Source: an uncultured bacterium
GTDB taxonomy: Bacteria > Armatimonadota > JACIXR01
DNA: 36,489 bases
Direction of reading: 5' to 3'
NCBI GenBank assembly: GCA_938041455.1
Contig: CALITO010000048.1
Coordinates: forward strand, 1 to 36,489
The notes beneath the pieces were generated by a model. That model ran no database searches. It saw only the letters and a program-made list of their open reading frames with translations, and was not told the DNA's origin. How positions within the stretch are numbered: position 1 is the first letter of the stretch; every line of letters starts with the position of its first letter. Of the stretch, positions 1 to 36,489 are shown piece after piece. The position numbers and the translations under genes are program-made.

Positions 1-362
1 TCATCGGGGGAGACGAGTCCGCCGACTATAACATCTACCTCATCAATCCGGATGGCACCGGCTTAGAGCAGATAACTTTCTTCACCGGCTTTTGGGCTAA
101 GAGTGAGAAGCCAACTGTCCTTGCGAAGGAGAAAGCGGAAAAAAGAGGGGAGAAAAAGCAGGAAGTGCAAATGGCAAGGAGCACCCAATCTCCTCTGGAA
201 ACCTCGAAAGGGGAAAAGCCATCTATTTCCTCCCCATCTCCTGCGGAAACCCCGAAAGAGGAGATGCCTTCCAATTCCTCCCGAGCTCCCCTCTTCGCAG
301 GAGGGCTCTCCCTCTCCGCCCTGGGTTATGCTCTTTGGAAGTTCCTGAAGTTCCTGTCTTGA
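1..362 (+). CDS. C-terminal end of a TolB/PD40-like beta-propeller protein (5' end outside window)
   Basis: An open frame enters from the left edge (first complete codon at base 3) and stops with TGA at 360-362, giving 119 visible residues. The first 25 or so contain DESADYNIYLINPDGTGL followed by EQIT, which matches the PD40/TolB propeller blade pattern (IY..N.DGT....LT). A low-complexity linker rich in Lys, Glu, Pro and Ser follows. The last 23 residues form a hydrophobic stretch (APLFAGGLSLSALGYALW) ending in KFLKFLS. This reads as a repeat domain, a flexible stalk and a C-terminal membrane anchor. TolB-like propellers usually act in the cell envelope; the exact role here cannot be told from the fragment. 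The gene converges on comF across a hairpin. Confidence 0.6.
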   Translation, partial: IGGDESADYNIYLINPDGTGLEQITFFTGFWAKSEKPTVLAKEKAEKRGEKKQEVQMARSTQSPLETSKGEKPSISSPSPAETPKEEMPSNSSRAPLFAGGLSLSALGYALWKFLKFLS

Positions 363-367
363 AAATT

Positions 368-392
368 GGGGGGGCGAATTCATTCGCCCCCC
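368..392. terminator. Bidirectional hairpin terminator between convergent genes
   Basis: An 11-bp perfect stem, GGGGGGCGAAT at 369-379 pairing with ATTCGCCCCCC at 382-392, lies in the 47-base gap between two convergent genes. On the minus strand it is followed by CAATTTTC, a short U-tract, so it best serves the comF operon. On the plus strand a weaker T run (CTTTTGTT) lies further downstream. Confidence 0.75.
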
Positions 393-409
393 TTAAAGGA
401 ACTCTTTTG

Positions 410-1135
410 TTAGATTTTTAAGGTTATATCTCTGGCCAGAGTTAACACCCAAACCCTTTGCGCCTTTGCTCGCTTTAGGGCGAGGGCGCAAGCGGAAGCG
501 GTAGCCCCAGTGGTCATCACATCGTCAACAAGCAAAACCCTCTTCCCTTCCACCTCCCTCTTTGAAGTAAGGGCAATTGCCCCCCTCACATTTGAGAACC
601 TCTCCCCGCGACTTAATCCCACCTGCCTTTTAACCTCTCGCCTCCACTCTAAGATATGAGGATAAAAGGGAAGAGAGAGGGAATGAGCAACTCCAGCCCC
701 TAATAGCAGAGAACTGCTGAATCCCCTTTCCCTCAAGCTCCCCTTATGGGGTGGAACCGTTACAACGCAGTCAATTTGCCAGTAAGGGGGTAGAGCCTTG
801 ATCATTATATTCCATAGCTTCTCAGCTATATCTGCTCTCCCCTTGAATTTGAAAGCGAGAAGGATCTCCCTTAAAATTCCCTCATATAGCCCCCCTGACC
901 TTGCCCCATCAAAATGGAGATTCAAATCCCTACAGTGATAGCAGATGGGACCCTCCTGCGGCGCACCACAAAGCTGACAAGGGTTGCTTATCCGCTTTAT
1001 CTCTTCCAAGCAATCCCCGCAAAGAAGCTCCCCCCTTTTCCCACAACCTATGCAGAAATCGGGAAAAACCAGTTCCAAAAGACCTTTCCCTGTCTCCTTG
1101 AATAGTCTCAGGAGGTGGCTACCTATTTGTTTCAT
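410..1135 (-). CDS. comF: ComF family phosphoribosyltransferase-like protein
   Basis: This 241-residue protein has the normal ComF length and layout. An N-terminal zinc-ribbon-like part has cysteine pairs C28/C31, C39/C42, C53/C56 and C65/C68. A type I phosphoribosyltransferase domain follows, with its PRPP loop LLVDDVMTTGAT at about 201-212. ComF proteins are cytosolic and needed for DNA uptake in several naturally competent bacteria; the substrate of the phosphoribosyltransferase fold is not settled. The ATG start is 15 bases after the stop of the glycosyltransferase gene, so comF is the last gene of the minus-strand operon starting at 5319, with a hairpin after it. No other competence gene is visible in the window. 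Confidence 0.9.
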   Translation of the reverse strand: MKQIGSHLLRLFKETGKGLLELVFPDFCIGCGKRGELLCGDCLEEIKRISNPCQLCGAPQEGPICYHCRDLNLHFDGARSGGLYEGILREILLAFKFKGRADIAEKLWNIMIKALPPYWQIDCVVTVPPHKGSLRERGFSSSLLLGAGVAHSLSLPFYPHILEWRREVKRQVGLSRGERFSNVRGAIALTSKREVEGKRVLLVDDVMTTGATASACALALKRAKAQRVWVLTLARDITLKI

Positions 1136-1150
1136 AGAATGTCCCTATAT

Positions 1151-1900
1151 CTAAAATTGGGAGCTTCTCAGCAGTTGACGCAGGATTAAGAGGTAAAAAT
1201 AAGGCAACCTTGCTACTTTCTCTATTTTTGAGGGCTGAACGAGGAGTCTATAGAGCCACTCCAAACCATACCTGCGCATCAAGCGAGGGGCTCTCCTCGC
1301 TCTTCCGGAAAGAACATCCAGAGTTCCTCCTACCCCCATTGCTACCTTCACTCCTAAATCTTTCCTGTTTCGCCATATAAACTTTTCCTGCTTGGGAATC
1401 CCCATACCCACAAGCAGGATATCCGCCTTGCTCTTCTTTATTTTTTTAACCACCTCCTTTTCCTCCTCTTCCTTGAAGTACCCATCCCCCCAGCCCACTA
1501 TTTGTATTTTTGGAAACGACCCTCGGATATTCTCGCTCGCCTTCTCCGCAACGCCGGGCACCCCCCCTAAAAGATATAATCTCCACCCTTCCTTTTCAAC
1601 TATCGGCAGTAGCTTCATAACGATATCAACTCCCGCTACCCGCTCTTTTATCGGTATACCGAGGAGTTTCGCACCCCACACTACGCCCATCCCATCGGGG
1701 GTGGCAAGGTCTGCGGAGCGCAGGATGCTTGCAAATTCCTCATCTTTGGAAGCTACAGTAAAAGCGTAAGCATCGCAGGTTGCTATAATATGGAACCCCC
1801 CTTCTTCTATAAATTGAGCGATCTTCTTAATAACCTCTTCCTCCCCCAGAGGGGAAAGTTTACCGTTTAGAAAAGGATAAGCTATGTCCCCTCTGCCCAC
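1151..1900 (-). CDS. WecG/TagA/CpsF family glycosyltransferase (GT26)
   Basis: The 249-residue protein matches the whole GT26 family. Visible motifs are TCDAYAF (41-47), the [16 protein letters not shown] block with Asp69, ERVAGVD (87-92), [12 protein letters not shown] (165-176), [11 protein letters not shown] (189-199), RRAP (202-205) and GLEWLYRL (212-219). These enzymes transfer a HexNAc-type sugar from a UDP-sugar to a lipid-linked acceptor at the inner face of the membrane, building teichoic acid linkage units, enterobacterial common antigen or exopolysaccharide. The C-terminal part is basic and hydrophobic, fitting a peripheral membrane enzyme. The start is GTG and overlaps the ahcY stop by 19 bases; the family N-terminus aligns from about residue 8, so the overlap seems real. 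The donor sugar cannot be told. Confidence 0.9.
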
Positions 1901-3141
1901 GACTGAAGGTATTTTTCCTGCTCGGGTGTGAGCTCGTCTATCTTGACACCGAGGGAAGCGAGTTTTAAGCGAGCAACAGTTTCCTCAACTTCCTTCGGCA
2001 CGGGATAAACATCAGGCTTTAAGGAATCGGCGCTTTTGGCGAGGTATTCTATACAGAGTGCCTGCGTTGCGAAGGACATATCCATCACGCTTGAAGGATG
2101 CCCCTCCCCAGCAGCCAAATTCACCAACCTTCCCTCTGCTAAAAGGTATATCCTTTTGCCGTCCTCTAATAGATACTCCTCTACCATAGGACGCACCCGC
2201 CTCTTGGACTTGCTCATCATTTCCAAGGCAGGGATATCTATCTCCACATCAAAATGTCCCGAGTTAGCCAATATAGCACCATCTTTCATCAGTTTGAAAT
2301 GTTCCCCCCTTAGAACGCTCTTGTCACCCGTTACAGTAACGAATATATCCCCTATTTCCGCGGCTTCCAGGGAGTGCATTACTAAGAAGCCATCCATTAC
2401 CGCTTCTAATGCTTTGAATGGGTCCACCTCACAGACGATAACCTGTGCTCCCATTCCCCTTGCCCTCATCGCCAACCCTTTTCCACACCAGCCGTAGCCG
2501 AATACAACGAACTTCTTGCCAGCGAGGAGGATGTTGGTCGCTCGTAGGATACCATCTATGGTTGATTGCCCTGTTCCATAGCGATTGTCAAAAAGAAACT
2601 TGGATTTCGCATCGTTGACCGCTATTATGGGATACTTGAGCACCCCTTCCCTCGCCATACTCCTCAACCTTATCACACCCGTGGTGGTTTCTTCCGTTCC
2701 TCCCTTTGTCCCTTCTAATAAGTCCCTTCTTTTTGTATGAAGTGTAGTGACCAGGTCTGCGCCATCGTCTATTGTGAAGAGAGGTCTTTCTTCCAATACC
2801 GCGATGATGTTTCGGTAATATGCTTCCCTATCATCACCCTTTATAGCGAAAACAGATATATTGAAGAATTTAACCAGAGCGGAAGCGACCTCATCTTGAG
2901 TACTTAGAGGATTAGATGCGCAGAGGAAAACTTGTGCCCCACCCTTAACCAGAGTTGAAGCGAGGTTAGCGGTTTCAGAGGTTATGTGCAAGCACCCACC
3001 TATCTTTATCCCCGCCAAAGGTTTCTCCCTCTCAAACCGTTCTCCTATCATTTTCAAAACGGGCATCTCTCTTCTCGCCCACTCCACTTTCCTTAACCCT
3101 TCTTCTGCCAAGGTAATGTCCTTTATACGATGTTTCACCAT
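1882..3141 (-). CDS. ahcY: Adenosylhomocysteinase (S-adenosylhomocysteine hydrolase)
   Basis: AhcY splits S-adenosylhomocysteine into adenosine and homocysteine, removing the product that inhibits methyltransferases. The 419-residue protein is complete. Catalytic landmarks are visible: LHITSETA with His52, DDGAD near 125-129, GGTEETTTG with Glu151, [14 protein letters not shown] with Lys181 and Asp185, and NSGHFD with His296. The NAD site is FGYGWCGKG (214-222). Length and C-terminus (QSWAEGT) match the short archaeal/Thermotoga-type enzyme, which lacks the roughly 40-residue insertion and the KPDHYRY tail of the common bacterial and eukaryotic form. It sits inside a sugar-nucleotide/glycosyltransferase operon, an unusual neighbourhood. 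Residues are assigned by homology, not by a computed alignment. Confidence 0.95.
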
Positions 3142-3162
3142 TTTAGAACTTAAACCTCCTTC

Positions 3163-4197
3163 TTATTTACGCGTGGGGCTCACTATCACTCCCTCAAAAA
3201 TCGCTGCGTTAGAGTAAACCTCGCAATTTTCACCTACTATACAGCCTTCTATCATTGTGTTCTTGCCCACTTTCGCACCTCGCCAAAGAATGCTCTGCTT
3301 GACCACCGCTCCTTCTTCAATTATACATCCGTCCCCTAACACTGTTCCCTCCAAAATCTGTGCTCCCCTCTTAATAATACATCCGTTCCCGATGACTACG
3401 GGGTATTCCATATAGGCGGATGGCTCTATCTCCACATTTTCCCCTTGCCAAAAAAATGGTTTAACCTCTTTCAAGGGGATATGAAAGTTTATCCTTTTAT
3501 AAAGGACATCCTTATGAGCTGCCCTATATTGCTTCATATTTCCCACATCTTTCCAATATCCTGAAGCGAGGTAGCCGTAGAAGGGAACCTTCCTGTCTAT
3601 GAGTAGAGGGAAAAGATCTCTTCCAAAGTCAAAGAATTGCCCCTCGGGAATGAAGGATAAAACCTTTGGCTCGAGTATATATATGCCGGTATTGACGGTA
3701 TTGGAGGGAATCCTTTCGCCCCGGGGCTTCTCAATGAAGGCTATTACCCTCCCCCTTTCGTTCGTGAGAACCACCCCATATTCACTTGGATCATCAACGA
3801 GAGATAGGGCGATGGTGACCATCGCCTTTTTCTCCTGGTGGTAAGCAAGGACCCGTCTTAAATCAATATCGCAAAGGTCATCTGCACCCACCACCAAGAA
3901 GGTGCTATCAAAATTATCTTCCACCTTTTTAACCCCTCCTGCTGTTCCCAGCGGTTCCTCCTCATAAGAATATTTTATTGAAACACCCCATTTCTCCCCA
4001 TTACCAAGCCAGTTAGTTATCCTCTCGGCAAGATAGTGGACATTTATTATGATCTCCCTAAAGCCGTGCTCCCTTAAGACCTCTATAATATGTTCTATGA
4101 CGGGCTTATTGGCTATGGGAACCATAGGTTTAGGCACATTACGAGTGAGAGGGTCAAGCCTTGACCCCACACCTGCCGCGAGAATCATCGCCTTCAT
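3163..4197 (-). CDS. Sugar-1-phosphate nucleotidyltransferase with left-handed beta-helix domain
   Basis: The 344-residue protein has an N-terminal nucleotidyltransferase domain: AAGVGSRLDPLT (7-18), the PKPMVPI loop (22-28), PLGTAGG (82-88), a metal-binding ADD near 105-107, EKPRGE (156-161), NTGIYIL (169-175) and YWKDVGN (214-220). Residues about 245-340 form hexapeptide repeats (VIGNGCIIKRGA, VLGDGCIIEEGA) of a left-handed beta helix. This layout is that of mannose-1-phosphate guanylyltransferase and glucose-1-phosphate thymidylyl/uridylyltransferase relatives, which make NDP-sugars. The nucleotide and sugar cannot be assigned by eye. Its ATG directly follows the TAA of the aminotransferase (TAAATG), indicating coupled translation and a shared pathway. 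Confidence 0.88.
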   Translation of the reverse strand: MKAMILAAGVGSRLDPLTRNVPKPMVPIANKPVIEHIIEVLREHGFREIIINVHYLAERITNWLGNGEKWGVSIKYSYEEEPLGTAGGVKKVEDNFDSTFLVVGADDLCDIDLRRVLAYHQEKKAMVTIALSLVDDPSEYGVVLTNERGRVIAFIEKPRGERIPSNTVNTGIYILEPKVLSFIPEGQFFDFGRDLFPLLIDRKVPFYGYLASGYWKDVGNMKQYRAAHKDVLYKRINFHIPLKEVKPFFWQGENVEIEPSAYMEYPVVIGNGCIIKRGAQILEGTVLGDGCIIEEGAVVKQSILWRGAKVGKNTMIEGCIVGENCEVYSNAAIFEGVIVSPTRK

Positions 4198-5319
4198 TTA
4201 TATTTCCCTTCTTTTATAAAATCTTCTTATAGCGTTGGCTACCCTTAAGATTTGTTCCTCTTTAAGTCCCGGATAAACTGGCAAGGATATAACTTCCTTA
4301 GCTGCCTTCTCCGCTTGAGGGAAATCCCCCTCTTTATAGCCGAGATAGGAAAAGGCAGGCTGAAGATGAAGAGGACAAGGATAATATACCATCGTTTGTA
4401 TCCCCTCACTTAGAAGATATCTCCTCAATTCGTCCCTCTCCTTCGCCCTTATGGTGAATTGATGGTAAACATGGTGATTATCTTGCGCCTCATAAGGTAG
4501 CGTTATCTCCTCCACATCGCTCAACAACTCCTTATAAAAGCGTGCGTTCTTCCTCCGCTCCTCCGTCCACTTCTCAAGGTATCTTAACTTAACCAGCAGT
4601 ACCGCCGCTTGTAATTCGTCCAACCTGCTATTAGTCCCCAGAAAATTAAAGGTGTAGTCCTTTCCTCCGTGGCAACGCATAAGTCTTAACCTTTGATATA
4701 GTTCCTCATTTGAGGTTAATACCATCCCCCCATCGCCCATTGCGCCAAGGTTTTTTGTGGGATAGAAACTAAGACATCCCACATCGCCAAAGGAGCAAAC
4801 CGGTTGCCCATTATGGGAGGCAGCTATAGCTTGAGCTGAATCCTCTATTATCAATAGGGAGTTAGCTTTCCCTAACTGGGTTATCCTCCCCATATCGCAA
4901 GCCTGCCCGAAAAGGTGCACCGGCATTATAGCCTTCGTCCTCCTGCTAATTCTTTTTCCTATTTCATCAGGGGAAATATTGAAGGTCAATGGGTCTATAT
5001 CTGCGAAAATTGGACGCGCTCCCACTATGATGACGCTCTCAGCTGAAGCAACGAAAGAGAAGGGAGAGGTTATCACCTCGTCCCCTCTCCCTATGTTCAA
5101 AGCATGGAGAGAAAGGGTGAGGGCATCTGTGCCCGAATTAACCCCCACACCATATTTTACACCACACAGTTTTGCTATTTCCCTTTCCAATTTCTCAACA
5201 TTCTCACCTAATACATACCTTCCCGAGGTTATAACTTGCTCTACGAGGGGCAACATTTCATTCAGCAAAAGGTTGTGCTGGTAGGCAAGATCATTTATAG
5301 GAATTATCTCCTTTTCCAT
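4198..5319 (-). CDS. DegT/DnrJ/EryC1/StrS family PLP-dependent sugar aminotransferase
   Basis: Members of this family transfer an amino group from glutamate to a keto group on a nucleotide-linked sugar. The 373-residue protein starts with PINDL (7-11) and has GVNSGTDAL (59-67), PVHLFGQACDM (133-143), the PLP-contacting IEDSAQA (158-164), and SFYPTKNLGAMGDGG (184-198), where Lys189 is the expected Schiff-base lysine. Later come GTNSRLDELQAA and HVYHQFTIR, both typical. Length is normal. It is the first gene of the minus-strand operon and lies opposite the GT2/oxidoreductase operon; a Gfo/Idh/MocA dehydrogenase next to such an aminotransferase resembles Wlb-type 3-amino-sugar pathways, which is inference. 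The start has no Shine-Dalgarno and follows a TATAAT box closely. Confidence 0.92.
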   Translation of the reverse strand: MEKEIIPINDLAYQHNLLLNEMLPLVEQVITSGRYVLGENVEKLEREIAKLCGVKYGVGVNSGTDALTLSLHALNIGRGDEVITSPFSFVASAESVIIVGARPIFADIDPLTFNISPDEIGKRISRRTKAIMPVHLFGQACDMGRITQLGKANSLLIIEDSAQAIAASHNGQPVCSFGDVGCLSFYPTKNLGAMGDGGMVLTSNEELYQRLRLMRCHGGKDYTFNFLGTNSRLDELQAAVLLVKLRYLEKWTEERRKNARFYKELLSDVEEITLPYEAQDNHHVYHQFTIRAKERDELRRYLLSEGIQTMVYYPCPLHLQPAFSYLGYKEGDFPQAEKAAKEVISLPVYPGLKEEQILRVANAIRRFYKRREI

Positions 5320-5328
5320 TTAAAAGAA

Positions 5329-5334
5329 ATTATA
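5329..5334 (-). promoter_or_regulatory. -10 box of the minus-strand sugar operon, leaderless-type
   Basis: On the minus strand TATAAT occupies 5334-5329. The ATG of the aminotransferase begins at 5319, so a standard start about 7 bases downstream would leave a 5' leader of only about 3 bases. No Shine-Dalgarno lies directly before the ATG. No convincing -35 box was found. Confidence 0.45.
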
Positions 5335-5364
5335 TTCTCCTTTCTTCAGGGGAGTCAAATTTTT

Positions 5365-5370
5365 TATAAT
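5365..5370 (+). promoter_or_regulatory. -10 box of the GT2/oxidoreductase operon, near-leaderless
   Basis: TATAAT at 5365-5370 lies 12 bases before the ATG at 5383, predicting a leader of about 6 bases. The bases between are AT-rich and lack a Shine-Dalgarno. The -35 position (5342-5347, TTCTTC) is a poor match. The two boxes in this 63-base divergent spacer drive opposite sugar operons and may be co-regulated. Confidence 0.45.
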
Positions 5371-5382
5371 TTGTATTGAAAA

Positions 5383-6348
5383 ATGAGCGCAACAAAGGTT
5401 TCGGTTATCTCCACAGTGCTTAACGAGGAAATCAGTATAGGAGAGCTTCTGGAAGCTCTATCAGCCCAAACATTCACACCAGAGGAAATAGTCATTGTTG
5501 ACGCTGGTTCCCGAGATAAAACGGTTGCCCTTATGGAGAAGTATGCCCATTCCTTACCCCTCAAGGTATTTGTATGCCCGGGCGCGAATAGGGCAGAGGG
5601 AAGAAATATCGCCATTAGGGAGGCAAGTGGAGATATCATAGTTTCTATAGATGGGGGATGTATCCCCTACCCTAACTGGTTGGAGAATCTCGTTTCCCCT
5701 TTAATAGAGGAGAGCTCTTTGGATGTTGTGGGAGGATACTACGAGCCAGTAGTTAACACTCCTTTACAGGAAGCCATCGCGGCTTTGACAGTGCCGTCTC
5801 CCAAGGACATCTCGCCCTCTGAGTTCCTTCCTTCTTCTCGCAGCGTTGCCTTCCGCAAGCAGGTTTGGGAAAGAGTGGGAGGTTACCCCGAATGGATGAG
5901 GAGCGCCGAGGACACAGTCTTTGATATCCTCCTAAAAAAAGCGGGAGCGAAGTTCCTTTTCCAGCCGGAGGCGAAGGTTAAGTGGCGTATGCGAGAGTCT
6001 CTTCGGGGAGTATTTCGCCAGTTTTATGAATATTCCTTTTGGGATGCCCGAGCAGGTGTTTTCTTCCCACACTATCATAAGATATGGCTCTATTTGGGGG
6101 GTCTTATCCTTCTTATCCTCTCCTGCTTTTTCCCAGCGGTATTTTATGCCCTGAGCATAGGCTTTTTAATTTACATCTCCCGCTTCTATTTCCGAGCAAA
6201 AAGGAGGAGGCTATCTCCCAAGGCTTATCTATGGCTTTTACCCGCCTTATTTACCTATGACCTTGGCAATGTGAGCGGTTATATATTGGGAAAATTAACC
6301 TCACTTAAGCAAAAAATTAAAAGCGAAGGAGGCGAGATATCTTGTTAA
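5383..6348 (+). CDS. Family 2 (GT-A) glycosyltransferase with C-terminal membrane segments
   Basis: The N-terminus VSVISTVLNEE and IVIVDAGSRDKT (42-53) are the classic GT2 nucleotide-sugar binding strands. IVSIDGGCIPYPNWL holds the DxD-like position (here DGG). An acceptor-side SAEDTVF block supplies an ED(x) motif around residue 170. Residues about 225-260 contain two close hydrophobic spans (LYLGGLILLILSC, AVFYALSIGFLIYI) and a basic stretch RAKRRRL follows; a further hydrophobic segment lies near 285-305. The enzyme is thus anchored at the inner membrane with a cytosolic catalytic domain, as for enzymes adding sugars to lipid-linked or polymer acceptors. It is 321 residues and overlaps the next gene by 7 bases. 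Acceptor and donor are unknown. Confidence 0.88.
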   Translation: MSATKVSVISTVLNEEISIGELLEALSAQTFTPEEIVIVDAGSRDKTVALMEKYAHSLPLKVFVCPGANRAEGRNIAIREASGDIIVSIDGGCIPYPNWLENLVSPLIEESSLDVVGGYYEPVVNTPLQEAIAALTVPSPKDISPSEFLPSSRSVAFRKQVWERVGGYPEWMRSAEDTVFDILLKKAGAKFLFQPEAKVKWRMRESLRGVFRQFYEYSFWDARAGVFFPHYHKIWLYLGGLILLILSCFFPAVFYALSIGFLIYISRFYFRAKRRRLSPKAYLWLLPALFTYDLGNVSGYILGKLTSLKQKIKSEGGEISC

Positions 6349-7322
6349 AAGTAGGTATTATTGGCGCGGGAACTATGGGAAGAACGCATGCCCAAGCTTG
6401 GGCAGATACAAGGAGGGTAGAAATAGTTGGAATCTACGACGCAAACCCCTCCTATGCCGAAGCTCTTGCTTCCCATTACTCCACCTCTTTCTTGGACTTC
6501 CCCCAATTGTTAAAGAAGGCCGACATAGTAGATGTTTGCACCCCTACCCACACCCATCATCACTATGTGGTGGAGTCAGCAAGGGCAGGAAAGCACATCT
6601 TCTGTGAGAAGCCCCTGGCGAGGACACTTGAGCAAGGAGAGGAGATGTTGAAAGAAGTGGAGAAAGCTAAGGTGAAATTTATGGTCGGGCAGGTCCTCCG
6701 ATGGTTCCCCGAGTATAGGAAGGCGAAACAAATGATAGAGGAAGGAGCCATAGGTAATCCCCTAAGTGCCAGGACGACAAGGGGCGGCGCTTTCCCCCGG
6801 GGGATAGCAGATTGGTATGCGGATTTTGAGAAAAGCGGAGGCGTCATATTAGACCTCATAATCCACGATTTTGATTTCCTCCGCTGGTGTTTTGGAGAAG
6901 TGGAGAGAGTGTTCGCTTATTCCCTTACATTCCGTAGGTTGGAACATCTTGACTATACCCTAGTCATCCTCCGCTTTCGCTCGGGAGTAGTAGCCCACAT
7001 TGAGGGTATCTTTGCTTATCCCCCCGGTTCCCCCTTCCGCACCTCCTATGAAATAGTGGGCGATGGGGGAATGCTCATCTTTGATAATCAATCCACGATG
7101 CCTTTGAAGGCTTTAACCAAACCAAAGGAAAGCGCAATGGGTGTAGCGGTTCCAGAGAGCCCACTGGCGGAAAATCCCTACTTTTTGGAAATAGAGCATT
7201 TCCTTACCTGCGTAGAAAAGGGATTAGAACCCGAGGTAAAGGCCGAGGATGGCTTCCAAGCTATTAGAATAGCCCTATCCGCCATAGAATCGGTCAAGCT
7301 GGGTAAACCAGTGTATCTATAA
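6342..7322 (+). CDS. Gfo/Idh/MocA family NAD(P)-dependent sugar oxidoreductase
   Basis: The 326-residue protein has a Rossmann fold starting with GIIGAGTMGRTHA (5-17), the family signature EKPLA with catalytic Lys90, and the C-terminal-domain motif GGVILDLIIHDFDFLRW (166-182) with Asp171 and His175 at the usual active-site positions. Such enzymes oxidise or reduce a hydroxyl/keto group on sugars, inositols or nucleotide sugars using NAD(P). The TTG start at 6342 lies inside the end of the glycosyltransferase gene (7-base overlap), so translation is coupled. It appears catalytically complete, unlike its downstream neighbour. With the divergent aminotransferase it could supply the keto-sugar that is aminated; that is inference. 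Confidence 0.92.
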   Translation: MLKVGIIGAGTMGRTHAQAWADTRRVEIVGIYDANPSYAEALASHYSTSFLDFPQLLKKADIVDVCTPTHTHHHYVVESARAGKHIFCEKPLARTLEQGEEMLKEVEKAKVKFMVGQVLRWFPEYRKAKQMIEEGAIGNPLSARTTRGGAFPRGIADWYADFEKSGGVILDLIIHDFDFLRWCFGEVERVFAYSLTFRRLEHLDYTLVILRFRSGVVAHIEGIFAYPPGSPFRTSYEIVGDGGMLIFDNQSTMPLKALTKPKESAMGVAVPESPLAENPYFLEIEHFLTCVEKGLEPEVKAEDGFQAIRIALSAIESVKLGKPVYL

Positions 7323-7338
7323 GAGGAGGTGAAAGAAA

Positions 7339-8313
7339 ATGAAGGTAGGAATGATATCTTTTGCGAGCACAACATCTTGGGAATATGCGAGGTGTATAAA
7401 GGAAATAGGACTGGAGTTCGTGGGTCTTGCAGATGGAGACGAGATGAGGGGGAAAAGGGCGAGCGAGGCTTTCGCCGTTCCCTATTTTAGCAACAAAGAA
7501 AACCTCCTTTCACAGCCCATAGATGTGGTGATTATATGTTCTGAGACCGCTCACCGTAAGGGGGATGTTCTTCTTTCCGCTCAAGCTGAAAAGCATGTTA
7601 TCTGCGAGATGCCCTTTGCTACTTCCCTTCGGGATACTCAGGAGATAATAAGGACCTGCGAAGAGAAGGGCGTTCTCCTTTTCCCTGCTTTTCCTTTCCG
7701 CTACTCACCGCCACTTAAAAGAGCCAAGGAGTTAATAGAGGATGGTCAGATAGGCGAGATATTGGCGATGAAAGGGACCCACAGGACAAAGGTACCCCAA
7801 GGATGGCAGACTAAGAAAACCTTGGCGGGGGGAGGTGTGATCCTGCAAAACGCTGTTCCTATGATAGACATTATGAGATGGCTGACAAAAGAAGAGGTAG
7901 CGGAGGTTTATGTAGAAATTAAGAAAACTCCTCACCTCAATATAGAAGTGGAGGATACAGCTGCCCTCGCTCTGCGGTTTAAAAACGGAATCTTTGCCAC
8001 CCTTGACCCCTCTTGGTGTTATCCTTCCTCTTTTCCCTTCTGGGGAGACCTATCTATAGATATCGTGGGTAGAGATGGAACACTCATCGTTGATGCTTTC
8101 GCCCAGGTCCTTTGCCACGCGGAGGGAAGGAAAGCTTCCTACACAAAAGAATATTGGGGCTCAGATATTTACTCCCTTATGCTGAGGGACTATCTCCGTT
8201 ACATAGGGGAAAGGGAAGAATTGCCGGTTAGCCCGCTTGATGGATTAAAAGCTCTGGAGGTGGCCTTAGGCGGATACCAGTCTGGGGAGAAAAAGGAGCC
8301 TGTGTCCCTCTAA
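7339..8313 (+). CDS. Gfo/Idh/MocA-like protein lacking the usual catalytic residues
   Basis: The fold and length (324 residues) match the Gfo/Idh/MocA family, but key positions differ from the paralogue just upstream. The Rossmann start reads VGMISFASTTSWEYA with no GxGxxG. The EKP signature is EMPFA (90-94), replacing the catalytic Lys by Met91. The C-terminal motif reads GGVILQNAVPMIDIMRW (165-181), with Gln170 and Pro174 where the neighbour has Asp171 and His175. It may be a non-catalytic partner, a sugar-binding protein or an enzyme with different chemistry. It has a good Shine-Dalgarno (GAGGAGGTG, before 7339), lies 16 bases after the first oxidoreductase gene, and ends at a strong terminator. 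Confidence 0.85.
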   Translation: MKVGMISFASTTSWEYARCIKEIGLEFVGLADGDEMRGKRASEAFAVPYFSNKENLLSQPIDVVIICSETAHRKGDVLLSAQAEKHVICEMPFATSLRDTQEIIRTCEEKGVLLFPAFPFRYSPPLKRAKELIEDGQIGEILAMKGTHRTKVPQGWQTKKTLAGGGVILQNAVPMIDIMRWLTKEEVAEVYVEIKKTPHLNIEVEDTAALALRFKNGIFATLDPSWCYPSSFPFWGDLSIDIVGRDGTLIVDAFAQVLCHAEGRKASYTKEYWGSDIYSLMLRDYLRYIGEREELPVSPLDGLKALEVALGGYQSGEKKEPVSL

Positions 8314-8321
8314 AAAGAAGG

Positions 8322-8359
8322 GGGGGAGACCTTCATAATAGGAGGTCTCCCCCTTTTTT
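8322..8359. terminator. Intrinsic terminator between convergent operons
   Basis: An 11-bp stem, GGGGGAGACCT at 8322-8332 with AGGTCTCCCCC at 8343-8353, closes a 10-base loop and is followed by six T (8354-8359). It ends the sugar operon. On the other strand the stem is followed by CTTCTTTTT, so it likely also ends groEL transcription. Confidence 0.9.
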
Positions 8360-8373
8360 GTCCTTCTTCCTAC

Positions 8374-10008
8374 CTACATCTCGTAGTCAGAGTATCCTCC
8401 CCCGGGGACCTTTTCCTTCTCTTTCTCGGGGATTTCGGTGACGAGGGTTTCCGTGGTGAGGAGTAGCCCTGCGATGCTCGCTGCATTTTCCAGAGCGCAG
8501 CGAACGACCTTCACAGGATCTATGATGCCTGCCTCTATCATATCCCTGTAGGTTTCCGCCACGGCGTCAAATCCCCAAACGGTTTTCCCCTCCTTATGGA
8601 GGGACTTCACATTTTCCAACACCACAGAGCCCTCATAACCTGCGTTGGCAGCGATTTGCCTCATCGGTTCCTCCAAAGCCCTCTTCACTATATTTACACC
8701 GACCTTCTCATCTCCCTCAGCTTCCACTTCCTCGAGGAGAGGTGATATGGCAAGAAGGGTTGCCCCTCCGCCTGCCACGATGCCTTCCTCTATTGCTGCC
8801 CTCGTAGCGTGTAAGGCGTCCTCATAACGATGTTTCCTCTCCTTCAATTCGGTCTCCGTGGCTGCGCCAACTCTTATCTGGGCAACACCCCCAGCTAATT
8901 TTGCCAACCTTTCCTGTAGTTTCTCCCTATCGTAGGAGGACTCCGTCTTCTCGAGTTCCGCTTTAATCTGCTCTATGCGTCCCATAACTGCCTCCTTAGA
9001 ACCGCCACCTTCTATGATTGTCGTCTCCTCTTTACCAACGACTACTTTCTTGGCTGTGCCCAGCATATCAAGCGTCACATTCTCCAACTTAACACCCAAT
9101 TCCTCGGATAAGAAAGTGCCACCGGTGAGGATGGCTATATCCTGCATCATTGCCTTCCGCCTTTCCCCAAATCCGGGAGCCTTCACTGCGACGGAAGTCA
9201 ACACGCCCCTCAGCTTGTTGACAACTAAGGTGGCCAAAGCATCACCTTCTACATCCTCGGAGATTATGAGGAGGGGCTTCCTCGCCGTTGCTACCTTCTC
9301 TAAGAGAGGGATAAGGTCTGTGGCAGAGGAAATTTTCTTTTCGTGAATGAGAATGTAGGGGTCCTCTAAAACAGCTTCCATCCTCTCGGGGTCAGTCACC
9401 ATATAAGGGGAAATATAACCCTTGTCAAACTGCATCCCCTCCACAACTTCCACAGTGGTTTCCAACCCCTTGGATTCTTCAATTGTTATAACGCCGTCTT
9501 TGCCCACCTTCTCCATCGCGTCAGCTATAGTGTTACCAATTTCCCTATCGTTACCCGCTATGCTCGCCACATTGGCAATTTCTTCCTTCTTATCAATCTT
9601 TATCGCCCTATTCTTCAGTTCCTCTACCACCTTCGCTACCGCTTTATCAATTCCTCGCTTAAGTGCTACGGGATTAGCCCCCGCAGCTACATTCTTCAGC
9701 CCTTCCGTTACCATTATTTGGGCGAGAAGGGCAGCGGTAGTGGTTCCGTCACCCGCTACATCGTTTGTCTTGGAAGCTACCTCCCTACAGAGTTGAGCAC
9801 CCATATTCTCAAAGGGGTCCTTCAGTTCTATCTCCTTGGCTACCGTTACCCCGTCACGAGTTATAGTGGGGGAACCCCACTTCTTCTCAAGAACGACCGT
9901 TCTTCCTCTCGGTCCAAGGGTTACCTTCACCGCATCCGCTACCGCATCAACTCCCCTTTGAAGTGCACGCCTTGCGGTTTCGCTGTAAAGTAATTGCTTA
10001 GCTGCCAT
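8374..10008 (-). CDS. groEL: Chaperonin GroEL (60 kDa)
   Basis: This 544-residue protein is a complete GroEL, the ATP-driven folding chamber that works with GroES in the cytosol. Clear landmarks are [44 protein letters not shown] (nucleotide-binding loop), [13 protein letters not shown] in the apical domain, and VAGGGATLL near 412-420. The ATG is preceded by AAGGAGGTG, and the gene follows groES by 13 bases. The C-terminus is unusual: after [10 protein letters not shown] it ends [10 protein letters not shown] in place of the common Gly-Gly-Met repeats. That tail normally projects into the folding cavity, so cavity chemistry may differ. Confidence 0.98.
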
Positions 10009-10021
10009 TTACAACACCTCC

Positions 10022-10309
10022 TTATTCTTTAATAGCATAGATAGAATCCTCGTCCAAGATGATATATTCCTCACCGTCTATTTCCACTTCCGTTCCCCCA
10101 TACTTTGAGAATACAACTCTATCACCCACTTTCACAGATAGGGGGATCCTTTGCCCATTATCCAAAAGCCTTCCCTCCCCTACAGCGACAACAACTCCCT
10201 CCTGCGATTTTTGCTTAGCTGTATCGGGGAGGATTATACCGCCTTTCGTCTTTTCCTCCTCAGGAGCAGGCTTGACCAAAACTTTTGCTCCCAATGGTCT
10301 GAGCGCCAT
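10022..10309 (-). CDS. groES: Co-chaperonin GroES (10 kDa)
   Basis: GroES forms the heptameric lid of GroEL. The 95-residue sequence has all usual parts: [13 protein letters not shown] at the start, the mobile loop [16 protein letters not shown] (about 17-32), [36 protein letters not shown] and the end AIKE. Length is normal. AAAGGAGGTTAG lies before the ATG. It is the first gene of the groESL operon under its own promoter at 10353-10381. Confidence 0.97.
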
Positions 10310-10352
10310 TTCTCTAACCTCCTTTCATATTTTTTTTCTTTTCTATAATATT

Positions 10353-10381
10353 AAAATAGCACTTCATCAAAACATCGTCAA
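10353..10381 (-). promoter_or_regulatory. Sigma-70-type promoter of groESL
   Basis: On the minus strand TTGACG (10381-10376) and TATTTT (10358-10353) are separated by 17 bases, with the start expected near 10346. I looked for the CIRCE inverted repeat (TTAGCACTC...GAGTGCTAA) and found only a half-like TAGCACTT at 10357-10364 with no partner, so HrcA control is not supported. Confidence 0.6.
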
Positions 10382-10404
10382 ATTGTCCATCAGGGAAAAG
10401 CAAT

Positions 10405-10433
10405 TAGACTTTCCCTCTCCAAATTGATAAAAT
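10405..10433 (+). promoter_or_regulatory. Sigma-70-type promoter of mreBCD
   Basis: TAGACT (10405-10410) and TAAAAT (10428-10433) are spaced by 17 bases. The start is expected near 10440, giving a leader of about 19 bases that includes the AAGGAGGA ribosome site before the mreB ATG at 10459. The -35 match is only 4 of 6. Confidence 0.5.
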
Positions 10434-10458
10434 TTTAAAAAGAAGGAGGAAACAAAGC

Positions 10459-11511
10459 ATGTTCTTTCTTTCGCGGATAGCCAGCAGATTCTCCAAAGAT
10501 ATGGGAGTAGATTTGGGCACTGCTAATTCTCTCGTTTATGTGAAGGGAAGAGGTATACTCCTAAGAGAACCCTCGGTAGTAGCAATAGACAAAAGCTCGG
10601 GAAAAACTTTAGCAGTAGGAGAGGAAGCGAAGAGGATGATTGGTAGAACTCCTGCCAATATAGTGGCGGTGAGGCCCTTGAAAGACGGGGTAATCGCCGA
10701 TTTTGATATAACAGAAAAGATGCTCTCTTATTTCATAACAAAAATTCACAAGCGTCGCACCCTCGTTCATCCCCAGCTCATAATTGGCATTCCCTATGGT
10801 GTAACTGAGGTGGAAAAGCGGGCAGTATTGGACGCAGCGCTGAGAGCAGGCGCAAGGGACCCCCAGTTGATAGAGGAACCGATGGCCGCCGCCATCGGCT
10901 GTGGTTTGCCTGTTACGGAGCCCCGTGGCTCTATGATAGTTGATATAGGGGGAGGAACCACCGAGATAGCGGTGATTTCTTTGGGCGGTATAGTAACCTG
11001 CCGCTCCATTCGGATAGCTGGTGACGAAATAGACGAGGCAATAGCCGCCTACATAAGGAGAGTGCACAACCTTCTGATAGGGGAAAGCACCGCGGAGATG
11101 ATAAAGATAAACATCGGATCCGCTTTCCCTTTGGAGGAAGAACTCCGAATGGAGGTAAAGGGACGAGACCTTCTGACCGGTTTGCCAAGGTCAGTTATAG
11201 TGCGTTCTGAGGAGATAAGGGAAGCGATAGCAGAGCCCCTCAACGCCATAGTAGAGGCAATAAAGTTAGCCCTCGAATCTACACCCCCTGAACTCTCCGC
11301 AGATATAATGGAGCGAGGAATTATCCTCACAGGTGGGGGAGCTCTCCTAAGGAAGATTGACACCCTAATCTCCCATGAGACCGGAATCCCCGTTATGGTT
11401 GATAGCGACCCCTTAATTTCCGTTGTTATAGGGACGGGAAAGTTCCTCGAAGAGTTGGAACTTTCCTCTGCCCTCAGGAATGTGCTTATAGGACGTTCCT
11501 CCTTCTCCTAA
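10459..11511 (+). CDS. mreB: Rod-shape-determining actin homologue MreB
   Basis: MreB polymerises under the inner membrane and directs lateral wall synthesis. The 350-residue protein has the actin-fold phosphate loops: [19 protein letters not shown] at about 15-33, [17 protein letters not shown] (phosphate 2) and [12 protein letters not shown] (adenosine motif) near 286-297. The N-terminal [14 protein letters not shown] is a short amphipathic or hydrophobic segment of the kind MreB uses to touch the membrane. AAGGAGGA precedes the ATG. It leads an mreB-mreC-mreD operon, the standard order, and is divergent from groESL. Confidence 0.97.
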
Positions 11512-11515
11512 ATAA

Positions 11516-12310
11516 TTGGCCTTAAGAAAGACATACCCAGCTTTGATTGTCTTTTTCCTTCTAGGCTTAATAATGGGAGGTATTGGGGGGCGCCTCCCCG
11601 ATCCTCACTTGAACCCCCTCAGCAGAGCGGTGATCTATATAATCTTGCCTCTCCAAAATGCCACCAATTTCCTTTTCTCTTTGCCTTACAAGATCGTTTC
11701 CTATGTTCGTCTCAATTCCACCCTTCAAGAAGAGAATCGCCTCCTTAAAAAAGCCATAGAGGAATATAGATACGAGATAGCACAGTTGGAGGAACCCGCG
11801 CTTGAAGCCCAACGCCTAAGGGAACTTCTCTCCCTGAAGGCGAAACTCCCCTTTCCCACAATAGCAGCGGAGGTCGTGGGAAGGGTGCCTGGAACCCACA
11901 CCTTCCTCATAGACAAAGGAACAAACCAGGGAATAAAGGTGGGAAAAGCAGCTATTGCTCCTCAGGGGTTGGTAGGCCAAGTGATAAAAAGTGAAGATAA
12001 TTTTGCAATTGTTATGACCCTCACCCATCCCAAAAGTGGAGTGGGAGCGATAACCCACTCCGGCAGGGAAATGGGCATCGTTCAGGGAAGGGGAGACGGG
12101 GTCCTTATTTTTACCTTCCTTCCCCCCAATGCTAAATTGGAAGAGGGAGAACTTCTCGTAACCTCGGGCATGGGAGGAATTTATCCCAAAGGGATACCAA
12201 TCGGCTACATAAGAAGAATTCACAGTGAGAAAGTCACTTCCTCCCTCTGGGCAGAAGTGGAACCTGCCCTCAACTTCAACCGCCTTGAAGAAGTCCTAGT
12301 AGTGAAATGA
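11516..12310 (+). CDS. mreC: Rod-shape-determining protein MreC
   Basis: MreC is a bitopic protein linking cytoplasmic MreB to the periplasmic wall machinery. This 264-residue protein has a single N-terminal membrane span (ALIVFFLLGLIMGGIGG), a coiled-coil around 60-105 (STLQEENRLLKKAIEEY, then RLRELLSLKAKL), and a beta-rich C-terminal domain with EVVGRVPGTHTFLIDKG, GLVGQVIKSEDNFAIV and VTSGMGGIYPKGIPIG, all family hallmarks. The start is TTG four bases after the mreB stop with no clear Shine-Dalgarno, so translation is probably coupled to mreB. It overlaps mreD by 4 bases (ATGA). Confidence 0.95.
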   Translation: MALRKTYPALIVFFLLGLIMGGIGGRLPDPHLNPLSRAVIYIILPLQNATNFLFSLPYKIVSYVRLNSTLQEENRLLKKAIEEYRYEIAQLEEPALEAQRLRELLSLKAKLPFPTIAAEVVGRVPGTHTFLIDKGTNQGIKVGKAAIAPQGLVGQVIKSEDNFAIVMTLTHPKSGVGAITHSGREMGIVQGRGDGVLIFTFLPPNAKLEEGELLVTSGMGGIYPKGIPIGYIRRIHSEKVTSSLWAEVEPALNFNRLEEVLVVK

Positions 12311-12765
12311 CAAGGCTTGCTCTTATACTTCTCTTCCTCTTGATGATTTTAGGGCAACAAGTCCCCCATTTCCCTCTCCACTACGGTTTCCTTGATTTAT
12401 CCATCCCCTTACTTCTCACAGTGGGATTGTGGAGCGGTCCTGAGAAAGGGTTGGCTGTAGGGTTCCTTATCGGCTTACTTCAAGCAAGTTTTTCTGGACA
12501 TCTGGTGGGGACATTTCTCCTCACTCGTTCCCTACTGGGATGGGGAGGGGGTATGCTACAGGGCTTTATCGTAAGGGATAACCCCTGGGCTGTTTCCATA
12601 GCTGGTTTCTGGGCGAGTATTATTAACGAGGGCATTTTCCTGCTCTCTTTTCCTCACACCCTATCCCTGTCCTGGTTATATTCCTTGCTCTTTAAGGGGC
12701 TTACGAGTGCCCTTTTCGCTCCCTTTTTCTCATCCATAATCGGCAGGGTATATCATCAAATTTAG
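12307..12765 (+). CDS. mreD: Rod-shape-determining membrane protein MreD
   Basis: The 152-residue protein is almost entirely hydrophobic with about five membrane spans, the size and layout of MreD. LHYGFLDLSIPLLLTVGLW near the N-terminus and the GLAVGFLIGLLQ segment are typical. MreD is an integral part of the elongasome with MreC and RodA/PBP2, of unresolved biochemical role. The call rests on topology, weak family motifs and its position directly after mreC (ATGA overlap). The 94 bases that follow hold the trpS promoter. Confidence 0.88.
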   Translation: MTRLALILLFLLMILGQQVPHFPLHYGFLDLSIPLLLTVGLWSGPEKGLAVGFLIGLLQASFSGHLVGTFLLTRSLLGWGGGMLQGFIVRDNPWAVSIAGFWASIINEGIFLLSFPHTLSLSWLYSLLFKGLTSALFAPFFSSIIGRVYHQI

Positions 12766-12795
12766 AAGATATACCCAAAGGATGCTTCCTTAAAG

Positions 12796-12824
12796 TTGAC
12801 TATAGAGTTGAAGTTCGGCAAAAT
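12796..12824 (+). promoter_or_regulatory. Probable promoter upstream of trpS
   Basis: TTGACT (12796-12801) and CAAAAT (12819-12824) are 17 bases apart in the gap after mreD. A start near 12831 would give a leader of about 29 bases with AAGGAGGT at 12847-12854 before the TTG start. No T-box or trp attenuator is visible in this short leader. Confidence 0.4.
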
Positions 12825-12859
12825 TTTAAACCAAAGATAAATTTTCAAGGAGGTAAGGA

Positions 12860-13858
12860 TTGAAGGGAACAATTTTAAGTGGTATGCGTCCCACTGGCAA
12901 ACTACATCTTGGTAATCTGGAAGGTGCCCTCAGACAATGGGTAACCCTCCAGGACGAATATAAATGCTTCTGGATGATAGCGGATTGGCATGCCCTCACC
13001 ACTAGCTATGGAAATGCCCAGGAGGTAAAGCAGAATGTCTTGCAGGTTGCCCTGGATTTCTTAAGTGCCGGGCTCGACCCCGAAAAAAGCGCCATATTCC
13101 GCCAGTCGGATGTGAAGGAACATGCCGAGCTCCACTTGCTCTTGTCAATGATTACCCCCACTCCCCTCCTCATACGTAATCCTACCGTAAAAGAGCAAGC
13201 AAGAGATATGGGGTTGATAGGAGGGGACGAAGAAATGGTAAAGATAAACTACGGCCTGCTCGGTTATCCTGTTCTTCAGGCAGCAGATATATTGATTTAT
13301 AAAGCTAACTTCGTTCCCGTGGGAAAAGACCAACTTTCTCATTTGGAGATCACGAGGGAGATCGCCCGCAAATTTAATTTCCTTTACAAGGCAATCTTTC
13401 CTGAACCCCAGCCCATTATAGGTGAATATCCCCTTATACTCGGCACTGATGGAAGAAAAATGTCCAAATCATATGATAATTGCATCTTCATATCCGACTC
13501 TCCAGAGGTCATAAGGGAAAAAGTGGGAAATATGTTCACTGACCCTCGTAGAATCTATCGCTCCGACCCGGGACATCCTGATGAATGCCCCGTCTTCCTT
13601 TACCATCTCATCTACAATGAATCGGAGATAAGTGAGATAAAGGAAGCTTGTCAAAATGCCAAGATAGGATGTGTCGAGTGCAAGAGGTTATGTGCTGAGG
13701 CATTGGTGCAGAGATTAGCACCTATAAGGGAAAAAAGGGAGAAGTTGGAGCAGTCTCCTTCCCTTATATTTGACATATTGGGCGAGGGAGCCCGCAAGGC
13801 AAAGGAGGTCGCCAGTGCCACTATGGAGGAAGTGAGGGAGGCAATAGGCGCTTGGTAG
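12860..13858 (+). CDS. trpS: Tryptophanyl-tRNA synthetase
   Basis: This class I synthetase charges tRNA-Trp. The 332-residue protein has MRPTGKLHLGNLEGAL (9-24), the HIGH-equivalent, and DGRKMSKSYDN (197-207), the KMSKS loop. MIADWHALTT and YPVLQAADILIYKA are typical TrpRS blocks around the tryptophan pocket, and GKDQLSHLEITREIAR follows. Length is normal for bacterial TrpRS. The TTG start sits 5 bases after a strong AAGGAGGT. The C-terminal end overlaps the carboxypeptidase gene by 7 bases. Confidence 0.97.
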   Translation: MKGTILSGMRPTGKLHLGNLEGALRQWVTLQDEYKCFWMIADWHALTTSYGNAQEVKQNVLQVALDFLSAGLDPEKSAIFRQSDVKEHAELHLLLSMITPTPLLIRNPTVKEQARDMGLIGGDEEMVKINYGLLGYPVLQAADILIYKANFVPVGKDQLSHLEITREIARKFNFLYKAIFPEPQPIIGEYPLILGTDGRKMSKSYDNCIFISDSPEVIREKVGNMFTDPRRIYRSDPGHPDECPVFLYHLIYNESEISEIKEACQNAKIGCVECKRLCAEALVQRLAPIREKREKLEQSPSLIFDILGEGARKAKEVASATMEEVREAIGAW

Positions 13859-15015
13859 GCTGGCTACTTCTCCTCATTTCTCCCCTTTTCGCCCTCAACA
13901 TTGGTGCGAAAAGTGCTATCTTGATGGATTACACCACGGGCAGGATACTGTGGGCATATAATGAAAAGGAAAAACTCCCACCTGCAAGTTTGACGAAGAT
14001 TCTCTCCGCCATAGTGCTTTTGGAGAGAGGAAATTTGGACCAGATATTAACATTGGAGAAGGATCCCCCTAAAGGGGAGCCCTTCTTACTGGGATTGAAA
14101 AAGGGAGACAAAATCTCCCTTAAGAATCTACTCATCGCTATGTTGGTGCGCTCCGCAAATGACGCTGCCCTCGTCGCTGCGGGGCGTATCGGGGGCTCGG
14201 AAGGGAAATTTGCCCAATTGATGAACGAAAAAGCAAAGGAATTGGGCGCTAACGATAGCCATTTCATCAACTGCCATGGTTTACCCCACCCCCTTCACTA
14301 CTCCACAGCTTATGACTTAGCTCTAATAACACGCTACGCCTTAAGAAATCCAACTTTCGCTTCAATAGTCGCCTCACCAAGAGAGGAACTGAAGTGGTGG
14401 AGGGGAAATGAAGAGAAAACAAGGCGTTTGGAAAACACAAATAAATTGCTTTCCCTTTACCCCTACGCAAATGGTGTGAAAACAGGCTATACAAAAGAAG
14501 CGGGGAGATGCCTTTCCGCCTCGGCAAGGAAGGGGAATTGGCAGTTAATATCTGTTATCCTTAACAGTCCCGATGTTTGGAAGGATGCTATTGCACTTTT
14601 TGAATACGGCTTTAATAATTTTCGCCCATATTTTATAGCCCAAAAGGATATACCGATTGAGTATATGAAAATACGGGGCAATCCTCCCCGCGTAGCTATT
14701 TTGGCCAAAGACGACTTATTAGTGATTTTCCCTTGCGACCAGCAACCCTCCATAAAAGTGGAAAAGACCCTTTATAAAGACAAAGCCCCCATAAAGGAGG
14801 GGGAAAAGATCGGTGTAATAAAAGTGGAAGTAAATGGTGAATACTGGGGTGAGACAGATTTAATAGCGGGGAACGCTGTTTCGCCCGACCTCCCTCAATT
14901 GTTTTCTTCCTTTTCTTTAAAGTTTTCCATTTTCATTTTCTTACTTTTAATCCTCGTTCGGTTATGGGAAGAAAGCGTTAAAAATTCAAGAGAAAAATGG
15001 TTCCCAAGGGATTGA
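13852..15015 (+). CDS. D-alanyl-D-alanine carboxypeptidase (DacA/DacF, peptidase S11)
   Basis: This penicillin-binding protein removes the terminal D-Ala of peptidoglycan stem peptides. All three active-site motifs are present: SLTK with nucleophile Ser46 and Lys49, SAN (101-103) and KTG (210-212). The N-terminal GWLLLLISPLFALN is a short signal peptide. A PBP5-like beta-rich C-terminal domain follows the catalytic domain, and a C-terminal hydrophobic span (LKFSIFIFLLLILVRLW) replaces the amphipathic helix usual in DacA as anchor. It is 387 residues. The TTG start overlaps trpS by 7 bases with GGGAGG upstream. It links to the elongation genes mreBCD nearby. Confidence 0.93.
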   Translation: MVGWLLLLISPLFALNIGAKSAILMDYTTGRILWAYNEKEKLPPASLTKILSAIVLLERGNLDQILTLEKDPPKGEPFLLGLKKGDKISLKNLLIAMLVRSANDAALVAAGRIGGSEGKFAQLMNEKAKELGANDSHFINCHGLPHPLHYSTAYDLALITRYALRNPTFASIVASPREELKWWRGNEEKTRRLENTNKLLSLYPYANGVKTGYTKEAGRCLSASARKGNWQLISVILNSPDVWKDAIALFEYGFNNFRPYFIAQKDIPIEYMKIRGNPPRVAILAKDDLLVIFPCDQQPSIKVEKTLYKDKAPIKEGEKIGVIKVEVNGEYWGETDLIAGNAVSPDLPQLFSSFSLKFSIFIFLLLILVRLWEESVKNSREKWFPRD

Positions 15016-15947
15016 ATTTCTTTTTGCTCTTCTTAATTTTTGCTCTTGTCTTTAGCCTTTCTCTTTTAACAGGTCCAGCGGGATTACCCAGGGAAAGTTT
15101 GCTCCTCTGGCATATAAGGTTACCCCGTGCGGTTCTTGCCTTTCTGGTTGGCTCTGCGTTAGGGATGGCTGGTGCTTCTCTCCAAGGACTTCTTATGAAC
15201 CCCCTGGCTGACCCTTACATCCTCGGTATGTCAGGAGGAGCGGCCTTAGGAGCAGCGACTGCATTCTTGTTTGGCTTGGAAAGCGTAGCTTATGGTATGG
15301 GTGTGCCTTTACTCGCCTGTGCCGGAGCCTTCCTTTCCCTGGTTTTAGTGCTCTCCTTAGCGAGGAGAAATGGACAATATCCTGTGGAAACTGTTATATT
15401 AGCAGGTGTTGTTGTTGGGGCCTTCCTCTGGTCGCTGGTCACTCTTTTCCTCTCCCTTTCCGGCGAAGATGCTTATAGGATTTTGCTCTGGCTTATGGGA
15501 AGCTTATCCAATGCAGAATGGTCAAGCATCAAGATAGCCGTTATCCCCATAACCTTGGGCTGCTTTTCCCTCCTCTTCTTCTGGCGGGAGTTGGATGTCT
15601 CTGTGTTAGGTGAGGAAGTAGCAAGTTCTTTAGGAATAGAAACTAATAGAACTAAATTTCTCATAATAATCTTTGCCTCCATAGCGGTAGCGGGAGCAGT
15701 TTCAACCTGCGGGATAATCGGCTTCATAGGCTTGATATCCCCTCATATTGCGAGGAGCATATTTGGCTATAGACATCGCATCCTCCTTCCCACCTCCTAT
15801 CTCCTTGGAGCGGTCCTTCTTTTGCTTTCCGATACCCTTGCGAAAATAGCCCTCGCCCCCGCAGAGCTTCCCGTGGGAGCAATTACCGCCCTTTTAGGTG
15901 CTCCATTCTTCGCTTATCTCTTGCAAAAAAGGAAGAGTTCACTTTGA
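14997..15947 (+). CDS. FecCD/BtuC-type ABC transporter permease, no partner genes beside it
   Basis: This is a polytopic permease of the family importing iron-siderophores, haem or cobalamin. HIRLPRAVLAFLVGSALGMA and the block LMNPLADPYILGMSGGAALG (about 64-83) are family signatures, and CGIIGFIGLISPHIARSIFG near 235-254 is the ATPase-contacting region. About eight membrane spans can be counted. At 316 residues it is at the short end of the normal range. The start overlaps the carboxypeptidase end by 19 bases; other in-frame starts are possible. No ATP-binding subunit or substrate-binding protein lies next to it, so the rest of the transporter must be elsewhere or is missing. Confidence 0.92.
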   Translation: MVPKGLNFFLLFLIFALVFSLSLLTGPAGLPRESLLLWHIRLPRAVLAFLVGSALGMAGASLQGLLMNPLADPYILGMSGGAALGAATAFLFGLESVAYGMGVPLLACAGAFLSLVLVLSLARRNGQYPVETVILAGVVVGAFLWSLVTLFLSLSGEDAYRILLWLMGSLSNAEWSSIKIAVIPITLGCFSLLFFWRELDVSVLGEEVASSLGIETNRTKFLIIIFASIAVAGAVSTCGIIGFIGLISPHIARSIFGYRHRILLPTSYLLGAVLLLLSDTLAKIALAPAELPVGAITALLGAPFFAYLLQKRKSSL

Positions 15948-15971
15948 ATTATCAACAGGAGGTGTATAAAG

Positions 15972-16346
15972 TTGAAAGTGAAGATAAAGTTTGAACAAAC
16001 AGGTTTAGAAACTGAAGGGGAACTCATAGATAACAAGACAGCAAAGACGATTTATGAGGCTCTCCCTATCCGTTCCAGGGCGAGACGCTGGGGAAAGGAA
16101 ATTTACTTCTCCATACCGGTAAAGTGCGAGCCGGAAAATCAAAGGGAATTAGTGGAAATGGGTGATATGGGCTACTGGCCACCGGGTTCCGCCTGGTGTA
16201 TCTTCTTCGGTCCCACTCCGATAAGCGGAAAGGGTGAGATCAGGCCTGCAAGTCCTGTCAATATTTTCGGGAAGGTCAAGGCTTCCCCTGAGGAATTGGA
16301 CAAGGTGAAAGAGGGCGAAGATATAATAGTGGAAAAAGCGGAATGA
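15972..16346 (+). CDS. Cyclophilin-like fold protein (TM1367/DUF369-like)
   Basis: The 124-residue protein resembles the small cyclophilin-fold family typified by Thermotoga TM1367. Visible features are KIKFEQTGLETEGELIDN at the start, ALPIRSRARRWGKEIYFSIP, MGDMGYWPPGSAWCIFFGP (65-83) and a Pro-rich strand RPASPVNIFGKV. Biochemical function in the family is not established, and peptidyl-prolyl isomerase activity should not be assumed. A TTG start follows AACAGGAGGTG. It lies 24 bases after the permease gene, and a strong promoter for the next gene follows it, so it ends its transcription unit. Confidence 0.78.
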   Translation: MKVKIKFEQTGLETEGELIDNKTAKTIYEALPIRSRARRWGKEIYFSIPVKCEPENQRELVEMGDMGYWPPGSAWCIFFGPTPISGKGEIRPASPVNIFGKVKASPEELDKVKEGEDIIVEKAE

Positions 16347-16365
16347 TATCCAACCGACACACTTT

Positions 16366-16394
16366 TTGACAAAACTCTTCTCGAACTTTATCAT
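16366..16394 (+). promoter_or_regulatory. Strong sigma-70-type promoter of mtaB
   Basis: TTGACA (16366-16371), a perfect -35 box, is followed after 17 bases by TATCAT (16389-16394). Transcription should start near 16401, leaving a leader of about 23 bases before the ATG at 16424. It starts the mtaB-HIT-ZIP-lipoprotein unit. Confidence 0.75.
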
Positions 16395-16423
16395 TATATA
16401 AAATATAAAGTGAGACCCACATT

Positions 16424-17725
16424 ATGAGCAAAAATCTTTCTTTTTCTATTTTTACATTGGGATGTAAGGTCAACCAGTATGAGAGCCAACTTATAGCTAA
16501 AGGACTCTTAGAGTTCGGCTTTACTATGAAGGAGAGGGGGGGCGATATCTATATTCTCAATTCCTGCGCTGTTACAGCTCGGGCTGATAGGAAAGCAAGA
16601 CAAATAATATACAGGGCTAAAAGAGAAAGAAGAAAACTATTCATCACAGGTTGTATATCACCTACCCTTCTCGCCAAGTTGAAGGAAGACGAGGAAATAA
16701 CCATTATCCCACAAGAGCAGAAAGAACAAATCCCTGGTTTCCTAAGGGAAAAATTCTCGCCTTCTCCTCGCCTCGCTTTGAGTCCGCGGGAAGCAACGAA
16801 AATCGCGATAGGGCGGAAACGAGCATTTGTCTCCGTCCAAACGGGTTGTGATAATTTCTGCTCCTATTGTATAGTTCCTTTTCTCAGGGGCAAACCGAAG
16901 AGCCGTCCACCTAAAGAGGTTTTGGAAGAAATACAACAACTCTTACAATACGGTTTCAAGGAAATCGTTCTCTGTGGGATACGCTTGGGGAAATATGGCA
17001 GGGATTTAGAAGAGGGTATATCTTTGGCTTCGCTTTTAAAGGAGATACTCTCTTGGGAAGGTGATTTCCGCATCCGACTTAGCTCCATTGAACCTATGGA
17101 TTTTGAAGAAGAACTCATAGGAATTGTTACCCACCCTAAACTTTGCCCCCATTTTCATATCCCCCTTCAATCGGGTTCGGATAAAATTCTCAGGGCAATG
17201 GGGCGCTCTTACAGCGCCGGGGAATTCCTCTCCCTCATAGAGGTAATAAGGAAGAGAATTCCCCTGGTTAACATCACTACCGATGTCATCGTGGGTTTTC
17301 CCGGGGAAAGCGAGGAGGATTTTAACCAGACGCTGAATGTTTGCGAGGAGGCAGAGTTTGGGAAAATCCACATTTTCCCCTTTTCTCCTCGCCCCTACAC
17401 CGAGGCAGCTAAGTGGGACGACCTCCCTCCCCAAATAAAAAGGGAAAGAGCCAAAGTCCTCCATTCCCTGGAAGAAAAGCTCTCCTTTTCCTTTAGAAAA
17501 AAACTCATAGGGACAGAGCTTTGGGTTCTGTTGCAGGGGAGGAGGGGAAATATGTGGGAGGGCTTATCTCATAATTATGTGAAGATTTACACGGAAGAGA
17601 AACCCCCTAATGAGTTCTTTTGGTGTTGTGGTGAAGAAATATATGAAGGGGGTTTAAAAGCAAACTTAAGAAAGGGAGGTCAAGACAATGGAACGTTGTG
17701 TGTTCTGTATGATAGCGGATGGTGA
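16424..17725 (+). CDS. mtaB: tRNA (N6-threonylcarbamoyladenosine-C2) methylthiotransferase MtaB
   Basis: MtaB is a radical-SAM enzyme that converts t6A37 to ms2t6A in tRNAs reading ANN codons. The 433-residue protein has the N-terminal methylthiotransferase domain with Cys14 (TLGCKVNQYES, the MtaB signature), Cys48 (NSCAVT) and Cys77 (TGCIS) holding one 4Fe-4S cluster. The radical SAM motif CDNFCSYC (142-149) binds the second. Later come IPLQSGSDKILRAMGR and TDVIVGFPGES, and a TRAM-like C-terminal domain. The NQYES signature separates it from MiaB (NxxDS). It overlaps the HIT gene by 38 bases. Confidence 0.94.
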   Translation: MSKNLSFSIFTLGCKVNQYESQLIAKGLLEFGFTMKERGGDIYILNSCAVTARADRKARQIIYRAKRERRKLFITGCISPTLLAKLKEDEEITIIPQEQKEQIPGFLREKFSPSPRLALSPREATKIAIGRKRAFVSVQTGCDNFCSYCIVPFLRGKPKSRPPKEVLEEIQQLLQYGFKEIVLCGIRLGKYGRDLEEGISLASLLKEILSWEGDFRIRLSSIEPMDFEEELIGIVTHPKLCPHFHIPLQSGSDKILRAMGRSYSAGEFLSLIEVIRKRIPLVNITTDVIVGFPGESEEDFNQTLNVCEEAEFGKIHIFPFSPRPYTEAAKWDDLPPQIKRERAKVLHSLEEKLSFSFRKKLIGTELWVLLQGRRGNMWEGLSHNYVKIYTEEKPPNEFFWCCGEEIYEGGLKANLRKGGQDNGTLCVLYDSGW

Positions 17726-18029
17726 GGTAGAATCAAAAAAGATATGGGAAGATGAAGAACTCGTCGTCTTCCACGACCTCAATCCCCAAGCACCTTTTCA
17801 TGTCTTGATAGTGCCCAAGAAACATATCTCGAGCCTTGACGATGTGGAAGATGAAGATGTATACCTCCTCGGCAAATTACTCACTACTGCGAAGAAGATA
17901 TCGGAGAGATACCACCTAAAGGAGGGCTATCGGATAGTGGTAAATACAGGAAGCGCTGCGGGGCAGGTAATAGCCCATCTCCATTTCCATCTTTTAGCGG
18001 GACGCCATATGTCCTGGCCACCAGGTTAA
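17688..18029 (+). CDS. Histidine-triad (HIT/HINT) nucleotide-binding protein
   Basis: The 113-residue protein is a short HINT-type hydrolase acting on purine nucleoside phosphoramidates. It has the zinc pair C4/C7 (CVFC), FHDLNPQAPFHVLIVPKKH (28-46), and the catalytic HLHFHLLAGRHMSWPPG with the His triad at 97, 99 and 101. The ATG lies inside the end of mtaB after AAAGGGAGG, so the two are translationally linked. Physiological substrates of bacterial HINTs are not well defined. It sits 1 base before the ZIP transporter gene. Confidence 0.95.
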   Translation: MERCVFCMIADGEVESKKIWEDEELVVFHDLNPQAPFHVLIVPKKHISSLDDVEDEDVYLLGKLLTTAKKISERYHLKEGYRIVVNTGSAAGQVIAHLHFHLLAGRHMSWPPG

Positions 18030-18030
18030 G

Positions 18031-18756
18031 ATGTTCCTTCCCCTTCTCTATGGATTAATCGCTTGTATTTCAAGTGTAGGTGGTTCCCTTATCGCGGTCA
18101 AAGGAGGCACCAGTGAGAAGTTTATAAAAAGGCTCATTGCTTTAAGTGGAGGGATGCTCCTCGCCTCCGCATTCCTCCGTATAATACCCGAATCATTAAA
18201 TCTTAACGGAGAGATTGGTGGCATTGCCCTTTTGCTATTCTTCATCTTTTTCTATGCTATAGAGGATTTTATAATGATCCATTCCTGTCCAGAACATATC
18301 TGCCACTGCGAAACACACATTATAGGAAACATTGCTTTTTTAGGATTGGGGCTCCATAGCTTAGTGGATGGCATAGCGGTGGGCTCTACCTTCCGCTTTT
18401 CCCCTTCCCTTGGCGTTACCGCTTCCTTAGCGGTCATCTTCCACAAAATGGGCGATGGCTTGACCCTCTCTTCCCTCCTCCTCACATCAAATACAAAGAA
18501 AGATAGGGTTATCCTTCTTTCCCTCACCATAGCGGTCTTCACCTTATTGGGTGCCCTCCTTTCCTTCCTCTTTACAGGCACATCTCGCACTTTACTCGCT
18601 TTCCTCCTTGGTATATCAGGTGCCTCCTTCCTTTACATTTCCGCCTCCGACCTTCTGCCCCAGCTTCATAGAGAACGGGATATCTCCCTTCTCCTTTTCC
18701 TCTTACTCGGCATAATCTTCATAGGAATTATAACAACTGTCTTCCCGCACGATTGA
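18031..18756 (+). CDS. ZIP family divalent metal transporter
   Basis: This 241-residue polytopic protein carries the paired ZIP metal-site helices: LGLHSLVDGIAVGS (106-119) in helix 4 and IFHKMGDGLTLSSLLL (136-151) in helix 5. The usual HEIPEG in helix 5 reads HKMGDG here, changing the second metal ligand from Glu to Lys while keeping His138 and Asp142. A short loop HSCPEHICHCETH (84-96) is rich in His and Cys and could bind metal before transport. ZIPs move zinc, iron or manganese into the cytoplasm. The gene starts one base after the HIT stop. Substrate is unknown and the altered site may mean altered specificity. Confidence 0.85.
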   Translation: MFLPLLYGLIACISSVGGSLIAVKGGTSEKFIKRLIALSGGMLLASAFLRIIPESLNLNGEIGGIALLLFFIFFYAIEDFIMIHSCPEHICHCETHIIGNIAFLGLGLHSLVDGIAVGSTFRFSPSLGVTASLAVIFHKMGDGLTLSSLLLTSNTKKDRVILLSLTIAVFTLLGALLSFLFTGTSRTLLAFLLGISGASFLYISASDLLPQLHRERDISLLLFLLLGIIFIGIITTVFPHD

Positions 18757-19382
18757 TAGTGAGAAAAGTTATATTTTTGTTAGCGATCTATCTCCTAATC
18801 GGTGGTTGTGCCCGCTACCCCCCTTACGGGGAAATGCTGGGCGACCGTATAACTTTTCGCTTTACTCTTAAAGGGGAGATAGAGCCCACTTATTATTACT
18901 TCGTGTTCGTCAACAATACGGGGAAATCTGCCGAGGGTCCTTTCCCCATAATCTATGGTCCTCCCTGGCCGATAAATGAGAACACTTGCGCCGAAGGCTA
19001 TACTCACTTCGTAAGGTGGACGATGGGGCAATTTCTCTCCTTCATATATGATCCTTCTTCAAAGCAGGATATCCCTTCTGACCCTCCCCCTATTAGTAGT
19101 ATTTCACCCGATCAGCGAACGATTGAATTCACTATAACCAGACGATGGCTCGGCAATCCCACGAAAATAAGCTTCAATATAATAACCATAGATTATAAGC
19201 CAACAGACCCAGGCTGGAAAGGAACAAGAAACATAGATTTCCTTGATAGCGGACCCGTGGAGATATCGACCATAGAAAGCAAGACTTACTCCTCCCAGAC
19301 CCAGACTCCGGAGCCAGTTGGCGATGCTCCACCCCCTCTCGACATAATCTCTTGGGAAGTAGAGGTGAGGTTAGCGGACTAA
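18753..19382 (+). CDS. Putative lipoprotein of unknown function
   Basis: I do not recognise this 209-residue protein. It starts with a lipoprotein-type signal: basic VRK, hydrophobic VIFLLAIYLL, then LIGGC with Cys19 as the presumed lipidated residue. The mature part is rich in Tyr, Pro and Thr, with predicted beta segments such as ITFRFTLKGEIEPTYYYFVF and a C-terminal ISWEVEVRLAD. It suggests an exported beta-sandwich domain. The TTG start overlaps the ZIP stop (TTGA); a GTG two codons later is equally likely. It is the last gene of the plus-strand run and converges on ilvN with only 14 bases between. Confidence 0.7.
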   Translation: MIVRKVIFLLAIYLLIGGCARYPPYGEMLGDRITFRFTLKGEIEPTYYYFVFVNNTGKSAEGPFPIIYGPPWPINENTCAEGYTHFVRWTMGQFLSFIYDPSSKQDIPSDPPPISSISPDQRTIEFTITRRWLGNPTKISFNIITIDYKPTDPGWKGTRNIDFLDSGPVEISTIESKTYSSQTQTPEPVGDAPPPLDIISWEVEVRLAD

Positions 19383-19396
19383 AGGGGGTAGCTTCT

Positions 19397-19882
19397 TTAT
19401 AAGGATTGCATACCCCTCGCCATAACGATTTTCCCTGTTCTCACTATCTCCTTGATTCCATAGGGGCGAACGAGGTTGACGAAAGCGTCTATCTTCTCCA
19501 CATCTCCCGTTATCTCAACAATCAGCGAGTTCTCCGCTACATCGACCACTGTTGCTCGGAATATGTGGGTCAAATCGAGTATCTCCCGCCTCGTCTGAGG
19601 GGTAGCTTCCACCTTAACCAGAGCAAGTTCTCTTTCCAATGTAGAAGTAAAGGTATAATCCGCGACCTTTATAACCTCTATAAGCTTGTTCAACTGTTTC
19701 CCTATCTGCTCGATCATCGCCTCCTCCCCGTCCACCACTATTGTCATACGAGAGGTAGTGGGGTCCTGAGTTATGTTCACTGCCAGGCTTTCTATGTTAA
19801 AGCCCCTTCTTTTAAAGAGCCCGGCAACCCTTGCTAAAACCCCTGGTCTATTTTCCACAGAGACGGATAAAGTGTGTCTCAT
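19397..19882 (-). CDS. ilvN: Acetolactate synthase small (regulatory) subunit
   Basis: This subunit confers valine feedback on acetohydroxyacid synthase. The 161-residue protein has an N-terminal ACT domain (SVSVENRPGVLARVAGLF, with RRGFNIESLAV) and the conserved C-terminal part (EITGDVEKIDAFVNLVRPYG, IVRTGKIVMAR). Length is normal for the short bacterial form. It lies 11 bases after ilvB, so both are made from one message, as is usual. No terminator hairpin of clear strength follows. Confidence 0.96.
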   Translation of the reverse strand: MRHTLSVSVENRPGVLARVAGLFKRRGFNIESLAVNITQDPTTSRMTIVVDGEEAMIEQIGKQLNKLIEVIKVADYTFTSTLERELALVKVEATPQTRREILDLTHIFRATVVDVAENSLIVEITGDVEKIDAFVNLVRPYGIKEIVRTGKIVMARGMQSL

Positions 19883-19893
19883 ATTCTTTCACC

Positions 19894-21564
19894 TCAATCG
19901 ACGAGCATTTTGTCAATGGAGCCACCCGCCGGCACCATTGGGAGAACTTTCTCCTCCGGGGCGATGCGGAAATCTATCAAGCAAGGGCGGTCCTTGACCT
20001 CCAGGGCTTTCTTTATCGCTTCCTCTATTTCGCTTGACTTCTCAACCCTTATTCCCCTACAGCCATAAGCTTGAGCAAGCAAGAGGAAATCGGGAGCAGT
20101 TATCTGGACGAAGGAATATCTGCGTCTCCAGAAAAGCTCCTGCCATTGCCTGACCATTCCTAAATAGCCGTTGTTAAGGATGGCTATTTTTATTGGCAAC
20201 CTTTGCTGAACCGCGGTAGCAAGTTCTTGGATGTTCATCTGTATACTTCCATCTCCCGCTATATCAAAGACCAGCGCATCGGGACATCCTATTTGCACGC
20301 CTATAGAGGCGGGGAGTCCAAAGCCCATAGTACCAAGACCACCAGAGGTTATGAATTGGCGAGGATATTTCGTCTTATAGAACTGAGCTGCCCACATCTG
20401 ATTCTGTCCAACCTCCGTGACTATCACCGCTTCCCCCTTGGTGAGGTGCCAAATCGCCTCCACAACTTTTTGAGGCTTGATTACCTCCCCCTCTTCCCTA
20501 TACTTCATAGGATGTTTTTCCTTCCATTCCTGCACCCGCTTTATCCAGGAAGGGTGTTCCTTCGGCTCTATGTGAGCAAGAATCTGTTGAAGGACTCGCT
20601 TCGCATCACCAACGATAGGAATATGGGCCTTTACATTTTTCCCGATCTCCGCGGGGTCTATATCTATATGAATTACCTGCGCCATCGTTGCGAATGTAGA
20701 GACTTTGCCAGTGGACCTATCTGAGAACCTTGCCCCAATCGCTATTAATAGGTCGCACTCGGATACGGCAAGGTTAGCCGAAACCGTCCCATGCATCCCC
20801 AAAAGCCCCAGGGAAAGAGGATGTTCCTCCGGAATAGTTCCCTTCCCCATTAGAGAGTGAACCACGGGAATTTGACACCTCTCGGCGAGGATAAGAACCT
20901 CTTCCGAAGCTCCTGAGTTTATACATCCCCCTCCCACGAAAAGCACAGGTTTCTCCGCTTCCTTTATGGCCTCAACCGCCTTTAGCACCTGCTTTATATT
21001 CCCCTCATAAACGGGACGATAGGAGCGCAGGGATACCTTCTCCACTGGTTGATAATCTATCTCCGCTGCCTGCACATCAACGGGCAAATCTATCAAGACT
21101 GGTCCTGGCCTACCAGTTTTAGCGATGTAAAAAGCCTCTTTAACTATATAAGGAAGCATATCGGGATCTTTGACAAGATAATTATGCTTGGTAATAGGCA
21201 TAGTGATGCCTGATATATCCGCCTCCTGGAAGGAATCCTTGCCCAGTATTTCCCTCCGCACCTGCCCTGTTATTGCTACTATAGGCGAGGAGTCCATATA
21301 GGCTGTGGTTATTCCTGTGACGAGATTGGTCGCTCCCGGTCCCGAGGTAGCTATGCACACCCCTACCTTTCCCGTTGCTCGAGCATAACCATCTGCCGCA
21401 TGAGCAGCTCCTTGCTCGTGACGAACTAATACATGCTTTATCTCCTTCTCATCATATAACACATCGTAGAGCGGTAATACTGCCCCGCCTGGATAACCGA
21501 ATACCACCTCCACTCCCTCCCTCTTCAGGCATTCCACCAATGCTTTAGCAGCCGTCATCCTCAT
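19894..21564 (-). CDS. ilvB: Acetolactate synthase large (catalytic) subunit
   Basis: The enzyme joins two pyruvates, or pyruvate and 2-oxobutyrate, in the first common step of branched-chain amino-acid synthesis, using ThDP, Mg2+ and FAD. The 556-residue protein shows [36 protein letters not shown] (with the ThDP-activating Glu), [22 protein letters not shown] and the ThDP/metal motif [15 protein letters not shown] followed by [12 protein letters not shown]. The ATG overlaps the ilvD stop by 4 bases (ATGA), and ATG two codons later is an alternative. Confidence 0.97.
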
Positions 21565-23219
21565 TTGAACACCGCTCCTTTCCCAGAGGAGGAGACCTTC
21601 TCAGCATATCTTGCTAAGTAACCTTCCTTTATCTTTGGCTGAGGGGCTTGCCAAGTTTTCCTTCTTTTTGCAAACTCCTCTTCCGAGATCAGAAGGTCTA
21701 TCCGCCTTTCCGGTATATCTATGGAAATGACATCGCCTTCCTGAACAAGGGCAATGGGTCCGCCCTCCGCTGCCTCGGGAGAGATATGCCCTATTGCCGC
21801 TCCCCTTGTCGCTCCTGAGAAGCGTCCATCAGTAAGTAAAGCAACCTCCTCATCCAGCCCCATCCCAACCAAAGCTGAGGTGGGCATAAGCATCTCCCTC
21901 ATTCCCGGACCACCCTTAGGCCCCTCATATCTTATCACCACTATATCCCCGCTCTTGATTTCTCCCGCTAGGATCGCCCGCACAGCAGATTCCTCATCAT
22001 CAAATACCCTAGCCCTTCCATTCCTTTTCATCATCCTTGGAGAGACCGCAGCGTATTTTACCACCGCTCCATCGGGAGCTAAATTACCTCGTAGGATTGC
22101 TATCCCTCCTTGTTGATGATATGGCTTCTCCAGAGGTCTTATGACCTCCTCTCCCCTTCGCTGAGCCTGTTGGATTATTATCCCTATGGGCTTACCTGTA
22201 ACAGTGAGGCAATTTTCCTGAATCAACCCCTTCTTGGAAAGTTCTTTCATAATCGCAGGGATACCCCCTGCCCAATACAAGTCCTCCATATGGTGGGGAC
22301 CAATTGGGTCTATAGCACAGAGATGAGGGACAAGGCGGGATATTCTGTCAAAATCTTCAAGCTCTAAGGGAACACCCGCCTCATAAGCAATCGCCATCAA
22401 GTGGAGGACCGTGTTGGTTGAACCGCCGAGTGCCATATCAACCGCTATAGCGTTGTGAAAAGCTTCCCTGGTCAAAATATCTGCGGAAGTTATGCCTAAA
22501 TTAACGAGGTTCATAATGGTGATTCCCGCCCGTTTTGCTAAGACCTTTCTTTCTGAGTAGGCTGCGGGGATTGTCCCATTGCCGGGAAGTCCCATCCCCA
22601 AGGCTTCCGTTAGGCAGTTCATCGTGTTGGCGGTGAAAACCCCGGCGCAGGAGCCACAACTGGGGCAGGCAACCATCTCAAGTGCCTCCAGTTCCTCAAG
22701 TGTCATCCTTCCACTCTTAACCATCCCCACAGCCTCAAACACCTTTGAAAGCGATACATCCTCCCCTTTGAATTTACCAGCTAACATAGGTCCTCCCGAG
22801 AGCATAATACAAGGGATATCCAAACGAGCAGCTGCCATTAGCATTCCAGGCACTATCTTATCACAACTTGCTATCAAGATGAGCCCATCAAATTGATGAG
22901 CTTTAGCCATTGTCTCTATGGAATCAGCTATTAACTCACGAGAGGGGAGGGAATACTTCATCCCGATGTGCCCCATTGCTATTCCGTCACATACACCTAT
23001 TACTCCGAACTCCACAGGTGTTCCCCCCGCTATCCTTACCCCGGCAGCAGCCGCTTCACCTATTTCCCTCAAGTGAATATGACCCGGGATTATTTGATTA
23101 TAGGAGTTAGCTATACCTATAAGGGGACGCTCAAGTTCCTCTTTAGAGTAGCCCATCGCATAGAAAAGGCTTCTATGGGGAGCTCTTTCCAAACCTTCCT
23201 TTACTTTATTGCTTTTCAC
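21561..23219 (-). CDS. ilvD: Dihydroxy-acid dehydratase
   Basis: IlvD dehydrates 2,3-dihydroxy-isovalerate and -methylvalerate to the 2-oxo acids of valine and isoleucine. The 552-residue protein has Fe-S ligand sites in [18 protein letters not shown] and in [19 protein letters not shown], plus [26 protein letters not shown] and [11 protein letters not shown], all highly conserved. The C-terminal [14 protein letters not shown] block is normal. It follows hisG by 26 bases with AGGAGG before the ATG, and is followed directly by ilvB. Confidence 0.97.
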
Positions 23220-23245
23220 AGGGGAACCTCCTTTCGGGATTTTAT

Positions 23246-24118
23246 TTAGAATACCACTTTGTTAAGGGGATATTCCACTATACCCTGGGCTCCTGCTCTG
23301 CTCAGTTGAGGAATGAGAGCACGAGACTGATGCTCATTTAAAACCACCTCTACCGCAACCCAGTCGGGATCGGTTAGATAGGAAATGGTGGGGTTCTTCA
23401 AGGCGGGGAGGAGGGAAACGATTTTCTCCAAGTTATCCTTATGGACATTCATCTTCAAGCCTACTAACTGAGCGCCGTTGAGTGCTCCCTGAAGGAGCAT
23501 TGCTAAGTCCTCTATTTTTCTTCTCTTCCATTCGTCTTCCCAAGCTTTGGGATTGGCTATGAGGCGTGCTGTGGAGACCATTATTTCCTCCACTATGCGA
23601 AGATTATGCGCTCGTAGAGAGGAGCCGGTCTCCGTAAGTTCCACAATTGCGTCGGCTAACGCGGGAACCTTCACCTCCGTAGCCCCCCAAGAGAATTCCA
23701 CACTCGCCTCAACCCCCTGTTGCTGAAGGTATCTCTTTGTGAGGTTGACATATTCCGTGGCAATAAGTTTTCCTTGGAGGTCTTTAACGCTTCGGATTGG
23801 GGAATTCTCCCCCACTGCCAGGACTATCCTGACGGGGCGGAAACCCTGCTTAGAATAGACCAGTTCTGCCACTTCAATTACATCTGCTCCTTGCTCCACA
23901 ATCCAATCTTTTCCCGTTATCCCAGCATCGAGGACGCCCAGCTCTGTATAGCGAGGGATCTCCTGCGCTCTAATGAGGAGGGGAGATATTTCCTCATCGT
24001 CTATGGAAGGGACATAGGAGCGGGCATTCACCGATATGTTGAAACCCGCTCTCCTAAAAAGTTCAAAAGTAGCTTCCTGAAGGCTTCCTTTAGGGATACC
24101 TAACTTTAATTGCTTCAT
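23246..24118 (-). CDS. hisG: ATP phosphoribosyltransferase, long form
   Basis: HisG condenses ATP with PRPP in the first step of histidine synthesis. The 290-residue length and the C-terminal ACT-like domain (about 215-290: [36 protein letters not shown]) show the hexameric long form, inhibited by histidine, which does not need His[13 protein letters not shown] at the start, [13 protein letters not shown], and the PRPP-loop region [19 protein letters not shown] are typical. AAGGAGGCT precedes the ATG. It heads an operon with ilv genes, not with other his genes. Confidence 0.95.
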
Positions 24119-24149
24119 TTAGCCTCCTTGAAGAAAAGAATATATTCTT

Positions 24150-24178
24150 ATTATATCAAACTAAACCCATCCTTTCAA
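24150..24178 (-). promoter_or_regulatory. Strong promoter of hisG-ilvDBN
   Basis: On the minus strand TTGAAA (24178-24173) and TATAAT (24155-24150) are 17 bases apart. The start would be near 24143, with a leader of about 25 bases that ends in AAGGAGGCT before the ATG at 24118. The leader is too short for a T-box or an attenuator. Confidence 0.75.
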
Positions 24179-24302
24179 ACAATCATATAATTCCATAATA
24201 CAAGGGGAGATGTTGAATTAATTAAGCTAAAGAGCTCACGAGAAGCGAGGATGAACCAAAGCAAAGGGGGAGGACTTTTTCCCGTGAGGTTATAATTTTT
24301 AA

Positions 24303-24599
24303 ATGGGAATGTTTATTCAACAAGACCACGAGGAGGATATAGACAAGGAAATAACAAAAGAATACATCGTTGAACTTCTCCTAAATGGTGAAGAATGGAG
24401 AAGGGAAGATATTATCCGAGCAATCAAGAAAATAGACGATACGATAGAAGAACGGACAGAGGATATTGATTAATTTTTAGGAGAAATTGACAAGAAGGAG
24501 TTAGAGAGTTTTAAGGAGAAAGCCCAAATGCAGATGGGGGACGGAAGAAGACGAATAATCAGAGTGGTCTCTCCAGATATTTTCCAGCGAAGTATTTGA
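24303..24599 (+). pseudogene. Small acidic reading frame interrupted by one in-frame stop
   Basis: ATG at 24303 opens a 56-codon frame (MGMFIQQDHEEDIDKE... ending EERTEDID) that stops with TAA at 24471-24473. The same frame then stays open for 41 more codons (FLGEIDKKELESFKEK..., ending IFQRSI) to TGA at 24597. The two halves are similar in style (Glu, Lys, Asp and Ile rich), so this may be a broken gene of about 97 residues; alternatively only the 56-residue protein is real. TATAAT at 24291-24296 lies 6 bases before the ATG, a leaderless-type placement. I recognise no family. Together with the neighbouring ATPase remnant it suggests a decaying island between hisG and the GH116 gene. Confidence 0.4.
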
Positions 24600-25450
24600 G
24601 GGAAGCATTCCTCTTTTTTGCCTTCTCCAAAGAGAAATGTTTAAGGAGTTCCACTAAGAAGTCCACCCAGGATTCCCCTTGGACGATCTTTTTCAAACTT
24701 TTTTAAAACAAAAGCCAAGTTGACCCCATCTTCCTCTAATTCCTCTCCTCCCATTAGTGGAATAGCCTTTTTGGGCGAAGCGGGTGAAAGATTGTAAATT
24801 CCGGTGTTATTGAAGACCCACCTTATGTCAAGGGTAATAAAAGGCCAAGGTGAGAATCCCTCCAGAATGAGGAGACCTCTCTTGGAAGGGGGGAATTCCT
24901 CAATAATGGAGATAAGGGGGGTAGCAAGAATAGGGGCAACTCTCCTTCGTGGAAGTCCAGATGGGCTTTTCCACAACTCGACCATCTCTTTCCACTCAGA
25001 CAAGTCGATCCCGACTGGTTCCTTTAAATCTAAATCTCCTATTTTCACTACCTCCTCCTCAGAAGGAGAAAACACTATAGAGCCTTCCCCAAATTCTCTT
25101 TCCTTGGATTTCCCCTTTTCTTTCCAAACCTCCGCGAACTTGCCTTTCGCGGTTAAACTGTCCCTGCTAATCTCAAAGCCTTCCCTTTTGCCTTTAAATT
25201 TCAAAGCGAATTCATAAAGGGCTTCGTCACCTTCTAACAACATCTCTTTTCTATGCTTCCGCGAAAGAAGTTCAAAGTATTCCCTCTCGATGAGGACTTT
25301 CAAGGAAAATTCCTTTTCCCCTCCCTGCCTATCTATAGCCCTCTTTAATCCTTCCTTGTTTACATCTTTGAGAAAGCGAAAAAGTTGGACGAAGTTGGAT
25401 TTCCCAGAAGCATTGGCGCCAATGACTACATTGAACTCCCCAAGTTCTAT
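24559..25450 (-). pseudogene. Truncated and frameshifted AAA (AAA_21-type) ATPase remnant
   Basis: A minus-strand frame runs from 25450 to the TAA at 24643-24641. It opens IELGEFNVVIGANASGKS, followed by NFVQLFRFL, which includes a perfect Walker A (GANASGKS) of the SMC/RecF-like AAA_21 ATPases. TAG at 25453-25451 cuts off the first beta strand, and no ATG, GTG or TTG precedes the Walker A. The next start (TTG at 25303) would leave 220 residues without it. Near 24676-24703 the original frame gives out (…KDRPRGILGGLLSGTP), while the next frame continues ESWVDFLVELLKHFSLEK to TGA at 24561-24559, so a frameshift is likely. The usual signature and Walker B are missing. Intact relatives run 350-400 residues and often serve phage-defence or repair roles. 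Confidence 0.7.
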
Positions 25451-25465
25451 CTAACTACCTACCCG

Positions 25466-27820
25466 TCATTTTGCTGGGTGCCAGCCGGGTTTGTATGCTT
25501 CGAGGAGAGCCCAACTTGCCATGGCGCGGGCGTAGTAGCTTCCGCATTCGGGCTCGTTGAAAGGATTGCGGTTGGCACCGTTATGCCTTCCCCTCACCGC
25601 CTTCACCACTATCTCCGCCTCCCTGGGAAAACCGTAATCCAAAAGTAAAACAGCCAATTGATATTCAAATCCTGTCATACATTCGCTCCAATAGGAAAGC
25701 GGAGCATCGGGACGGTCGCCATCCGGCCAAGTGCAGATGAGCGTCCCACTCTCATCCCCCTGAGCGAAGGTCCTCATATTATTGTAATGGTCGCGGAAAT
25801 TCGCACGATAATTGTATTTGAAGATGTGTTCAAGAGCAGTGCGGATATGGGAGCGGTCCAAAAGGTCGCCCAACCCTGCCCTGTTCGCCTTGTATTGTCC
25901 TACCAACTGGTCTATAAGGCAGCCATTCCCCACTTGAAATCGCAAAGTGGGATTGCGATACTCCTCGCTCAAAGTCGTCATTCGAAGAACATCCCCCTTA
26001 GGTGGTTGTATCTTCTGGATGTAATATCGTCCGTTGAACAGGTTCTCGTCCATCCATTTGCTTCCCTTCTCCCTCAATTCCCTACAGGCCTTAGCGAATT
26101 CCTCATCCCCCACCTTCTCTGCCATCTTCTCCATAGCGGATAGCGCTGCAAGATAGTAACTCTGGCACATAGCATTTGGTCCAAAGAACTCTACATCGTA
26201 GGTATTATGCTGAACCCCTTCCATAACTCCGTCCTTGTCTCCATCCCAGCCTCCTTGTTGCCAACAGAACTCCATCATTGATTTAATCTTCGGATACCAC
26301 TTTTCCAGCCACTCCCGATCTTCCTTTAAAGATTGCATATAGCAACGAACTATCAACCCCATCTGCCCATCTGCAGCCGCTCCATAAAAGGTTTGCTTGT
26401 GGAGAGGCAGTGTGATGCGGAAACGCTCCCCGCCTTCATCGGTTATTCCATAACGGAGGTGGCTTTCTATCATACTACGATGAAGGTCGGGGAAAAGAGA
26501 GTATGTAGCCTGCTCGTAGTTCCAAACATGGGTGCAGGAACCCAAACAGCATCCCCCCGTGCCTCCACATCCCTCAAAGCCTAGGAATGTGCCATCTTCC
26601 AACCTAAAACAAGTATGAGAGCGAAGGGCAGTTAGATTAAATAGAGCTGCTTCCTTGAAGGTGTGAGGGATGTCAAGCTCCACTACACTATTAACGAAGC
26701 GAATCGTCCTCCTCCGCAAATCTTCCAGCCTCGGGATTATCCCCCTTGCTACATCTACCGCATCCTCAAATAGGGTTGCATAGTAGTTGCGGACGATGGG
26801 ATTATCACCTTCATCCCCTGCCCACCAACCTATTTCTTTTAAATCACGATAGGGAAAGTGCCAAGTAATGAGAAAGTGGATGGATTTACTTTCCTTAGGG
26901 GCAAGGGAGAAAATGCAGGAAAGGGAACTATCCCAGGTATCTTGGGGACTAGGTGGGCAGGGTTTATCGGGCTCCTCGTCCTCAATATAGCCTTTTTCCA
27001 TAATTTCGTCTATTAGCCCAAGAACTTCACCACCCCAAGGGCGGTCTCTAAATTTCCAGCGCCTCGCTACCCTAACATCTTCCTCATCGCAAAGGATAGC
27101 GATTGTCCCCCAGCGGGGATTTTGCTCCTTGCGACCTTTTGAGAAAAGCATGCCCTTCCAACCTGCAACATTCAACCGCTCCGTAATGTTATCCTTAAGG
27201 TCAACCGCAATTCCATCACAGCCAATAAAGTTAGTTAGGAGAAAGGTTAGGGAACAATCAATGGGAGAGGAAGCGCGGTTCTTTAGGGTAATGGTGAGGA
27301 GCCCCATTGGGAGGCTAGATGAATATGTGTCGCCGGGAATGAGGGGGTTAAATGCCTCTATAGCTACTGAAACGGGAGTATATTCGTCTTCCAGGAGGGC
27401 TCTTCCGAAGGGATAGGTGGCTTCAAATCCTTTGGGCTTCATTCTGGGGATGCCCGCCATATGCTGAGGAGCACCGAAATCCGCGGAAAGTCCTTCGGTT
27501 ATATCCCCTTCAAGGATGCGGAGTTTTCTCTCTTTTCCTTGCTTGGTCCAGAGGACGAAATGGGAGTAAAGAGGACGCCATCCCCTATGAGGTCGGCTCA
27601 TCAATTGCCAATCGGTCAATTGTCCCTTCCCACCAAGAGAGAAAAACCCCGTTCCTATTCCCCCAACGGGCATGGCAATTTCCCTCAGGTGGTTAACATC
27701 ATAGCGTGATAATACCAACCAATCACTGCTTTCCATCTTGCCTTTACCTCCCTTAGCCATTTGAGTTTGGGTCATAAGGAAAAAGGAAAATAAAAGCCAA
27801 ACAAAATAATGTCTTTTCAT
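25466..27820 (-). CDS. Exported GH116 family glycoside hydrolase (GBA2-like)
   Basis: GH116 enzymes release glucose, xylose or GlcNAc from beta-glycosides and glucosylceramide-like substrates. The 784-residue protein begins with a signal peptide (RHYFVWLLFSFFLMTQTQ), so it acts outside the cytoplasm. An N-terminal beta domain has MPVGGIGTGFFSLGGKGQLT (50-69). An (alpha/alpha)6 catalytic domain from about 380 carries THVWNYEQATYSLFPDL, with Glu436 as presumed nucleophile, and VQHNTYDVEFFGPNAM, with Asp542 as presumed acid/base. The C-terminal WSECMTGFEYQLAVLLLDYG is also conserved. Residue roles follow characterised family members and were not computed. It stands alone next to a decayed ATPase gene and is divergent from the HNH gene. 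Confidence 0.88.
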   Translation of the reverse strand: MKRHYFVWLLFSFFLMTQTQMAKGGKGKMESSDWLVLSRYDVNHLREIAMPVGGIGTGFFSLGGKGQLTDWQLMSRPHRGWRPLYSHFVLWTKQGKERKLRILEGDITEGLSADFGAPQHMAGIPRMKPKGFEATYPFGRALLEDEYTPVSVAIEAFNPLIPGDTYSSSLPMGLLTITLKNRASSPIDCSLTFLLTNFIGCDGIAVDLKDNITERLNVAGWKGMLFSKGRKEQNPRWGTIAILCDEEDVRVARRWKFRDRPWGGEVLGLIDEIMEKGYIEDEEPDKPCPPSPQDTWDSSLSCIFSLAPKESKSIHFLITWHFPYRDLKEIGWWAGDEGDNPIVRNYYATLFEDAVDVARGIIPRLEDLRRRTIRFVNSVVELDIPHTFKEAALFNLTALRSHTCFRLEDGTFLGFEGCGGTGGCCLGSCTHVWNYEQATYSLFPDLHRSMIESHLRYGITDEGGERFRITLPLHKQTFYGAAADGQMGLIVRCYMQSLKEDREWLEKWYPKIKSMMEFCWQQGGWDGDKDGVMEGVQHNTYDVEFFGPNAMCQSYYLAALSAMEKMAEKVGDEEFAKACRELREKGSKWMDENLFNGRYYIQKIQPPKGDVLRMTTLSEEYRNPTLRFQVGNGCLIDQLVGQYKANRAGLGDLLDRSHIRTALEHIFKYNYRANFRDHYNNMRTFAQGDESGTLICTWPDGDRPDAPLSYWSECMTGFEYQLAVLLLDYGFPREAEIVVKAVRGRHNGANRNPFNEPECGSYYARAMASWALLEAYKPGWHPAK

Positions 27821-27840
27821 AACTTAAATCCACCTTTTTA

Positions 27841-27868
27841 AATTTATCAATGGAGGAGGGAAGGTCAA
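27841..27868 (-). promoter_or_regulatory. Probable promoter of the GH116 gene
   Basis: On the minus strand TTGACC (27868-27863) and TAAATT (27846-27841) are 16 bases apart. A start near 27834 would give a leader of about 14 bases with AAGGTGG before the ATG at 27820. Confidence 0.45.
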
Positions 27869-27899
27869 GAAACAAAAATTAGAAGGAACAAATTTCCGC

Positions 27900-27928
27900 T
27901 TGCTTTTTCTTTTTCTTGGTTATATACT
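27900..27928 (+). promoter_or_regulatory. Promoter of the HNH gene, leaderless-type
   Basis: TTGCTT (27900-27905) and TATACT (27923-27928) are 17 bases apart. The preferred ATG at 27939 lies 10 bases after the -10 box, so the leader would be about 4 bases. No Shine-Dalgarno precedes that ATG. Confidence 0.5.
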
Positions 27929-27938
27929 TTTATTAACG

Positions 27939-28448
27939 ATGCAGGTATTGTTACTGAACAGCGATTTTACGCCGTTGAATGTCTGTAGCCTAAGGAGGGC
28001 TATAGGACTCCTGCTTGTCGATAAGGTGGATGTCATCCACTACGATGGCACTTATATAAGGACCCCCACCGGGACAATGAGAGTCCCTTCCGTCATCAGG
28101 TTGAAGTATTACATAAAGCGACCTATCCCCGAACTCAAACTAACTCGCAAGAACATCCTTGCTAGGGATAATTATACCTGTCAATACTGTGGACAAAAGG
28201 GCGGGGAACTGACCGTTGACCATGTAATTCCCAAGAAGATGGGAGGAAAAACCGATTGGGACAATCTTGTGTGCTCTTGCAAAAGGTGTAATGCGAGGAA
28301 AAAGGATAAGACCCCTCAACAGGCGGGAATGAAACTCCTCCGTCAGCCCAAGAGACCTTACTTCATTCCTTTCATAAGCCTCACCAAATATCGCTACTGC
28401 CTCGAGAGGGAGGACTGGCGCCCCTACCTTCCCCCTATCTCCGATTAG
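27939..28448 (+). CDS. HNH endonuclease family protein
   Basis: The 169-residue protein has the N-terminal part of the common HNH family (VLLLNSDFTPLNVCSLRRAI, then VDVIHYDGTYIRTPTG) and a C-terminal HNH domain. The latter has zinc pairs CQYC and CKRC, DHVIPKKMGG with the catalytic His, and DWDNLVCSCKRCNARK with the conserved Asn. HNH domains cut DNA with one metal ion; members of this standalone group have no settled role. An upstream in-frame start at 27900 would add a hydrophobic MLFLFLGYILLLT, which lies on the promoter and is absent from the family, so ATG 27939 is preferred. It stands alone upstream of tRNA-Gln. Confidence 0.85.
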   Translation: MQVLLLNSDFTPLNVCSLRRAIGLLLVDKVDVIHYDGTYIRTPTGTMRVPSVIRLKYYIKRPIPELKLTRKNILARDNYTCQYCGQKGGELTVDHVIPKKMGGKTDWDNLVCSCKRCNARKKDKTPQQAGMKLLRQPKRPYFIPFISLTKYRYCLEREDWRPYLPPISD

Positions 28449-28529
28449 GAATCTATCAAATCCTTATTCCCCTCTTTCACTTGGTTTACCCCTAAATCCT
28501 CATCGCCTCAATTTATTATTCACCTTCCT

Positions 28530-28558
28530 TTGCCTTAGATTGACGAATTTGCTATAAT
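28530..28558 (+). promoter_or_regulatory. Promoter of tRNA-Gln
   Basis: TTGCCT (28530-28535) and a perfect TATAAT (28553-28558) are 17 bases apart, with the start expected about 6 bases before the tRNA. Confidence 0.65.
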
Positions 28559-28570
28559 TTTATTGGAAAG

Positions 28571-28644
28571 TGGGGAGTAGTGTAACGGTAGCACACGGGA
28601 CTTTGGATCCCTTAGCGGAGGTTCGAGTCCTCCCTCCCCAGCCA
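28571..28644 (+). tRNA. tRNA-Gln (anticodon TTG)
   Basis: The cloverleaf is read directly. The acceptor stem is TGGGGAG (28571-28577) with CTCCCCA (28634-28640), and the U1-A72 pair is typical of tRNA-Gln. The anticodon loop CTTTGGA has TTG at 28603-28605. The T stem GGAGG/CCTCC encloses TTCGAGT (28622-28628). Discriminator G28641 is followed by an encoded CCA. The outermost anticodon-stem pair (27-43) is a C-U mismatch. Confidence 0.95.
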
Positions 28645-28648
28645 AATT

Positions 28649-28678
28649 AAAAAGTTGTTCTGTTGAGTTAAACTTTTT
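28649..28678 (+). terminator. Weak A/T-rich hairpin after tRNA-Gln
   Basis: AAAAAGTT (28649-28656) can pair with AACTTTTT (28671-28678) around a 14-base loop. The T run doubles as the stem's right arm. It is a plausible but weak terminator between the tRNA and the glmU promoter. Confidence 0.35.
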
Positions 28679-28713
28679 CATTCTACCCTTCGGTAAAAGT
28701 TACCACACTTATC

Positions 28714-28741
28714 TTGACTGCTCTTATACACCTCCTATAAA
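28714..28741 (+). promoter_or_regulatory. Promoter of glmU-prs-pth
   Basis: TTGACT (28714-28719) and TATAAA (28736-28741) are 16 bases apart. The start near 28748 gives a leader of about 59 bases before the ATG at 28807, with GAAGGTGAGG as the ribosome site. Confidence 0.6.
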
Positions 28742-28806
28742 ATTGAATAACATGCGAAGAAACGGATTTTTCCCCAGAGGACCCTTTCGGAAGAAGGTGA
28801 GGAATA

Positions 28807-30192
28807 ATGGAAAAAGCGGCGGTTATCCTTACCGCGGGAAAAAGCACGAGGATGAAGACAGCCATTCCCAAAGCTCTTCATCCCCTTATGGGAAAACCCC
28901 TTATATCTCATATTATAGATAATTGCCGTTCTGCAGGTTTCAAGCGGGTTATCTTGGTCATCGGCCACAAGGGGGAGATGATAAGGGAGGCCTTTGGGGA
29001 CCAAGTGGAATATGTGGTGCAAGAAAACCTAAAGGGCACTGCTCTTGCCCTCCTTTCCGCTAAAGAGGCGCTAAAGGATTTTCACGGCGTTATCCTCTGC
29101 ATTTATGGAGATGTATCCCTCGTCCCTCCCCAAATCATAGAGGATATGTGGGAGCATCACATAAGGACCAATGCCCAATGCACCCTTCTCACCGCTGACC
29201 TTCCGAGCACAATTTACGGGAAGATAATAAGGGACGAAGAAGGTAAAGTAAAAGAAATAATAGAGCCCAGAGGATTAGACCTGCCCCCTGAAATAGAGAA
29301 TATCAGGGAGATAAATGTGGGTGTTTATCTCTTCAATGCGCCATTAGTATTTGATTACTTGGAAAAGATAGGATGTGATAATCCCCAAAAAGAACATTAC
29401 CTTACCGATGTAGTAGGGCTTCTTTATAAGGACGGGTATAACACCCAAGCCATAAAGCTCGCCCATAGTTGGATGGCAAGGGGGATTAACGATAGAAGGG
29501 ATTTAGTGGAGGTGTCAAGAATTATGAGAGAGAAGATAATAGAGAGATTCTTGGAAGAAGGGGTAACGGTTGAGGACCCCCAAAGCACCTATATTGAGGC
29601 AACGGTGGAGATAGAAAACGATGTTATCATTCGTCCCTTCACATTCATCAAGGGCAAAACGAAAATAGCAAGAGGTTGTGAGATAGGTCCCTTCGCTTAT
29701 ATTGAGGACAGCGAGATAGAAGAAGGAACGAAGGTCACTGCTTCCTTCATAAGGGAAGCCAAGATAGGAAAGAACTGTAGGATAGGCCCCTTCGCCCAAC
29801 TTAGACCGGGAACCGTTCTCGGCGACGAGGTAGGTATAGGAGATTTCGTAGAGGTAAAGAATAGCGTTTTGGAGAAAGGCGTTAAGGCCATGCATCTCGC
29901 TTATATAGGCGATGCCTTCGTGGGGGAGGGAACGAATATTGGGGCGGGAACGATAACTTGTAACTTTGATGGGGTGAGGAAGAATAAGACTTATATCGGC
30001 AAGAATGTATTCGTTGGTTCCGACACCATCTTCATTGCTCCCGTGGAGGTGGGAGAAGGCGCCTATATAGCCGCTGGCTCAGTTATAAATCAATATGTAC
30101 CCCCTTATGCACTTGCAATAGCGAGGGGAAGACAGGTGAACAAGGAGGATTGGGCTAAAAAGAAGAGGTTCAAAAAGGAAAATGAGGGGTAA
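28807..30192 (+). CDS. glmU: Bifunctional UDP-N-acetylglucosamine synthase GlmU
   Basis: GlmU acetylates glucosamine-1-phosphate and couples it to UTP to make UDP-GlcNAc for peptidoglycan and lipid-linked glycans. The 461-residue protein has the uridylyltransferase domain (LTAGKSTRMKTAIPKALHPL; QENLKGTALALLSA; CIYGDVSL) and, from about 255, a left-handed beta-helix acetyltransferase domain (IGPFAQLRPGTVLG, FVEVKNS, HLAYIGDAFVGEG, GAGTITCNFDG). The activation loop reads TAGKSTRM where many have AAGxGTRM. It begins a glmU-prs-pth operon; the ctc/rplY gene often found between prs and pth in other bacteria is absent. Confidence 0.96.
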   Translation: MEKAAVILTAGKSTRMKTAIPKALHPLMGKPLISHIIDNCRSAGFKRVILVIGHKGEMIREAFGDQVEYVVQENLKGTALALLSAKEALKDFHGVILCIYGDVSLVPPQIIEDMWEHHIRTNAQCTLLTADLPSTIYGKIIRDEEGKVKEIIEPRGLDLPPEIENIREINVGVYLFNAPLVFDYLEKIGCDNPQKEHYLTDVVGLLYKDGYNTQAIKLAHSWMARGINDRRDLVEVSRIMREKIIERFLEEGVTVEDPQSTYIEATVEIENDVIIRPFTFIKGKTKIARGCEIGPFAYIEDSEIEEGTKVTASFIREAKIGKNCRIGPFAQLRPGTVLGDEVGIGDFVEVKNSVLEKGVKAMHLAYIGDAFVGEGTNIGAGTITCNFDGVRKNKTYIGKNVFVGSDTIFIAPVEVGEGAYIAAGSVINQYVPPYALAIARGRQVNKEDWAKKKRFKKENEG

Positions 30193-30230
30193 AATCATAT
30201 AATTAAAATCGTGGAGAGGAGGACGAGTAG

Positions 30231-31196
30231 ATGCAGGACTTGCGTATATTCACGGGAAATGCTAATCCTGAGCTTGCTGAAAAAGTAGCCCAAGAGTTGG
30301 GTATAGAATTGGGCAAAGGAGAAGTGGGACGATTTTCCGATGGAGAGATTAGGATAAAGATAGAAGAATCGGTGCGGGGGATGGATGTTTTCATTATCCA
30401 ACCAACCTGCCATCCTGTTAACGATAATCTAATGGAACTTCTGCTTCTTATAGATGCCTTCAAGCGAGCCTCGGCAAGGCGTATAACTGCTGTGATCCCC
30501 TACTATGGCTACGGCAGACAGGAAAAGAAAGTCAGGCCTCGTGAGCCGATAAGCGCCAAGTTAGTAGCTGACCTCATAAGCGTAGCTGGCGCCGACAGGA
30601 TTCTCACCATTGACCTCCACGCAGACCAAATTCAAGGTTTCTTCAATTGCCCAGTTGACCAATTGACAGCGATGCCGATATTGGCTGAGCATTTCCGCTC
30701 TCTCGGGCTCTCAAGTGAGGAGGTAGTGGTTGTATCGCCAGATGTGGGAGGGGTAGCGAGGGCAAGGCTTTTCGCTGAACTTTTGGGCGCTCCCTTAGCT
30801 ATAATCGCCAAGAGGCGCCCCGAGCCAAATCAAGCGGAGGTTATGGAGATAATAGGCAATGTGGAAGGCAAGACAGCTATAGTGGTGGATGACATCGTGG
30901 ATACCGCCGGCTCTCTTATGAGGGGGGTGGAAGCTATGATTGAAAAGGGGGTAAAGAGAGTTTTCGGATGCTGTAGCCACCCCGTGCTTTCCGGAGAAGC
31001 TGTTAAAAAGATAGAGGAGGGAAAATTAGAGAAGTTAGTGGTGACTGATACCATTCCCCTAGGAAATAAATCCAGCGGGAAGATAAAGGTCCTTTCAGTC
31101 GCCCCACTTCTCGCCGAAGCTATTGCCAGGATTCACTATGAAAAATCCGTGAGCGTGCTTTTCCAGAGGCTTCCCCAAAGGAAGATAGAATACTGA
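30231..31196 (+). CDS. prs: Ribose-phosphate pyrophosphokinase (PRPP synthetase)
   Basis: Prs makes PRPP from ribose-5-phosphate and ATP, feeding nucleotide, histidine (hisG is in this window) and tryptophan synthesis. The 321-residue protein has FTGNANPELAEKVAQELG, ATP-site GYGRQEKKVRPREPISAK, the metal-binding DRILTIDLHADQIQGFF and the PRPP loop VDDIVDTAGS. All are class I bacterial features. GAGAGGAGGACG lies before the ATG, 38 bases after glmU. Confidence 0.97.
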   Translation: MQDLRIFTGNANPELAEKVAQELGIELGKGEVGRFSDGEIRIKIEESVRGMDVFIIQPTCHPVNDNLMELLLLIDAFKRASARRITAVIPYYGYGRQEKKVRPREPISAKLVADLISVAGADRILTIDLHADQIQGFFNCPVDQLTAMPILAEHFRSLGLSSEEVVVVSPDVGGVARARLFAELLGAPLAIIAKRRPEPNQAEVMEIIGNVEGKTAIVVDDIVDTAGSLMRGVEAMIEKGVKRVFGCCSHPVLSGEAVKKIEEGKLEKLVVTDTIPLGNKSSGKIKVLSVAPLLAEAIARIHYEKSVSVLFQRLPQRKIEY

Positions 31197-31218
31197 AGGA
31201 GGCTTCATTATCCAAAAA

Positions 31219-31779
31219 GTGATAAGGCTCCTGATCGGTCTGGGAAATCCCGGACGCCTCTATCAAAAAACACGGCACAATGTCGGTTTTATGCTCCTTT
31301 CCCGCTTAGCAAAGAAAAAGGGACTGAGGTTTGATAAAAGATATTGTAAAAGCAGGATAGCGGAAGGAGAGGGAATAATCCTTGCTAAACCATATACATT
31401 TGTAAATCTAAGTGGCAAATCAGTAAGGGCGTTGCTTCATAGATTATCCCTTTCTCCTCAGGAGATGCTCATCATCTGCGACGATGTTTCCCTGGCTCTG
31501 GGAAGAATAAGGATAAGAAGGAAAGGTTCGGATGGGGGGCATAATGGATTACGCTCCATCATAAAGGAAATAGGAACCGAGGATTTTCCCCGTTTAAGAG
31601 TGGGGATAGGAAGGGAAGGCATAAGGGATTTGGTGGAGTATGTGTTGGGTGAATTCCAAAAGGAGGAGAGCGCTATTTTGGAGAAGGTTTTAGAGGTGGG
31701 GGTAGAGGCGGTAGAATGCATCCTGGAGGAGGGGATAGAGTGGGCGATGAACAAATATAATTCCCTGGTAATAAAATGA
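31219..31779 (+). CDS. pth: Peptidyl-tRNA hydrolase
   Basis: Pth frees tRNAs from abortive peptidyl-tRNA. The 186-residue protein has IGLGNPGRLYQKTRHNVGFM with the catalytic His (TRHN), KPYTFVNLSGKSV, and IICDDVSLALGRIRIR followed by GSDGGHNGLRSI. The annotated start is GTG at 31219. The AAGGAGG just after the prs stop (31196-31202) is about 16 bases upstream, too far for it. An ATT codon at 31207, in frame and four bases after the Shine-Dalgarno, is a possible rare start that would add four residues. Confidence 0.94.
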   Translation: MIRLLIGLGNPGRLYQKTRHNVGFMLLSRLAKKKGLRFDKRYCKSRIAEGEGIILAKPYTFVNLSGKSVRALLHRLSLSPQEMLIICDDVSLALGRIRIRRKGSDGGHNGLRSIIKEIGTEDFPRLRVGIGREGIRDLVEYVLGEFQKEESAILEKVLEVGVEAVECILEEGIEWAMNKYNSLVIK

Positions 31780-31795
31780 TCGTAAGATGGGAAAT

Positions 31796-31824
31796 TTGAC
31801 AAGAGGGTCCTTCAACTCTATAAT
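31796..31824 (+). promoter_or_regulatory. Consensus promoter of tRNA-Asn
   Basis: TTGACA (31796-31801) and TATAAT (31819-31824) are both perfect and spaced by 17 bases. The start falls near 31831, about 5 bases before the mature tRNA. Confidence 0.85.
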
Positions 31825-31835
31825 TTTTATAGAAT

Positions 31836-31910
31836 TCCGGGGTAGCTCAATGGCAGAGCGGCTGGCTGTTAACCAGCGGGTTGTAGGTTCGAATCCTGCC
31901 CCCGGAGCCA
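31836..31910 (+). tRNA. tRNA-Asn (anticodon GTT)
   Basis: The acceptor stem is TCCGGGG (31836-31842) with CCCCGGA (31900-31906), followed by discriminator G and encoded CCA. The anticodon stem GCTGG/CCAGC encloses CTGTTAA, with GTT at 31868-31870. The T loop is TTCGAAT. Base composition falls sharply just past its 3' end, where the methyltransferase gene starts. Confidence 0.96.
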
Positions 31911-31955
31911 TATTACTTTCAAAAAATGGGATTTCTTAGGATAATGTAAATAACT

Positions 31956-33230
31956 ATGCAATATAAGAAGTTACAAAACCATCAATTAGCAATGGAATTT
32001 GATGAAGTATCCAATCTTTCATCTAAAAAGGTGCTTATATTATTTAGAAATTCAATTCCCGAAATACCCTCAACTACTTATGGAACCTTTGCAATCTATA
32101 AATACCCGGCTAAATTTATTCCCCAAGTGATTGCTTATGTTTTAAAAAACTACGCCAAACCTGGAATGAAAATATTTGACCCTTTCGCTGGGTATGGCAC
32201 CACAGGATTAGTAGCTAGAATTTATGGGTATGATTATGAACTTTGGGATTTAAATCCCATAATAGAAGTAATCCATAAAACAACAACGCTTAAAAAATCC
32301 CTTAAAACTCAAGATTTAATAGAATTACTAGAAGAAATTAAAAAATCACAAAAGGAATTTATACCTAATTGGAGTAATTTAAATTATTGGTTTCCTAAAG
32401 AATTTCTCCTCCTCCTTTCAAAGGCCTGGGGATTCGCTCATTCCTTACCAGAAGATACTAAATACTTCTTTCTAATTCCCCTTTTAAACACTACTCGATA
32501 TTTTAGTTGGAGTGATGAAACAGTCCATAAATTGTATAAATCCAAATATTCAAGAAAAAAAGTGGAAAATTTGCTTGAAGGAAATTGGGAAACGAGATTT
32601 TATAGAATGTTGAGAGACGAAGTCTTCAAACTTTTTAATAAAATATGTGAATATGAAAAACTTGACCCCAAATCGGTAAATTTTAAAATTAAATCGGGAG
32701 TGGATACATTAGAAACAAGGCTTGATGAAGCGGTGAATATTCTAATTACATCCCCTCCCTATCTTCAAGCTCAAGAATACATTAGATCCACAAAGCTTGA
32801 ATTATTCTGGTTGGGATATACTGAAGATTATATTAAAAATTTAAGTAAAAAAGAAATTCCTTACCGTAATGTAAATGAGATAGAGATTTATTCAAAAAAA
32901 TACCACGAATTTAGGGAAAAAATAAAAGAAAGTCATTTGAGAACCCTTTTTGAGAGATACTTCAAGGCAATTTTGGGTGCTTTCTCAACCCTTGGAGAAA
33001 AAGTGGAAAATTATATGTGTATTTTTGTTGGTCCAGCTAAAATAAGGGCAACTCCTATTCCTATTGATGATATTGTCATTGAGCATCTCCAAAAATTTGG
33101 TTGGAAACATGAGGTTACCTATATAGATAAAATTTTATCTCGTGTAATGTTTGAATCGAATATTAATCCTGCCACTGGAATGAAAGATAGCAGGATTAAA
33201 ACCGAACATTTAGTTATATTGAAAAAATGA
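31956..33230 (+). CDS. Site-specific DNA methyltransferase (N4/N6 amino type)
   Basis: The 424-residue protein carries AdoMet-dependent amino-methyltransferase motifs. YKYPAKFIPQVI (48-59) resembles the HPYPAKF block, FDPFAGYGTTG (74-84) is motif I for AdoMet, LWDLNP (96-101) is motif II-like, and ITSPPYLQAQEY (264-275) is catalytic motif IV; SPPY is usual in N4-cytosine and some N6-adenine enzymes. A central region (110-255) would hold the target-recognition part. It overlaps the next gene by 4 bases (ATGA), suggesting a restriction-modification pair. GC is far below the genes upstream. A GATAAT at 31940-31945 lies 10 bases before the ATG, with no Shine-Dalgarno. Target site and methylated base are unknown. 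Confidence 0.88.
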   Translation: MQYKKLQNHQLAMEFDEVSNLSSKKVLILFRNSIPEIPSTTYGTFAIYKYPAKFIPQVIAYVLKNYAKPGMKIFDPFAGYGTTGLVARIYGYDYELWDLNPIIEVIHKTTTLKKSLKTQDLIELLEEIKKSQKEFIPNWSNLNYWFPKEFLLLLSKAWGFAHSLPEDTKYFFLIPLLNTTRYFSWSDETVHKLYKSKYSRKKVENLLEGNWETRFYRMLRDEVFKLFNKICEYEKLDPKSVNFKIKSGVDTLETRLDEAVNILITSPPYLQAQEYIRSTKLELFWLGYTEDYIKNLSKKEIPYRNVNEIEIYSKKYHEFREKIKESHLRTLFERYFKAILGAFSTLGEKVENYMCIFVGPAKIRATPIPIDDIVIEHLQKFGWKHEVTYIDKILSRVMFESNINPATGMKDSRIKTEHLVILKK

Positions 33231-34225
33231 AAAGAAAGATTGCTAATATTCATCCTCTTCTAAAAAAGGAACTTAACAGCCCCTCTGCGTTTAAAAAAAG
33301 AGAAGGAGAGTATGTTAAACTACCTCAAGAAATCATCAGAAAAGAAAGCGGAATGATTTTCGATGTTGAAGAATTGAGCGATTTACTTCTCTCTGTATGT
33401 AGATCTAACGATTTTAATGTAATTAAATTTCAAAAAAATAGAACATTTTTAGATGAAGATAAAGTTTTAAAATGGGTGAAGGAAAAATTGATTCCGAATA
33501 CAGTAATTGTAAGTATTGATGATGAAGATTTAGTAAGATTGCTAATATTTTGTATTGAAATTACCTATCAAATGTTTGCGGGTGGCACAAGGGCAACAGT
33601 GACCCAAAAGGGGTTTCGGGAAAGGAGAAGAACTTTTGAATCTATACTCGCGGATCAGTTTGTCGGAAAGTTAGGAGAGATTATGGTTAAAAAATTTCTT
33701 GAAAAAAATTACCCAACTAAAATAGAATTGGATTGGGATATTTCAACTCAAATAGAAAAATATAGAAATGATATTATAAATGCAAAAAAGAAAGTGAGCA
33801 TAAAGACATCACCGTCTTTGGCTGGAATTTGGGCAGAAGCAGATATAGGTTATGATTATGGTATAACTGTCAAATGCTCTGTTCCTCAACCTCCCATTTT
33901 GCAGTTTTTTATTGAAGTTTGTGGATTCTCAAAATTGCTTGATTTTGCTGAGGCAAAAATTCCTTCTTCTGATAAACGATTTCGAAATTATCTTCAAGAG
34001 ATGAGAAACAGGATTAAAAATTATAAATGTGGAGAGATACAGACAAAGCTAAAAGGTTTCATCTGTGGATATTTTAAGACATCCGAATACAGACCTTTGC
34101 AGGAAGGAAGAATATTGCCTTATTTAGGGAAAGTTAGAGAGACCAGATATTTAGTCCCTATTAACGATCTTAAATATACCAAAGAGGACTGGAAGATTTT
34201 CCTTAAAGAAATGGATTTAATATAA
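33227..34225 (+). CDS. Putative restriction endonuclease partner, PD-(D/E)xK-like
   Basis: I do not recognise the family. The 332-residue protein follows the methyltransferase with an ATGA overlap, the usual place for a cognate endonuclease. Around 145-195 it has a plausible PD-(D/E)xK core: FVGKLGEIMVKKFLEK with Glu151, then KYRNDIINAKKKVSIKTS with Asp182 and Lys193 in the form D-x(8)-(V/I)-S-I-K. Ser replaces the usual Glu/Asp before Lys, a variant known in some restriction enzymes. RATVTQKGFRERRR (122-135) is strongly basic and may contact DNA. Composition matches the methyltransferase gene, so both were probably acquired together. The nuclease call rests on context plus this short motif. 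Confidence 0.6.
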   Translation: MKRKIANIHPLLKKELNSPSAFKKREGEYVKLPQEIIRKESGMIFDVEELSDLLLSVCRSNDFNVIKFQKNRTFLDEDKVLKWVKEKLIPNTVIVSIDDEDLVRLLIFCIEITYQMFAGGTRATVTQKGFRERRRTFESILADQFVGKLGEIMVKKFLEKNYPTKIELDWDISTQIEKYRNDIINAKKKVSIKTSPSLAGIWAEADIGYDYGITVKCSVPQPPILQFFIEVCGFSKLLDFAEAKIPSSDKRFRNYLQEMRNRIKNYKCGEIQTKLKGFICGYFKTSEYRPLQEGRILPYLGKVRETRYLVPINDLKYTKEDWKIFLKEMDLI

Positions 34226-34260
34226 CAAGAACTCCTAATTTTTGAAAGTAATCTTGAGTG

Positions 34261-34279
34261 ACCCACCGGTAGGGCGGGT
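34261..34279 (+). terminator. GC-rich hairpin after the nuclease gene
   Basis: ACCCACC (34261-34267) pairs with GGCGGGT (34273-34279) around GGTAG with one A-C mismatch. It is 36 bases after the nuclease stop in very AT-rich surroundings. No direct U-tract follows (AAACAAAAAAG), so it may be a terminator on the other strand, or a repeat. Confidence 0.35.
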
Positions 34280-34391
34280 AAACAAAAAAGTTGTTTCTTT
34301 AGATTTCTCTTGTTAAATTTTTAGATTAAATTTTGCAAAATTATAGAGAAAACTTCAATGAGTTTGACCTGAAAGGGAATATAATAATTTG

Positions 34392-34428
34392 AAGCTTGAA
34401 GCACCGTGGCAAACGGTGTTTTAAGTTT
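34392..34428 (+). other. Long stem-loop directly downstream of a TATAAT box
   Basis: The stem pairs 34392-34407 with 34413-34428: 16 bp including three G-U pairs, with a perfect GC-rich core CACCGT/ACGGTG and loop GGCAA. TATAAT at 34380-34385 would put a transcript start at 34392, exactly the first paired base. It could be a 5' leader hairpin, a small RNA or a terminator whose U run (TTTT, 34419-34422) lies in the lower stem. Confidence 0.4.
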
Positions 34429-34556
34429 GAATGATTTTGGTCAAATTTAGCACCATATTTTGATTTTTGGTTGGTTTTTTGGTGATTTTTTTTATTTATT
34501 GGTACAATAAAGAAAGATGAATTTGATGGGTAAGAGGCGTTGAAAAGATTTAAAAT

Positions 34557-36086
34557 ATGGGATTTTTAAAGAAAAATTTTATTTTTTTAACAGTTTTTAT
34601 TACCGGAGCAGCTGTCTTAGTGATTGAGGTTACAGCCACCAGAATTCTTACTCCTTATTTTGGGAATACTCTTTTTGTTATTTCTAGCATTCTCGGCGTT
34701 GTTTTGGGAGGATTGAGTTTGGGATATTTTTTAGGAGGGATTTTAGCTGATAAACATCCAAAATTTTCTCTCTTTTTTTTCCTTATTTTTTTGGCTGGCA
34801 TTTTTTCTCTTTTAATTCAATTTTTTTCCAAGACTATCTTACCTCTTGCCGGAGAAATTTTGGGCATAAAATTCGGTCCGCTGATTTCTAGTTGCTTTTT
34901 GTTTTTCTTGCCAAGTTTGATTTTAGGAACAATTTCTCCTTTTGCTATCAAATTAATAACCTTGGAACTGAAAGAAGTTGGTAGAGTTTCAGGGAAAGTG
35001 TTTTTCTGGTCAACCCTCGGAAGTATTTTTGGGAGTTTTTTAACTGGCTTTTATTTAATCCCTCATTTTGGGACAAGGAAAATCCTCTTTTATAATGGAC
35101 TGTTACTTTTGTTCCTTGGATATTTTGGAATTTGGTTTTCAAAAGATAATGGAAAGAAAAATTATTTTCTCAAATTTATATTGGTTTTATTTTTGATCAT
35201 CATCTTAGCCCTATCTTCGATTGAATTTCTTTTGCCAAAATCAACATCGATCATTTTTCAAAAAGAGGGTCTTTACGGCCCGATAATCGTGGAGGAAATA
35301 TTGTTTAATGGAAAAAAAATTAGGGTTTTGCGGTTTGATCCTGCTTATCAAGCAGGAGTTTTTTTAGATTCTGATGATCTGCCCTTTGAATACACAAAAT
35401 ACTATTCAATTTACGAGATCATTAATCCTCAGGCAGAAAAGGCTTTATTCTTGGGAGGGGGAGGTTATACTACGCCCCGCCGACTTTTACTCGACAAAAA
35501 CAATATCAAAAGGATTGATGTGGTGGAGATTGAGCCCTCACTTTATCAGATCGCAAAGCAATACTTTAAACTTGAAGACGATCCGAGATTAGTTAACCAC
35601 ATTGGCGATGGCCGAAGATTTTTGAAGGAGACGAACGAAAAATACGACTTCATCTTTTCCGATGTCTACTCTTCTCTTTATTTCATTCCTGTTCATTTTA
35701 CCACTCAAGAATTTTTTTCGCTTGCCAAAAGTAAGCTCAAGGAAAATGGATTTTTTCTCATAAATATTATTGGGGCATTAGAGCCAAATAAAAACCAACT
35801 ATTGTTTTCAATAGTGAAAACTTTCCAAAAGGTTTTTGAAAATAGTTATCTTTTTGCGGTTCAATCGCCAAGTCATTTAGGGATTCAAAATTTTATCCTC
35901 GTTGGCCTTAAAAACCCAGCTCAAAAAATAGATTTTACAAGACCAGAAATTTTAGAAAGTGAAAGCGAAATCATTCGCAATTTGCCTCAAAAAATTGTTG
36001 ATCTGGAAAAGTTAAACTTAGATTCAGCCTTCATTTTCACTGACGATTTTGCTCCACTTGAATACTTAACCGCAAAACTTTTTTAA
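34557..36086 (+). CDS. Membrane-fused spermidine-synthase-like methyltransferase
   Basis: The 509-residue protein has an N-terminal membrane half with about seven spans (e.g. FIFLTVFITGAAVLVIE, ISSILGVVLGGLSLGYFLGG, SLFFFLIFLAGIFSLL) and a C-terminal Rossmann methyltransferase-like domain. The latter has KALFLGGGGYTTPRRLL (295-311) as motif I, DVVEIEPSLYQIA (321-333) with Glu325, HIGDGRRFL (348-356) and YDFIFSDVYSS (363-373), as in spermidine synthases. Such fusions are common in uncultured lineages, and polyamine synthesis by them is unproven. Ile is mainly ATT and Leu TTG/TTA, unlike the genes before 31.9 kb. No Shine-Dalgarno precedes the ATG. Confidence 0.85.
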   Translation: MGFLKKNFIFLTVFITGAAVLVIEVTATRILTPYFGNTLFVISSILGVVLGGLSLGYFLGGILADKHPKFSLFFFLIFLAGIFSLLIQFFSKTILPLAGEILGIKFGPLISSCFLFFLPSLILGTISPFAIKLITLELKEVGRVSGKVFFWSTLGSIFGSFLTGFYLIPHFGTRKILFYNGLLLLFLGYFGIWFSKDNGKKNYFLKFILVLFLIIILALSSIEFLLPKSTSIIFQKEGLYGPIIVEEILFNGKKIRVLRFDPAYQAGVFLDSDDLPFEYTKYYSIYEIINPQAEKALFLGGGGYTTPRRLLLDKNNIKRIDVVEIEPSLYQIAKQYFKLEDDPRLVNHIGDGRRFLKETNEKYDFIFSDVYSSLYFIPVHFTTQEFFSLAKSKLKENGFFLINIIGALEPNKNQLLFSIVKTFQKVFENSYLFAVQSPSHLGIQNFILVGLKNPAQKIDFTRPEILESESEIIRNLPQKIVDLEKLNLDSAFIFTDDFAPLEYLTAKLF

Positions 36087-36099
36087 TCTTATTTTTTAT

Positions 36100-36489
36100 A
36101 TGGAAAATTATAGTGATGAAAAATTAGTAAGGAATTATTTAAAAGGTAATGAAGAATCGTTAGAGGTTTTGGTGAGGAAATATTTGAAACCAATTTTTAG
36201 TTTTGTTTTTCGCTTGGTGGAAAATAGTCAAGAGGCAGAAGATATTACTCAAGAGGTTTTTGTTAAAGCTTGGCGAAATTTGAAAAAGTTTAATCCAAAA
36301 CAAAGTTTTAAAACCTGGCTTTTTACCATTGCCAAAAATACTTGCCTTGATTGGTTAAGGAAAAAGAAAGAAATTTTATTTTCTGAATTAGAAAGAAAAG
36401 AGGAAAAATTTTTCATCCAAAACATTCCCGACTCCAAACCTTTGCCAGATGAAATCTTTGAAAGAAAAGATTTGGCTAATTTATTAAAG
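36100..36489 (+). CDS. ECF-type RNA polymerase sigma factor, cut by window end
   Basis: The 130 visible residues cover sigma region 2: ESLEVLVRKYLKPIFSFVFR, AEDITQEVFVKAWRNLKKF (47-64, the -10 recognition helix) and FKTWLFTIAKNTCLDWLRKKK (70-90). The linker before region 4 follows (DSKPLPDEIFERKDLANLLK) and the frame is open to the last base. It starts 13 bases after the previous gene and has no Shine-Dalgarno (TTTTTTATATGG). ECF factors redirect RNA polymerase in response to envelope or other stress; an anti-sigma gene might follow outside the window. The gene is AT-rich, like its neighbour. Confidence 0.88.
   Translation, partial: MENYSDEKLVRNYLKGNEESLEVLVRKYLKPIFSFVFRLVENSQEAEDITQEVFVKAWRNLKKFNPKQSFKTWLFTIAKNTCLDWLRKKKEILFSELERKEEKFFIQNIPDSKPLPDEIFERKDLANLLK

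What the first reader, a model, noticed from the sequence alone, without database searches (positions are those of the whole stretch)
31956..34225. Candidate uncharacterised restriction-modification pair
A methyltransferase with FDPFAGYGTTG and TSPPY overlaps by ATGA a 332-residue protein I cannot place in a family, but which has Glu151, Asp182 and SIK193 in a PD-(D/E)xK-like arrangement. The compact pair lies beside a tRNA in foreign-looking DNA, the usual setting of mobile defence systems. The nuclease may define a new restriction family.
Basis: partly seen in the sequence, partly recalled or inferred. Interest (0 to 1): 0.65.

Follow-up and report, generated by a model that had tools for sequence, protein, structure and literature searches.

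The report
Travelling Type II restriction-modification gene pair
Two overlapping genes almost certainly encode a DNA-marking enzyme and its partner DNA-cutting enzyme, a known kind of bacterial anti-virus defence that jumps between bacteria and archaea; the cutter belongs to a family absent from the standard protein catalogues, and some archaeal and bacterial viruses carry the marking enzyme alone, probably to escape it.

Summary
In detail: two ORFs (31956-33230, 33227-34225) overlapping by ATGA, 45 bp after tRNA-Asn, in DNA of 0.31-0.32 GC against 0.47. The first is an amino-DNA-methyltransferase (motif order X-I-IV). It is full-length homologous to the Sulfolobus virus STSV1/STSV2 methylases and, distantly, to methylases that sit beside MvaI/BcnI endonucleases, so N4-cytosine is the likely mark. 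The second (332 aa) has no Pfam or NCBIfam match and only a weak but recurrent match to one PADLOC type II REase profile. In 12 intact homologues E151, D182, K193 and E204 are invariant. With those 12 sequences AlphaFold rises from pLDDT 45 to 83 and gives a helix/strand order compatible with PD-(D/E)xK. No solved structure matched. Every locus with a substantial nuclease gene has the methylase directly upstream; M and R distances correlate at 0.90. Nuclease genes decay (in-frame stop in the genome's second copy; truncation plus K193R in an archaeon) while methylases stay intact. A phage contig and STSV1/2 carry the methylase without the nuclease. Best reading: a Type II R-M cassette, an ordinary kind with a nuclease outside the curated families. 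Specificity and catalysis are untested.

The parts
31956..33230 (+). M gene: amino-DNA-methyltransferase, 424 aa, motif order X (YPAKF, aa 50-54), I (FDPFAGYGTTG, aa 74-84), IV (TSPPY, aa 265-269); probably N4-cytosine
   Evidence: ORF; Pfam N6_N4_Mtase 9.2e-7; PADLOC MTase_II 4.5e-33; phrog_18146 DNA methyltransferase 4.5e-125; 65-67% to STSV1/2 methylases; alignments
33227..34225 (+). R gene: probable PD-(D/E)xK-type Type II restriction endonuclease, 332 aa; invariant E151, D182, K193, E204
   Evidence: ORF; invariant residues in 12 homologues; AlphaFold pLDDT 83, pTM 0.82; PADLOC REase_II weak hit in 7 of 12 members; always beside M
33227..33230 (+). ATGA stop/start overlap of M and R (translational coupling likely)
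   Evidence: the same overlap in L003, L006 and L008
31836..31910 (+). tRNA-Asn(GTT), host gene immediately upstream; conserved in the genus
31796..31824 (+). perfect sigma-70 consensus TTGACA-17-TATAAT in front of tRNA-Asn, with matching elements in front of the same tRNA in two relatives; plausible read-through promoter for M-R
   Evidence: read-through is inference
31912..31937 (+). left arm of an imperfect 26-nt inverted repeat bracketing the cassette
   Evidence: 14-nt exact match between junction zones in 4 of 20000 Markov sequences; absent at other copies
34227..34252 (-). right arm of the same inverted repeat, one base after the R stop codon
34392..34428 (+). terminator-like stem-loop downstream of R
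   Evidence: one found, 2.1 expected in shuffles, so weak

Best explanation
The pair is a horizontally transferred Type II restriction-modification system. M methylates a short sequence in the host's own DNA, most likely on cytosine N4. R, a single-chain endonuclease probably of the PD-(D/E)xK superfamily with the variant active site E151...D182...(S)xK193...(E204), cuts the same sequence where it is unmethylated, destroying entering phage or plasmid DNA. The genes are read as one unit, M first and R coupled through the ATGA overlap, so the protecting enzyme precedes the cutter. Shown: gene anatomy, strict linkage, joint inheritance, purifying selection, invariant candidate catalytic residues, loss of R with M kept, and viruses carrying M alone. 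Inferred: cutting activity, base and sequence methylated, transcription from the tRNA promoter. If the resemblance of the viral homologue to M.PspGI, as its depositors wrote, carries over, the target would be CCWGG-like; this is a guess (about 0.3).
For: Co-occurrence: M lies directly upstream of R in every locus holding at least 200 residues of R (own second copy, Parcubacteria, two Archaeoglobi, Thermodesulfovibrionales, KSB1 at its contig edge, three same-phylum genomes, four further archaeal genomes, one damaged pair). M and R identity matrices correlate at r = 0.90, 0 of 5000 permutations. dN/dS between the two copies of this genome is 0.09 (M) and 0.19 (R). The 84%-identical second copy has an in-frame TGA in R and an intact M; an archaeal copy has R truncated with K193 changed to R and an intact M. 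E151, D182, K193, E204 are invariant in 12 sequences down to 43% identity. Structure. Weak PADLOC REase_II match in 7 of 12 members. M relatives on plasmids sit beside MvaI/BcnI-family REases (L052 by Pfam). M without R in a tailed-phage contig with portal, capsid, protease and baseplate genes and in STSV1/STSV2.
Against: No solved structure matched the model (all E above 1), so the nuclease fold is not confirmed; the significant matches are uncharacterised viral proteins, one named 'Restriction endonuclease'. No sequence hit to any named REase family in Pfam, NCBIfam or PDB. The residue two before K193 is S or C, not D/E, so the classical motif is not met. Site avoidance gave no specificity signal: CCWGG z -3.4, GGWCC z -3.8.
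Confidence: 0.86

Rival explanations
1. R is a restriction enzyme but not of PD-(D/E)xK type, or not a phosphodiesterase (for example a base-excising restriction glycosylase); M-R would still be an R-M pair.
For: No solved PD-(D/E)xK structure was matched by the model and the acidic residue before xK is replaced by Ser/Cys.
Against: Helix with invariant E, invariant D, strand with invariant K and a following invariant E are the elements of PD-(D/E)xK enzymes, and the CCGG-family uses a PD...K...D/E permuted site (PMC6344858). One viral structural match is named restriction endonuclease.
Confidence: 0.09
2. The second protein is not a nuclease but an accessory or regulatory partner of the methylase, and the pair is an epigenetic regulator rather than a defence system.
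For: No activity has been shown; no family assignment in Pfam or NCBIfam.
Against: R decays while M stays intact, viruses keep M alone, distribution is patchy and horizontal (5/291, 8/394 and 1/396 genomes), candidate catalytic residues are invariant, and a REase profile matches.
Confidence: 0.04
3. R is a modification-dependent (Type IV-like) nuclease that happens to lie beside a methylase.
For: No tool result points to it; it is only not excluded by experiment.
Against: A nuclease that cuts what its own operon's methylase makes would be suicidal; the strict M-first linkage and M-R co-divergence fit protection.
Confidence: 0.02
4. The low-GC end of the contig is an assembly join at the tRNA rather than a real insertion.
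For: Low GC begins directly after a tRNA and runs to the contig end; in two same-genus genomes other DNA follows the tRNA.
Against: A diverged second copy of the same pair lies on another contig of the genome beside an intact nuoA-like gene, also in a low-GC stretch, so the pair belongs to this lineage; reads could not be checked. This would not change what the genes are.
Confidence: 0.1

Closest known systems
STSV1/STSV2 viral methylases (YP_077254.1, YP_007348303.1; STSV1 annotated 'similar to PspGI methylase') and the 4mC-type methylase reported in all Borgs (PMC11208441)
   Same: M is 65-67% identical to the STSV proteins over 96% of its length; the Borg paper names these same two proteins as homologues of the Borg methylase
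   Different: In the viruses no R gene lies beside the methylase; here it is one half of an R-M pair
PspGI R-M system (Pyrococcus, CCWGG)
   Same: M family, by the depositors' annotation of the STSV1 homologue only
   Different: R has no detectable sequence relation to any PDB chain, in which PspGI is represented to my knowledge; M.PspGI itself could not be compared here
MvaI/BcnI-type R-M systems
   Same: M shares 23-25% full-length identity and motif order with methylases that sit beside MvaI/BcnI REases
   Different: R does not match PF15515; profile-profile comparison with four such REases gives a probability of 0.1 percent
CCGG-family restriction endonucleases (Cfr10I, NgoMIV, EcoRII, PspGI)
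   Same: Candidate site E...D...(S)xK...E resembles their permuted PD...K...D/E site (PMC6344858)
   Different: No sequence or structural match; 10 residues lie between K193 and E204, 12-13 in Cfr10I and NgoMIV from my own knowledge
PADLOC REase_II profile PDLC03411
   Same: Weak match in 7 of 12 members; in the window protein over residues 121-202, spanning the candidate active site
   Different: Scores are low (18 bits for the window protein) and the rest of the protein is not covered

Membership tests
Type II restriction-modification system | Separate methyltransferase and endonuclease genes, closely linked | tested here: met
   (that R is an endonuclease is itself inferred)
Type II restriction-modification system | M is an AdoMet-dependent DNA methyltransferase | tested here: met
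   Pfam PF01555, PADLOC MTase_II, PHROG 18146; motifs X, I, IV conserved
Type II restriction-modification system | R cleaves DNA at the sequence that M protects | not testable with these tools
   needs biochemistry; only indirect support (R decay, viral orphan M)
Type II restriction-modification system | No ATP-dependent translocase or separate specificity subunit | tested here: met
   neighbouring genes are tRNA-Asn, spermidine synthase and sigma factor; neither protein has a helicase domain
PD-(D/E)xK nuclease superfamily | Conserved E/D...D...xK residues | tested here: met
   E151, D182, K193 invariant in 12 sequences; position -2 of K is S/C, with E204 as possible replacement acid
PD-(D/E)xK nuclease superfamily | alpha-beta-beta-beta-alpha-beta core | tested here: inconclusive
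   helix 137-161, strands 190-195, 202-205, 211-218, helix 221-231, strand 274-284 in a model of mean pLDDT 83, but no solved PD-(D/E)xK structure matched
MvaI/BcnI restriction endonuclease family (PF15515) | Match to the family profile | tested here: not met
CCGG-family / PspGI-EcoRII endonucleases | Sequence or structural similarity to members | tested here: not met
N4-cytosine methyltransferase | Methylates cytosine at N4 | not testable with these tools
   inferred from SPPY motif, relatives beside MvaI/BcnI REases, PDB profile hits that include DNA cytosine-N4 methyltransferases and 4mC inferred for the Borg homologue
Integrative element at a tRNA | tRNA 3'-end direct repeat and integrase | tested here: not met
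   no direct repeat of the tRNA end and no integrase up to the contig end; the element may continue beyond it

The most novel reading that the evidence does not exclude
R founds a new restriction-endonuclease family with a variant E...D...SxK...E site, and this R-M family is the restriction pressure that the STSV1/2, phage and Borg 4mC-type methylases evolved to counter, making a family-level arms race across archaea and bacteria testable.
Probability: 0.35. Interest if true: 0.55.

Novelty: new member of a known kind. Interest (0 to 1): 0.4.

Why it matters
It adds an endonuclease lineage, unnamed in Pfam and NCBIfam, to Type II restriction systems, spread across several bacterial phyla and archaea. 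It also supplies a candidate nuclease partner for a viral and extrachromosomal methylase family whose purpose has been guessed at: STSV1 DNA is reported to be cytosine-modified, and Borgs carry a homologue to which 4mC is attributed (PMC11208441). If the enzymes are active they would be thermophile-derived reagents with a new protein scaffold.

Tried and rejected
AlphaFold with 6 close homologues gave pLDDT 45 and was set aside; 12 rows gave 83. Foldseek against PDB gave nothing usable. Search for the PADLOC family PDLC03411 in whole genomes matched none, controls included, so its true members could not be fetched. No R relatives in viral contigs, plasmids or phages. MvaI/BcnI membership of R rejected. 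Neighbours of more distant plasmid methylases were screened with the R profile and none is related. Recognition-site avoidance in 133 kb of the host is dominated by general 4-bp palindrome depletion and is not informative. The flanking inverted repeat was tested as a transposon end: it is above chance here but absent at the other copies and in other host stretches, so it is only noted. The integrative-element reading at the tRNA found no att repeat or integrase. The STSV1, PspGI cloning and PspGI/EcoRII/Ecl18kI specificity papers are not in the held library.

Full report
Observation. Both reading frames exist exactly as described and overlap by ATGA. tRNA-Asn ends 45 bp before the methylase start. 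GC falls from 0.472 in the rest of the window to 0.312 and 0.321 in the two genes, and GC3 from about 0.50 to about 0.25. The window is the whole of contig C48 of a 2.2-Mb, 50-contig genome.

The methylase. M matches N6_N4_Mtase (9.2e-7), PADLOC MTase_II (4.5e-33) and PHROG 18146 'DNA methyltransferase' over nearly its whole length (4.5e-125). Motif X (YPAKF) and motif I (FDPFAGYGTTG) precede motif IV (TSPPY) by about 190 residues, an order conserved in distant relatives. Among plasmid relatives at 23-27% identity, four annotated neighbours are MvaI/BcnI-family endonucleases and a fifth is by Pfam. MvaI- and BcnI-type methylases act on cytosine N4 (own knowledge), which with SPPY makes m4C the likely product. 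The closest sequences outside R-M pairs are, besides a phage-contig homologue described below, the Sulfolobus virus STSV1 and STSV2 methylases, 66.6 and 65.1% identical over 96% of M; the first is annotated 'similar to PspGI methylase'.

The second protein. Pfam, NCBIfam, PHROGs and PDB sequences give no meaningful match, singly or as a profile. PADLOC profile PDLC03411 (Type II restriction enzyme) matches 7 of 12 members, weakly, over residues 121-202 in the window protein (best 1.5e-5 among members, 4e-4 for the window's own). In the 12-row alignment, with identities to the window protein of 43-72%, E151, D182, K193 and E204 are invariant; S191 is nearly so. The acid normally two residues before the lysine is Ser/Cys; E204 is a candidate replacement, as in the permuted PD...K...D/E site of CCGG-family enzymes (PMC6344858), although the spacing differs. 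AlphaFold went from pLDDT 45 with six rows to 83.2, pTM 0.82, with twelve. The model places E151 on a long helix (137-161), K193 on a strand (190-195), then strands 202-205 and 211-218, a helix 221-231 and a strand 274-284. Foldseek found no solved structure but about twenty viral proteins at high probability, nearly all uncharacterised, one named 'Restriction endonuclease'.

Linkage and history. Seven loci in GTDB genomes, a second copy in the same genome, and further copies in its phylum and in an archaeal phylum were examined. Wherever at least 200 residues of R are encoded, M lies directly upstream in the same direction, as far as contigs allow. Identities of M and R co-vary across 12 loci (r = 0.90, 0 of 5000 permutations). 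The window pair is closer to a Parcubacteria copy (72% in R) than to a same-genus copy (58%), the mark of horizontal transfer. Occurrence is rare and patchy: 5 of 291, 8 of 394 and 1 of 396 genomes. In several hosts the pair is an AT-rich island of about 3 kb. In this genus pth and tRNA-Asn are followed by different DNA in the relative G207, and no M or R was found near pth or tRNA-Asn in G206.

Functional signature. Between the two copies in this genome dN/dS is 0.09 for M and 0.19 for R. The second copy has one in-frame TGA in R and an intact M. An archaeal copy has an intact M and an R truncated by a stop in which K193 has become R. R fragments without an intact M exist in Coatesbacteria, G207, G296, G324 and G495 (G495 lies at a contig edge). 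Loss of the cutter with retention of the protector is what an R-M system predicts. Independently, an IMG/VR contig of 52.6 kb with portal, major head protein, head protease, tape-measure and baseplate genes carries an M 69-71% identical, in a block of other methylases, and no R was found in it. STSV1 and STSV2 also carry M with no R annotated beside it, and no R relative was found in the phage collection at all. The Borg study names these two viral proteins as homologues of a methylase found in all Borgs, attributes a 4mC mark to it, and recalls that STSV1 DNA is cytosine-modified (PMC11208441). Viral self-methylation against this R-M family is the natural reading; it is inference.

Expression. 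A perfect TTGACA-17-TATAAT precedes tRNA-Asn, and TTGACA/TATAAT elements precede the same tRNA in both relatives. The scan found no terminator-like site between tRNA and M, so read-through is plausible but not shown.

Mobility. The cassette is bracketed by an imperfect 26-nt inverted repeat whose arms begin within one base of the tRNA end and of the R stop codon. A 14-nt exact inverted match between such zones arises in 4 of 20000 random pairs, but other copies lack it. No tRNA direct repeat or integrase was seen up to the contig end, so an integrative element is not shown.

Verdict. The pair is very probably a Type II R-M system (0.86). The kind is well known; what is uncommon is a nuclease outside the curated families and a methylase family shared with viruses and Borgs. 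It is rated as a new member of a known kind. REBASE was not searchable here, and predicted relatives may already be listed there.

Noticed in passing
L019:17206-19514 (own genome, contig C3): Second, 84-88% identical copy of the pair directly upstream of a nuoA-like gene; R has an in-frame TGA, M is intact.
   Followed up: yes
window 31912-31937 and 34227-34252: Imperfect 26-nt inverted repeat bracketing the R-M pair to within one base at each side; not found at other copies.
   Followed up: partly
L069 (IMG/VR contig, 52.6 kb), 44-7235: Tailed-phage contig with a block of five methyltransferase-like genes, one of them the M homologue without R.
   Followed up: yes
window 34557-36489: Low GC continues past the cassette through a fused MFS/spermidine-synthase-like gene (only 36-37% identical to relatives in its genus) and an ECF sigma factor to the contig end; the foreign stretch may be larger than the pair.
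   Followed up: partly
L009:5197-6537: In Coatesbacteria only the last 178 residues of R remain, downstream of a 262-aa protein with no Pfam match, in an AT-rich patch.
   Followed up: partly
L074:905-2897: Archaeal copy with intact M and an R truncated by a stop in which the candidate catalytic K193 is R.
   Followed up: yes
window 31796-31824: Perfect sigma-70 consensus promoter in front of tRNA-Asn, with matching elements at the same place in two relatives.
   Followed up: yes
window 1-31900 and loci L019-L028 (own genome): Strong depletion of 4-bp palindromes in 133 kb (GTAC 11 observed, 168 expected; CTAG 36 against 352; CATG 74 against 374; GATC 152 against 523), suggesting a history of other restriction systems.
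   Followed up: no
window 27900-28445: Stand-alone HNH endonuclease gene (PF14279/PF01844) upstream of tRNA-Gln.
   Followed up: no
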